From Actinernus sp. WN-2022 (Eukaryota > Cnidaria > Anthozoa > Actiniaria > Actinernidae): 64,000 nt of DNA. Positions 1 to 64,000 of this stretch are shown piece by piece. The translations under genes were made by a program, and so were the position numbers. Where the stretch lies: contig JAOWCC010000936.1 of NCBI GenBank assembly GCA_030867875.1, forward strand, positions 74,681,032 through 74,745,031. Reading direction: 5' to 3'. Numbering within the stretch: position 1 is the first letter of the stretch; every line of letters begins with the position of its first letter. The notes under the pieces were generated by a model. It was given only the letters and a program-made list of their open reading frames with translations, was not told where the DNA came from and did no database searches.

Positions 1-87
1 GGATCTACAAATCTAAGTTGTTTTTTCTGTTTTAAAATAAGTTCTTTAAAGAGATTATTTTAAAGACATTTGATTGATATGCTAGTT

Positions 88-835
88 TTAAGAGTCGGTG
101 GATAATTGATTCCAGTCGCGAATGGAACGTACAGTGAAGCTTCGGCCTCCCTCAGTTTTGTTTTTATATAACGGGCAACAAAGGTTTAGCTGAGCATATC
201 TTGTGTTCCTTTGGTGTCTTTCAGAGTTTCTTGTTAGGAGGATATTTAGATATTCAGGCGTTCTATCATTAATCCTATTCAATATAATGGCACAACGGTT
301 TATATATGCCTGAACATAGAATGGGAGCCAACCCAGATTATTAAAAAGCTTCACATAGGGGGCTCTGCGTTCTGCGCCTGAGATGACACGGGCAGCTCTT
401 TTCTGAAGCTTCAGTACAGAGTTTAGATTTTTTTTAATACAAGATGACCATACAGTACTACCGTATAGAAAAATGGGTTTAATTACAGCATTATAATTTG
501 TTTATTTTTACTTTGCTTCAGAAACGGGCTTATGTGACGCAGGAGTCCGATTCGTTTGGCTAATTTCTTGCAAAGTTCATCTGCATGAGGTCATCATCGA
601 GAACCACGCCCAGTACCTTGTGGCTATTGAAGCACTCGATGGGAGATCCATTCAACCGGATATCAAGATGGATATTTTCGTTGCAGATACGTTTCTGGAG
701 CCGTTTCCCTTTTACGAGCATAGCTTTAGTTTTGTCTGTGTTGATGAACATTATATTTTCGGCTGCCCACTGACTGGTTCGTTCTGTTCGTTTGGAAGCT
801 GCCAAAAACTTCATCTAGGCTGTTTTGCAGCTTGA
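88..835 (-). pseudogene. LINE reverse transcriptase, 3' remnant
   Basis: Minus-strand reading from 835 down to 88 gives the end of a non-LTR retrotransposon RT. The part at 814-560 has a WAAENIMFINTDKTKAM-type block followed by KVLGVVLDDDL. The part at 354-88 has the usual LGWLPF, RNTRYAQL and GGRSF...IRDWNQLS blocks before a stop. Between them, in shifted frames, the stretch reads AVIKPIFLYGSTVW and LQKRAARVISGA, so the RT connection and thumb are all present but broken by several frameshifts. Layout resembles L2/CR1/jockey-type elements. The 5' part is missing beyond about 835; the 3' tail would run off the left edge. Certain as an RT remnant, uncertain as to clade. Confidence 0.85.
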
Positions 836-2145
836 CCCAGCACCCAGGAGGGAGATTAGGGGAAATATGTCAGTTGTCCATTTCTTCGCTGGGGACTCTA
901 GACGGGAGATCATTCGACAGTTTGAGTAAAAAAACATTTGAATGTGATGACTATTATAAATCCTTATAATGGCTCATATCTGTCCCGATAATAGGGAGAG
1001 AAAAAAATCGGCGAAAATCTGGACCAGTTTGACGGTTTCTAGGAAGCTTTTGCGAGTGTGTACCACTCGATATCGCCGTGAATTACCACCAAAAACTAGC
1101 TTGTTTACTGTTCTTCAACATTTTTAATGTTAGAGAGGAAGCAGGAACCTGGATGTTTTCGCTTTTCGGCAAAATTCTCGCGCGCCTCGCTTGTCGGCCA
1201 TGAATTTAGTTGCCTGCCTTCTGTACTTTTATGTAGTTGGCGAGATGAGCCACAGCAAACTCGAGCTATATGTAAAAACCTGAACCACAGGAAGCCCGAG
1301 CTGTATTATGAGCGCGCGCTAAATCAACACATACATGTACACAGCAGAATATTTTATTTCACAATTTGCTAAGAAATAATGGATTAATATCAGTGACAAA
1401 TAAACAAAATGAGAGGATGGTTAGCCTGTGCATAAACATACACAAGTGTGTACTTTTATGTACCTAGCGAGATCAGTCCCGCCCACACTTGCAAATTCTT
1501 ACTCTTTCACACCCACTTTTGGTTCCAAATAGATACCACTGCCTTACCTTTGGCTTAGGGAAGTAGTAGAGCTTCTTGCGTCCTGGATAGCACTTCGAAG
1601 AATCCTTTCTCTACCCCTTTTATATAATATCTCACCTATATAACGGACTCTTTTAAATACCATAAGGGGTAAGGGGGTAAATGCTACCATTTAGATGTGA
1701 GTTGTTGGGTAAACAAAATCGCGTACATCGACGCCGAGAACAAAAACGTATAATATTTCACTTATATAACCAGGGACGGTTATCCCCCCCCCCCCCCACA
1801 CACTTTTTTGGCAAAAAATATTTTGCCTAGTTACTTCCCAATCAGTTTAAGGCTATAGTTTGATCATACCGGCTCAATAACAACCCCCACTTGAAATTTT
1901 GCTCCGCCTGATAACGGACCCTTTTAAAACCATCGGGGTAAGGAGGTTTTGGTTGTAATAAAACCTCAAACTGAATCCAATCAATCAAATCATATATTTT
2001 GTTTACCCTCGGATAGTGAGGCAGAGTAGGAAAACTGGAGAAAAACTGGCTCGGAGCATGATATTGGTATTTCTGTTTATGGACTTCTGGTAAATACGCG
2101 AACAAAGTAATTCGTTGAAGAGCTCAACCATCATTTCCATCCTAG
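836..2145. other. Non-coding stretch upstream of first VWA exon
   Basis: No gene recognised. Holds a homopolymer C run near 1783-1796 and a degenerate direct repeat (a 37-base block near 1637-1675 resembling 1911-1947, both with an ATAACGGAC core). If the gene model is right, this is intron upstream of exon 2146-2398. Confidence 0.5.
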
Positions 2146-2398
2146 GTTGCTATTGTAATAACAGACGGTATCCAAACAAGACATAAAGGCGCCTTCACTC
2201 CACTTGGTAGGGCAGCTCAACCTCTGAAAGACAAGGGAGTCATTGTTTACTGCCTTGCTATCGGCCGTTATTTAGACATGAAGGAACTATATCCGATGGT
2301 TAGTGACGACAAGAACGTGTTCCACGTACAGTCCTTCTGGCAAATGAAACAACTCCTGGATAAAGTACTAACAATCAAGGATAGAGTCTGCGAAGATG
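2146..2398 (+). CDS. VWA-like domain, C-terminal half exon (domain 1)
   Basis: The exon is bounded by an AG acceptor at 2144-2145 and a GTGAGC donor at 2399. It opens in phase 0 and closes in phase 1. It encodes the second half of a von Willebrand factor A domain: a VAIVITDG beta-strand with the conserved TDG turn, then the alpha/beta stretch GRAAQPLKDKGVIVYCLAIG, and the terminal DDKNVFHVQSFWQM...DRVCED. The first half must lie left of the window. Phase 1 at its end matches the phase 1 entry of the exon at 4956, giving an unbroken CEDGSDVPTD junction, so the two belong to one multi-VWA, probably extracellular, protein. VWA domains usually mediate protein-protein adhesion in matrix proteins. 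The specific protein is not identified. Confidence 0.85.
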
Positions 2399-3395
2399 GT
2401 GAGCTTTTTGTTGACATGGTAGAAACAACATATTTTCTAGGATCCTCAGATCTCCTCGTCAGATTATTCCAGTTTATACTTTATATGGCCTAAAAAGGGG
2501 GCGCATAAATTTGGAATAAATTTTGTTGTATAGTAAAACATCAAACGAATTAAAATACACATTCGATTGTCAGTGCTGTGTAAAACGGACTCGTAAAAAT
2601 ACCCATCGAGCCATATTGCACAACCAACAATACCAGTTGTCGACACGTTGAGCACGCGGTTCCGAGTTCGCCGATTCCTGCCACGGACCGGCACATCAGT
2701 ACCGAATCTCTTATAATGATCCGAGTGGATCCGAGTGACGTTTACCACAACATGGATATCGCAAGACTGAGAGAAGATTGGATTGGTGGTAACTAATATT
2801 TAGCAACATGCCCACGTACACCACGACGTTAAATCGCGCCAAAAAAAGAACATTTGACTTTCGGTTGTCGTCCGTGACTTTATGAACGTCTTTTGCTTAC
2901 GCTATCGCCGATATAAAATTGCAAATGCTCCATTCTCGGGATCTCAAAGTAGCCAAATGCCCCACTATGTCCCGGGCCGGAGGGGAGGGGGGATGGGTGC
3001 ATTCTTGGAAAGAATCTAGCTTCATAGTTTCCCTCGTTTGTATCTACGCACTTGCAGCAAAGTAAAGTAAAGCAATTTTATTTAACGTCGGTAACTCGTG
3101 ACAGTCTGGTGAGACTGATAAACTTGAGGCCGACGTGGAACCTACGATTTTACGTCCTTATCCGAGAAGACGCGAAGGTCTAACCATTTGCAGTTCGAGA
3201 ACGAAATTGTTTCACAAAGGCAGCGGCTTCTAGGCTCAGTTATTTTAAGTCCCTGAGTGTTGGTCCGGCCAGGGTTTGAACCCGCCGCTGGAATTGACTG
3301 GTCCATTACCGTCGTTAAATAAGGCAACTTTATAGACTTGTCTTGATTGTATGGTGCAAATTGAAATTGGAATCATTGCCTCTGACCAAGTATAC
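2399..3395. other. Intron sequence
   Basis: First part of the intron joining exons 2146-2398 and 4956-5314. No coding or recognised repeat signal; includes a short G-rich patch near 2977-2993. Confidence 0.5.
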
Positions 3396-4773
3396 CACAG
3401 GTACCCCAGGCTCATTATGCGTAAAACGGTTATTTCCCGGATATTTGAAATTACAGTAAATGTATGGAGATTTAGTTCGAATGCCCGCTTGCACTAAAAT
3501 AAAATTCAATAAATCGTCCAAATATTAGTACCTGTCTCTTGTGTGTTTCTTTCAGTTTCTGTGAAGTTTCAAGCCATTCCGTTTAATATTGAGGGAGTTA
3601 CAGTAATTTTCCTTCCCTTAGTATAATTATTGGGAAGGTAGCAAACTGTACAATTACCGTACGCCGATCAGCTGCAGAAAATTGGCCCGAATTCCCACAA
3701 AAATCCCGTACATCGCCAAAATTCCTTCACCACACTCGGCTTCCCTTTCACTGGTTTACTTTAACGAGAGAAAAATGCCACGTCGTTTGCAGTTTTCGAG
3801 TTTAGCGGATGTTCAATTCGATCTCGCCTGCAACGAGGCGACAAACAGTAGACCGTCCCCTACCCAGTGAATTTGACACGCTGTGCCATTGTTTCATCTA
3901 CCAATCGGAATCGATCATCGCAGCGCCTGCAGATTCATATCATTTCGTTGTTCGTTTAGTTCTTACTTTTTAAATATTAGAGCCTTTTATGTTTATATCT
4001 GTAAATAGTAATATGTTATCAACATTGAGGAAAAGATCGCTCGAGGAAATGCCTGAAATCAATTGCAAGAGGGAAGGATTTGGATATCATCATAAAATGT
4101 GGTAAATAAGCTTGCTGTGATAGAACTACTTTAGAACTTTGGACGTGTTTCCTCTGAGTAAAAAAGCTGCGATGATCGATTCCGATTGGTAGATGAAACA
4201 ATGGCACAGCGGAGTGTCAAATTCACTGGGTAGGGGACGGTCTACTGTTTGTCGCCTCGTTGCAGGCGAGATCAAATTGACATGGTAGGGGACGGTCTAC
4301 TGTTTGTCGCCTCGTTGCAGGCGAGATCGAATTGAACATCCGCGAAACTCGAAAACTGCAAACTACGTGGCATTTTTCTCCCGTTAAAGTAAACCAGTGA
4401 AAGGGAAGCTGAGTGTGGTGAAGGACCTGTGTTTGGGCAACCGTTATTTGAAGAAATTTTGGTGATGTACGGGATTTTGTGGGAATTCGATCTGCAGCTG
4501 ATCGGCGTACGGTAATTGTACAGTTTGCTACCTTCCCAATAATTATACTAAGGGAAGGAAAATTACTGTAACTCCCTCAATATTGAACGGAATGGCTTGA
4601 AACTTCACAGAAACTGAAAGAAACACACAAGAGACAGGTAAGAATATTTGGACGATTTATTGAATTTTATTTTAGTGCAAACGGGCATTCGAACTAAAAC
4701 TCCATACATTTACTGTAATTTCAAATATCCGGGAAATAACCGTTTTACGCATAATGAGCCTGGGGTACCTGTG
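3396..4773. repeat. 1.38-kb foldback (long inverted repeat)
   Basis: The left arm beginning CACAGGTACCCCAGGCTC at 3396 returns as its reverse complement ending at 4773. The arms pair across most of their length (about 500 bases each, small indels), including a block at 3887-3930 mirrored at 4163-4205, leaving a loop of about 230 bases. In the right arm a 55-base unit (GGTAGGGGACGG...) is tandemly duplicated at about 4230-4335 but is single in the left arm. No transposase ORF. Behaves like a foldback DNA transposon in the intron immediately before a VWA exon. Confidence 0.85.
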
Positions 4774-4955
4774 AGCCGTATACATGCAACGCTAGGTAGT
4801 CAGTCAAATAAAGTTCCTGATTGAAATTCGGTGTTGATGTAACACTTGTCTTCATTTCACTAATATAATCTAGCCCTCTTGATTTATGTATGCTAACGCC
4901 GAATGCTTCTAAGACAGACGTTGTTGTTTATAAAAAAATTTTTTTACTTTTTCAG

Positions 4956-5314
4956 GGAGCGATGTTCCCACTGATTTAGGGATTTTGATGGACGTGCAAG
5001 ACATACATGTAGTGGATCCCATCGAGCCCTTTATGAAGGATTTCAATCACACCAGACTCTTAGTGCACAGCATTATCAAGAGCCTGTCTCTCTCCGAAAA
5101 TGGTACTCGTGTGTCTATTGGTATCATCTCCAAAACTCCTCGCATATTGCTCAAGTTTAATGATCTTCTGGGAGGAAAGCTTACACAGCAAAACGTCTAC
5201 GAGTCATTCAAGCACGTCAGAGCTGAGAAGACCCGAGCAAGCATTTTCAGGTCTCTACAGATGGGTGCCAAAATGTTTGGAAGTGATAACGGAGCACGAG
5301 CTAATGCAAAGAAG
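4956..5314 (+). CDS. VWA-like domain, N-terminal half exon (domain 2, copy A)
   Basis: Acceptor TTTTTCAG ends at 4955 and donor GTGATA begins at 5315; entry phase 1, exit phase 0. It codes for SDVPTDLGILMDVQDI, then helices and strands through NGTRVSIGIISKT and an EKTRASIFRSLQMG stretch, the usual first half of a VWA fold. The position of the metal-binding DxSxS motif reads DVQDI, so the serines are gone and a classical MIDAS is unlikely. Relative to copy B it has three extra residues (HVV) after the motif. It splices in phase to 16621-16863 across 11.3 kb and from 2146-2398 upstream. Likely an extracellular adhesion or matrix protein; ligand unknown. Confidence 0.85.
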
Positions 5315-6179
5315 GTGATAAAAATAGTTTAGCAACTTTTAGAGTAAGGATCTATGAGGCTTTAAAATATCATTCATTGTCAGCAACGCACACTCTAATT
5401 GGTCAATGGAGACTGGATGGAAAGAAGAGAGCTTCGAGTACTGAGAATCTTATTTCCATTTAAGGAGGTTCGAAAGGGTTATTCATAAGATAAGTACTCT
5501 TTTAACTTGTGTTTTTTCGTCCAAGTGTCGGGAAGAGATACTATTACTAAAGCACCTTACAGTATCAAAACGATACTAAAATTATTATGATTTGTGTTAC
5601 TGAATTGATGAGGTCAAATGCTTCGACCTCGCAAACCAAACCTTTTAAAAAATGTTCATTTAAAAATTATTTATCGAAAGCCTCGCTAAAATAGCTATAA
5701 ATGAAAGGTGTACATGTTATCTTTAATCTGAGAAGAAATAAAATATTGTGTAAGGCCATCCCGGCAATAAAGAGGGTCTCCCAGGAGGGGTCCTTACCGG
5801 CGGCGCCTGCCGAAGCGTCTTTTGAGGTAGTTGTTTAATCATCCTACTGTTTCGCTATTTCACGTCAGCTTGGGCAGCCTTTCATTTCGCTTTATTACCT
5901 CGCATTCTATTAGTTTCTCTATTCTTCCGTTTTGCCTAGCCTTATCGTTGCGGGTGGAGTCTTCTATACCTGCCCTTATTTTGTAGTTCCATCGACTTCC
6001 AGCAGTTTATGACGGTTTATTTCGTATCGCCAATGCACCAATGGCGGGCATTTTTCTAATCTTTTGAATTTCCCGCTCCGTACATTACTTGTCGTTACAT
6101 TGCTTCAAGTTTACTTAGTTCTCGTATCAATTTTTTTGGCTAGCTACATCCGTAGAGGTTGTTATCAAATTGTAAGCAT

Positions 6180-7240
6180 TTTCCTCAGGTTTACAAATTT
6201 CACGTGACAGGATCAATGTGACTGTACATTATTCAGCAACATTCAAACTTTACCCGCTCTTTATCACATGAGAAGTTATGGTGAAATTGTACACCATGTT
6301 TTCAAGTTTATGAATTTCACTTGGATGGATATGTACATTCAATGGCCTTAAAATTTTACTCACTCTTTATTACATGAGAAGTTTTGATAATATTGTAAGC
6401 GTTTTACCTCATGTTTATGAATTTCGCTTGAGTGGATGTGTACATTCAGTGGCCTTCAAAATTTTACCCACTCTTTATTACTGAACATGAGAAGTTGTGA
6501 TAATATTGTAAGCGTTTTACCTCATGTTTATGGATTTCGCTTGAGTGGATGTGTACATTCCTAGCCTCCTCCGCAGGCAACTCCCGTAAAACTGCGGACC
6601 GGGATTCCTTTGCCCCACCCCCTCCCCCTCACCTGAATCTTCCACAGGAAGCCCGCTCAGATGATCCTTCCACCACAGGAATCCCGGTGATTCAAATTTC
6701 TTGTTTCTTATTATTTAGGAGTTGCCTGCGGAGGAGGCTAGTACATTCCGTGGCCTTCAAAATTTTACCCACTCTTTATTACATGAGAAGTTGTGATAAT
6801 ATTGTAAGCGTTTTACCTCATGTTTATGAATTTCGCTTGAGTGGATGTGTACATTCCGTGGCCTTCAACATTTTACCCACTCTTTATTACATGAGAAGTT
6901 GCGATAATATTGTAAGCGTTTTACCTCATGTTTATGAATTTCGCTTGAGTGGATGTGTACATTCCGTGGCCTTCAACATTTTACCCACTCTTTATTACAT
7001 GAGAAGTTCCGATAATATTGTAAGCGTTTTACCTCATGTTTATGAATTTCGCTTGAGTGGATGCGTACATTTAGTAGCCTTCAAAATTTTACCCACTCTT
7101 TATTACATGAGAAGTTGTGGTCACATTTTTAAGCGTTTTGCCTCATGTTTATAAATTTCTCTTGAGTGCATGGATGTATACAATCTGTATCCTTCAAATT
7201 TTACCCACTCTTTCTTACATGAGGAGTCACTGTAACATTT
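6180..7240 (+). repeat. 107-bp minisatellite
   Basis: Tandem unit of about 107 bases built around TTTACCCACTCTTTATTA, CATGAGAAGT, AAGCGTTTT and TTCGCTTGAGTGGATGTG. Copies from about 6750 to 7090 are nearly identical at a 107-base period; copies either side decay, with recognisable AAGTATTTTGCCTCATGT fragments to about 7900. It is translatable in one frame for about 200 codons only because the unit lacks stops; I do not regard that as a gene. Confidence 0.85.
6562..6740. mobile_element. 179-bp MITE with 9-bp target duplication
   Basis: Terminal inverted repeats of 23 bases: TAGCCTCCTCCGCAGGCAAC at the left and its complement at the right. It is inserted inside the minisatellite and flanked by GTACATTCC at 6553-6561 and 6741-6749. 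Neighbouring repeat units show the empty site has GTACATTCC once, so the duplication is secure. A 9-base duplication suggests a Mutator-like element, but the ends alone do not prove the superfamily. A related lone end lies at 47021-47037. Confidence 0.85.
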
Positions 7241-8659
7241 AGAAGTATTTTGCCTCCTGTTTTATTTGTATTTCGCTTAAATAATAATAATAATACCTTT
7301 ATTTAAGTGTCTATGTATTTCGCTTTACAACTAATTGGGACACAATTAGTTGATTAAAGAGTGGATGTGTCATATTTTGGGGTGTCCATTCATACCCACT
7401 TTTCCTCGCATGGGAAGTTATTCTAAAATTATTAAGTGTTTTCAATATTTTGCCTCATGCATGCTGATTTGTACCACACTTAGGAGTGCTTGGTTTTATA
7501 TTCAGTAGCTCTTTCTTACTTCAGAAGTCGTTGTAAGATTATAAAGTATTTTGCCTCATGTCCCTTGGTATTTCACTTTTAAAAGAGTGGATTATATATA
7601 TTTTATACGTTTGCCTACTGTATCCGTAAGTTAAAGTTTGTCCATGCGTTTCGGAAGTGTTTTGCGGGATGCCGTCTTATTTGTAGGCAGCTTTTGGGAG
7701 GTTTCTATCCAGCACCTACATTTCCCTGTACTTCTTTTACATTAAATGTTATTGCAGTTTTAAACATTTTACGGCATGTTACTTACATCTCACTTTAGTG
7801 GCTGCTGTATATTTGGTACTGGTAGTTTTCAAGTTTTCGCCACAGTTGTTTACATTAGCGGTTACAATTATTGTCGGATTATTAAGCGTTTTCATACCGT
7901 TGCCTCATTATGATTATTAGTGGGTATTTCCCAGCACCAGTCTGTTCTCAAGTTTTCCGCTCTTTCTGGCATCAGAGTTATATCGTGTTTTGGGCTCACT
8001 CATGTTTAAAAATCTAACTGTGGTTTCATTTTCGTTATCACTCCTATTCGATTTGTCTCGTATTTCAGAAGTATTAATTTCATACACGTGCCATATATTA
8101 CTTTCTTGTTGTTCTGCCAACTTTCTCTTGATTTTAAGGTGCTACCGTTCTTCGGGTCTGGGGCCCTGGGAGTTTCTCATGACTCTCTCGGATTACCGGG
8201 CGCCAGGTTCGCCATCCCCAGGTATAACGTTCTTTTTGTATAGGTTTTCCTTCCCATTTTGGTTTCATATGTTTATATCCGGAGATGGCGGTCCTATCAG
8301 TACACCTAGCCTCATTTTACCCATAGTCCTACATGTATTATGGCTCTGCATATGTAGACATATAGTAATAGGCTATTATACTCGTAACTTGGGGCATTAG
8401 CTATGCATCACTATTTCGTATTATCTACTTTTATGTATTCCCGCACTCGGTTACAGCTTTCAGCCATTACACTGTGGTTTTATTCAGTCGAGTAACATGG
8501 CTGTATGACGATTAAATCGTGCTTTTGATTTGTCATTTTGTTATGGTGATGGTTATGAAACATATATGTGCGTGTATCACATATGTGCGCCGACAAGTCT
8601 ACCCATTTATTTATACCATCTTTTCTCCTCCTTGTTCGTACATCACGGGCTGACACGAT

Positions 8660-8942
8660 TGCTCAGTTTTTTAAACGCATTGAAGTGTTGGAGGCACATA
8701 AAAAGGGGGATATCGATGCTCAAATTAACGACACATCGTTGTATGCGCTGCGCCATGCCGCTGACTTCAACAAGTACATGGCCCTGTCTAGGGCAGAATC
8801 GCTGTGTCACGAGGCCTACCAGCAGCAGCATACTAAGGCTTCTTTTCTAAATGTTGCAACGCAGACTCTGCGTGCGCATCTGCACAAGACAAAGGAGTAT
8901 TTTCAAGCCTACTTCCTGGCCCTTTTCTCAGACAAGGACTAA
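8660..8942 (+). pseudogene. Gag-like region of the DIRS-like element
   Basis: An open stretch rich in alpha-helix (RADTIAQFFKRIEVLEAHKK, then NATQTLRAHLHKT-type helices) ending at the stop at 8942. No domain is named from the sequence alone; the gag assignment rests on its place just before a zinc knuckle and RT. The listed end is a real stop; the true start is unclear. Confidence 0.5.
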
Positions 8943-8960
8943 ACTAAGATCCTCGGTAGC

Positions 8961-9206
8961 ATGGCTAAAGTGGATATGGCCTTCCGTCTCACCCCTTCAG
9001 CCAGGCAGCAACAACCGGCCCTCGCTCGCCGATTTACGCCGTACCGGTCACAGGGTGTCACGTGTTACTATTGTGGGGTTACGGGCCACACTGCCCCCAT
9101 CTGCTTTAGGAGACAGCGGCAAGCTTCCAACCAGGGTTCCCGCGGGCGCTACGCTCCATATCGTAGACCCCTAGCACACGGACGAGGAGGTTTCCAGCAG
9201 CAGTGA
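8961..9206 (+). pseudogene. CCHC zinc-knuckle segment
   Basis: Contains CYYCGVTGHTAPIC, an exact C-X2-C-X4-H-X4-C retroviral-type knuckle, followed by an arginine/glycine-rich tail (SRGRYAPYRRP, GRGGF). Nucleic-acid binding by the element's gag is the expected role. It is frame-shifted relative to the preceding gag-like segment. Confidence 0.7.
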
Positions 9207-9575
9207 TTCTAATAAGCATTTTGAAGTTACTTGTAACCGGCATAACATTGTCTATGGCTCTTTTTTATTATTATTAAATATTTTCATGCGGCAATGTTGT
9301 TTCTTCTCCTTTTCTCAACACTCTGGAATTTTGTCAGCAATACCATTCCATTTTGCTAGAAATCCTCCGCCTATGTTTATCATTCTATTGGGTTGCTCGT
9401 TTCCCATTACATTCGATCTGTTTCGATCTCTTGCTCTCTATATATTTACGACCGTCACACCGGAAAGCTCATGCTACCTCGCGCATCTCACGAGTCTAAG
9501 CGTTCTTTTGCCCATGCAAGCATCATCCGCTAGTTTCCTTGTCTGCCATACCCTTATTGCGCAATGGTATTTTCT

Positions 9576-10160
9576 TGTCCCACATCAGGTTGTTCCATAC
9601 CTCGGATTTTTAATAGACTGCACCAAACAAGCGTTCTTGCTCCTGGAAACAGACATTCTTTGAACTCATCCGCTGTATTCTCCAATCTACGCTCACGGAT
9701 GTTACCACTATGCAACGGCTCACTGGAAAATGCACCTCCTTTTCCTTGGCGGTTCCAGGAGCCCGCTTGTTTACCAATGAGATCAAGTTAGCCATCGCCG
9801 AGGGTATTCGCACCTGCCATCTCGTTCCCGTTTCGGGTTTCCTCAGAGAGGAAATTGAGTGTTGGGCTTTTCTAGAGTCATGGCAGGGCCACCTCCCCTG
9901 GCGCCAGGAAGCTAGTCCACCACCAAATAGTGCTATGTTCAGACGCCTCTTTTCCATGGGGAGGCATTTTTAACCCTGGTGCGCACTCTATTATGACTCG
10001 AGATTACTGGCCATTTTCTCAGTCTAATCTCCACATTAATGTCAAGGAAACTCTTGTCCTTGTTAAGGTCTTACAGTCTTTCGCATATATTATACGCCAC
10101 AGCTGGGTGAACGTTTTCACCGACAGTGAGGCAAGGTGCAAAATCTCACGCTGTCAGTAA
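9576..10160 (+). pseudogene. RT thumb and RNase H of the DIRS-like element
   Basis: In successive frames: PYLGFLIDCTKQAFLL (RT thumb), then LTGKCTSFSLAVPGARLFTNEI (thumb/connection typical of DIRS-group RTs), then RNase H pieces CSDASFPWGG, INVKETLVLVK and VFTDSEA, which cover the first D, the E and the second D of the active site. Frameshifts at about 9660 and 9950 separate the pieces. The palm with the catalytic YxDD box was not found, so an internal deletion is likely between 9206 and 9570. Confidence 0.7.
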
Positions 10161-11690
10161 CTCCCTCAGCAGCTTTTAGTGTGGTGACATCTTGCAATAT
10201 TCATCTTAATCTTCATCACATCCAGTCTGCGTGTAACCTAGCACACCCCCCATCTCGTGCATTGTACCTGCAGGATTCCCAGTTATCACCCGTCGCTTGG
10301 GCACAACTGCAGGACAAATTCGGAAGCCAATCGGGCGTACCATTGACTTAATGGCGTTACCTTCCAACGTGTAGTATTCACTTACAAGAACACCCCTTCC
10401 GTTGTTCTCCCTTATCCAGCTGTCGGTGCTGCAAGAGTCGATGTTTTGCTCAGTTACCCTCCCAGCATGGTGATCTTTTCTCCAACCCTACGGCTTTCCT
10501 CCTATTGTACTGATCTCCCAGTTGCTACGTTTTACAAACCTGGGCATTCCATGCACCTTGGTTATTCCAGACATCCGGCCTCGTAGATTCTGGTGGCCTG
10601 TTGTGCAGTCCTGCCAGTCCTTCATCTTAGATGTCAAGAGAGCTACGGGAGTCGTTCTTTCTCTACTTCGGCGGTATTTTCATATAGCTTTCCTCTGCCG
10701 TGGGACTTGTGTGCCGTTCGGTTTAGCTACATAGGCCTGGTTGCTACGGTTGACATAGCCTAGTTATGGGCCCCGTCTTCTCGATTTACCTATTGCATTA
10801 TGTGCTGGTTATCGGGTGACATGATGTAATATTTAATAGCCTGCAGTGCTACAATGTTCTGAAGTTATGTCTCAGCTTTTCGCATGTGTCGCTTATTAAA
10901 CATACATTTATTAGTGTCTACTGAGTTCATTTACTTAGTTTCCTCATTCATGCAGGTCCTCCCCCCCCCTGTGCCGCATCTGTTTATACCAGCGGTTGGC
11001 TGCCCTAACTTCCATTACGCCAATGTCAACACTTTTTGCTTTTGCCAGCATTGTGGCTATGTTCATAGGGTTCTGGCATCCCTGACCCCGTGAGGTTACA
11101 GTAGACCTCCCTTCCATTGACCAACGCCTATTCAGGAGTTACAAGCTCAGCACCAGTCCACCAGTCCACACACAAACAGTCCTTGAAGGCTGAGCTATGT
11201 AGTTTTTTATATACGTTGCCAGGCGAAAGAACCCTATTCGATGCTCCCCATGAATGTGTGTCTATTTCTGGTGTATAAAGATGCAAAGGGCAAAACACAA
11301 CCGCATCGCAATGGTTGTCCTCATCTTGGCAAGCCCGCTACGTCTGGCCTATTGCGTTCAATATTCTCTGAGGTGGGGTGCCAGGGAGACGGGAATCGTA
11401 CTCTTGTGTTTGGTAATCCGGGCTCCGTGCTCTCGTGAAACAGTATCTGGAAAATAGTTACGGCTGAGCAGCTCCAAGCTCGGATAACACCAAAACAGGC
11501 CACGCCATTGTTCCCTGATACGATTTTGTTTATTGCTCGCTACTTAGAGAAGAGGCTACAGCTTCCATCGATAACGCCGACTGAGATTTTATCACCGCTC
11601 GTGACCAAGCCTTTTTTGAAGGCATATTTTACTCAGGTGATAGAGCAGGGGACCTCGGTCGCATTAAGACACAAGTAATAGCTCATTTTC

Positions 11691-12104
11691 TTGATGATAG
11701 TGGTTTTTCATTTCACCACATTTGTGGAAAGACCTTGCGGGACGGCGCGCGTCAAACATGTTCGGGATGCGCCGCCACCCTATACCTCGCTGTGCCCCGT
11801 TAGAGCCATTGAGACCTATGTTGCAATCGCTCGTGAGATTGGTATAGACTTGAGTCAGGGATATTTATTTCGTACGACCAACCCCCAGGGGCAAGTTGTC
11901 GACCTCCCGTTTTCCAGTTCCGCAGCAGAATCACGACTGACGATATATCTGCGTGAGGCGCATATTGACAGTGGTGAGACCCTACACAGCTTTCGCGCGG
12001 GGTGTGCCCTCACTCTAACCTTTTCGGGATCACAATTGGCGGATGTTATGTCCTATGTTGGCTGGTCGAGCCCAAGTACCGCTTTCTACTACCAATCTCA
12101 GTAA
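11691..12104 (+). pseudogene. Tyrosine recombinase C-terminal domain
   Basis: An open frame ending at a stop with the box-II signature of tyrosine recombinases: TLHSFRAGCAL (H-x-x-R with the second catalytic arginine), ADVMSYVGWSS in the position of the H/W residue, and AFYY supplying the nucleophilic tyrosine near the end. Enzymes of this class integrate circular DNA intermediates without target duplication. The N-terminal part with the first arginine is not readable in frame, so the gene is probably truncated. Confidence 0.75.
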
Positions 12105-12405
12105 AGCGGGAGCACCTGCTGATCTTCTTACAGCACATCCGCCAGGGACCAACGACGCGCAACGCCTCTACACTACCTATAAACACTCTTCAGGACTTCA
12201 TCTCAGCATTCCCCGTGCAGGGTTCAGTGGCCCTTGAGCGAGCTACTCCTCCCTATAATGACAGTCTGCAATTATCCTCGTGGCTCCTTCAGTCTGGGTG
12301 TTGGGTTATGCTTTTAGTTTGGGGTCTCTTTTAGGTTTGGTACGTCGGACTCTTTCGCGTATCGCCTGGCTGGCATATATGGTTCAGTATCACACTTTCG
12401 GTGTA

Positions 12406-12748
12406 GCCGCCAGACTTTCATACCTCAAAGGAGTACAGGTAAGACCGGAGTAAATAGAATACTATTTACAGCGGTCTTACCCAGGCGACGTAAGAGGCCA
12501 TGCCACCATGAATACATTACCATTTCGATAAAAGACATAAGGAGAGCTACAAGCAACATTATCATCGGTATATTCGTGCGTGCCTCAGGTCAGCCTCTTG
12601 CCTGTATTCCGCTCCCCTTGGCTACTTTCCGACTATCCCCCCGTCCCTCCCTGTTTACTAACTGTTTCGTTTTCCTTTCGGAAAGTAGCCGCCAGACTTC
12701 CATACCTCAAAGGAGTACAGGTAAGACCGGTGTAAATAGAATACTAAT
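12406..12748 (+). repeat. Pair of 60-bp direct repeats after the recombinase
   Basis: A block beginning GTAGCCGCCAGACTT and containing CCTCAAAGGAGTACAGGTAA occurs at about 12406-12467 and again at 12687-12748 with two or three mismatches, 281 bases apart. In Ngaro-type elements the 3' end carries split direct repeats (B1-A2-B2); this pair could be B1 and B2 with 12468-12686 as A2. I did not find the matching A1 copy upstream. Confidence 0.6.
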
Positions 12749-12779
12749 ACGTAGAGAACTCGGAAAAGAATTGTAGTTT

Positions 12780-15292
12780 TAAAACAAAATATTCTTCAAT
12801 TTTGTTTTTACGTTTTCCCTTTAAAAGAAAATGGGTCGGTATATACGAAACATTTTATTGGGATGGCCTAAGACAGAACTAGAGAATTTTGGAAACCATT
12901 GTTTTGCACAAAATGACTAAGAGAAATCTAATCAAATAAAAACGAGGTCGATTTGTTCACTTTAAGTAGTTTTCTTATTTTTCGCGAAAGATTTCACGCG
13001 TAAATACGCATACGTACTTAAAATTAGAAACAAGGCCTAGGGGTGATTGCCTCTGTTTTCTTTTTGTTTCGGTGGGAAACGCATGCGGCTATCAACAGCA
13101 CATCCGCGTGACGCTTTACTGCGGTGTACCAGACACCAATGTAACATAATTCAGGAGTCTGTACAGAAAGGACCGAGTCTGATATTTCTCTGTACGGACC
13201 AAGCAAGCGATAAGTGGTTCATATGCATATAGATAAGTAATCAATAAATAAATAAAATACAGCAATATTATTATTATAAAATGGCTCGTTTCTTGATTTT
13301 TTAAATAATGTTTTGTAACTTCTGCTTACCAGTACTTCCATTTTTCCGGATTTTTGCAGACATGAGCCCATAACCAGGAGCGTCCATATGTCCTATATAA
13401 TTGTCACAGCGTTTTTACAAGTTGGGCTATTTTTAGATCCCCCCCCCCCGCCAATTGGTGGGTTGCACCGTGGCGGACAAAAGATGCCTCATTAGCTACT
13501 TTTGTTATACCAAACAACATGGCTGCTACGCTTTTGTGATTTCATTCCCTTAGGAATAATTGCAACTCAACAATAGCGGGAAACCGTTCTAAAAATAACC
13601 TCACTAGTGAAAACGCTGTGACATAGGCCTAGTATATGTGGGATGGACGCTGTGACATAGGCCTAGTATGTGGGATGGACGCTGTGACATAGGCCTAGTA
13701 TGTGGGATGGACGCTCCTAGTTGTGGGCTCCTGTGCGAGATGAAAGAGGACCATATATGAATCAAACAAAACATACAACTGTAAAACATGTTGACTTCGA
13801 TGGCTTTATTTTGTTATTTTCGAAGTCAAAATTTGTCGAGGATCAACCTTTATGTTTACGACAAAATTCTAGATTCTGAAGTAGTTAATGTCTGAGATGA
13901 ATCGCTGAAAACGATAAAATGTTCATCTAGAAGCTTCTAGACCTGTTTGTGACGTATTATGTATGCGCCGCCCAGGTGGGTCAGGGTTTTGAGCTCAGTT
14001 TGGGCAGGTAGGGTCAGGGTTTTGACCTGATTTGGGCAGATCAGGGTAAGGATTTGAGTATAATTTGGGTGCAGTCAGGGTCGGGGTTCAGTATTTTTTA
14101 GGCAGTTCATTTTTTTAAGCTACTATGTCAAAAAAAGACATTCTGTTGCCGCATTTTGATCGCCTGCCCACATGCAAGCACTGAGGTTCCCATACATCGT
14201 GACGCCGCTAATTCGTACTTCAGTACAAGTTTATCTATGTACTTCATCTGCTGATTTGTTTACCCAATGCCACGTCCCGACTTGAAATGTTCCGTATTTT
14301 GCATGCAATCCCGGTACGCGGTATACCGGCCGGGATATATATCCGACCGTGTTTTGAAAACAATTTAAAGAAGGAGCAATCAGGTTTTTTTTCCTCAAAA
14401 GGGGGTAATCAGGGTTTTGGAGCTCGGATTGGGTCAAACAGGGTCAGGGTTTGAGCCTCTTGGCCTCACATACATACCCATTTTTCATGTAAGTACTCCC
14501 CCCGGGAGCATAGTCTAGAGTCTTCGGCAACACGACGAGTGAAAGCTGCTTCAGTGCTTGATCCATATTGAATGTTGGCGGCCACTCCACTTATAGTCTC
14601 GAGGAAGTTAAAGATATGTCGGTCACCATCTGCTGAGCATTGCAGGTACCTGGGATTTAGCCATGCATGTTCACAGGCTACAGTTCATTTCGAGGAAAAA
14701 AATTCTTTGCTCTGGTAGTGCTAGATTTGTAAGTTTCCATTGCCAATATCCAAAACAGCTTTGCTTTTTCGCTTAATGATCACCGCTAGGACTTTACTGA
14801 CTTCACAAACTCTTTGTCCTTGGCTTGGGCATATTGGTTCCAGCCGACTTGTTCTCTTCTCAACACCTTGCCTTCAGTTATTGATTATTGATAACTCCTC
14901 AGTGTGTTCGGGTTGAACCCGTTGAAAAACCGGCGAAGGTATAAGTGCTCATTTTTTCCTGCCTATCCTACCCTATTAAATTAAGTTATAAACATATTTC
15001 GTAAGACATTTAGCCTTGACCTCATTTTCTTCACTGTATTAAAGGTGCTGTGTCATGGTTTTGCGCATGTCTGGAATCAATGTTCGACTGGTGGTTAATT
15101 GGCTTCAAACAGTTAAAGTCCCCTCCCTTAATGCTTGATTGAAAGGATATGAAATATTTTCCTTGAAGACTTAGATCTACGTACAGTTTGTTAATCATTT
15201 TTGCACATTTACTTTGATTTCATCCATCCCACACGTGTGCTAGGGTCGTCAGTTTATATTAAAATCGCTGAAAATAATTTTGTTCCGACCTG
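12780..15292. other. Intron DNA with MITE and short repeats
   Basis: No gene. Apart from the MITE at 13361-13733 it holds a C/G run near 13440-13449 and a loose repetition of GGGTCAGGGTTTTGA-like blocks at 13975-14090, partly echoed at 14395-14455. Confidence 0.4.
13361..13733. mobile_element. hAT-like MITE (CAGGAGCC family), divergent copy
   Basis: Ends CATGAGCCCATAACCAGGAG and the complement of its partner near 13733 match the family seen at 19998, 27087 and 51486. The right half contains three tandem copies of a 32-34-base unit (GACGCTGTGACATAGGCCTA...) at about 13612-13708. Flanks TTGCAGA and TGCGAGA are only a partial target duplication. Confidence 0.7.
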
Positions 15293-15942
15293 CTCAAGCA
15301 TGTTAAGGCCTGGTTCAGGGGTCAAATTTCGGGTAAAAACTGTTTTCCTAATTTCTGCACAACAGAGTGTGGTAAGTACACCAAGTTTCACACGATAATA
15401 GGTATCGCCATTCTTGACTACCTAAAGTGGTTTGTGTGTAGTAAAACATGTCACGTGATCTGTCACGTGACTTAGAACACGAAATCAGTAAATCGAAAAT
15501 GCGGCTCCGAGTTTAAAACAGCTAGGATGATGAGTGGATGTGTTTAGTTAAGGTTGAAGCCCTTTACCTAAATCAGCTTAGAAAAGATGACTACAATGTT
15601 TCGTTAACGAGTTATTAAGGCGAAAATATAATATCTCCTTATCTTTACATGATAGTCATGTTTTCAAAGTGTTGTCTGAAAAACTGCGCGAGGAGTAATG
15701 TTTTAGCAGGGTTACTTTAGATTCATATGCTATCGTCGCAGCCGCATTTCGCTTCAACGATCTCATATAATTATGACGTCATCGATCACGTGATACGAAA
15801 ACCACCCACTTATCAAATTTAAGGAAGTTGATATTAGTATTACGGTGTAATTATATTTTGTTTAAACTGTTATTTATCTCAGAATTTTTTTTTTAACGTA
15901 AATCTATTTTCCGTGAATGAACCAGGCCTTAACATGCTTGAG
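15293..15942. mobile_element. 650-bp MITE with perfect 25-bp TIRs
   Basis: CTCAAGCATGTTAAGGCCTG begins the left end, and its 25-base TIR is exactly complementary to 15918-15942. Further members: 22494-23103, a minus-strand deletion copy at 25470-25915, the disrupted copy at about 50690-57215, and a partial end at 15974. No transposase; superfamily not assigned. Confidence 0.85.
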
Positions 15943-16620
15943 TGGAACGCAAAGGCATGTCCCTAACCGTGACACTCAAGCATATTAAGGCCTGATTGGC
16001 ATATTTTTATTTAAAGGGGAAGCTTCCATCCAATCTTTATGAAACTCGGTAGGCTGTTTGTTATCGGTATTTGTTACAATATGAACTACCTGTATTTTTC
16101 AAAGTTGTGTCACGTGACTTGAAAACGACCGTTAACGGTTGAAACCTTTAGACAAAAACGGGCCGGGTACGGAAAGTAAACTTAATAAACGAATATTCTT
16201 TCTTCATCGTTCTATGACTCATAATAAGGGCTTGAACACTCCGCCTTTTAATCATGTCCAGATCATTAGAAGGCGAAACTACAACACAAATAAAAAAAAT
16301 CTATATGTTCTTGTGTAAACTTCCCCCATTTCAAGAAACTGGCTATTGACCAATCAGAATGCAAGAAGTGACAGAGCCCTAAAATGGAGATGTACCGCCA
16401 TTTTACGTGGTCATCCGAGTCACGAGGGATTGACAGTCCCAATTTAAAGAGCCAGGTCAGACCCACGGCAGATTGACGTATATTTATGAAATCGTACGGA
16501 GGAAGAGGGTGGGGATGAAGGGCCGAAGTGAATTTTATCTCTTTCCCTGCTGCTCTTTCCCAAAGCTACGAAAAAAACAAAATGAGAGGAACTACAATAA
16601 CCATTTCATCTGTGTTTCAG

Positions 16621-16863
16621 ATCCTTATTGTAGTCACAGATGGTATAGAGCTGGAGGACGATGAACACAGGGTTCCCATAACCACAGCAGCCGCGGTACT
16701 CAAGAGCAAGGGAATAGAGATCTTCGCGATTGGGACTGGGCTAGATTTGGATGTCCTAAATCTGATCCAAATGGCTTCTGATGATGAACATGTGTACAGC
16801 GGAAGGTCGATCAGTCGTGTCACGCAACATTTTAAGAAACTACGTAAGGTGACATGTCACTAG
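16621..16863 (+). CDS. VWA-like domain, C-terminal half exon with stop (domain 2, copy A)
   Basis: Acceptor TGTGTTTCAG ends at 16620, entry phase 0; the frame closes at TAG 16861-16863. It encodes ILIVVTDGIELEDDEHRV, then AAAVLKSKGIEIFAIGTGLD and ASDDEHVYSGRSISRVTQHF, the second half of a VWA domain, and a short basic C-terminus (KLRKVTCH). It completes exon 4956-5314. No cysteine-rich or transmembrane segment follows, so the product would end on the VWA domain. It differs from copy B at about a dozen residues. Confidence 0.85.
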   Translation: MLIVVTDGIELEDDEHRVPITTAAAVLKSKGIEIFAIGTGLDLDVLNLIQMASDDEHVYSGRSISRVTQHFKKLRKVTCH

Positions 16864-17504
16864 GTCCGCGTTAGTGTTGAACAAAGAACTAATGATCATT
16901 TGCTGCTGGGTAATCGTGCACTAACGCTGCTATATACACTGCTATGGGCATTTGAGCGAATTTCATTAACGAACGTCTATGTTAGTATACGTAAATATGT
17001 TGTTTAGATGAAAATGAAATCACTGAAGTCCAGAGAAAAATGTGAAATTGTACGCAAATCATTATACGCCTATAACATATATGCTTTCTAGCTTAACTGC
17101 GAGTAATGATAAATTTATATTCCCTCGATTTCACTCAACATTTGAAGACATCATGTTAGGTGTCATGTCATTAAGTCCGTTTCAAACGGAGAATTATAAG
17201 AATAATAATAATAATAATAACGGGTTTATTTATCGAGGGTAGTACGTAATAGTGTTAATTACACTAATAAACTATACAAATGAGACATATCAATATCAAA
17301 ATATACCAGATTCGAAATATGCAAAAATTAAGTTAATAATCTAAAAGCTATATAAAACACAGTTTACAATACAATCATAAAAAGTTAGAGTCTAGGGCTA
17401 GATATGACTAAGAGAAAGCTGGCAATCCAATAGAAGTTTCTGATATTTATTCCGGAATGAACTGGTACTTGCCAATCTCTTCATCTTTAATCGGAGACTC
17501 AGTA

Positions 17505-17665
17505 AAGATGAAACGTTTGCGGACAATTTGCTGCTTGGGAATCGAGCCCTGACGGTGGGCATTTGAGCGAATTTCAGTAGCGAATGTTAGCCGTAAACAT
17601 CGATTATATGGATGATGTTTAGTTAAAAAAGAAATAATTGAAGTCCAGAGAAATATGTCAGTCTC
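17505..17665 (+). repeat. Third, degenerate copy of the VWA 3' flank
   Basis: This block (ATTTGCTGCTTGGG... GGGCATTTGAGCGAATTTCA ... GAAGTCCAGAGAAA) repeats the sequence just after the stop of copy A (about 16905-17040) and copy B (about 24958-25095). No VWA coding sequence precedes it, so it is a local duplication of 3' flank only, or the remains of a deleted third copy. Confidence 0.7.
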
Positions 17666-18087
17666 GCCATTTCAAAGATCAGGCATCATTTCCCCCATTT
17701 CGGAACAGCTTTTCTGCTGGTTTTTGTATTAAACCAGATGTTTAATCGAGAAAATACTTTATCAACACCGAGTTCTTATTAGTGCCAAGGCAACTAGAAA
17801 AAAAGATGGGTAATTATTTACATTTTAAATCGGGATTGAGGTTTACGAAAAACAGCCGGAGCTTGAGAGAGAATATGATTGGTGGACTTGGTGATTGCTC
17901 GACCAATCAGATCGCTGGCACAAACACATACACACATACAGAGAGACACCATTCTCGTTCCCAGTGCCTCCTCAACTAACTGAAAAATCAGAGGCTCTGG
18001 TAAGACACGAAACCGGATGTCCTAGATTCTAGGACATTGAAACTGCGCATGCTCTTAGAACTCATTTCCGATTTGCTAACTAAAGCA

Positions 18088-18372
18088 ATGGCGGACTTCA
18101 TGGAAGCTATTCAGTTCGCCCTTGAAAAGCTTAAAATACAGTTTTCTTTAAAAATTAAACAATTGGAAGCTATTCGGGTAATTAGTATCGATAAGAAGGA
18201 CTGTTTCTGTGTCCTTCCGACCGGTTATGGTAAATCGTTAATTTACCAAAGTTTACCGTTTGAGTTTAATGCTCTTCAAGGATCATCCAACTCAATCGTG
18301 GTCGTCATATCTCCTCTCAACGCAATTATCGAGAAGTGCACAGAACATGCTGATTTTCAGCTGCTGGATTAG
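18088..18372 (+). pseudogene. RecQ-like DNA helicase, N-terminal fragment
   Basis: From ATG 18088 the product begins MADFMEAIQFALEKLKIQF, then the RecQ motif 0 area (IKQLEAI) and a Walker A reading CVLPTGYGKSLIYQSLPF, then motif Ia VVVISPLNAII, after which the frame ends within about ten codons. RecQ-family enzymes are 3'-5' DNA helicases and keep all of this plus motifs II-VI; only the first fifth is present. It lies between long TIRs, so it belongs to the transposon rather than to a host helicase gene. The start could also be ATG 18037, in the same frame. Confidence 0.8.
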
Positions 18373-18812
18373 ACTGCAGGGCTGATGGTCGAGGAAGAAT
18401 AGGCCTATGTACCTGTTGTAGGTTAGCAAGGGCTATAGCGCTTGCACTCGGCGCGGAATGTGTTTCTCTTGGTCGTTTTGATGGTGGATTACTAGGAGAG
18501 CTATAATTTTGCTTTCGACCTCGTTTTAGCTTGGAATTTTGGATCGCCGCGGTTTGATGTTCATGCGATTGCTGAACTATCTCACGGAATTTTTCGGCAG
18601 TTTCAAGAGAGCGTTTGCACGGACAGCATATTTTTGTAGGGTAGGATTCTTCCCAGAAAATTAACGGATGGCTTAGATAAGAACCCAAACTTTTCCTTAG
18701 GTCGCTGGTTAAAATCACTGGGTGATTCTTATCCAATATTACGGCGTTGCAGCAAATGCATGTATTTCGATCGAAAACTTTTCTGCTGCCTTTTTGGCGT
18801 AATATCCGCCAT
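18345..18812 (-). pseudogene. CxxC zinc-type protein, N-terminal fragment
   Basis: Read leftward from ATG 18812 (MADITPKRQQK...), then after a one-base frameshift in an A/T-rich run it continues NTCICCNAVILDKN, a helical SYLSHPLIFWEE region, KICCPCKRSLETAEKF, and a basic tail (KLKRGRKQ, PPSKRPRE). The two cysteine pairs suggest a ZAD/THAP-like zinc module followed by a nuclear-localisation-like patch. Family not recognised by name. The coding signal fades at the junction with the RecQ fragment near 18345. Confidence 0.6.
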
Positions 18813-19328
18813 TATTGGGTTATAGTCGATCGAAGGGAGATTTTAATTACCTTTCGGCTTTTGCCACCATACATTACATATACGAATGTTTCTTAATTAA
18901 TTAATCTGTTTAATCATGTTCTTTTAAAAGGCACATCACTTCATTCTTTATTATTTTCACATATGAATGTTTATTCTTTTGATTATTTTACTTTCATTGA
19001 AAGAACACCTCAAAAAATGCCTTACTTTACTTGTTATGTTTACAACGGAAGTGATTTATCCACTAAGTGAACCGGAAGAAAAGCGCTGTGCGCAGCACCT
19101 GTTCAATGTTTTCTTCATCGCGCAGCCGATTTGGCTAGCCAATCAAATTAGAGCCTGTTTCGTGTCTTACCAGAGCCTCTGATTTTTCAGTTAGTTGAGG
19201 AGGCACTGGGAACGAGAATGGAGAGACACATGAAAAGGAACGAAATGTATTCCACTACGCATGCGCACTCGTTTGTCGTCGCTGTGTATCATGTTTTGCT
19301 CTGCACCAAGCAAGAATTACAGTAATAG

Positions 19329-19673
19329 ATGCATCAGGAGTTCCGGACTTCCGGTTGGATCACACTGCATTCTGGGTAGGTGGGCTCAGAAAAGTGGGCA
19401 TCAACTTCCAGAGCGGCCATATTGGATTTGAGCGCAGTCAACTTGGAAACTTTATTTTAAAATCCCGTTCTAAAGTTAGAACTCCCAACTGAAGAATCTG
19501 TAAAGGTAAGATATTCCGTGTATTAGGTAGTACGTTTTTGAACTTGCAAAGGAGCAAAAATTGACTGCACTCAAATCCAATATGGCCGATCTAGAAGTTG
19601 ATGCCCACTTTTCTGAGCCCACCTACCCAGAATGCAGTGTGATCCAACCGGAAGTCCGGAACTCCTGATGCAT
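19329..19673. repeat. 345-bp foldback element
   Basis: Left arm from ATGCATCAGGAGTTCCGGAC (19329) through about 19440 pairs with 19560-19673. The ends are themselves palindromic around ATGCAT. No ORF. Confidence 0.85.
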
Positions 19674-19997
19674 GTATTTTTGAAAATATTCATTTTTTTT
19701 GGAAAAAAAATATAATTATGACACAGTCACAGGGCCGGCAAAATATATGACACAGAGCCGAATTTAAGACTCGGACTCGCCACAGGCAGCCGAGTAATGA
19801 GATCATTACTTTCGAATCAGACAATTGCCTCGGTCGGTTATTTCAGTTTATTATTGACCTAAAAATGAGACGCATCAATCTGGAATTAATTCTGATTTAG
19901 TTAGACTGCGAGCGAGTCCCTGTATTTTTCTTGGTCACTGTCAGTGTTCTGTCGCTCATTGTGATTTTTCCGAGCGAATATTGGGTATGAGCAAGAG

Positions 19998-20376
19998 CAG
20001 GAGCCCATTACCAGGAGCGTCCATCTTCCCCACTGTGTCTGTACCCCAGCACAGAGGTAGATTTTTAGCATTGCGTTTCGCGCGAAAAAGAACAAAGGTA
20101 GGCTATTTTTAGCCAATCAGATAGCTAACGTTACTTCTCATTATCATTCTTCTCACTTTCAACGCGGGAATTCGAATTGCTGGTTTTCAATCAATCCCCA
20201 GAGATTCAAATGTTGGTGCCCCAACAAAAGAAGCTAACGAGGGATCTATTGTTTAAGGACACCAACATGGCGGCGACCTCTTTTCGCGGGAATTTCGAAT
20301 CTGAAAATAGCCTCGTCTACCTCTGTGCTGGGGACCCAACCCATAACAGAGGAACGCTCCTGGTAATGGGCTCCTG
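19998..20376. mobile_element. hAT-like MITE (CAGGAGCC family)
   Basis: Ends CAGGAGCCCATTACCAGGAG and complement; a second internal inverted repeat (CCCCAGCACAGAGGTAGA, mirrored at 20316-20333). Flanked by GCAAGAG at 19991-19997 and 20377-20383, a 7-base duplication. CAG...CTG ends suggest hAT. Confidence 0.85.
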
Positions 20377-20383
20377 GCAAGAG

Positions 20384-20779
20384 AGCATAAGTAAGAGAGG
20401 GAAACTTAGTGTGTGGCGTGATATGATAATGTCGAATAAAATCTATTTTTAGTAACCGGAAGCCGTTGAAGCAAAGTGAGCGCGCGCGCGACAACTAAAA
20501 AATGCACAAAAATATTGGCCATGATTTTAGTTGGCGCGCGCGTGCGCCCACTTTGCTACACTAATTCCGTTAACGAACGAGACCTTAACCTGCTAAATAG
20601 TTACGCGAATCTCGATTGGCGGCTAACTTCTTAGAGGGACTGTTGGTGTTCAACCAAAGTCAGGAAGGCAATAACAGGTCTGTGATGCCCTTAGGCTGCT
20701 TCCGGTTACTAAAAATAGATTTTATTATCGCACAAGTGCTTGTATTTGAGATTCCCTCTCTTACTTATGCTCTCTTGGT
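20384..20779. repeat. Foldback pair flanking a 240-bp spacer
   Basis: AGCATAAGTAAGAGAGGGAA (about 20384) and AAAATCTATTTTTAGTAACC (about 20437) are mirrored at 20698-20776. The hAT-like MITE at 19998 is inserted at the outer left edge of this foldback, since TATGAGCAAGAG resumes across it. Confidence 0.75.
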
Positions 20780-21162
20780 ATGAGTCAAAACATACAATTA
20801 AGGGGGAGGGGGCACTAATAGAACAATGCTGATAGAAGATAAATAAAGAGTCTGTTCGCAGTCTATGCTGTAGTAAAACACATCAAACGAACGAATATGT
20901 TTGAAAATAAGGTCTACTTCGATTTCATCAACAAGAGGAGAGAGAGGGTAGCTCTTATTCGAGTCGAACTATTATTTTTAATTCGGGGGAGGGGGTGGGG
21001 CGGGGCGGGGGGCGATTATTTGAGGAAATATTTTCAAATTGACATACTATACGATAAATGAAATAAATAAATAATCATTAAGACAATAACGTTCGCTCTG
21101 CTAGTGAATAACAGTGTGTTGATTAGTTTCTTATTTGTGCCTTTTTCTCATTTTATTATAGA

Positions 21163-21521
21163 CAGTCCCTTTATTTTTCTTGGTCTCTTGTCACGAAAAA
21201 CTCGAAAAACGATGTTTTGGCCGAGCGCAGATTGGGCGCAAACGAACTCACCTGAGGGTAGGAGGGCGGGGGACAAAAGAAAAATAAAGGGACTGCAGCC
21301 TTTCCCCACTGGCACGCGTTCAACCAATCACGATTTTCAGTTGCTGGAGCGACTGAAATTGCTGAACGCGCGCCAGTGAGAAAAGGCTGCAGTCCCTCTA
21401 TTTCTCTTTTGTCCCCCCTCCCCCAGCCCTCCTACCCTACGGGGATTTCGTTCGCGCTCAATCCGCGCTCGACCAAAACATCGTTTTTCGTGACTAGAGA
21501 CCAAGAAAAATAAAGGGACTG
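21163..21521. repeat. 359-bp foldback element
   Basis: Outer arms start CAGTCCCTTTATTTTTCTTG and end with the complement at 21521. Inner copies of the same CAGTCCCT end lie near 21291-21402, so it is a foldback of two nested hairpins around CACTGGCACGCGTTCAACC. No ORF or certain target duplication. Confidence 0.8.
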
Positions 21522-21753
21522 TTCGCAGTCTAATTTTATTAATGTTTTATTCGTTCCAGTCTCTGCCAGTACACCAACACTTCCAAGGACAACTGCCCCA
21601 CCTTGTATGTACCGATAAAACATTTTTGTTCACACACTTACAGTCGCTCGTTCAGAAACGCACATCAACCTTGGGTCTGACAACACATTTCATAGAACAT
21701 TTGTATTCTGGATATTAAAACAAGATGCATTGCTAATTGTACGGTTTGTATAG

Positions 21754-21917
21754 GTAATCATACGGTTTCGAGTGCAATTTGGGATTAATTTGCACGAGTG
21801 GGTTTTTTAAAGAGTATAAAAATTGCACGAGCCCGCAGGGAGAGTGCAATTTGAGCTCTTTGAAAAACACACGAGTGAAAATTAATCCCAAATTGCACGA
21901 GAAAACCGTATGATTAC
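21754..21917. repeat. 164-bp inverted repeat
   Basis: GTAATCATACGGTTTCGAGT and the following 30 bases pair with 21865-21917. The spacer has further GTGCAATTT/AAATTGCAC pairing. Palindromic MITE-like unit. Confidence 0.75.
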
Positions 21918-22493
21918 TTATTAATAATATACATGAAAAAAAATGTCAGGAAGTGACGTTGGCGAGTCATGTGACAAAGTAATTTCTTCAGTCAACAATC
22001 CATAATAGTTCACACTTTCAAATTCATTCAAATTGTTCAAGTGTTCTCAGAAGTCGAAAGGAAATGTTTCATTGCTTTCCAAAGAAATTTGCATCGTATT
22101 TCCTTTTTTCGGCACTATGTTTCCTTTTTTCTGCACTGTGTTTCCTTGAAATTGCATTTCCCTCAACCAATCAGAATTGAGCAATTTTTTCATGAATAGT
22201 ATTATTAGGGGGGGGGGGATATTATTAAAACCGATATTTCGGTTGGCACGGCGTATACAAAAATAAAAGACAAGAAAACGTTACAGTTTTTTAAATGTGA
22301 ATGTGAGACTGTGATAACATTACAAGTGATGATGTGATGACCTAGTCTTTTTAAATTATCAGCCTGCCGTGGACGAACAGGAACAGTTCTCCAATCTGAT
22401 TGGTTGAATCTAGAACGGGGGCGCGCACTTTGTTGGAAAATAGCGGGTGCAATCAGCGCGAGCGAGCTAAAATTGAAAACGTTTCACTCAAAT

Positions 22494-23103
22494 CTCAAGC
22501 ATGTTAAGGCATGGATATGTCAGCAGTCTTAGTCAGTAATCATGTCTGAACATTTTAAGTTAGGTATTCTGGTGTTTTGGTGGTCACGTGACCTTAAGGC
22601 TGATAAAAGAAAGAAATCAAAATGAGCCGGTCACAGTGAATTTTTGAAGTAACGATTTCTGTCTTATCTGATTACACTTCTGGTTGTTTCTAAAGCTCTG
22701 TTTAGAATGGTTGATATTTTGCCATTGTAGGTGAGAAAATTGGGGAAAACTGGTTCCAAGAATAGGTCACGTGACCTGTTTCTCTATTTTCGGCTTAACA
22801 ATCTATCAGGGTCAACCATTCCAAACAGATCTTAAGAAACAACTAGAAGTGTAATCAGATAAGCAAGAAATCGTTACTTTAAAAATGCAGCGTAACCGGC
22901 CCATTTTGAGATAAAATTTCCAGAATTTATAATCACGTGGCTGGTCACGTGATAGACCTTTCTTAACAAAATCTGTTCAAACGATTCAGAACGCTGAGAG
23001 TTAGTAATAAGCGCTATTTTTGTAGATAAGCCACTCTAGATCTATTCAATAAAATAGCTTTAGCCTCGATTTCATGCTCAAACAATGCCTGAACATGCTT
23101 GAG
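22494..23103. mobile_element. 610-bp MITE (CTCAAGCATG family)
   Basis: Left end CTCAAGCATGTTAAGGCATG at 22494, right end ...GAACATGCTTGAG at 23103. It is largely self-complementary inside (GGTCACGTGACC blocks; TTCCAAACAGA/TCTGTTTAGAA pairing). It is the uninterrupted counterpart of the copy at 50.7-57.2 kb and shows what that locus looked like before insertions. Confidence 0.8.
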
Positions 23104-23780
23104 ATCATAGTCATTTTCTTGCTGTTTTCTCTCGTTTTCTCAGGCTTTTATTATCAAACATGCAATAGAAATACAAGGGGTTCAGTGCTAGGGTATATTT
23201 ACAATAGAATCTCGGCGAAAACTTTGATTTTAAAATACTTTGTGAAAAGTGTAACTTGCCATGGGATGTGACGTCACGGGTGCGAATTCCAACAACACAG
23301 GGTCTTATGGCAGGCTCTCCTTTCTCTTTCCCCCACCACAGGAAACCCATATCCAAAACCAGGTAAAAATAAAACCAGAGCCTGCAAGCAGGCTAGGCCG
23401 GCACCTATGTGAACACAGCTTTTCATTAGTGTCCATGCCAACATTTGAGCACACGGTGCCCGAGTACGAGGGCCTGACCAGTGCCTAAGTACAAGGTCGG
23501 CGGCACCAGTTTGCACACTATGTTCACGAGTGCCCAGGCATTTTACCCACAAACCCCGGCTCTTATTTTAAAAATGGCGGAAGGATTGACGGATGCTCTA
23601 AAGTAAACGTGTTATAGTCTGAACGACCCACAGTATCGTGCCAGTGTTCGTGAACTGTACTTGAGACCAAGCGTGAACGCGACCCAATAGAATCGGGCAC
23701 TCTTGATTTATGTATGCTAGCGCCGAATGCTTCAAAGATATACGTTTTTGTTTAGAATGTGTTTTTTTTTACTTTTCCAG

Positions 23781-24133
23781 TGTGCGATGTTCCCACTGAT
23801 TTTGGGATTTTGATGGACGTGCAAGACATACTGGATCCCATCGAGCCCTTTAAGAAGGATTTCAATCACACCAGAATCTTAGTGCACAGCATTATCAAGA
23901 GCCTGTCTCTCTCCGAAAATGGTACTCGTGTGTCTATTGGTATCATCTCCAAAACTCCTCGCATATTGCTCAAGTTTAATGATCTTCTGGGAGTAAAGCT
24001 TTCACAGCACAACGTCAACGAGTCATTCAAACGCGTTAGAGCTGAGAAGACTCGAGCAAGCATTTTCAGATCTCTGCAGATGGGAGTCAAAATGTTTGGA
24101 AGTGATAACGGGGCAAGGGAAAATGCAAAGAAG
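23781..24133 (+). CDS. VWA-like domain, N-terminal half exon (copy B)
   Basis: Acceptor ACTTTTCCAG ends at 23780, donor GTGAGG at 24134; entry phase 1, exit phase 0, as in copy A. Product starts CDVPTDFGILMDVQDILDPI and runs to ARENAKK, again with DVQDI in place of a DxSxS MIDAS. Sequence upstream to about 23700 also matches that before copy A, so the duplication included intron. It pairs with 24684-24926. No upstream VWA1-type exon is visible between 16864 and 23780, so this copy is either an alternative last domain of the same gene or the tail of a second gene whose front is not recognisable. Confidence 0.85.
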
Positions 24134-24683
24134 GTGAGGAGGAACTTTTCTTTTAAAATAAGGATCTATTACACATTAAAATATAAATTCGCACTCTGAT
24201 TGGTCAATGGCGTCTAGATGGACAGCTTGCTAAACTCCATTAAGGAGGCTCGAAAAAGTTATTCGTAAGATAAGTACTCTTCTAACTTGTGGCTTTTGCG
24301 TTCAAGTGTGGTATAACTAAAGCAGGCACCTTACATTACCTAACTACCCAAATGATTATGTGATTTTGTTATTTAATGCAACACTTCGGCCTAACTAACC
24401 TAACTATTTTAAAAATCATTTATCAATAACTGCACGGTGAAATTCTTCTTCTATAAAGCGAAAATGAAAGTTGTAGACATTACCTTTAATCTTTAATTGT
24501 TTTAAACATCGATTTTTCGCTTGGAAACGGAATTAGTTTTTTTACAAATGTTTTGAAAATCCATGTACACACTTTTTGGAGATGTGTGAATTTGTCTACC
24601 AAAAATGAAAGAAATTCATATCTTGCTGTGAAGAAAACAAAACAAAATGAGAGGAACTACAATAACCATTTTATGTGTTTCAG

Positions 24684-24926
24684 ATCCTTATTGTAGTCAC
24701 AGATGGTATAGAGCTGGAGGACGATGAACACAGGGTTCCCATAACCACAGCAGCCGCGGTACTCAAGAGCAAGGGAATAGAGATCTTCGCGATGGGGACT
24801 GGGCTAGATATGGATGTCCGAAATCTGATCCATATGGCTTCTGATGATGAACATGTGTACAGCGGAAGGTTGATCGGTTATTTCGCTCAACATTTGAAGA
24901 AAACACGTAAGGTGCCATGTCACTAG
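24684..24926 (+). CDS. VWA-like domain, C-terminal half exon with stop (copy B)
   Basis: Acceptor TGTGTTTCAG ends at 24683, entry phase 0, stop TAG 24924-24926. Encodes ILIVVTDGIELEDDEHRV through EIFAMGTGLDMDVRNLIHMA and ends KTRKVPCH. Nearly identical to copy A at the nucleotide level over the first 150 bases and more divergent at the end. The intron to its first half is 550 bases, which I take as the ancestral size. Confidence 0.85.
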   Translation: MLIVVTDGIELEDDEHRVPITTAAAVLKSKGIEIFAMGTGLDMDVRNLIHMASDDEHVYSGRLIGYFAQHLKKTRKVPCH

Positions 24927-25469
24927 GTGCGCGTTAGTGTTGAGCAAAGAACTAATGATCATTTGCTGCTGGGTAATCGAGCAGACACTGCTGTGGGCAT
25001 TTGATCGAATTTCAGTAGCGAACGTCTATGTTAGTAAATAGCGATGATATGATGATCGCTAGGTGAAAATGAAATAATTGAAGTCCAGAGAAAAATGTGA
25101 TATTTTACGCAAATTATTATTGTAATATACTCCTGTTTTGTAACATATGCATGCTTTCTAGCTTAGTTGAGCCGTAATGTCATTCGTTAAATAGTAAATG
25201 TATATTGCCTCGACTGGGATCGTTTTCGAATCATATTGAAAAGCGGTGAAGACTAGGTACTTATTGATCGTTTGCATTGACGTCACAAAAAAAATTGCCT
25301 CAAGAAAAAACTTATATTAGTAAAATATGTTTAATGCTGTGTATAGAGCAGGTAAAAATATAGAAATGACCGAAATTTTGGAGCAATAGAGTATTTCGTA
25401 ACCGAGCTGTCGGCCAAATAATATTCGAACAATTTAGTGTAATTAGTATGCGGCGGCCATGTTGGTGTA

Positions 25470-25915
25470 CTAATCTAATTAAACCATAATACCAATATCA
25501 CCTTCCTTAAATTTGTTGAGTGGATGGTTATCGTATCACGTGATCGATGACGTCATAATTATATAAAATCGTTTAAGTGAAATGCGGCTGCGACGATAAC
25601 ATATGAATATAAAGTAACCCTGCTAAAACATTACTCCTCCCGCAGTATTTCAGACCACGCTTAGAAAACATGACTATCATGTAAAGATAAGGAGATATTA
25701 AGGGTACAAAACGTCACGTGATCTAATTTGCACATTTTCGCCTTAATTACTCGTTAACGAAACATTGTAGTCATCTTTTCTAAGCTGATTTAGGTAAAAG
25801 GCTTCAACCTTAACTAAATATATCCACTCATCATCCTAGCTGTTTTAAACTCGGAGCCGCGTTTTTGATTGACTGATTTCGTGACACGTTTTACTACACA
25901 CAAACCACATGCTTG
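25470..25915 (-). mobile_element. Deletion copy of the CTCAAGCATG MITE
   Basis: Reads as the reverse complement of about 15420-15855 (shared blocks around ATCACGTGATCGATGACGTC and CATGATAGTCATG). It ends at 25915 with CATGCTTGAG joined directly to interior sequence, so the subterminal region is deleted. Confidence 0.7.
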
Positions 25916-26703
25916 AGAAGTCTAAAATTTGAAATTGGCCGAAATTTTCGGATTTCCTTGACATTTAGGAAACACGCTGACCTGGGCTGTCACAAAATTC
26001 AAAGTACTGTAACTCAAAAACGAATCACCGTATCGACGTAAATTTTTCGAAGATTACTAAGAATACCGATATCTAAATCATATTAAAAGAACAGCTTCAT
26101 ATATCTCATAGTTTAGATTTTAGAATTTTGATGACGTCACATGCAAAGGATCTATTGACTGAGTGGGGCTGGGCCGGTCGGGACAATATTTGTCTCGAGG
26201 TCATGACGTATGGACCGAGCGAACGCACAAAATTACTGAGAGCTAAATATTTTCCCGTTCGGCCCGACCTAACTCAGTAATTTTTTTTTATCATATGCCC
26301 ACTTAGTTTGTTTTAATAATGGGAAAACAACAAGCGTAAAACAGAGCAGGGAAGGACGGCTTTTTCTGGCCCGCTGACGTCAAACCCGTACGGTCCCCAT
26401 CACGTGGCGTCTTATAATAACCATGATTCACTGGCTTCTTTCTGCACCAAACAAATATCCCATGGCCATAGTTAACGCTTCTTTTCCTTTTTATTTTTTG
26501 ATTATTTTTAGCTAGATTTTTCTCGTCATATTATTAGTAGTAGTTATAAGTTATAGTAGGTAGTAATATATTTAATAAAACATAGGCATTTTTATACTTA
26601 TAGTAGAACAATGAATACTATTCTCACCGGGAGCTCCGCATACGATGGCCATATTAATACTTAGTACATAACCCGGGTATGCGGAATTCGGTCCGTAGGA
26701 ATG
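25916..26703. other. Non-coding
   Basis: No gene or repeat recognised. Confidence 0.4.
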
Positions 26704-27086
26704 TGTTACGCAACCAGATGACGCTTTCCGTATATATAGAGCCTCGCCTTGTTCAATCAGTCCTCTTTAGTCTTGTCAACTAGATACGCATGTCCGCTGC
26801 TATGCCCTGCCCCCTCCCCGCAGCGATGAACCTCTTTACTCTCACTGTGAGCTACCCGCTCTCAACCGCCTCTCAACCGCCGATCTCTCCCATATCTTAG
26901 TTATCACCCTTGGCATTGTTTGCGGATGCTCTCGGTGAGAATATATTACAATTGTATATGTAACGTACATAGAGAACATTTTATTTGTTATATTTTTTAT
27001 GGTACACGCCCCTATTGGAAACTAGTATGTATATTAGTGAATGGACTAGCATGGATAAATAAAGTTGATCTCCTATCATCTCATGT
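26704..27086 (+). mobile_element. Possible solo LTR
   Basis: Starts TGTTACGCAACCAG, carries a TATA box (TATATATAGA, 26731-26740), an initiator-like region rich in CAGTC/CTC, and AATAAA at 27058-27063, the layout of a Ty3-type LTR. No second LTR, tRNA primer site or clear 5-base target duplication was found. It could instead be a small Pol II unit. Confidence 0.3.
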
Positions 27087-27380
27087 CAGGAGCCCATTAC
27101 CAGGAGCGTACCTATGTGATGGGTAGGGCCCACAGCACAGTAGACGATGTGGCTATTTATAGTCGCGAAGTTCTGGTATGCGATTACGTTGTCTTTTGTT
27201 CTCTTGCGCTTTAGTATTTTAGCAGTTGAACCGTGTTTTAATTAGTGCATCCTGATTGGTTAAAAGTGACGACCTCTGTTTCTTCTTGCGGGAAACACAA
27301 AGCTAAAAATAGCTACATCGTCTGTTCCGCTGTTGGACAGACCTAATCTGGGAGATGCACGCTCCTGGTAATGGGCTCCT
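27087..27380. mobile_element. hAT-like MITE (CAGGAGCC family)
   Basis: CAGGAGCCCATTACCAGGAG at the left and ATGCACGCTCCTGGTAATGG at the right, with an inner inverted pair (GCTATTTATAG / AAAATAGCTACATCGTC). Target duplication not evident. Confidence 0.75.
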
Positions 27381-28913
27381 TCGTATATATATACGTTGAT
27401 AACGTTATATATATATATATATAACGTTATCAACCAACACTGAAGAAAGAGTGGGCTCTCGGGTCGAGGAAATAGCTCAAAACCATTGACTTTTCCCCAT
27501 ACAAACGTTTGATAAAGTTGGCTTGGGTGGCAGGGTGACCTGAACCCCGGGACACCAGCCCACGTTTTTCTCCAACATGAACATGGTAGCTCATGGGTAT
27601 TAGTCTTCCGTTTTCACCATAAATATTGAATAAAAATCCATAAAACTTACTGGGTGTCTTCTCGTGTCCTCTGGCTTCTTTTATTCTTTGCAGCGGCCGA
27701 ACGGGGTCTGTGGCATCAGGCTACGGAGACCCTGGGGCAGTTAGTGAACTTGCGAGGCAGAAAACGGGCGGAGTGGGATGGGAGAAGAGGTGTACACGAT
27801 TGTATAAATTACCCCGTAAAGCTAAAGCCAGTAAAGGTGATATCTAGTGAATCAATCAAGCGTAATTTGAAAAACCTCAACGGCTATGCAATGATAACTT
27901 GGTCATTGGTGCAACGTTACTTTATGTTCCCGGCCCGGTTTTGACTATTCCTAGTCGCAGTTTTGACTATTCCAGGTCGCCATTCGGTATGCAATATTAT
28001 TTCAGTTGGATTCCGAATTGTTGATAGCCCTCCCCGCTGAGGCTAGAATTGGCAAACGCCATCCGGTGTTAACAGGATCGGTACGCCGAGTATCTTTTTG
28101 AATTTGAGCATACAAACTTGGCGATCTGTGGCTGATCATTTTGAGGTAATGGGTTGTTTAAGGATTGAAAATGTGGGGAATTTATTGGAGAACTGTGATT
28201 TTGAAATTATTCGATTTATGGCAGGTTGAGTGGAGTCAGCCGAGTTCAAGGACTCCTAACTTTAATTTCTTCTAAGAGGGAGAAAATCGAGAATTCAAAA
28301 ACCACCGGCCTAAATCAAGGTTAAACGGCCCAGGAGAAAGGTAACGACTACAAGGGAAAGCGATGGTTTTTGAAACATTTTATTAGAGGTAAGAGCGTTA
28401 CAGCGATAATAGTGAAATTTCCATACATTCTTTGTAATCGCTCATACAAATCGTAAGCTTGGACTACCTGTGAGAAGACAAGGAAAATATTTTAATTGCC
28501 GGGGAAAATGGTGACTCTTGCGCGCGCTATCACGCATAATATAATCTACTGTAGGATTTGTAAGAGTCGCGAATCGTACGTGAGCTTGGTCTGTGACCAT
28601 TACAGGTAATTGTCTGCATATGTTTTCCCATTTTTCGTAGGTATTTGCCAGAATTTCAGGGTAGTCAAAACTAGCGTAAAAATATTTAATTACGTCAAAA
28701 TCCCAGGACAAACTTTGGTTTTGAGATGCTTTGTGAACATTTGTGCTGTGATTTGTGCTCCCGAGGTCCGATCTCCACGAAATTCAAGCTAGCCTGCAGG
28801 ACAGGCGCTTTGAGGAAAGACCCAAAAATGTACGTCTTGCAAAAGATGCAAGCGAAGCGACTTCGTTCCGATGCGAGCCGCTCTCCTTTTTCCATTTTCG
28901 CGCGGCCAAAAAT
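27381..28913. other. Non-coding
   Basis: Begins with a TA-rich hairpin (GTTGATAACGTTATATAT mirrored, 27396-27433). An open stretch at 27654-27944 with a leucine-rich start has no recognisable domain and I do not call it a gene. Confidence 0.4.
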
Positions 28914-29092
28914 AATAGCCCACTTCCGCGATATGCTTTACTTGTCCCGGCACAAAGGTTTCAATACGAGGCTCCGTGCTAAATTAAATTTATTCTTTTC
29001 ACAGAGAAAAGAATAAATTTAATTTAGCACGGAGCCCCGTATTGAAACCTTTCAGTGTGACAAGCAAAGCATATCGCAGAAGTGGGCTATTT
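28914..29092. repeat. 179-bp near-perfect palindrome
   Basis: Arms of about 87 bases (outer AATAGCCCACTT, inner ATAAATTTAATTTAGCAC) around a six-base centre near 29003. Few mismatches, so it is recent or maintained, and could extrude as a cruciform. Confidence 0.85.
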
Positions 29093-29204
29093 CTTTGCTT
29101 TGAAGTAACACAGAGGACCTGTTTCGCAGGCTATCCCAGCTGACGACAACAACAAGTCCGAAGACTACAGCAAAGCTGATACGGTGTGATACTCTAGGTT
29201 AGCC

Positions 29205-29575
29205 TCACTGGTTAGCTCAGTTGGTAGAGCACGGTCTAGAGTGCGGGAGGTCGGGGGTTCGAATCCCGGCCGCGTCCTTGGGCAGGGACGTTTATAAGCC
29301 GTTGGCCTTGTCTCCTTCTACTTCTAATCAGTATTTGAAGGGGACGTGAAAGAACCTGTTGTATACTACTCGAAAAAGAGCAGGGGATTGTCACCCGGTA
29401 CAGCAGCCTGGCCATTGCACTAACCACACTCAACATTGTAAACTGCGTGGCAGCTATTAGCGCCGTGAAGCAGTCCGAAATAATTCACTGACGGGATATG
29501 TCAGTCATATGTAAAGCGCCATGAAACTGTGGTTGATATGGCGCTATATAAATGTGGCCATTATTATTATTAATG
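29205..29575 (+). mobile_element. tRNA-derived SINE
   Basis: The head has Pol III boxes: A box TTAGCTCAGTTGGTAGAGC and B box GGGTTCGAATCCC. An unrelated body follows (GTCCTTGGGCAGGGACGT...) and a GCGCTATATAAATG end with an ATT microsatellite tail. A second copy on the - strand at 48617-48780 shares head and body start, confirming a SINE family rather than a tRNA gene. Confidence 0.85.
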
Positions 29576-31190
29576 GCACTACGGCTAGCAAGATCTGACA
29601 CAAAAAGGTGCTCGCACTAGAATGCAGTCATGGACAGCTGTTTCGTCTTCATTTGGACTCCTCAGCATGACATAGCAAGCAAAATCAAGGGCACCCAACG
29701 AGTACTTTTTGAAATTCGTTTGAAACCAGTTGTATGCAGCTCATCTAGCCATTTTAAGGCGCCTACTATGTCTTTTGACGTATTCTAGAAAGCTATTAGC
29801 TGTTCGGATTTTCTAGGTGGAAATCGCGTCAACCGAAAATACTATGGCAAAATATTCCCGGCCTACGAATTTGTTAGTAGTCTAGAACATAAACAAGAAT
29901 TTTCTAGCCCAAGTAACTTCATGTTGCAAAGTTTTGTGGAGGCACGAATTTTTTAGGGGTTCTTTTTTCCTTTAGGCAATTATTTTAGGTGACCTCCATT
30001 TGCTAAAGGTTTATTCTTTCCGATTTTAGATGTCAGAATTTCTTAGAGAATGAAAATGTGTTCTCGAAAACTTTAGGTGGCCGCTTCACTAAATGATTTG
30101 TGATAATATGTGGTGTTTTTTTTTTCATCCCAACCAATGTTTATTTCCCCGGATCGTTCGTACTCTATTGATCAGACGAATACGTACGAATATTTTAGGG
30201 GAAACCTTTTAGTCTCCCTTTTCTTCTATAATTTTCTAGGGATTGAAAACAAATGTTCTAGCCAGTATTTCAGAAAACAATTTTCTAGGGACAATTTTTT
30301 CAAATCCGAAAGTTTTAGGCTATTAAGTTACTCTCCCGAACAGCTTTTTAACCGAAAACTTCGTTGGGTGCCCTTGAAAAGACGATCCATGATATAACTG
30401 ATATTTATAGATGGAGCCTCATCACCCGAAGGTGTTTTTCGTAAGGGCCCTCTAATGAAATAGTTTAACAAAATTAATACAATATTTAAAATATATGAAT
30501 TAACGTGAATAACGAGTCGCTCTATGGCCAACATCGGTGTTGACAATGGGCTGTTATCGCAGTTCGGCCATCTTGGATAAAACCATAGTTTTGGCCCCGG
30601 TAGCCTCGCGCTGGTTGGTTTCAGAACGAGTTTACCGGACGAAAACAAAAGTTTTTATTCTCCTGGGACTCAACATGGCCGCCGTGCGATAAAAGGGTAA
30701 TAAGTTCATGTCCTAGATACAACAATAGGTTAATTACGTTCTATTATGTTTCGGTCATAGAACGTCAGTAACATATTGGTGTATCTAGGACATGAACTTA
30801 TTACCGATAAAAGCCCATTACTTTGGTGGTCCCTTCATGTACCAACACATGAATTGCTATCAAAATACAATATAATTAACACAATACAAAAGAAAAGAAC
30901 GAAATACACAATACAATAGAACACAATACACAATACAATTTGGTAGTAATTCATGTCTGCCTTCATGAAGGGAGAACCATTTCGAACCATTACTTTAACC
31001 AAGAGATCATAATGCACGAGTCAATTCCAGCGGTATATTCATCCATTCCCCGGCGCCCCAGCTACACTACACACCATACTCTATAGAACACTAAAGCCAC
31101 CTTCCGTATTTACTTATCCTTTTTATACATAATTATTATGTTTCGTATCATACAGTGGCCTGGAAGGGACATTTGGATTGCGTGAATATA
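29576..31190. other. Non-coding with one palindrome
   Basis: No gene. 30696-30805 is an inverted repeat (GGTAATAAGTTCATGTCCTA and complement, spacer about 62). 30890-30940 is rich in AATACACAATACA. Confidence 0.5.
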
Positions 31191-31194
31191 TTTT

Positions 31195-31520
31195 CTTCGA
31201 CAGTTACTAACTCTCAATTCTAACACTCATTGAGAGTGACTAACTCTCACTGAGTGTTACTAACTCTCAATTCTAACACTCATTGAGAGTGACTAACTCT
31301 CAATGAGTGTTACTAACTCTCAATTCTAACACTCATTGAGAGTTACTAACTCTCAATGCGTGTTACTAACACTCAATGCGTGTTAGTAACTCTCAATGTG
31401 TGTTACCAACTCTCAATGCGTGTTACCAACTCTCAATGCGTGTTAACCAACTCTCAATGCGTGTTACCAACTCTCAATGCGTGTTACTAACTCTCAATTC
31501 TCAATGCGTGTTACTTACTC
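31195..31520. repeat. 21-22-bp satellite-like tandem repeat
   Basis: About 15 units of TAACTCTCAATGCGTGTTAC and variants (…CTCATTGAGAG in the left part). Left units alternate orientation (ACTCTCAATGAGTGTT is nearly its own complement), so that part is also palindromic. Confidence 0.85.
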
Positions 31521-31556
31521 TCGACGCATGCGCATCTAGCGTGCTGTAGCGCATGC

Positions 31557-32577
31557 GTACATACATACATACATACTTTTATTATCCACTCCCCCGTGGG
31601 GCTTTTCAGAGATAATTACAATTAAATATATAATTAATTAATTTTATATCTATTTAAACTATATGCAATGATTATATACGCATAGTGATATGGAAAATAT
31701 TAATTAATAAAATTCTGTAGTAATTTATGTCTTAAAGAACGCCTAAAAATACTAATAGTTCGGCAAAGTTTCAAGGTCGGATCTAGTGAGTTCCAGATAC
31801 TGACGGTTCTGTAGTAGAAGGTTCGCTGACCACTAGCAGTTTTAAATAGAGGAATATTCAGTTTTTGGGAGTTCTGGTATTGCGATTACTGATTTCTTTA
31901 CGCTTAATAAATTGAGAAGAAAGGTAATCAGGGACACAGCCAGTCATGCACTTAAAAGCCATTATGGCACTACGATAATGGAGCTGGATTGAAGCTGGCA
32001 GCCAGTGTAGTTCCTTTAAAATTGGTGTTACATGGTCGAACTTCCGTGCACCACTAACGATGCGGCATGCAAAGTTCTGTACAGCCTGCAGTTTATTAAT
32101 ATTAGAGTTAGTGGCATTTGCCCACACATTTGAGCAATAAAATAATTTGCTAAAAACTAAGGCATTAATGACTGTTAGCAACGTTTGTCTGTCGAATGCA
32201 TGTTTAGCACGATTTATTTGTCCCAGACGGCGAGACATGCACGAAGATACGGTTTTAATTATGTGTTCATCATATGATAGGTGAGGGTCAAGTATAACAC
32301 CCAGGTCCTTGGCCACTTGGTCCGGTACAAGGTCTTTTCCTAGTAGTTCTAAACTGAAGTCTTGTAGTTTAGTCACCATCAGTCTGCTACCAAACACCAT
32401 AAGCTTTGTCTTGTCTGGGTTAAGAAGCAGGAAATTGTCGAAACACCAGTTACGTATATTAAGTAGGTCTTGATTCATGTCAGCAATAGTAGTTAGCTTG
32501 TTTTGTAGGTGGAAGGAAACGTGGAGCTTTGTATCGTCAACATAGCACTGAGAACTGCAGAACACAGCTTGTACCAA
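31557..32577 (-). pseudogene. L2/CR1-like LINE, 5'-truncated
   Basis: Minus-strand RT beginning at the YVDDTKLHVSFH catalytic box and running through NPDKTKLMVFGSR, KDLGVILDPHLSYDEHI, FYCSNVWAN and LKELHWLPASIQLHYR. A one-base frameshift near 31867 (in CCCAAAAAC) cuts the frame; the last about 45 codons (IPLFKTASGQRTFYYRTVS, WNSL) continue in the next frame. The 3' end is a CATA/GTAT microsatellite at 31557-31578, the short tandem-repeat tail typical of L2/CR1 elements. Everything before the YADD box is missing, as in ordinary 5'-truncated insertions. Confidence 0.9.
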
Positions 32578-33109
32578 GATGGCGGACGAAGGTATGAATA
32601 CGGTGAGTAAAAGTTTCTGTATTTAATTTGCTTTAACACCTGAAAAATGTATCTATGACATTATGTAGCTTATAAAACATACTTTTGAATCAACAATTTT
32701 GCACTAGCTCGGTAGTCGCCTTTTGTTGTTCGTTGATATTCTCGCCTTCCACACGCTTTTCTTTGTCCTCCCAGTCTTCTGAACTTCTCTCACAATATCG
32801 TCTTCATCATATTTTTGTTCTAGTACGAAAAAATTGCTCTGCCATATCGATGAAAATCTACTCTAATCCCGAGCGTGTGAAAATTCTACAAAGAAAACAA
32901 GTCGCTACAAGTTCGCAAGATTCCGGTGGGACGAAGTGACGTAAAAAACGTCACAGGAATTAATGTGAACAAAATGGCGGCGCCCAGGTCTTCGCGGGGC
33001 CAACTTTGAGGGGCTCGTTCTCAACTCTGAAAAAGTTTAAAAAAAAAATTCTACATTTTCTGAACAAAGTACATCTGAAAGATGCTTTTGAGCCCAAATG
33101 TGTTTTTCA

Positions 33110-34620
33110 CTCGGGTATCCCTTTAAAGCGGAAGGCCTTCGATACGGTTGACCATGGTTTATTACTAGACAAATTAAAATTCTATGGAATAAACCATAGC
33201 TTTGTTATTCCTCATTTATATAAATGATTTACCAAATTGCTTGGAATCATCGACACCATGCCTATTCGCTGATAACACAAATTAGACGGTTAGTGGCTCA
33301 AATCTAGTTGATGTTGAATCAAGAGCAAACCCTGAACTCAGAAACATCAGCCATTGGCTCAGAGCAAATAAGTTACATTTAAATGTTGCAAAAACTGAGT
33401 TTATCATGATTGGCTCGAGCCAACGCATATCTAATTTTTAGGTGAAACACCTATATTAAGAATTGGAAACGAGTTAGTAAAAAGAGTGCAACAAAGCAAA
33501 ACAATTGGTGTCATTTTAGATGAAAATCTAAAATGGAATGAACATACAAGTTATATCACAAAAAAGATAGTTTCTGGCCTAGGGGCTCTAAAAGGGCTAG
33601 ACGATTTGTATCCCAAACCATACTTATGAAAATTTACGACTCTCTAAGTCAAACACACTTTGATTATTGCTGTGAAGTTTGGGATACACTTGGTAAAGTG
33701 CAATCAGACAAATTACAAATTCTCCAAAACAGAGACGCTAGAATAATACTCGGCGCAGATTATAATACCAGTTCTAGTAAAGTTTTACCAATTTTAGGCT
33801 GGGATAAACTCGATGAGTGAAGGGCAAAAAGGAAAGCGATAATTATGCATAAAATAAAAATAATCTAGCACCTGTTACCCTTTCTGAGCTGTATACAACA
33901 GTTGGAAGTTCAACGTGTTATAATCTAAGAGGCGCCGATACCAAACTTCGTCTCCCACACCCCAAACCGAATATTTAGGGAAGAGGTCAAAACAATGGTA
34001 CTCTGGCGGGACCCAATTTTGATGGAAGGGGGGTTGTACCCGGAACCCACCACCTATTTTGGCAAAATCTAGTTTTTTGACCACAAATATCTTCTTGAAT
34101 AAAATACTTATTGAAGAAGTAACTATATTTCTAGTTCCTATGGGCAGATAAGAACGTGTATCTGCATTAAAATCAGTGAGGTATCCCTATTTTACAACGC
34201 GAGAAAATCACCCTCGAAAAAAGGGGTAGGTGTATTACCCGCCACCCACCACCTCCCCTGACAAAATTGGGTCCCATTCGAAATCCATTGTTTTGATCTC
34301 TTCCCTTAATGAAAAGTATTTCATACGACGGCGCGAAGCTGTGGAACGAATTACCACCACAGCTTCGCGGAATGAAGTCTCTTGTTTCATTTAAGAAACA
34401 AATTGCACAAACCACCATGCTTGGTGACCGCTGAACGATATCAAAATATTATAATTGGATATAAATTTTAGCATTTAGTATCACACAATTGTATTTATAT
34501 TTAGATTAGCATTAGATTAGATTAGCATATTTTAATTAGGCACGGCTCTTATTGAAATCAGTTTTATTAATGTTACTGTTAAGATTCCATGGATAAATAA
34601 TAAAGATTGATTGATTGATC
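33110..34620 (+). pseudogene. CR1/L2-like LINE, decayed
   Basis: Plus strand: AFDTVDHGLLLDKLKFYGIN (RT palm), a deletion, INDLPNCLESSTPCLFAD-like residues with the YADD box as FADN, then LRANKLHLNVAKTEFIMIGS, KTIGVILDENLKWNEH, HFDYCCEVWD, LQILQNRDARIILGA and finally YDGAKLWNELPPQLR. Several frameshifts. The tail is a TTGA-type microsatellite at 34602-34618. A 328-base MITE sits inside it. Confidence 0.85.
33978..34305. mobile_element. Harbinger-type MITE inside a LINE
   Basis: TIR GGGAAGAGGTCAAAACAATG with complement ending at 34305; TTA duplicated at 33975-33977 and 34306-34308. TIRs extend imperfectly inward (GGGACCCAATTTTG). The LINE coding sequence resumes on the far side. Confidence 0.85.
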
Positions 34621-34929
34621 TTTAAATGATGGTTACGTTGCTTCATCTCTCTCTAGGTAGTAGTGAACAACACGACTGAGAAGAAAAAGGCATTTCCTCT
34701 ATTTTCTCTTGAATTGAACTCTTTTTAAAACTGCCTCTCATCCTTGGTCACAGCGCTGCCTATATGCGGCCATAGTAATTTTCTTCTCTTGTTTTCCAAT
34801 TTGGTATTCATGTGCTCATTCGCACGTTCAGCCTTGCCGTATCCCTGAGTTCCATTCTTTTTTACTACACTTGTGGTACTGAGGTGGTTCGTCAAAATGG
34901 CCTCCAAAGGGAAATCTTGTTCTGCAACT

Positions 34930-36897
34930 TTTTAACTATACAACAACAACAACAACAACAACAACAATTTATTTACACTCTTTTAACAAATAGGAATTTA
35001 CAGTGAAAAACAGTTTGCTAAAATTAGAGTGCTGGGATGCCAGAAGTAGCTTAAATTAAACTAATCGAGTCTGGCACCCCAAAAATGTAGTAAATTATAT
35101 ATGAGTATTTTTGGTCAGACAAGAAAACACGAACACACACACATTATACAAGTATAAGTCAGTCACTATTTACATTTAAATCAGACAGATACACGTACAA
35201 GCTGAAAGGAAGATCTATATTGTATAATTTAATATGATAAGGAGAGCACTAATATAGATTCAAAAACTGTTTAGTAAGACTTGATTTAAATAACTTTCTA
35301 GAATGTAGTGTCTTAATGTCTTCACAAATTGAATTCCAGGTTGTGACACCATTGTAACGTAAGCTGAATTTACCGTAATTTGTACGAACTTTTGGAGTAT
35401 AATAAGTACATTTAGAGGCTAGTCTAGTATTATAAGTATGTACTTTTTTGATTGGAATGAAAAAATCTTTGAACATAGTTGGAAGATTATTGTTGTAAAA
35501 GTCAAACATGAAAAGAGCAGTATGCAAATAAACCAAATCTTGCAATTTTAAAATATTCAACTTTGTAAAGAGGGGGCTTGTATGTGCATCAAATTGAGAA
35601 AAGGTAATAATACGTAATGATTTCTTTTGAATAATGATTAATTTATTAAGTGTAGTAGTGTATGTATTTCCCCATGCAAGTAAGCCATAGGTAAAGAAAG
35701 GATATATTAATGAATAATATAAGTTAACTAAAGTACTTAAATTTACATAATGACGTATTTTCGTTAATATGCCAATCCCTCTTGGTATTTTCTTTAATAT
35801 TTCTTGAGTCTGGATTTTCCAAGACAAATTTGAATCAATCAAAATTCCAAGATATTTTACACTATCTTTTTGTGATAAGCGTTTGTTGTTTATAAATAGA
35901 TCAATACCAAGGACTTTCTTCTGTGGGGGATGAAAGATTACAAAATGTGATTTTTCTATATTTAAAGATAACTTATTTGTATTTAGCCATGTATTAATAT
36001 TAGTGAGTGTATTGTTGATGGTTGTCTTCAAAGAAGTGAGGCTTTTATTAGAAAATATCAAATTTGAGTCATCAGCAAACAAGTGAAAATCACAGTCATG
36101 AGAAGAATAAACAAAATCATTGATGTAAATTAGAAATAATAATGGACCTAAAACAGAACCTGGGGAACTCCATAGTTTATTGGTTTATGACCAGAGACAA
36201 TACTACCAATAGAGACGAATTGTTGCCTATTTGATAAGTAGGATGTAAACCATGACTTTGGTAAACCCCTAATTCCATAATAATCCAATTTGTTTAGGAG
36301 GATGTCATGGTTCACCGTATCGAAGGCTTTAGTAAAATCGAGGAATATTCCACAAGAAAAAACATTATTTTCAATTGCTTTATTTATTTTATCAATAATC
36401 AAGAGGATAGCATGGATTGTGGAATGCTTTGAACGAAAACCAAACTGAGTGTCACAGATTAGATGATACTTTTCAAGAAAAGTGATTAGACGCTTATACA
36501 CAAGTTTTTCCATTAAGATATTAAAAACAGATAATAATGAAATTGGCCGATAATTATTCATTAAAGTCCTGGATTCTTTTTTATAAACTGGGATTACTCT
36601 TGCCACTTTAAATTTAGCAGGAACTACACCTAAAGTAAAAGATGCATTATAAATTATTTCCAGTGGTACTGAAATTTGTGATTTCAACATTTTAATTATT
36701 GATACAGGTATACTAAAAGGACCAGTAGCTTTAGATTTGGAAAGTTTATCAATTTCAAGTTGAATTTCTTCAGATGTACAAGGGAATAAAAAAAAACTAT
36801 TTGATATAGATTGCTCAAGATAATAATAGGGTGATTTATTTGTAGATGCGATACTGTTTGCAATATTTTGGCTAGATTTTGTTATTAGCAATGAGAA
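34930..36897 (-). pseudogene. CR1/L2-like LINE with a single frameshift
   Basis: Minus strand. 36891-36148 encodes the RT fingers and palm: KATGPFSIPVSIIK, NYRPISLLSVFN, FGFRSKHSTIHAI, GIFLDFTKAFDTVNHD and YGVPQ. A missing G in the next codon shifts the frame. 36082-35249 continues FADDSNLIF, LNIEKSHFVIF, SVKYLGILIDSNLSW, TYGLLAWG and the C-terminal RYNGVTTWNSI to a stop. The single-base deletion is the only lesion in about 1.6 kb, so this is a young copy. The 5' endonuclease is absent (truncated near 36897). The 3' tail is a CAA/TTG microsatellite at 34938-34967. Confidence 0.9.
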
Positions 36898-39800
36898 ATA
36901 CTGCGAGATTAAGGCGAACTTTTATAGCCACCATATAACACCTCTTAGATGCCAAAACCTCGCAGCGTTCTTTTCAGGGTCAGCACAAGTGTGTGGGCGA
37001 ACCATCACAAACCATTCAAGCTGACCTTTAATGAGGCCCAGGGTGAAACGTTGGAACAAGAGTTTTATGACGTTATAACAAGTATACAAAAGCATCAGGG
37101 AAAGGCGACATGGGCTCGTGCGTGTTTTAACTTTTATCGGCTAAACATTATCGATCTGCTGATATTGTTGATGCTCTTCTGGTCGTTTTTCTAGTGTATA
37201 GAGCAAATATTCGTATATATGTAAACCTTAGTACTTCTAGCTTCACAAGAAATGACTCGTTATATTGACAATGATACCGACGCCGCCTTTTGCCCAACTC
37301 ACAGGTTAAAATATTAAAGACTACTATAAACTACTCTAAAGGCTGAACCTTACAAACATTTGATCTAAAAAGTACTACTTGAGGTCTGATTGACTAACTA
37401 CTAATATCAACCTGAAAATAGGCTAGGAATAATGAATACTTGTGACTGATATATTCCGCTTCAGTTTTAACTTGTCCCGATACAAGCGCGCAGGTGCACC
37501 AGGTGTTACAACATCGATGGCAGATTCTTGAATTACAAACTTCCCTAAGATCACACAACAGAAATATCACTCCTACTGGTTTAATTAGTTGGGTATACAA
37601 ACTGTTCGTTTGTTAGTGAGAACCGGCCTAATATCAAAATGTCACAAGGACAGAGGACCGCCGGTATGGGCACAACAAACTATAAGAATCAGTCATACGT
37701 ATACGTGAGACCTGCCTGGGAAGGTTTTTGTTAATGATTGAAGTGCTATATATCAATTAGATTGCCGTCCTAATGCTGACTAACGGCCCATCCCCCTCCC
37801 CCCTCCCCTCCCCCCTGATCAAGTACTATAGTGGATGAGGAGCCGCAGCGTCTGATTTTTTGACCCAGCAGGAATTCGTAGTTGCTAGAGACGCTCTGGT
37901 AAACTGACACACAGACACCTAAATCTGTCAGCACCGATAATCTGTCAGGAACCCATGTCAGCTCCTGGTTTATTCATATCGAGATATATCATTTTAAATG
38001 ATAGGCCAAAAAGTATCACTACAATAACTGATATGGAAAAGATTAATACTGGCGAAAACTGAAAGCGTTATGTTTTCTCGAAGTATCTCGTGCGATTTGG
38101 GAGAACAGAATTACTTGTTAATTTTCGATACTGAAACAATTTCACGCACAGCTGTTGGAACTCTAATACTGCACTGTTTTATTGAAACGACTATGATCCT
38201 GGTCCGCTCTAGAATGGCTGTATTTATTCTTGAGCCTACAGGACTCGGATGGCCTCGGTCATTCCTTCAACAAGCATGCGCCTTTTTCAGATCGGAAATT
38301 AGCATTTTGATGTCCACGAGGTCGTTTCTTCGCGGCTCCTCTCTCCGCTTACGAAGATCACCGAGAAAACCTCTGGTTGGGTAAAACTTTAAAGTTTCGT
38401 TTACTGGGTTCATTTAATACAAGCACCCAAAGGAAATTTCGGCTGAGCGGCTTTTGGATAAATCATATGATATATAAGAGATCCAAAACAACTACATCCT
38501 TAGCTTTGACTGTTTGATCGGCCATCGGCATAATTGCTGCCGCATCGAGCGAGCCTGAAGCGAGCGAGCAAGGCAGCAGTTCTAATCTGTAAGCGGGTCC
38601 AAATCTCGATTTCTTTTTTTTACCACAATGCATCACTTCTATTGTCTTTTTTTTACCACAATGCTTTGCAGGCATCTGATCGTCACGCGACATTATACGA
38701 GGTGGAATCTGCATTGTTGGAGCTAACTCCCGGGGGGGGGGGACTCTCCATAACAGTAGACGGGGGTGATCGTCGGCAAAATCAATTTTAACCGTAAGGG
38801 ATAGCACATTGGGTGTGGTCAACAGCAAATTTACCCCTAAGAGATAGCACATTGGGTGTGGTCGAAGAAATTTTTAACCCTAAGAGATAGCAATAAAACA
38901 AACACATTTTCAGTTTTCCTGAATTTTATTACGGTCCTTAAGACACCGCCATCGAGCGCATCTCTTTTCTGGTGACTGTTGAGAGTGCTGTCATCCAGTC
39001 TTCAAGTCCGGCTTTTTTTTGGATAGGATGATCTAAGGGATAGCAGACTCTTTGAACACCCCTAAGGGATAGCAGATGGTAGAATGAGCTAACTACGTTC
39101 AACCGTTCTTTAATGCATTTATGTGTATGCGATCCTTGTATAATCATGAATTTGTTGGCGTGTAGACGAACTCTTGTGTGAACTATCGCTTTCCAAAGAG
39201 CAAGATCTCTCCTGTTATCAAAATGGTGAGCAGCAACTAATTTCCTACACAATTAGCATTTACAATTACATTCTCAATTACAGTTGATTTCCGGTGTTTA
39301 AACTTCACCGGGGAGAACAGCAGTTTTTTGTGCCGGGAATCTTAAGAAAACTGATGTCGGGAATTGGTAGGCTCAGGGAATTTACCGGGAGATCGTTGAT
39401 ATGTCGGGACAAAATGAAACGAAATCGTGACAACTTTTGAGATACACACCACAGCTCAAACAGGATTCAGTCGCACGATACTGAGCCCCAAAACTACAAA
39501 ATATATTCATCTAACACCTTGGCATTTTTATCACTCAGTAATATAATTTTCCTGCCAAGGTGCTACTGTAGGTTCTCTTCTAATACACTTCCTTAACTGA
39601 GCGGAGCAGCATTCACTACCTGTTAGGTATACTAGTTTAGTGTTACGGTATTGGGCCGAAGCTGAATCAGGTATTTTTTGGTATCCTGCTTCCAGGTTAA
39701 CACCGGTGAGTGATTTATCCTGTAGCCAGAGAATGAAATTCACACATAAAGGAAAGGAGACTGTAAAAACATATTACATTTTGGTCGCTCGTGGAGATTC

Positions 39801-40140
39801 TTTACACCAGTGGGTGGCGATAGTTCATGCGGTCTGTTTATACTATGACCATGCTGCCCATGTACATGGAACCGTCATATTTGAACCACGAGTCCAGCTC
39901 TCTGATATTCAGTGCTATGTAGTCAAAGAAATATACTTCTGGATACTTTTGTCATTTTTGCGATTCCTGCGTATTTTTTGCTATAGGATTCTTGCTATCG
40001 TAGCGGATAAGATAATTACATACTCTCCTACATCGAAAGGCCAACAACAGAATAAATCATCAAGTCATTGAACGATCCGATACTATTAACCTGAATGTAC
40101 CCGACTGATACGATTTGCAAATATGCAAAATATTAATGAG
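36898..40140. other. Long stretch without a firm gene
   Basis: No confident gene over 3.2 kb. An 81-codon open stretch at 36949-37194 and a 143-codon one at 39640-40071 have no recognisable domain. 38790-38890 repeats TAAGGGATAGCACATTGGG three times with decay. A polypurine/poly-G patch is at 38730-38741. One weak exon candidate is listed separately. Confidence 0.4.
38267..38372 (-). CDS. Weak candidate terminal exon, unknown protein
   Basis: On the minus strand an AACCAG acceptor is followed by an open, charged helical stretch containing GDLRKRREEPRRNDLVDIKM and a stop at 38269-38267, with AATAAA about 40 bases further on (38228-38223). The composition looks coding, but no upstream exon or family was recognised. 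It may be chance. Confidence 0.2.
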
Positions 40141-40186
40141 TTTGTTAGTGTTCCTTTTATTCATCGTACTAAAGCTGAATATATAT

Positions 40187-40252
40187 AACTACATCCTACA
40201 TAACTACATCCTACATAACTACATCCTACTACATATAACTACATCCTACAGA
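40187..40252 (+). repeat. 15-bp tandem repeat at LINE 5' junction
   Basis: Four copies of ATAACTACATCCTAC, the last adjoining the 5'-truncated LINE. The sequence before it (40149-40197) resembles 46637-46684 after the LINE. Confidence 0.8.
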
Positions 40253-40267
40253 AATGGTTGTTAATAA

Positions 40268-42177
40268 GGGACGGACCATTAGAAAAGTTATGGGGGGGGG
40301 GGTGGGGGATTCTCAAGCTGCATGGATTTTTTTTTACTCCAGTTTGCTGTGCAGCAATTTTTTTTCCGGCTACGATCTCATGCACGTTTTTTTTTTTATA
40401 TATATTTTATGTACTAATCTATTCAAAATTAGCTACCTTTGCATATCAAAGTTATTGCGTACAAAAGCCTACATATCGATAACCGGTGACTCACTTCAAT
40501 TATCGGCCCAGTCATTTCACTCAAAAATACATAGATTTGGGAGCTATTTTGCCTTATAAAACAAATAAAATGATATATGATTTCCACTTACCTTCAAATC
40601 AAAGTTAAGTAATATCTAATCTGCAACTGATAACTGTCAGTTGGAGTGATTAGGGGCCGTCGACATATTCTAAATGCCCCGCTTAACGCACAACGGACGT
40701 TTAGGGGGTGGGGGGTAAGTGCATGGACGTTAGTGTGGGGCATTCAGAACAAACACATTTTCATCAGTAGAAGTACACTTTTTAATCAAACGTTTCCAGT
40801 CAGCTAGATCTACATAGAGCGCAATTTCTGTTGAATTTCCCGGAAATTTCAACAAGGTCTTTTGATTAGAAGTATCATGAAATACCTCAGTCAAACCTCC
40901 AAGTAAGTGAAACTCAGTTTTATAGTCGTGACATAATGAGTATTTTAGTCAAGGTCCGAAATGAACTCGTACGGGAATTCGAGGTACTGACTGACTGTAC
41001 AGTTGCAGCTATTAAAGCTGTAAGCTTGTTTTATACTTTGTTTATAAGTGAACTCCCGTGTATTTCATTACTGTTTTTTCTGACTTTATAAAAGCATAAA
41101 ACAATGGGTGGACGTTAAGGGGGGAGGGGGGGGGGGGAGGGGGTCTGACCTTAACGTCCGTTGTGCGTTAAGCGGGGCATTTCGACGTTATATTAAGATT
41201 TCGACCGTACAAATTTGAATTTGCTTTCGCGAGTAAAGTGATTTTTTACAAGGCGTTACTGGTTTAGGAACTACCTGGGTTTAATTAGCTTGAATACTTA
41301 CCGCTGAATTCAGATAATAGAATAAATTTGCAGTATTCTGCTGTATAGAACATTGAGGTTTCTCAAGTTTAGAGTGGTACAAATCACTGTTAAAGTTCTA
41401 TTTCGTCATGATTTCGTACTATTTTTCTTGTGTGACTTTTGGTATGGCGGGAGCTGCAGTAGGAGAGAATTTGGAGCGTTCAAACGAAAGCAGAGAATTC
41501 TCCTTCGTATAGTTCTGGTATCAACAGGTAAGCCACATTATAAACTTGTAATGCGACTGAAGTTGTTCTCTCTCTCAAATAAAATCGCATTTACTTCAAA
41601 GCGATGACCAATAGCAAATGTCCTCTTCTGTGTGCAATGATTTTGATATGACTTAATAATTCTTGTCCTAAGTAAACTTTAAGAGCCATGCTCCTGTGAA
41701 TTTTTTTTTTAATCAGGGCATCAGGGCTAGCGTGCCCATATTAAAAGTTATACTTTAATATTGATACCTATAAAAGTGTACATCTGCATCACTTTGCATG
41801 GCAAATGATTGTTTATGATTCAAGCTCATAGCGAGACCAGTGAAAATTCCATTCAAACAAATATTTTTGAGAGACGAAAAATTATGTAAATTTCTCCTGC
41901 TTTTAATAGTGGATAAATCAAAGGATACATATGTGTACCTCTCACAAAAGAGTTGCTGCAACAAAAACAGTGATAGAAGGAAACCATTTGCAGTTGATGG
42001 CATCCCTGTACATTTGTGCAGTCCCTGGCCTCTGCCTTGCCTCTCCCCCTCCATGTAGGAATTTTTTTTCTGTGTTGCTGGTTGTGCATGGATATTTTTT
42101 TTGATAATTTTCCCTCGTATGGATTTTTTTTTTGGAATTCCCCCACCCCCCCCATAACTTTTCTAATGGTCCGTCCC
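40268..42177. mobile_element. 1.9-kb Harbinger-type element, GGGACGGACC family
   Basis: TIR GGGACGGACCATTAGAAAAG with complement ending at 42177; TAA duplicated on both sides (40265-40267, 42178-42180). TIRs continue imperfectly through a poly-G and a TGCATGGATTTTTTTT block. No transposase was recognised in its 1.9 kb, so it is probably non-autonomous. A second end of the family starts at 58606. Confidence 0.85.
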
Positions 42178-42190
42178 TAAGGCAGTCGAG

Positions 42191-42739
42191 ATGGTCAAGA
42201 TTGCAAAGAATTCATTTCCGGGGAAACAGATTATTGTTTCTAGTATTACGCCACGGTGTGACAATCTGGACAGATCAGTGTATGATGTCAACATGTCGGT
42301 GCATGCACAGATAAAGGACATTCCTAACGTCACCCATATCGATAACAGTAACCTCCGGAACAGACAGTTTTACCATGATGCTAAGCACCTTAATGCAAGG
42401 GTTGGGGTTCCTCTTTTCGCCGGTAATATAAAGAATGGCATCAGACAGGCCCTTGGTATACGACCGGTTGTTAGATCAAACCGGAGGCTTTCGGCTTTAC
42501 GTACGACGCAAGAACCAAGGATGGGGAATTCTGAACAAATGCCGCGAGCTGATGGTCCACAGGAAACCGAAAGTATGGTAGTTTTAAAGGAGCTGTCGAA
42601 CATGCTGAAACAGGTTTTACAGTCGAATGTTAGTCCAGTTCAGCATCAGAGGGTCATGGTTCCGCCTCCATATATCTGCCGCCTGGTTTATCTTATTGTA
42701 GTACGCAACCTAGTTTCCCGCCATTCAATAATACTATAA
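42191..42739 (+). CDS. LINE ORF1 C-terminal part, SGNH esterase-like
   Basis: Begins MVKIAKNSFPGKQIIVSSIT, continues DRSVYDVN and HIDNSNLRN, and holds the DAKHLN box (D-x-x-H), the Asp/His end of the Ser-Gly-Asn-His hydrolase catalytic triad found in ORF1 of several LINE clades. The nucleophile serine block is upstream and missing. After the domain comes a low-complexity polar tail. The true protein starts further 5'; the ATG used here is only the first after the inserted element. Stop at 42737-42739, 187 bases before ORF2. Confidence 0.75.
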   Translation: MVKIAKNSFPGKQIIVSSITPRCDNLDRSVYDVNMSVHAQIKDIPNVTHIDNSNLRNRQFYHDAKHLNARVGVPLFAGNIKNGIRQALGIRPVVRSNRRLSALRTTQEPRMGNSEQMPRADGPQETESMVVLKELSNMLKQVLQSNVSPVQHQRVMVPPPYICRLVYLIVVRNLVSRHSIIL

Positions 42740-42926
42740 GGGCGGCAGTATAGATTTAGTTTTTAACTTCATCTGTTTTTAATCTTAATATATATACATA
42801 TATATATTTAATTTTTATTATTATTAATAACATGGTCTTATGGCTTTAGGTTTTTAGATACTTTTGTTTTGTTTTGTTGGCTGTTAGGGACGAACGTGTG
42901 TGTATGCAGATTTTCGGTTGGTTGTT

Positions 42927-45900
42927 ATGACAAACGCGTCGTTTTTGCGGTTTGGTTGTTGGAATATTGAGGGGCTTGCGGGGAAGTTGAATGACAATAG
43001 CTTCCTTTCAGCAATCAATAAATTTGATTTTGTTAGTCTTGTAGAAACATGGTTACCTTATGGTACCACGAACCTTGGTATTGATGGATTTTATTCATTT
43101 TCAAAGTGTCGGTTAGCTTCAGATAACGCTAGTAGGAATTCTGGAGGGATAACGGTCCTTGTTAAGTCACACTTGCGGAAAGGTGTAAAATTTCTTGATC
43201 ACGAAAGTTGTGAGGACTTTATTTGGTGGAAACTCGAAAAGGAGTTTTTTCAGCTGGATCAGGATATCTTTGTTTGTACTGCATATGTCCCTCCAAATAA
43301 CTCTTCCAGGGAACGTAGATTAGATAAAGATCATTTTGAGTGCTTACAGGAAAGCATTTATAACCTTGCCAGGAAAGGTGAGATCATTTTATGTGGGGAT
43401 TTTAATGCAAGAATGGGCGGATTACAGGATTATGTAGATGATACTGTCAACTGTTGTGTTAATTCGGCTACAGGTTGTGTTAATTCGGATACAGTGGTAG
43501 TTGAAGGGCGAAATTCAAGGGATGTGCAGGTTAATGCTTATGGTAGGTCTTTGGCAGAGATATGTTGTGGAAATGGTTTAATAGCTCTAAACGGCAGAAC
43601 GAAGGGTGATTACATGGGCCAATTTACGTGTCAAACATATAATGGAGCAAGTGTAGTGGATTACGCTATCGTTTCTCTCAATATATTTGCGCTGGTTAGT
43701 TATTTCGCCGTCTCTAGTCTAACGGAGTTTTCACACCATTGTTTATTATCGTTTGCTATGAAAGCTTACGTGTCTAAGGAATTGGACGATTCTTTAGTAT
43801 TGACTCCACACCCCATGGCTTTATCGTGGGATGATGATTTAAAATACTTATTTCGTGAAAGTATTGATTCAAAGGAAGTTCACGAGGGACTTGGTGCGTT
43901 GTTTGACTCAAGGATTGATGATCATCTTGACGTAGATTCTATGGTAAATAGGTTTACTGACGTATTATTATGCGCGTCGAAGAAAGTGATGTCTGTTAGG
44001 AAAAGAGCGTCTTCATTTAAGAAACCACGGCGGAGAACAGTGCCAAAGCAAAAATGGTTTGATAAGAGCTGTTATGACCTTAGGAAAGAACTACGGGGTT
44101 TGGGAAAATTAGTTTCAAAATATCCCAATGAGCCGTATTTGAGACAGAATTTTTTCTTGACTAAGAAAAGGTATAAACGTTTAACTAAGCGACTGAAAAG
44201 ACAGTTTCATGATGCAATTTTAGACAAAATACAGACTTTACAGGATACTAATCCAAAAGCATTTTGGAAACTGGTGAACTCTATTAAAACGCATCAGTCT
44301 GTGGGTGGCTCTGATGACGTTCCGCCGGTTCTGTGGTTTAATTCTTTTAGGGATCTGAATAGAATCAATTTTACAGCGGAAAACAGTACTGAATCTCAGA
44401 TTGTCAATGATTTTTGGCTTTGGGCTGCCAAAGATAGTACGATTCTCGATTCACCTATTGATATTAAAGAAGTTTGCACTTTATCTAAGAAACTCAAAAT
44501 AAAGAAAGCGAGTGCAATTGATTCTTTAAGCAACGAGATAATCAAATCATCAATAGATGTTTTAGCGCCTTATTATGTTAAGCTTTTCAATATGGTGTTA
44601 TCCCACGGTGTGTTTCCACGGGTGTGGTCTGAAGGTCTTATCGTTCCTCTTTACAAATCAGGATGTAAGTTAGATCCGGCAAACTATAGAGGTATTTGTA
44701 TTAGTAGCTGTTTGGGTAATTTTTTTACGTTAATCTTAAATGACCGCTTAAATCGTTTCTTAAAGGAAAACGACATTATGAATAAACACCAAATAGGTTT
44801 TAGGCACGGTTTTAGAACCTCTGACCATATACTGGTATTAAAAACGTTGATTGATTCTTATAAGTCTAGCCGTAAGCCGTTATTTTCGTGTTTTATTGAT
44901 TTTAGGAAAGCGTATGACAGTGTTTGGAGAGAGGGTTTGTTTTATAAAATGATTCAATACGGTTGTAGCAGAAATTTTATACGCATCCTTTGTAGTATGT
45001 ATGCGTCTGTCAAATTAGCGGTAAAGCTGAGTCAGGGATGTACTCCATACTTTCAATCAGATGTTGGGGTGAAACAGGGCTGCAATTTAAGTCCTACGTT
45101 ATTCAATGTGTTTATTAATGACATTCCTGAGTTATTTAATTCGCCTTCATGTGCACCAGTGATGCTAGGTGATACCAAGTTGAATTGTTTACTATATGCG
45201 GACGACCTAGTAATTCTATCTGATTCTGCATCTGGCATGCAAAAATGTTTGAACAAACTCCACTCTTATACCAAGAAATGGAGACTGAGAGTTAACTTGA
45301 AAAAGTCTAAGATTCTGGTTTTTGGGACACCGGCCCAAAGGCGTTTATGTATAACTTCTAAGTGGTATCTTAACAATGAACAGTTGGTCTGCGTTGAGGA
45401 ATATACGTATTTAGGGATTTCTTTTCATTGTGCTGGTGGTTTCAAACGGGCCCAAACTACTTTGTATAATAAGGCATTGAGGGCTTATCACAGTCTATTC
45501 AGAAATTTTTCAAATGTAGAAAATATGTCAGTTAAGTTACTGTTGAAACTGTTCTCTTCACTTGTAGTGCCAGTGTTGCTATATGGATGTGAGGTGTGGG
45601 GTGTATATTTGTTGGGACGAACCTGCTCTAACTTAGATATGTTCCGGCAGAAACTGTTTAAGGTAGTTAATAATTTAGAGAGACTTCATTTGAAGTTTTG
45701 CAAACGAATTCTGGGCGTACACTCTAAAACAACCAATTTAGCAGTCTATGCGGAATTAGGTAGAGTTCCAATGATGGTTCAAGTTGCTTCTCTCGTAGTG
45801 AAGTATTGGTTAAGAATTATAAACTCGGAATACAATAGTACTTTAGTTGGAAAAGCTGCGGAAGTATGTATAAAGTCGAAATTTCAGGGTGCAGTTTTTA

Positions 45901-46415
45901 CAAACCATATTTTAGAACTATGCAATATCAAACCGCTCACTGAGCTTTCAGTTTCTCTCAAGCAAATAGGTTTAATTGCCAAATATGTAAAGGTAAAAAT
46001 GTACGATTATTTTGCCGAGAAATGGAAGGACCAGGTTCATCAGAGTGGTCTGCAGAGCCACATTTATGGCGGGAAGTTACGTACTTTTCGTCAAGTTAAA
46101 CCGAAAGTAGGTTTTGAAAAATATCTTTCATCTATTACGAACTTCAAACACCGTCAGGCAGTAACCAAACTACGGGTGTCTGCACATAAGTTACCTGTTG
46201 AGTCTGGCCGATACGGAAATATTCCATATGAGTCACGGAAGTGTACTCTATGCGACTTGGGAGTGATTGGAGACGAATATCATTACCTTATGATTTGTTC
46301 GAATCCCAGTTTTATTAAAGTTAGAAACGAATTTATGACTGAGTTATTAAGTATTAATCAGCCATTAATTCCTCTTTCTCGCGTTTTAATAAGAGAGAAT
46401 TATGTTTATATATAA
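42927..46415 (+). CDS. LINE ORF2: APE endonuclease-reverse transcriptase, intact
   Basis: From ATG 42927 the protein is 1162 aa without a stop. N-terminal AP-endonuclease: FGCWNIEGL, SLVETWLP (catalytic E), CTAYVPP, ILCGDFNARMG (about residue 156), SVVDYAIVS and EFSHHCLLSF. RT: NYRGICISSCLGN, GFRHGFRTSDHIL, FIDFRKAYDSV (about 655), GVKQGCNLSPTLFNVFIND and LLYADDLVILS (about 756). C-terminus: CTLCDLGVIGDEYHYLMIC, a CCHC-type finger near 1104. It nicks target DNA and copies the element RNA at the nick. All catalytic residues are present, so the copy is recent, although ORF1 is interrupted. Clade unassigned; the fingers and C-terminal CCHC resemble Daphne/Crack/L2-type cnidarian LINEs. An upstream in-frame GTG at 42900 is less likely as the start. 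Confidence 0.95.
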   Translation: MTNASFLRFGCWNIEGLAGKLNDNSFLSAINKFDFVSLVETWLPYGTTNLGIDGFYSFSKCRLASDNASRNSGGITVLVKSHLRKGVKFLDHESCEDFIWWKLEKEFFQLDQDIFVCTAYVPPNNSSRERRLDKDHFECLQESIYNLARKGEIILCGDFNARMGGLQDYVDDTVNCCVNSATGCVNSDTVVVEGRNSRDVQVNAYGRSLAEICCGNGLIALNGRTKGDYMGQFTCQTYNGASVVDYAIVSLNIFALVSYFAVSSLTEFSHHCLLSFAMKAYVSKELDDSLVLTPHPMALSWDDDLKYLFRESIDSKEVHEGLGALFDSRIDDHLDVDSMVNRFTDVLLCASKKVMSVRKRASSFKKPRRRTVPKQKWFDKSCYDLRKELRGLGKLVSKYPNEPYLRQNFFLTKKRYKRLTKRLKRQFHDAILDKIQTLQDTNPKAFWKLVNSIKTHQSVGGSDDVPPVLWFNSFRDLNRINFTAENSTESQIVNDFWLWAAKDSTILDSPIDIKEVCTLSKKLKIKKASAIDSLSNEIIKSSIDVLAPYYVKLFNMVLSHGVFPRVWSEGLIVPLYKSGCKLDPANYRGICISSCLGNFFTLILNDRLNRFLKENDIMNKHQIGFRHGFRTSDHILVLKTLIDSYKSSRKPLFSCFIDFRKAYDSVWREGLFYKMIQYGCSRNFIRILCSMYASVKLAVKLSQGCTPYFQSDVGVKQGCNLSPTLFNVFINDIPELFNSPSCAPVMLGDTKLNCLLYADDLVILSDSASGMQKCLNKLHSYTKKWRLRVNLKKSKILVFGTPAQRRLCITSKWYLNNEQLVCVEEYTYLGISFHCAGGFKRAQTTLYNKALRAYHSLFRNFSNVENMSVKLLLKLFSSLVVPVLLYGCEVWGVYLLGRTCSNLDMFRQKLFKVVNNLERLHLKFCKRILGVHSKTTNLAVYAELGRVPMMVQVASLVVKYWLRIINSEYNSTLVGKAAEVCIKSKFQGAVFTNHILELCNIKPLTELSVSLKQIGLIAKYVKVKMYDYFAEKWKDQVHQSGLQSHIYGGKLRTFRQVKPKVGFEKYLSSITNFKHRQAVTKLRVSAHKLPVESGRYGNIPYESRKCTLCDLGVIGDEYHYLMICSNPSFIKVRNEFMTELLSINQPLIPLSRVLIRENYVYI

Positions 46416-46610
46416 TGTCTATGAAGGATGATACAATTGTAAAAGTTGTTGGTAAATATTGTTACAGTTTGCTTACAGTATTTAATAATAGTAATTTGAG
46501 ATAGTTATGAATGTTATTTCATTGTATTTCGATTTATATTTAGTTTTATAAGAATTCCTATGTACCATTTCTGGTGTTTATATGGAATAAAGTTTAATGT
46601 TACTAGTTCG

Positions 46611-47193
46611 ATCGTGTGTGTTGAGCCGGTTTATCAATGTTCCTTTCAGTTCATCGTACTAATGCATAATATATATAACTACTTCGACCGTGTGTGTTTG
46701 TAGATATATAAACACATTTAATTTGAGAATGAACCAAGCTCAGTGGACAAGTTTTTAAAAGTTTGAATAAACTCTCAAAATAGAACAAAACCGATCAGTT
46801 GTTAATTGCTTTAGTTGGCGCTTTCAACGTGGCCGAATATCAGTGATATATGAGACGAAATGCGATTATGCCTCCAGTTTCATTAATCTAATAAAAACAT
46901 TTCTTGCTGGGAAATTGGTGTGATGACATATCAGATCCATGGTTCCAGCGGTGAGATATGTCAACGCCACCTTTGTTCTGGTCCTTTAAATCGGTCATTT
47001 CAGATGACCGGTAAACATAGCCTCCTCCGCAGGCATCTCTAATAGGAACACTTTAATAGGAACACTTTAATATGGCCCGCAGGCCAGATGCAAAGTTTCC
47101 ACTTATTTCTTTATGTCAGTTATCCTCAGTAAACCCTGTCTTTTTGCAGCTGTTCAAACATGTGTTCAGTTTTCATCCTATTCAGATAGTTGA
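46611..47193. other. Non-coding, with a lone MITE end
   Basis: A 77-base period links TTCGATCGTGTGTGTTGAG (46606) and TTCGACCGTGTGTGTTTG (46683). AGCCTCCTCCGCAGGCA at 47021-47037 is a single end of the MITE family at 6562. TAATAGGAACACTT is repeated at 47040-47065. Confidence 0.5.
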
Positions 47194-47200
47194 TATAAAA
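47194..47200 (+). promoter_or_regulatory. TATA box upstream of signal-peptide exon
   Basis: TATAAAA, 72 bases before the ATG at 47272, in the right place for a start site near 47225. Confidence 0.5.
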
Positions 47201-47271
47201 CGGATGCGAAGGTGAGCGAAGGTGGCACTTTATTCAGTGGATTGTGCGGACTTGAAATTTCTGGACTTAAA

Positions 47272-47320
47272 ATGATGAAAATGTTTTTTACTCTTGTGAT
47301 TTTATCCGCCTTTGTGGCAG
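47272..47320 (+). CDS. Signal-peptide exon of a secreted protein
   Basis: ATG 47272 opens MMKMFFTLVILSAFVA, a textbook signal peptide (short charged start, hydrophobic core, small residues at the cleavage site), directly followed by a strong GTAAGT donor at 47321. The exon ends in phase 1, the same phase that VWA first-half exons and other extracellular modules accept. A TATA box lies upstream. Which protein it heads is not settled: candidates are the chitin-binding exon at 57288 or exons lost among later insertions. Confidence 0.7.
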
Positions 47321-47553
47321 GTAAGTCTCACTTAATCAAACGAGAAAATCATTTCTTAACTCGGTGGTTTAAAAATCCGTTTATATATTATCTGGACTTT
47401 GTATGCTTATCGGTTAAACGTCGTACAGTTCATGTTTTATACTACTGTTATATTCTATGACGCTCGGCTTACCATGATATCAGGTAAACTAGTCTTTCAT
47501 TAATGATTCACGTTATAATAACACTGAATGCAGTTATTATCTTTATTCAACAG

Positions 47554-47574
47554 GAACTCTCTCCAAAAGATCAG
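47554..47574 (+). CDS. Possible 21-base microexon with dibasic site
   Basis: TTCAACAG acceptor, 21 bases, GTGGGT donor. In the phase set by the signal-peptide exon it adds GTLSKRS, placing a Lys-Arg prohormone-convertase-like site right after the signal peptide. Phase 1 in and 1 out. Splice sites and phase agree, but so short an exon could be coincidence. Confidence 0.4.
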
Positions 47575-47706
47575 GTGGGTGTGATGATCAAAGCATTGAT
47601 TTTTATCCGTTGTTGTCTAAAGCGCAGCTACCGCGGATTTTCCGGTTTTCTTTCCTCCACGACCACCGACTCTCTATGGATATACTGTTCCGATCCCTAA
47701 TGAAGC

Positions 47707-48122
47707 TGCAGCTTTGGACACGAATAGTTGGAACACGTCCCCCGCACCCCCTCATTTCAATGTTGGATAAACTTTCGTACTGGTTTGGCCACTTTTTTTC
47801 CCCAACATTGAATGGGGGGTGAAAGGGGGGAGAAAGGAACTTCAGGGTTGCGCGCTGCTTCTGGTCCATAACAATTAAAGGATTAGTGTTGTATGTGAGA
47901 GTCATGTCCAAAGGTGCAGCTTTGGACATGAATAGTTGGAACACGTCCCCCGCACCCCCTCATTTTAATGTTGGATAAACTTTCGTACTGGTTTGGTCAC
48001 TTTTTTTTTCCAACATTGAATGGGGGGTGGAAGGGGGGAGAGAGGAGCTTCAGGGTTGCGCGCTGCTTCTGGTCCATAACAATTAAAGGATTAGTGTTGC
48101 AAGAGTCATGTCCAAAGGTGTG
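47707..48122 (+). repeat. 209-bp tandem duplication
   Basis: Two copies starting at GCAGCTTTGGACA (47707 and 47916), over 90% alike, each with CCCCCGCACCCCCTCATTT and TTGCGCGCTGCTTCTGGTCC. Each unit also has an inner inverted pair (TCAATGTTGG / CCAACATTGA). Confidence 0.85.
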
Positions 48123-48616
48123 GGTCCCGGATAGCTTAGATACATTGTAGGCGTTTTCTAAGCTGCCACGGATTGTCCGCTTTTCTTAGTCCACCACAAA
48201 TATATATCGACACACTGGCTGAGATAGCCTCGTGTATTTTCAGCCAGTTTCAGGTCTTCTCGCTCGGTCATGTTTCCAGGTCGCGAACTTCACGTACTGT
48301 AAAAGATGAAGTGTTGATCCGCCGAGGTATGCTAACCGCCGTGGGCAAGCGAGATGCAGTTGACGTTTCGAGCGCTAGCCGGCGGCCTACCCTAGAGCGT
48401 TTAGCATTTTATACTAGTAAATACATTATACGTATTCATTTATATAGCGCAAATTTTAAATTGGTATATTCAAATGCATATCACAAGTGAGGACTTGGGA
48501 TACGGACTGTTATTGTGGCGCAATGTGCTGCCGTGCAGTTTACCGGCAATCATGAATGATTGTTAGTACCTCAGAATGTATCGTGTATTGTGAAATAATC
48601 TTCTACTCTTTCTTGA

Positions 48617-48780
48617 AACAACACAATACAACAGGGTTCTTTTCACATCCTCCTCCAATAGATTAGAAGAGGAGGAGACAAGACCAACAACTTATACGTC
48701 CCTATCCAAGGACGCGGCAGGGATTCTAACCCCCTCCGCACTGTAGACCGTGCTCTACCAACTGAGCTAACCAGTGAGAC
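48617..48780 (-). mobile_element. tRNA-derived SINE, second copy (head)
   Basis: Complement of the head and early body of the SINE at 29205: TTAGCTCAGTTGGTAGAGC, a B box decayed to GGGTTAGAATCCC, then GTCCTTGGATAGGGACGT. Lacks the GCGCTATATAAATG end. Confidence 0.8.
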
Positions 48781-49450
48781 AATTTAATAAAGTTTCTATC
48801 TATCTAGCGAAAAACAATTCGGGAGGAAGGGCCAGCTGCATCTCGTTTCCCACAGTTACTGTCACATGCCATTATTAACTGTCAATAACTGACTCGTTTG
48901 CTGTCAAAATTGACTCAGTAGACTGCAAAGATGAACGAAGTGACTGCAAATGGATTTCTAAGAACATGTCGGGACAGGTTCTGAAAAGATACTGCAGGCA
49001 TCATAGGCACGACCCTGGCGTCAGATTGTGTCGTAGGACATGTGGGTTTTGTAAAGTCAAAAAAGGTAACGGGAATGGTAGCAAAAAATACAAATTAAGA
49101 AAAGAGAAAATAAGTCACTGTTAGAGTGCCGTGAAATAGATACGTCGTGAACAAATAGTCACTATTACACACTAATTTACTGTTTCCTTTTGTTTTCATT
49201 TGACTGTTAGATGTTGACTATCATAGATCTTCTTTCACCGCCGGGTTGTAAAAACTAGTGTTGATCTGCGTCGGCGGGGAATATAAAATGATCAACTAAA
49301 AGTCGATTAAAGTCGAACGCTTTTCGTTCATTTAATTTCGTAATTCGCGTATTCATTCATATACTTAGATTAGAATTTTTCATTACTTTATTCATCGACA
49401 CTCTTTAATTATTGCGGCTATTAGCATTTCTATTGTTGGCACAATTTTCT

Positions 49451-49633
49451 TTGATCCTAATTCACTCTTTTCACCTGGTGGCCATCTTGTATTCAAAGCG
49501 AGGCAATCCATTGTTTTTGCCAGGTTAGCCTCGTAGTGAGGGATAGCCAAAACGAGGCTAACCAGGCAAAAACAAAGGATTGCCTCGCTTTGAATCCAAG
49601 GTGACCCCCAGATGAAAAGAGTGAATTGATCCG
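49451..49633. repeat. 183-bp foldback
   Basis: Arms of about 85 bases (TTGATCC...CACTCTTTTCACCTG; CAAAGCGAGGCAATCC; TTTTTGCCAGGTTAGCCTCG) around a short loop near 49535. Confidence 0.8.
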
Positions 49634-49780
49634 AGTACATGTTTCCTCAGTGGTAATCATACACTCAACACTACATAAACCGTTTCCCCACCCACAGTTC
49701 AGTCCCTCTTTTGCTTTGACGAAGGGCTCGCGCACGAAACGTCAGCTGCTACTCGCTCCCCACGGCGGTTAGCATACCTT

Positions 49781-50689
49781 AATCGACTTTAAGTTGATCA
49801 TATCAGTGTCTATTCTAGGTTAACCTACCTTGGCCGATACGAAGGCTAATGCTGAAGTTAACCAATTTCAGTTGTCCTTGGATTGAAATGCTTACTGCTA
49901 CTGTTTAGTCTGGATCGGCTAAGCATATAGAGATGGTTTGATTACCGTAAGCTTCTGGAAATATAGTAAACCATAAAGGCTGTCAGCAATACTTTACAGT
50001 TGGTATCGCATGCGTATTATATTTTATTTTTCCAGTCCGGAATCCACTGATGAAATCGCGCGCTCTGGTTGGCTGGTGGATCTAAAGCTATTCAAAATCA
50101 AAGTCTTTGACGTGATTCGTACGTCAACGTACCTTAGAAATGAACGGCGTTGTATTGAAAGCCTTTCAGCAGAAAGGAAAAACTGCAGAAAGTTGCCTGT
50201 GCGAGCGAGCGACTGAATATTAACGAAAGAAAGTACAATAAATTAATTGATATATATATCAAGGAAAGAGAACGGTGCAGTACTGTAGCCATGCCGTTTG
50301 AGAAATCCTTGAATTAACAGAGTACATATCACACAGTACTCGTACTCAATATCACGGTCCTACTGATTTTTCACTGATGTAGTAATAAAGATGGCTGACC
50401 ACAATCCCTTGCGCATGCGAACTCTCACAAAATCCAAATAACAACAGCAACACATTTATTTGGTACTCATAATTTACAAAGAATAATAATACCAATTAGA
50501 AATCCTTTATTCCCTTAAATAATATTGTCTTGGTAACAACACTTTAACTGGATTGTTTGTAATATTCAAAACCTCTCTACCTTGAGTTTATAACGGATTT
50601 AAAGTTTTTCGCGCAAAGGATTGTGGGTAAAAGTACAGGCATGAGCAATTCCAATGAAACACTCGCTATCTTTGTCATTTTTATATGAA
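49781..50689. other. Non-coding
   Basis: No gene or repeat recognised with confidence. Confidence 0.4.
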
Positions 50690-51031
50690 ATACTCTAGAT
50701 AATCATATGTCTTAATATTTTAGGTAAATAGGTATTTTGGTGTTTTGAAGGTCACGTGGCAGATAAAACAAAGAAATCAAAATGGTTTGGTCATACTTGT
50801 GATATACTTGTGAACCCTGAACGTTAGCCGTGCCAACCGAAATATCGGTAGTAATTACATATATTTCCTAGTAACCGTACAATCAGCCTTTCATCTTTCC
50901 TTGATATTCGTATATATTTGCTGATTAGATCCCATCCAAGGTGATCCGGTTCCTGCACTTCGTCCGAATTGGTCCTTGCATCCAGTACATTGTATTCGGT
51001 CATACTATCTTTTTGAGGGGGACATTGGGGG

Positions 51032-51330
51032 CTCTCAATACCGCAACACCGCCAAAAAAATCCGAAAACACCGCATCACCGATGTAACGTTGACAAAATA
51101 CCGACACCGCAATGACGCAATTTGTTTTTTAAGTCACGTGATTTACATGGATTTGACTTTGAAAATAACCACAACACCGCAAACATATCGTTTCACCGAA
51201 CACCGAAGGTTTGAAAATACAAACAACGCACACCGCAGGATTTGAGATCACCGCAATAAGGCGCAATATGGGATTTAATGCACCGAAATACCGCACTAAA
51301 CACTGACCCACACCGCAACACCGCAATCCC
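51032..51330 (+). repeat. CACCGCAA-rich degenerate repeat
   Basis: About 25 short motifs ACACCGCAA/ATACCGCAA spaced irregularly over 300 bases, almost without G outside CCG. No coding sense. It is part of the insert at 50793-51345, next to a Penelope-end-like motif (GCCAACCGAAATATCGG at 50835). Confidence 0.75.
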
Positions 51331-51899
51331 ATGTCCGTCCTATAAGCTGTTCAAGTAATGATTTCTTGACAAGAGACCATCTCTTGATTACCATCTAATT
51401 ACACTTCTGCTAGCTTGTTTCTAAAGCTCCGTTTGGAATGGTCGATATTTTTCCATTAGACGTCAGTGAGAAAATTGGGACAAATCAGGAGCCAGTACTA
51501 GGAGCGTCCATCTTACATACTTGGTCTGTGCCGAGTCAGCATATTACCAGATCAGGTTATTTTTAGAACATCCGAGGTGAATCAATCCCATACCCACGAG
51601 CGGAAGACCTACCAGTATTGTTGACAATCTTTCTAAACTCCAACGTAAAGCCTTATATAACCTCAAACGACGACACGACGTGGTAATCAAATCGTATGTT
51701 CAACGAAAACATGATTGATATGAAAACAAGACAGTACCTCGTACATAACGACGCCAAACCAGGACGCTTCTACATATTACCTAAAATACACAAAAACAAT
51801 CATCCTGGACGACCCATAATATCCTCTAATAACCACCCCACAGAACGCATCTCGCAATTCGTTGATTATCATATTAAACCGTTAGTTACCACCACTCCA

Positions 51900-53046
51900 T
51901 GAATCACTGAAGGCTCTAGACGACCCCGACTGTATTGCAGTACGAATGTTCGCAATGGATTTTTCGAAAGCTTTTGATAAAGTTAAACACAATCTTTTAG
52001 TAGAAAAACTTATATCTTTACCGCTTAACCCTTTTATTATTAACTGGTACATTAGCTTTCTGAAAGAACGAAAACAGAGACTTGCTTTTAGAGGAACTTA
52101 CTATGACTGGAAAAGTGTGAATATGGGAACAACTCAGGGAAGTGTCAGCGGACCTTATCTTTTCAGTTTATTTATCAACAATTTAGATATAACCTGTGAA
52201 AGATCGACATTAACTAAATATGCTGACGACTCTACGATCCTTGTCAAAGTTTTTAAGAATTGTAAAGATACTACAGCAGAAGCTATAAGTCAATTTAAAC
52301 ATTGGTCTCATGTTAATGAAATGTCTTTTAACACGTCAAAGTGCAAGGAACTTATTTTTATGAAGAAATCCTCGACGGGCACTTATCCGTGCGTTGACAA
52401 TATTCCTCAATGTTCAACTCTTAAAATTTTAGGAGTTACATTTCAATCGAACTGTAGATTTTACGACCATGTGCGTACCAAAATTAATGAAGCCAATAAG
52501 TGTTTATATATTTTAAGATGTCTAAGGCAAGAAGGTTACAGTCAGAAAGAAATCGATCATCTTTTTACATCTATAGTACTCCCTAAAGTTAACTATGGTT
52601 TGCCAGTATATGCCGCTTCTCCGCCTGAACTAAATACTATCCAAGCTTTTTTAACTCGCTGTCATAAACGTAGATACATATCCTCTCATGTAAATATAAC
52701 TTCCCTTTTGGAAACCACTGATCGCTCTATATGTAAAAAGATCAGTAAAATTAATTCTCATCCACTTAGTGAATTGTTGCCTCGCATCAAGGACTCAACT
52801 TTAAAACTACGGAGACAAGGAAGCTTATGGCCAAGGGTAAATACGGAACGTTTTAAAAATAGTTTTATAAATAGGTGTGTTTTTAAATATAATTTAGCTT
52901 TTTAAATATTGTATTATTAAATAATTATTAGATTTGTATGTAGATTTAGTACTTTTTTATCTGATTGTCAATTTATGATAACATTGTAACTATTGGTATG
53001 TAATTTATCATTAGTAATAAAGACATATTATTATTATTACATATTA
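51900..53046 (+). pseudogene. 5'-truncated LINE inside the PLE
   Basis: Opens with ESLKALDDPDCIAVRMFAMD and RT palm FSKAFDKVKHNLLVEKL, then TTQGSVSGPYLFSLFINNLD, KYADDSTILV (catalytic box), NTSKCKELIFMKK, LKILGVTFQSNCRFYDH and VLPKVNYGLPVY, to the stop at 52905. Tail of ATT repeats to 53046. The remaining frame (about 330 codons) is undamaged, but endonuclease and RT fingers are missing because of 5' truncation. The PLE reading frame resumes with KDTTDFLNKL just after it. Confidence 0.9.
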
Positions 53047-53054
53047 TTATTCTT

Positions 53055-53798
53055 ATGTTAAGGACACTACTGACTTTCTTAATAAACTTTCCCTCTTTAA
53101 CAAGCTCCCTGATAAACGCTTTGATCGTAACTCTCGACGTTTCCCCCTTATATACTAACATTCCGCATAATGAAGGCATTGATGCTTGTCGCTATTTTCT
53201 TCGTAACCGCGTTAATAAACATGTACCCACAGAAACCATCTGCGACCTTATATATACGCATAATTCTTACTATGAATAATTTCTCGTTTAATCAACAACA
53301 CTATCTACAAATACATGGAACAGCCATGGGTACTAAAATGGCTCCTTCCTTCGCCAACTTATTTCTCGCTAAATTCGAACGTGACGCACTATCTAATTCA
53401 CCCTACCAGCCACACACGTGGTTGAGATATATTGATGATATTTTCGTGATCTGGACCGAAGGACTGGATCGACTGAAAATATTCATTAATTATCTCAATA
53501 ACCTCCACCCTACCATCAAGTTCACTTCTTCCCATTCTTCCATTAACATCCCATTTCTCGACGTTAACGTTTTACTTAAAAACGGACTTATAGAAACAGA
53601 CTTGTACACCAAACCCACTGACAAACACCAGTACCTTCTTAAAACGTCTTGTCACCCCGGTCACACTAAATATTATATCCCGTATAGCCTTTCACTTCGC
53701 CTTCGCCGCATTTGCTCTTCGGACGATAGCTTTAAGAAACGCACTAATGAATTAATAACATACCTTAACAAACGCGGCTATAATCTTACTTTCCTTAA
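53055..53798 (+). pseudogene. PLE reverse transcriptase core
   Basis: KDTTDFLNKLSLFNKLPDK in one frame, VTLDVSPLYTNIPHNEGI (first catalytic Asp) in the next, and QIHGTAMGTKMAPSFANLF, LRYIDDIFVIW (catalytic DD), IPFLDVNVLLKNG and TDLYTKPTDKHQYL in a third. This is the diagnostic PLE order. Two frameshifts before 53280 disable it. Coding breaks at the TTAA at 53795-53798. Confidence 0.9.
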
Positions 53799-54809
53799 CC
53801 CTTTGAGCCCCAAGAGTGCCATATGGCACTATTACTGGTTACTTGCTTTGAGGGTATAAATCTGACTAAGTTCAAAGAGCAATGCCCTGAGATTCCCACA
53901 CACCTTAATGTATAGACCAATGATCCTATTGAACTGCATTAGGCATATTAAAAATGAATAATTTCATCTAAATCCCCCTTTCTTTGCATAAGTTAACTAT
54001 AGTTGACATTATTTCACTTCAGAAAAAGGGACTAAAATGACAGTTACAGAAAAAAATATTTCTCCTCAGATTCTAAATTTTCTCACAAAAATACATATTT
54101 TACATAAAATTTAGAGTTTCACGTTTGCACTAACCTCACTTTCTGTCTCCCAACACCTAAACTTGTCCAGCACCAAGCCATTCTGTCCACAAGCACTTCA
54201 CAACAAGCTAAATCCATCCATAATGACCGCAAAGCATGCCGGGAAATCCTACCAAACAGCGGCATGGCCCTTCCCCCATCTTCATTCTTCAAAATATAGA
54301 AGAAGTCTAAAGCCATTTCGACCTAATAGCTTCATATTGGAATCAATGGCAAGTAAATGTTGTCCAATATTCCAAAGAAGCTATGATAGGTGGCTCCAGA
54401 CCTCCATTTATAAAGCTCACGCTAAAGTGACAGAAGACGTCCTGGCCCATTCACGAGTGGAAAATGAAGCTCTTTCTCTATCACAATAGCAGGCACAGAC
54501 TCAGTTCTTCGAGAAAGTACTGATTCAAGCTCTCATCAGACTTAATGATGTCCTCCAGCACTCTAAAAATGAAAAAAAAAGGCTTTAAAAAGCCTTAAAT
54601 TCTGTTTTCCCCCAAACAAACTTCCCTCCAGCTCCATAGCAATGCGACGTCAACGTATCCAAAATGGCCGACAAAAAACTTTGAGCCCCCAGTATTGTTG
54701 GTCAGATGAAAATTCCATGGTAACAGTGACTACAGCTTTCTTAGGGGGAGGGTTTGTTGCAGTCTAGAATGAGCCAAAAATCAGTTAAAAGCCCACGGGG
54801 CTCAAAGGG
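53799..54809. mobile_element. piggyBac-type non-autonomous element
   Basis: Exactly TTAA on each side (53795-53798, 54810-54813) and TIRs CCCTTTGAGCCCC / GGGGCTCAAAGGG. 1011 bases. A 108-codon open stretch at 54163-54489 has no DDD transposase residues that I recognise. Confidence 0.85.
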
Positions 54810-54813
54810 TTAA

Positions 54814-55321
54814 ACAAAACACCAGGCATGTCGTGTGGCCTTTGCCGTTTGCGCTACATTTTTTTTTACTGAATGTTTGCATGGACTGTTGTCAAATAAT
54901 GCCAATTTGATGGTGGTTAACACTATATTCTGGAAAGGAGAATATTTTTTACTACTTATTTATGAATTAAATGCAATTCTGCAAGTGTGGCATAGAAATG
55001 GGCGTGGTAAGTCACATGGTGGAATGTATACCAATATGTCCATTAAAATAAGATCACCACAACAGAAATATACATATCTAGTGGTTATCGCAACTCATTT
55101 TGATAAAGTTTAGTATTTGACCACCCCCCATACATTAGGCCTTGGTTCTTAAAAATAGACAACCAACTGAGACAGAAGTGCATTTGATTTCTGCTCCTAG
55201 CTCCTGTCTGGAAAATAGTTACGCATTGAAACTTGCTGCAAACAATTATCTCCATGTGTGGATTCAATGTAGTGATTTTAAATGAAAATAACCAAGATTT
55301 CGATTTTTATGATAAAATGTA
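54814..55321. mobile_element. Second insert at the same TTAA
   Basis: The PLE frame resumes as KTQIQRASNISRTDAL at 55322, preceded by TTAA (55322-55325). So 54814-55321 is also foreign and bounded by TTAA. Its ends show no clear TIR, so it may be an older TTAA element into whose edge the 53799 element inserted. Confidence 0.55.
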
Positions 55322-55511
55322 TTAAGACACAAATACAACGTGCATCTAACATTTCTCGCACTGATGCTTTACAAAACAAACCCAAGCCAGATGCAGACCT
55401 TTTATCATTACATAAAATACAGCACTACCTAACATCTCATCAATAATTCATAAACACTCTAACATTCTCTATTCATCTATACGTTCCGAAATAATTTTCA
55501 AAAATCTTCCC

Positions 55512-56042
55512 TTGGTAGCCCACCGCCGCTGTAATAACATAAGTGACATTTTAGTAAGAGCTCAGTTACCTAACAATACTAACACCTCTCCACTGCCACC
55601 CGGCTCTTATCGCTGCGGTAAAAACTGCATTACCTGCCCTTACATCGAACATGGCCTCAAACAATACACTTTTTCCTCCACTGGCGAAACTCACCATATC
55701 AAATCTCACATTACATGTAATACTAAAAACGTAATTTACATGGTTCAATGTCACTACTGTAATTCACAATACATCGGAGAAACAAAACGATGCCTCAAAG
55801 ACCGTTTTAACGAACACAGACGACCTGTAGATAAATCCAATATCAAATCTAAACCTACAGCCGTTTCTGAACATTTTCTCAGCCCTAACCATTCTAGTAC
55901 TGACATGCTCCTTATTCCTTTAGAAGTCATCTATTCTAAACGCGATTCCATGAGAAAAGCACGTGAATCATATCTCATCTCATATATTTCCGCTCATAGT
56001 TACGTAATTAACAATTTATATAAGCCTTGTATCCATTTGTGA
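55512..56042 (+). pseudogene. PLE GIY-YIG endonuclease
   Basis: Contains CGKNCITCPYIE, then VIYMVQCHYCNSQYIGETKR (GIY and YIG strands with the CCHH-type cysteines upstream) and CLKDRFNEHRR with the catalytic Arg and His, to a stop at 56042. The nuclease is expected to nick the target for PLE integration. This part of the frame is clean, but it is cut from the RT by inserts at 53799-55321. Confidence 0.9.
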
Positions 56043-56953
56043 CCTCCACTGTAAACCTGAAGAAGGCTGGTACTGGCCAGCCGAAATATCGTATAAACCT
56101 CGACAAGCGTTGTATTTGATCAGCATTGCAGTAGTCTTCGGACACTTTATCATTATATATATTTTTTCACGCTGGTGAGATATTTCTCATTGTATGCAAT
56201 AACAATATCTCTTTTCATAAATCATTAGGAAGCACTGTTTGCCTCGACATTGCTGCAAACAATTACTGTTCACAAGGCTTGTCATTGTAATTTTTTTGCG
56301 GCAACCTGATTTTAAATATTGCTGGTTTTCACTCAATCCCCAGAGATTCAAATGACAAAGGGCATGGCGGCCATGTTCGTGTCCCAACAAAAGAAGCTAA
56401 CAAGGAATCTATTGTTTATTAAGGGCACCAACATGGCAGCAATGACGTCACGTGCAAACCAGGAATAGCCTGATCTGGGAACACGCTGGCTCACGAATAC
56501 GCTGGCTCACGAATACGCTGGCTCACGAATACGCTCCTGGTAATGGCTCCTGGACAAATTGGTTCCAAGAACAGGTCACGTGACCTGTTTTCTCTATTTT
56601 CGCCTTAACAGTCTATCAGAGTCAACCATTCCAAACGGAGCGTTAGAAATAACCAGAAGTGTAATCAGATAAGTAAGAAATCGTTACTTTAAAAATGCAG
56701 TGTAACCGGCCCATTTTGGGAGATTTTGTAATCCACGTAGTTGGTCACGTGATAGGCATTTTAAAACAAAATTTGTTCAAACGACTGAGATTAGTGATAA
56801 CCACTATACTTTGTTATAGTTCGCCACAAAATTTTGGCGCGCGCTCATTGGCTAAAACCAATCACGTGACGTGATAGTTGTCGTCCGCAGATGCAAACTA
56901 TCAGGCGATAGTGCCCGCTGAGCACGAAAGACAATTTTGTGTTGAACAATAAC

Positions 56954-57136
56954 GCAAATAGACTGTGTCTGTCTCGGAACTATCGACTAATAGTTTCCCT
57001 TGGAAATTTGATGTTCTTAAAACTAGCATATAAGCCCTCGAACTTCGTTCTCGGGCTTATATTTGTTTTAAGAACATCAAATTTCCGCGGGCAACTATCA
57101 GCCGATAGTTCCTCGACGGGCACACTCTATTTGTAT
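56954..57136. repeat. 183-bp palindrome
   Basis: An inner hairpin (GGAAATTTGATGTTCTTAAA at 57002, mirrored to 57086) is enclosed by outer arms with CGGAACTATCG...GATAGTT pairing. Inserted in the right part of the CTCAAGCATG MITE. Confidence 0.8.
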
Positions 57137-57287
57137 AATAGAATTCGGGTAAACATAAGCCACTCTATTCAATAAAATAGATGTAGTTTCATGCACAAAC
57201 CATGTTAACATGCTTAACGGTTGACTCAGTTCCCACAGGAGTATAATACTCCTGGTGCCATTAACAATTTTTGTGCCCAAATAACAG

Positions 57288-57503
57288 GTTTTGTGCCAGT
57301 AACGTGAACGGCCTTTACCCTGATCCTGACAACTGCAATGGGTTTATCAGCTGCTCCAATAGTTACACGTACAAGATGGCGTGCCCAGCTAACCTAAAGT
57401 TCAACCCGACTCTCAAGGTCTGTGATTGGCCGCACAATGTAGATTGCGATGACGAGGGGAGCGGTGCATTTTAGCTTGGAATGGATAGGAATTCTAACTA
57501 CAG
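57288..57503 (+). CDS. Chitin-binding type-2 (CBM14, peritrophin-A) terminal exon
   Basis: Acceptor AATAACAG ends at 57287 (entry phase 2). Product: FCASNVNGLYPDPDNC, GFISCSNSYTYKMAC, LKFNPTLKVCDWPHNVDC, with six cysteines at CBM14 spacing and the conserved YPDP, NP and CDWP residues, then DDEGSGAF and stop at 57472-57474. A GTAGGA donor at 57504 leads to a 3'UTR exon. CBM14 domains bind chitin in extracellular matrices and mucus. It is complete and undamaged, and is the last domain of a secreted protein. The signal-peptide exon at 47272 ends in phase 1, so at least one more exon would be needed between them. Confidence 0.85.
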
Positions 57504-58152
57504 GTAGGATTGAAAAAAACATTGAGAACAAAACAGGAAAATCATTGGCCTCTCGATTTTGGGGGGTCAGGTCTGAAAAAGTATAGTGTGGAAATCATTT
57601 TTTTGGTCTGAAATAGGGTCAGCATTTTGAGACCCAAGGAGCACACCCCCACACAAACTTCTTGGAATTGGTGCATGACACCTCAATAATGGTAATACGG
57701 GTTGTATTTCTGTTCTATTGGCCACTAACACATTGAAACAAGTAACTTGTAAGTTAATGAATTCTACCATGCACATCGAAATTAGTAAGTTTACCAATTT
57801 TGGGGACGTTGCCGTTGGATATTTACCCGATATGTGGTGAGCTTTTAAATGTCGCAGAAATAAGAGACGTTTGTATGGATTGGAGGGATACGCTTGTCCA
57901 GACAATGCCAATCCAATGTCCCACGTCTACTATTTTTGCGATTTTTGAAAGCTTGTTTTTCAGTTTCTATTTACCAAATAAGTCATGCTCAAACTTGGCA
58001 TTCTGACTAATTTCGATGTCGTCTTTATTTTCTTATGAAGAGGTCATTTTTTATAGACGAACTTTGAGGGTCAGCAACTCGGGCCCAGTCCTTTTTCAAT
58101 TTGACAATGGCCAATTGATCCATTGATCATCTGATTACTTTTTGTCTTTTAG

Positions 58153-58260
58153 GTTTAGATGCAAGACAGAAAACGTGCCTTGTCCGATCAGTTAGTTGAA
58201 GTTTGTGAAACATAGCAGATACTAATATAATAATAAAGAAATAAATTAATGCATAGTCCC
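58153..58260 (+). terminator. 3'UTR exon and poly(A) signals
   Basis: Acceptor TGTCTTTTAG followed by non-coding sequence and AATAAA at 58232-58237 and 58240-58245. Fits the 3' end of the transcript containing the chitin-binding exon. Confidence 0.6.
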
Positions 58261-58605
58261 AGTTTAATTATTTTTAGGCCGGGGTTGTCGATCATTTGCT
58301 GACTGAGAGGTAAAGGAGAAAAGTAAATTTAAAAAACTGAAACGCCTTAATATTTTGCCGGTGTGCTCTTCCAGAAGCCGCTGACTCGGGTGAAAACAAA
58401 TAAGATTTGTGATTTTCAGGTTGGCTGTTCTGAGTTACTCAGTCAGTGTAAGAAGGCACTTTTCACCGGGAAACTCAGATCATATTAGCGAAAATACTCC
58501 TTAAACACTAAGTTACACATAGTGATGATAATTTTCGAAGAGAGACCAAGCTACATTAAAGGGAACCTCGGCTAAAAAAACATGTTTGCTCCCAAATGTT
58601 CCTTA

Positions 58606-59000
58606 GGGACGGACCATTTGAAAATTGATGGGGGGGGGGGGGGGGTGGGGGGTACCCGGATTTTTTTTTTATGGCGTCGGACCTTGCACGATATTTTTTT
58701 AAGGCATTCAGTATTTTGGTTTTACATCAAGAACATTTTACACAATTTTAATGTTTCTAGATTTATGGTATTTTCCATGTACATTAATTACCTTTGTTTA
58801 GTAGAAAACATATATATCAGGCATGTTTTTACAAAAGGAGCCTTAGAACCTAAGACCCCCTTTTGTGAAAACATGCCTGATCTTGTGTACTTTTAGCTTT
58901 AAAAGCCAGTATTAAACTCGTTTTTTGTCTTTTTCTTGAAAGGTCAAATGACAGTTTAAGACTTTTCTGGACTTTCTATCCCATAATTTACTTGTGTGAG
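58606..59000. mobile_element. One-ended copy of GGGACGGACC Harbinger family
   Basis: Starts GGGACGGACCATTTGAAAAT after TTA (58603-58605), followed by a poly-G run and TTTTTTTT as in the copy at 40268. The opposite TIR was not found, so the right limit is approximate. Confidence 0.55.
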
Positions 59001-59447
59001 ATTATCCCATAATTTCTTTATTTGAGAGCTAGAGGTTAGGATTAGGTTAAAAAAAACGCCATTTTCTGGTATTTCTACTCAAAATACGGCGAAATTGCAT
59101 CCACTAAACTTAATCTACAGGAAAAGAACGTTGTATCGCCGTGTAGTGCATCGAAATCCATTAAAAGCTTGAGAAATGGCGCAGCAGCAGGGAGTGTGAA
59201 GCGCACTTTTTGATTGACCTTGGGAAAAATGCCCCATAATTACCACATTTTACTGCATTTTTCAGTCCATGTTCGAACCAGCAAACATAGTCAATCGCTA
59301 GTCGCCCCACCTCCCTGCTGCTATATTAATGTGTAAAGCCAACTGCCGACCCTAGCCACAGCCCTTTTTGTGACCAATTTATCGTATTTTGACACCCAAT
59401 TAGAGGAGTGATGCGCATAGAATATACGTGATAATATAACGTTGCAA
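59001..59447. other. Flank of the integrase module
   Basis: No gene. A self-complementary pair GCAGCAGCAGGGAG (59182) / CTCCCTGCTGCTATA (59310) lies here; whether it marks an element end is unknown. Confidence 0.3.
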
Positions 59448-59881
59448 TATGAAGGGTTACAATCAGTTTGCTTGGCTGACCGTTGGCCAAACAATCATTT
59501 GTGGAAAGAACTGCCGTGGAACGTATTGTGCCAGTGCCTTGCAGGTCTTGTGGAATTGGTGTTCATAGTGATATACAGTTGTGTCGAGCATGTGGCCGAG
59601 ATAAGATCCGGCATAGGCATATAGCTAAGGAGAGAATAGCAAAGCAGCAGTTCCAATTGGTGATGAGCGAGCTTCTTGTCGTAGCTAAGGAGAGAATAGC
59701 AAAGCAGCCGTCGATGGATGAGTTTCTTGCAATAGCTAAGGAGAGAAAAGCAAAGCAGCAGTTTCGATTGATGATGAGTGAGCTTCTTGTCGTAGCTAAA
59801 CGAGACCTAAGCGAGCCCAAGCAGTACGTGATAAGCGAACAAGACTTCTTTAACTTGATAAGAGATCTAACGGTAGAGTAA
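59448..59881 (+). pseudogene. Small cysteine-rich zinc-type protein with internal repeats
   Basis: From ATG 59448: YNQFAWLTVGQTIICGKNCR and GTYCAS, then a shift of frame to VPCRSCGIGVHSDIQLCRAC. Combined, this gives a C-x3-C...C plus CxxC...CxxC zinc-ribbon-like protein of about 140 aa. After it a repeated IAKERIAKQQFQLVMSELL unit occurs three times with variation, probably an alpha-helical expansion. Stop at 59879-59881, AATAAA at 59913. Function unknown. The frameshift between 59530 and 59560 could be decay or an unrecognised splice. It lies first in the module with the integrase. Confidence 0.6.
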
Positions 59882-60054
59882 TTGCTCAGCTGTAATGTGA
59901 AAGTGTTAGCCTAATAAAAATATGTAAGAATAAAAAAAAGCAAAGCTGGCGTCACCAGAATCTCTCTATATAGGAACCACTTTCACCTTTTTCCTTCCTT
60001 CGCCATTTTCGTTCCTAAAGAGGTTTTTGCTTTTTGTTTGCCGGGCCCGGCTTT

Positions 60055-60137
60055 TTCTACTGTATTTGTTCTACTGTATTTATTCTACTGTATTTATTCT
60101 ACTGTATTTGTTCTACTGTATTTATCCTACTGTATTT
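60055..60137 (+). repeat. 15-bp tandem repeat
   Basis: About six copies of TTCTACTGTATTTAT with small variation, between the zinc-type protein and the tRNA-like sequence. Confidence 0.85.
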
Positions 60138-60218
60138 GTTCAGCTTCTGCCACATCGACAGACGCGCTACGACTTGTGTGGAGCTGGAGGCTTTTTACTC
60201 CACACAAACCGGTCTACC

Positions 60219-60303
60219 ACATGTGGCTCGCCGGATTCGAACCCTGAACTCAAGAGGCCTCCATTTTCTCTTGAGCCCAGCGCTGAACCGTTAGGCCACA
60301 TGT
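60219..60303 (-). pseudogene. tRNA-Leu-like sequence (pseudogene or SINE head)
   Basis: 85 bases on the minus strand with a perfect 7-bp acceptor stem (ACATGTG/CACATGT), A-box-like TGGCCTAACGG, an anticodon arm with CTCAAGA (CAA), a long variable arm as in type-II tRNAs, and B box GGTTCGAATCC. The T stem does not pair properly and positions 8-9 are unusual, so a working tRNA is unlikely. Confidence 0.5.
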
Positions 60304-60539
60304 GCTAGACAATAACGTAGGTGTAAAAAAAAAAATGATGTCTTCCACTATGTTAATTAGCGGCTCGCTGAGACAGCTGGCAATTAGCCCGTGACACGGT
60401 TTGACGTGACTAGACAGAAATTTGCATACGAACCCGACATATTAATTAATTTATCGTAGCTTTACTACGGCTTAGCTATGGCTCTTCGCAAAGTTGAAAT
60501 AAAATCCACGCTGGCTTCTTTCGTAGGAAATATCGATTT

Positions 60540-61199
60540 TTAACCCACGAGACTGCCAAGTTTTGATCGCATCTCTTCCCGAATCTCGGCCCGAATTCGT
60601 TCCACGCTTTTTTCGCCTGTTCGTCCCGAACTAACCAAGGCTACGTGGCGAATTTCAACCCTCATAGCTTCATATTTGTCTGCTTCGGCAAGTATGAGAG
60701 TGAACTCAGAGTCAGACACTTTTTCATCACGCAAGGCTTTTGACACTAGATCACGAAGTGTGTTCACTTTTGCATTCGCCAACATAGTGGTTTTTTCATG
60801 CTTAGAAACTTTGATTCCAAGCTTTTTAGCCCCAACAGCTTTAGAGGCTGAAATTACACCACAGATCCCGCCAATAACACCAAGTGGTAGGCCAACTATG
60901 ACATCAAAGCCGGAGAGAGCAACTGCTAAGCCTCCTCCCGATAAAAGCACAGAGAGGCTACCTGTGGCCACAGCGACCCCATGAATGATTCCCTGCGCAC
61001 GGGCATACTTTTTACGCACGCCCTCGTAGTGTTTTTCTTGAGCTTCAATGCTCGCAAGCGTATCGCAGACTTTTTGCAGTCGAAAGCTCTCTCCAGAGAC
61101 GCCTGTTTCAGATGAACGGAGCTGGGGATAGACCGATGGTGCCGTTGGAATTGTTTGAATCGAATCGCTTGCTATATTGACTGGACTTGCCACTGGCAT
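60540..61199 (-). CDS. Glycine-rich two-helix membrane-type protein of the integrase module
   Basis: From ATG 61199 the product is 219 aa. N-terminal 40 residues are polar and low complexity. Residues 41-70 form a helix (LQKVCDTLASIEAQEKHY). Residues about 71-118 form a hydrophobic, glycine-rich hairpin (SVLLSGGGLAVALSG, IVGLPLGVIGGICGVISAS). A conserved-looking helical tail follows (KHEKTTMLANAKVNTLRDLV, KVSDSEFTLILAEADKYEAM). No stop or frameshift. The hairpin suggests membrane insertion, possibly a membrane-active or minor structural protein of a virus-like element; this is inference. The frame is open another 20 codons upstream (61259), overlapping the integrase 5' end on the other strand. 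Confidence 0.7.
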   Translation of the reverse strand: MPVASPVNIASDSIQTIPTAPSVYPQLRSSETGVSGESFRLQKVCDTLASIEAQEKHYEGVRKKYARAQGIIHGVAVATGSLSVLLSGGGLAVALSGFDVIVGLPLGVIGGICGVISASKAVGAKKLGIKVSKHEKTTMLANAKVNTLRDLVSKALRDEKVSDSEFTLILAEADKYEAMRVEIRHVALVSSGRTGEKSVERIRAEIREEMRSKLGSLVG

Positions 61200-61285
61200 T
61201 GGGTTCGTAGCAAAGAAGTTGGTCAAGGAGCCTATGCTTAACGATCCTTTCCACTGCAACTGGTGTCTCCGAAGATATTGCTCGG

Positions 61286-62251
61286 ATGTGGCTGGAAAAG
61301 CAAGCTATATGGCAGATCTATTTGCCTGCTCCTCGATATGTTCCACGACCTAAATTTGATGTCTCTACGCCAAACGAGGTTCATCAAGCTGAGCTGCTCT
61401 TTCTTCTACATGATCGTCCTGGACGTGGACGAAAGTTATACAAGTATGCACTCACAGTTGTTGACGTAGCATCCATGTACAAAGAAGCCGAGCCATTAGC
61501 CACTAAAGAGAGTGGAGAGGTCGCTGCGGCCTTCGAGCGAATCTACAAGCGAAGCCCATTGACGTGGCCAAAGCTGCTCCAAGTCGATCCAGGACGTGAG
61601 TTCATGGGTGCTGTTTCTCCACTGCTGGCTAAGCATGAAGTTTCTGTGAGACGTGGGCGTGTGGATATCCACAGAGATCAAGCGATTGTCGAGCGTTTTA
61701 ATCGTACACTGTCTGAGAGGCTATTTGGACACCAGTATGCTCAAGAGATGGTACTTGCTTCGCAGCAGTCGGGACGACGGTCAGTCGAGTGGGTAGCTCG
61801 TTTGCCTATGGTAGTCAAAGCTTTGAACAACGAAGTTACCCGTTTGACTGGAAAACAACCAGCGGTAGCAGTTGCTGTTCGGGACGAACAACCAAAGGAA
61901 CAATCAATCGAATCAAAGCCGGCAGAGCCTGCACACTCTGGGCGTCTCGTTGGTCTCAAAGAGCAAAGGCTTCCCTCTAGTGTCAGTGTTCGATATCTCT
62001 ACGCATCTGGTGAGCTGGAAGGTGGCCGCCGTCGTGCAACTGATCCTGTGTGGTCTTTAGGCATATACAAGCCAGGACGTGTTGTTATCAGATTGGATGG
62101 GCCAGTCCTTTACTATTTGACGACACAACAGCCAGAGATGCAACGAGTGAAAGTTGTCCCAGCGATGCAAGTGCCACTGCGTGGTTTCGTCTGCGAAGAG
62201 CTCTTCGTGGTACCCAGAGACACAAAGTTGCCGCCAGATAGTGTTCTCTAG
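61286..62251 (+). CDS. DDE integrase (rve-type) of a virus-like or Polinton-like element, intact
   Basis: 321 aa from ATG 61286. Starts MWLEKQAIWQIYLPAPRYVP, then catalytic Asp60 in ALTVVDVASMYKEAEP, Asp101 in LLQVDPGREFMG and Glu136 in HRDQAIVERFNRTL, a D-D-(34)-E arrangement of the retroviral integrase fold. A helical region follows (VKALNNEVTRLTGKQPAVAV) and a C-terminal basic beta domain with YKPGRVVIRLDGPVLYYL. It would cut and join element ends to chromosomal DNA. No gag or RT lies nearby, so it is not a retrovirus; Polinton/Maverick-type or related DNA elements carry such enzymes. No lesion in the frame. It runs divergently from the membrane protein and converges on the helicase-HNH gene, overlapping its tail. 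Confidence 0.85.
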   Translation: MWLEKQAIWQIYLPAPRYVPRPKFDVSTPNEVHQAELLFLLHDRPGRGRKLYKYALTVVDVASMYKEAEPLATKESGEVAAAFERIYKRSPLTWPKLLQVDPGREFMGAVSPLLAKHEVSVRRGRVDIHRDQAIVERFNRTLSERLFGHQYAQEMVLASQQSGRRSVEWVARLPMVVKALNNEVTRLTGKQPAVAVAVRDEQPKEQSIESKPAEPAHSGRLVGLKEQRLPSSVSVRYLYASGELEGGRRRATDPVWSLGIYKPGRVVIRLDGPVLYYLTTQQPEMQRVKVVPAMQVPLRGFVCEELFVVPRDTKLPPDSVL

Positions 62252-63319
62252 TTGTCCCAGCGATGCGAGTGTCGCCGCTCCTCTTTTTACGTTGCACTCG
62301 AAACAAGTCAGCCGGACATTGTCACAAGTGTGTCCCTTGGAGTTATCCAGCCGATCAACTGAGAACTGTTGTGGGTCTCTTGGGGCATAAATCCAAAGCA
62401 GTTCTATGTTACATGCAGCGCATTGGTTATTTTGGATTTTCTTGAGCTGTAGTATGTTATCGCCCTTTAAGTTGAATCCTTGGAATCCCTTGGCTTGATC
62501 ATTGCGCTTGTAGGCCACGAGCTTCCTACAAATGACTTTGCGGATCTGCTGTCGTTGTTGCTCTGCAACTGGTGGACGTTGTTGCTCCGCAGGACAATTG
62601 ACCCGTTCAGGCTGGTGCATATATTCCACTCTGGACACGGCGAGGTAGATGAGGTTGGACCACTCGAGGTATAGTCGTCAATGACCTACACTTTGTTTGG
62701 GTCATAGATTGTCAAACCTTGGCTGGAATGGACTGTGAGAGCGTAACCAAGGCGCCAATCAGAGTGTTCTGAAGACACAACTGCTTCTGCTGCGTTGATA
62801 GTGACACTTACGACGTCGTTGAGGACGATCGAGCTCTTCTCTCTTGTCGGTGCCTGGGATAGATACCATGACGTTTTGCTTCCGACTGTCTTTGGGGTGA
62901 TAGAGAAGAGGTACATAGATGTCTGGAAAGCAGTCCTTGTGTCGCTGGAACAAAAGCTTCTGTACTCGGTCTCGAACCTTCTGACGACTGGTCAATATCA
63001 AATCACATGGTCTCCAAACTTCGACAAACAAGCCAAGACATCCTGGTAGAGAGCGACGCATTTCCTTGGACTGGACTTTGTCGGTTTGAAGGCGGATGTG
63101 CTTTTTGAGAGCTTTGAGTTCGTCATCTTTTGCCCTGTAATCGACATCTATCTCTTCGTAGTAGTTGGCTTGTCCCTGGAGCCAATTGTGTGGCAATTCA
63201 CCTGCGATCGGAGGAGGCTGGCCATGATCCATCGCCAGAAAAACGCGACACGGCCGATTGTGCAATATCAATTTCGGCTCAGAGGTCAGCAAGCACAGTT
63301 CATATAAAATTACAAGCAA
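62240..63319 (-). pseudogene. SF1 (Pif1-like) helicase fused to HNH endonuclease, broken
   Basis: Minus strand. 63319-62840: AMDHGQPPPIAGELPHNW (motif III region), VDYRAKDDELKALKKHIRLQ and RHKDCFPDIYVPLLYHP. After a frameshift near 62840: SSIVLNDVVSVTI and WRLGYALTVHSSQGLTI (motifs V-VI). A TAG then sits where a Trp codon is expected, and a second frameshift leads to WSNLIYLAVSRVEYMHQPER, the helicase end, running straight into an HNH domain: QNNQCAACNIELLW, FSVDRLDNSKGHTCDNVRLT, CFECNVKRG (about 62440-62270). Walker A and B motifs are absent: the gene is 5'-truncated near 63310. The HNH resembles recombination-endonuclease VII types with two CxxC zinc pairs. Expected role: replication or recombination of the element. 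Its frame runs on to 62057 antisense to the integrase; I place the real end near 62240. Confidence 0.75.
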
Positions 63320-63545
63320 ACTATGGGTGGAAAACGCTTAATCTCGATTTCCCACTTTCCTGAGTACGATTTAAAAAATGTCTAACCAGGATCTCAATCT
63401 ACAATATGAATTAAATAGTTCTACCTACATTTCTATAATCAGCTCGTGAATTTTAGGTGTCGTTTTTTTTCAAACATAAACGAGTGTTTTGACTCAAATT
63501 ATTACAGAGCTAGAGTGAGAATTGGCGAGAAAAGAGCTTACTTAC
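63320..63545. other. No feature seen
   Basis: AT-rich, non-coding; junction between the helicase truncation and the candidate exon. Confidence 0.3.
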
Positions 63546-63726
63546 TGTTTATAACTTGGATTCTGAGGTGGAATATACTGTATTTTGCAAAATGTCTATA
63601 GCAGGCCTTCTGAACGAATGGTTCATCGTCGTCAGTAAATGCCATTAGAGCAGCTGTGGATTCCTTTGCGGTTTCGTTTTTGCAGTTGAATATTTCGATC
63701 TTGGATAAACCGGCAGAATATGCCAT
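63546..63726 (-). CDS. Candidate first coding exon, unknown protein
   Basis: Minus strand from ATG 63726: MAYSAGLSKIEIFNC..., then STAALMAFTDDDEPFVQKAC and HFAKYSIFHLRIQV, ending at a consensus GTAAGTAAG donor (63545 downward). Good start, even codon use and a strong donor argue for an exon. Domain not recognised. It could be the 5' exon of a host gene or of the helicase downstream on the same strand; phase could not be checked. A long open frame overlapping at 63645-63878 is its shadow or 5'UTR. Confidence 0.35.
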
Positions 63727-64000
63727 CTTTGTACGCTAAATCCTGTAAATTTGGCTGTCTTGAGACCATCATATCTCTGGCCACGAGCGTCTAAAACACC
63801 ACGAACACATACCAATGGACAACTTGTTCTCTCCTTATGAAACTGCAGTGTATTTGTAACTGACCAGCAGTTATTCAAATGAATTGTCCCTTTTTAAAAA
63901 TAGGCCCTAGCCGGACCTATAGAGAAGAGTCTGCGATACTAATTGTGGTCAGCGATATCTCCCATTCGTGCCCGTTTTGAGGCTTGAGAGACAGTAAACA
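63727..64000. other. Right edge, no feature seen
   Basis: Probably 5' leader of the exon at 63546-63726 in its first part; nothing else recognised. Confidence 0.3.

Follow-up and report, generated by a model that had tools for sequence, protein, structure and literature searches.

Near the right edge of the window (the whole 64,000-nt stretch of Actinernus sp. WN-2022 DNA analyzed here), four frames lie within at most 3.9 kb: a zinc protein, a membrane protein, an integrase and a helicase-HNH protein, with divergent and convergent overlaps. Is this gene set that of a distinct compact element family, as an initial annotation proposed, or the remnant of something larger? We favor, with a probability of about 0.88, a provirus or transposon copy that has decayed and lost internal parts and that derives from a Tlr1-type polinton-like virus (PLV) resident in this animal genome; the Tlr1 type is assigned from published descriptions of architecture and motifs. 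The supposed new family falls away, and the locus illustrates how a deletion copy together with a window edge can mimic a new element family.

The locus belongs to an inserted element that extends past the window

In the window copy, 9,036 bp of inserted DNA run from position 59183 to 4,218 bases past the right edge of the window. Inverted repeats form its ends, and a 5-bp target sequence, GGCGC, is duplicated on either side. The left duplication lies at 59178..59182 and the right one outside the window, at positions 4219-4223 of the adjoining locus L052 (window coordinate 68219-68223). The left terminal inverted repeat (59183..59427, plus strand) begins AGCAGCAGGG, and the right one (L052:4002-4218) is 87% identical to it. 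An insertion of about 992 bp (63230..64000, on to L052:221) splits the helicase gene; after it the element picks up at L052:222 (window coordinate 64222) and stops at L052:4218. The 5' part of the helicase, regarded as lost in the initial annotation, is present there, beyond the insertion and the window edge. The termini are intact despite the decay of the copy, which is unable to make its own proteins any more.

Longer copies of the element in the genome

In longer copies the gene content includes an A32-like ATPase, capsid-type genes and an RVE integrase, plus a single protein in which vOTU, family-B palm, SF1 helicase and HNH parts are joined. The initial annotation had suggested looking for capsid or polymerase genes around other copies of the integrase; the packaging ATPase, capsid-type and family-B polymerase genes of the longer copies speak against its new family. 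The ATPase matched Pox_A32 above the cut-off (E 2.4e-10 and 4.7e-10); no ATPase gene was found in the window copy. Conserved proteins of 433 and 226 aa stand at the capsid gene positions, and their putative capsid-type assignment comes from gene position, size and conservation. Neither had a profile match; a capsid-type profile built from 27 relatives recovered no capsid and nothing meaningful from the PDB, and no such protein was found in IMG/VR (by profile) or in the phage collection. Polintons in the strict sense have a gene for a Ulp1-type maturation protease; among the subset of ORFs given to Pfam here, no protease family was detected.

A 20-base terminal pattern had 38 exact matches in the genome, compared to none for the reversed-pattern control. 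Twenty-four of these form 12 inward-facing pairs, chosen by eye, and 14 are single. The termini are 13.9-15.9 kb apart in 9 of the 12 pairs. The target duplication is perfect over 5 bp (5/5) in six pairs and over 6 bp (6/6) in two, reaches 4/5 in one, and is not at the expected place in the remaining three. One pair, just 1.9 kb apart, has a perfect target duplication, and short derivatives therefore seem to move. In one copy, the two ends are 99% identical.

The integrase gave 126 matches in the same genome, 79-100% identical, from 124 scored candidates, which is far above chance. A palm gene lies downstream and convergent, at most 6 kb away, at 76 of the 124 integrase places and never in the other orientation; near the other 48 there is no palm gene among the matches listed. 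A control shifted by 100 kb gave 0/124. From the palm side, 76 of 140 palm places are paired with an integrase among the matches listed. Two split fragments were removed from each of the integrase and palm tables, and part of the non-pairing perhaps comes from decay. First-look candidates numbered 4,873 for the capsid-type protein, 4,910 for the 219-aa protein and 292 for the palm, of which 140 were scored. Since the first two far exceed the third, many elements with the same capsid module may have a different replication gene or none.

One replication protein joins vOTU, palm, SF1 helicase and HNH parts

The window holds the C-terminal part of this pPolB-SF1 helicase-HNH protein on the minus strand (62057..63229), namely the HNH part (62057-62638) and the C-terminal half of the helicase. 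The fusion of helicase and HNH described in the initial annotation is present as coding sequence (62057-63319, minus strand), here broken into three ORFs in two frames. In an alignment of 19 rows, the vOTU Cys and His, the palm A Asp and the Walker A Lys are present in all. Palm C lacks its first Asp in 19/19 rows (ATDS, TTDS or AIDS) and retains the second in 19/19. Canonical palm motif B was not recognizable in these rows; judged by position alone, its place may be taken by GKFTQG, which 16 of 19 rows have in exactly this form. An HNH-like motif occurs in 17 rows, the remaining two being one that ends early and one cut by its locus.

The profile of the protein matches Pif1 structures (E 4e-6). 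Pfam HNH gave sub-threshold matches only, and a phage match to the HNH region (E 1e-4) includes one record annotated as a restriction endonuclease. Relatives of the module were found in sea slugs (Elysia) and arbuscular mycorrhizal fungi. No relative of the replication protein was found in IMG/VR, where its profile gave one weak helicase match (L073, 27% identity); the phage collection contained 36 records with short matches, the best 10 of which fall in the helicase or HNH part.

The alternative that survives best, still an unlikely one, would make the element an ordinary animal Polinton/Maverick whose pPolB is separate and bears an exonuclease, the helicase-HNH being a chance neighbor. The rve integrase, the A32-like ATPase and the inverted-repeat ends with AG/CT agree with it, as does a length of about 15 kb, animal Polintons/Mavericks being similar at about 15-20 kb. 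Polinton target duplications are 6 bp long, whereas those found here are mostly 5-bp, as in the window copy. Against a chance neighbor, palm and helicase form one open frame in L047 (1,217 aa read), helicase and HNH share one frame in L034, and the 17 aligned homologues whose C-terminus is complete each unite palm, helicase and HNH in a single protein; frames through the palm stay open for up to 1,386 aa. In addition, about 140 residues separate the vOTU His from palm motif A, which is too short for an exonuclease domain of the usual size, and by this spacing the replication protein appears to have none, unlike the Polinton polymerase. The missing first Asp of palm C is shared with Tlr1-like proteins (PMC11071308). 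The initial annotation was right in seeing an integrating, virus-like, self-synthesizing element and in separating it from both ordinary Polintons and Helitrons.

Deletions account for the compact arrangement

Two deletion junctions lie between the 219-aa frame and the integrase. At junction 1 (61170..61175, 6-bp overlap), the capsid-type, ATPase and further genes are gone; at junction 2 (61247..61249, 3-bp overlap), about 0.7 kb is gone, comprising a 179-aa ORF and the integrase N-terminus. Through these deletions the 219-aa gene adjoins the integrase in the window copy.

The initial annotation proposed a distinct compact family limited to the zinc protein, the membrane protein, the integrase and the helicase-HNH, which we now regard as very improbable. 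The four frames are indeed packed into 3.9 kb or less with divergent and convergent overlaps, and the integrase and HNH frames do overlap tail to tail, by 186-195 bp, as they also do in L034 and L037. The four-gene arrangement spanning the junctions is found in just one of 40 scored genome matches (1,685 candidates), the window itself, and co-occurs in none of the other 39. Among the best-scoring fetched loci, the neighbor of the 219-aa gene is a penton-like gene in 11/11 other loci and that of the integrase is the 179-aa ORF in 11/11, giving 22 loci in all; L009 and L021, the window itself, were left out, and L026 and L027, apparently one element on duplicate contigs, were each counted. Because, among the scored matches, the junctions occur in the window only and the other fetched loci have different neighbors, the compact family was dropped. 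The compact look results from deletions seen in the window copy alone and from the window stopping in the middle of an element that continues past it.

A short, non-autonomous, MITE-like derivative that multiplied by itself, with the window as one copy, would agree with the intact ends and with the 1.9-kb terminus pair, and is scarcely credible given that the window junctions are absent from the other 39 scored matches. Helitrons encode a Pif1-like SF1 helicase, as this element does, and are not known to have inverted-repeat ends or target duplication; on the presence of both here, a Helitron was rejected.

The integrase frame (61286..62251, plus strand), initially described as an intact 321-aa protein, proved to be an N-truncated rve-type remnant in which Glu has replaced the first catalytic Asp. 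The N-terminal part of its relatives (...YYSPxGYWKGLAAIxHLA...) is absent, and their VHQAD reads VHQAE in the window. Asp stands at this site in 9/9 copies among L010-L020 (without L012 and L016), and likewise in L034 and L037. The window integrase remains under the Pfam rve cut-off of 32.6 bits (22.7 bits, E 1.2e-4), and that of L034 exceeds it (34.4 bits). Against the PDB, the integrase gave only an insignificant hit (E 0.78), on a retroviral pol chain.

Relationship to known systems

Tetrahymena Tlr1 has an rve integrase, a packaging ATPase and capsid genes, and the element resembles Tlr1 and Tlr1-type PLVs in its integrase, ATPase and putative capsid-type genes (PMC4642659). In Tlr1-like proteins, vOTU, palm and SF1 helicase parts are joined to a homing nuclease at the C-terminus (GIY-YIG or HNH), and palm C lacks the first Asp; this is also the design found here, and the pPolB-S1H ("Tlr1-like helicase") of PLVs can carry a C-terminal HNH (PMC11071308). 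The full gene set fits described Tlr1-type PLVs (PMC11071308), and the four genes are not those of a distinct family. In contrast to Tlr1, the nuclease is HNH instead of GIY-YIG (PMC12721341) and the host is an animal, with 140 scored palm candidates in one genome. Palm motif B is conserved in the Tlr1-like set of PMC11071308, whereas its canonical form was not recognized here.

Cryptophyte PLVs of Rhodomonas cluster C1 also have an HNH-helicase fusion beside an rve integrase, but with an N-terminal HNH and with the helicase gene directly upstream of the integrase (PMC12220804); in the present element the HNH stands at the C-terminus and the two genes are convergent. The Oxyrrhis marina PLV (OmPLV) likewise joins SF1 helicase and pPolB in one protein of about 1,500 aa; unlike the element, it has an N-terminal helicase, a complete exonuclease and a tyrosine recombinase, and no rve integrase is reported from it (PMC12721341).

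Modules of this kind have been described from protists, their viruses and metagenomes (PMC12721341, PMC11071308, PMC4642659, PMC12220804). Animal capsid genes form a separate Maverick-Polinton cluster, Cnidaria being the exception (PMC10120064). PLV-like elements have been reported in animals before, and two animal polintons group with a PLV group (PMC12220804); animal PLVs are therefore no novelty in themselves. We recognized no Tlr1-type element from a mollusc or other animal genome in the literature, surveyed largely without full texts. The element is probably an additional member of the Tlr1-type PLVs, one that has reached high copy number in an animal. Such abundance of an HNH-tailed, Tlr1-type replication module in an animal host bears on the relationship of animal Polintons to protist PLVs.

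Ends, target duplications, gene content, motifs and copy numbers were observed directly: a complete element is bounded by inverted repeats and encodes the rve integrase, the packaging ATPase, the capsid-type proteins and a single large protein for replication (vOTU protease, family-B palm, Pif1/RecD-like SF1 helicase and C-terminal HNH nuclease). This protein would act as a polymerase, and the linear dsDNA would be copied by protein priming, packaged and presumably enclosed in virions. The integrase would act on the ends and insert the element, creating a 5-bp, sometimes 6-bp, duplication. The window copy was inserted at GGCGC, and it has lost roughly 8-9 kb through two microhomology deletions and acquired foreign insertions.

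More tentatively, and at clearly less than even odds, the element may represent an animal-resident Tlr1-type PLV lineage with rve integrase, full capsid-type module and vOTU-palm-SF1 helicase-HNH replication protein, present in well over a hundred copies in one genome, recently active and perhaps still forming particles. Recent activity is suggested by the 99% identical ends of one copy, the perfect target duplications and frames of up to 1,386 aa.

Remaining frames and intervening DNA

The 219-aa frame (60540..61199, minus strand) was described as an intact protein with a glycine-rich membrane hairpin; the frame and its glycine-rich hydrophobic stretch are present, and the native start has been replaced by junction sequence. 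Matches in other copies start mostly at residues 4-11, which places the frame start beyond the deletion junction. The protein belongs to a conserved family with 90 homologues, has a named relative from a sea anemone, and has at least 150 matches in the same genome (150 scored of 4,910 candidates). One integrase/219-aa pair lying 23.5 kb apart (C1312) was left out of the by-eye distance judgement.

The small CxxC protein was correctly recognized: a divergent, partial, zinc-ribbon-like frame lies at 59483..59881 (plus strand), with a 68-bp internal duplication at a 111-bp spacing. Pfam zinc ribbons match it under the cut-off (E 0.06-0.12). Its DNA has a homologue in L026 (77%), and L026 itself bears a weak resemblance to the zinc-ribbon gene of a longer copy (33%, E 7e-6), a gene that the window does not match directly at E 1e-4.

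The DNA at 59882..60480 has no counterpart in L033 and L036 and is common to L022-L025, L029 and L030. At the corresponding position, L033 and L036 carry a TFIIB-like gene, which has no match in the window at E 1e-4. A tRNA-like stretch noticed by eye at about 60195-60312 was dropped as a tRNA gene, ARAGORN reporting none in window positions 56000-64000 or in 20 loci (L052 lay outside the scan). A 14-bp tandem repeat occupies 60055-60141.

The compact gene arrangement was seen in the window copy only

The four frames described in the initial annotation were recovered by ORF reading: a CxxC frame (59483-59881, + strand), the 219-aa frame (60540-61199, - strand), the integrase frame (61286-62251, + strand; Pfam rve at E 1.2e-4, under the curated cut-off) and the helicase/HNH pieces (62057-63319, - strand). 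Among the matches scored, their packing into one four-gene module was particular to this copy. A 221-base query across the junctions (61100-61320) had 1,685 candidates in the genome, of which 40 were scored, and the window alone matched over the full length. The other 39 each matched one of three parts; adjacent parts share 6 bp at 61170-61175 and 3 bp at 61247-61249, and these partial matches and short overlaps indicate that the module was made by two microhomology deletions, seen in the window copy only. Apart from the window, the 219-aa gene had a penton-like gene as its neighbour at all 11 of its best-scoring loci (L022-L032), and the integrase had a 179-aa ORF beside it at each of 11 further loci (L010-L020).

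The integrase, previously read as intact, lacks its N-terminus and has Glu at the first catalytic Asp, where all nine other copies read have Asp. The helicase is interrupted at 63229 by an insertion of ~992 bp, and its 5' part, supposed lost, was found further on with the polymerase, in the DNA past the window's right edge (L052), where a second insertion of ~935 bp interrupts the polymerase. The window copy is dead as to its own proteins and the locus itself is ordinary, a decayed copy; since its ends are complete, movement in trans could be possible. Two stretches resembling tRNA-derived short repeats were noted by eye (60195-60312 and L052:100-180), the first adjoining a 14-bp tandem repeat (60055-60141); ARAGORN, run on window positions 56000-64000, scored no tRNA.

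Longer copies carry capsid-type and replication genes

In the 1.39-Gb host genome, the integrase had at least 126 matches, at 79-100% identity and from 124 scored candidates, and the 219-aa protein at least 150, from 150 scored of 4,910 candidates. Nine pairs of the two genes, chosen by eye from the two match tables, were divergent as in the window but lay 6.5-12.3 kb apart. Three paired regions were examined, on contigs C635 and C696 ORF by ORF and on C888 by BLAST alone. The interval between the two genes held a penton-like gene, a ~530-aa protein, a membrane protein, a 433-aa capsid-type protein, a Pox_A32-type ATPase (Pfam E 2.4e-10) and small genes. One long convergent replication gene lay to the right of the integrase, interrupted by stops in the C635 and C696 copies. 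In longer copies, ATPase, capsid-type and palm genes lie around this integrase, which speaks against the distinct four-gene family first proposed. To the left of the 219-aa gene were a zinc-ribbon gene and another that is TFIIB-like (L036:5111-6073, L033:6295-7218). The product of the latter begins with a CxxC ribbon and has a weak TFIIB repeat under cut-off (E 0.0044); it may be a transcription factor of viral origin. A related element has, at its left and adjoining the zinc-ribbon gene, a gene for ankyrin repeats whose start resembles an F-box (L074:677-1390; Ank_2 E 1.5e-13).

The 433-aa protein had 353 homologues, 120 of them listed, and one of these (P0074) gave at least 100 matches in the host genome, mostly full length (100 scored of 4,873 candidates). 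First-look candidates for the capsid-type and 219-aa proteins were far above the 292 for the palm-helicase; this excess may come from further element families that share the capsid module, or from numerous deletion copies.

Element ends and target duplications

The C635 and C696 copies (14,980 bp and 15,934 bp) have inverted-repeat ends that begin AGCAGCAGGGG, the repeat of the C635 copy being 238 bp long and 99% identical. The exact 20-base terminal pattern occurred 38 times in the genome versus 0 in the control, as 14 single occurrences and 12 inward-facing pairs, spaced 13.9-22.8 kb in 11 pairs and 1.9 kb in one. Target duplications matched at 5/5 positions in six pairs, 6/6 in two and 4/5 in one; in the remaining three of the 12, none was present at the expected place. 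The window copy runs from 59183 to L052:4218 (9,036 bp), with GGCGC at either side. Insertion would be driven by the integrase.

The pair 1.9 kb apart (C640:46184-48069) has a perfect 5-bp target duplication and is probably a short non-autonomous derivative. At C685:123774586-123789634, the outer flanks are mutually reverse-complementary (ggactttctt / aagaaagtcc), with no direct duplication. In the flanks of the window element (58800-59182, L052:4265-4739), an inverted repeat of 190 bp (90%) occurs together with a direct repeat (88%); the element apparently lies inside another repeat.

The replication protein and its link to the integrase

The palm gave at least 142 matches in the host genome (140 scored of 292 candidates), with open frames reaching 1,386 aa. 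Of 124 integrase places, 76 had it as a convergent neighbour and none had it in any different orientation; no palm was listed for the other 48, and the shifted control gave 0/124. Reciprocally, the integrase was present at 76 of 140 palm places. Three copies show a tail-to-tail overlap of 186-195 bp between the integrase frame and the HNH frame (window 62057-62251, L034:7140-7325, L037:6027-6215).

A search of 5.8 billion proteins returned 70 replication-protein homologues, most from unnamed metagenome or genome contigs and some under Elysia, a bacterial MAG or arbuscular mycorrhizal fungi. One (P0033) is filed under a MAG of Candidatus Thiodiazotropha, a symbiont of lucinid clams, and is likely host DNA within the MAG. 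All 19 aligned rows keep the vOTU Cys and His, the palm A Asp, the second palm C Asp and the Walker A Lys; none has the first palm C Asp. The HNH motif is present in 17, the other two being cut off. Against PDB, the profile matched Pif1 helicases (E 4e-6). We would predict protein-primed replication, processing by the vOTU and packaging of the element, with the HNH a putative homing nuclease riding on the replication gene.

Comparison with known elements

According to PMC11071308, a Tlr1-like helicase combines several domains in one protein: a vOTU, a protein-primed palm without the first Asp of motif C, an SF1 helicase and, at the C-terminus, a GIY-YIG or HNH nuclease. Tlr1 has an rve integrase in the same account. 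The anemone replication protein and rve integrase have this Tlr1-like architecture. Palm motif B was not recognised in its canonical form, with a GKFTQG stretch at that position exact in 16 of 19 rows, and the ORFs scanned with Pfam gave no maturation protease; the capsid folds and a phylogenetic grouping with Tlr1 are putative. In PMC12220804, HNH-helicase fusions adjoin rve integrases in cryptophyte PLVs, and PLV-like elements are mentioned in animals. The helicase-pPolB fusion in PMC12721341 differs, with the reverse domain order and a tyrosine recombinase along with it. The element is another representative of an already known type; that it resides in an animal, and in so many copies, makes it moderately interesting. 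According to PMC10120064, animal capsid genes of this supergroup form one Maverick-Polinton cluster, Cnidaria excepted. A CBM_14 chitin-binding domain nearby (E 3.7e-17) is consistent with an animal host.
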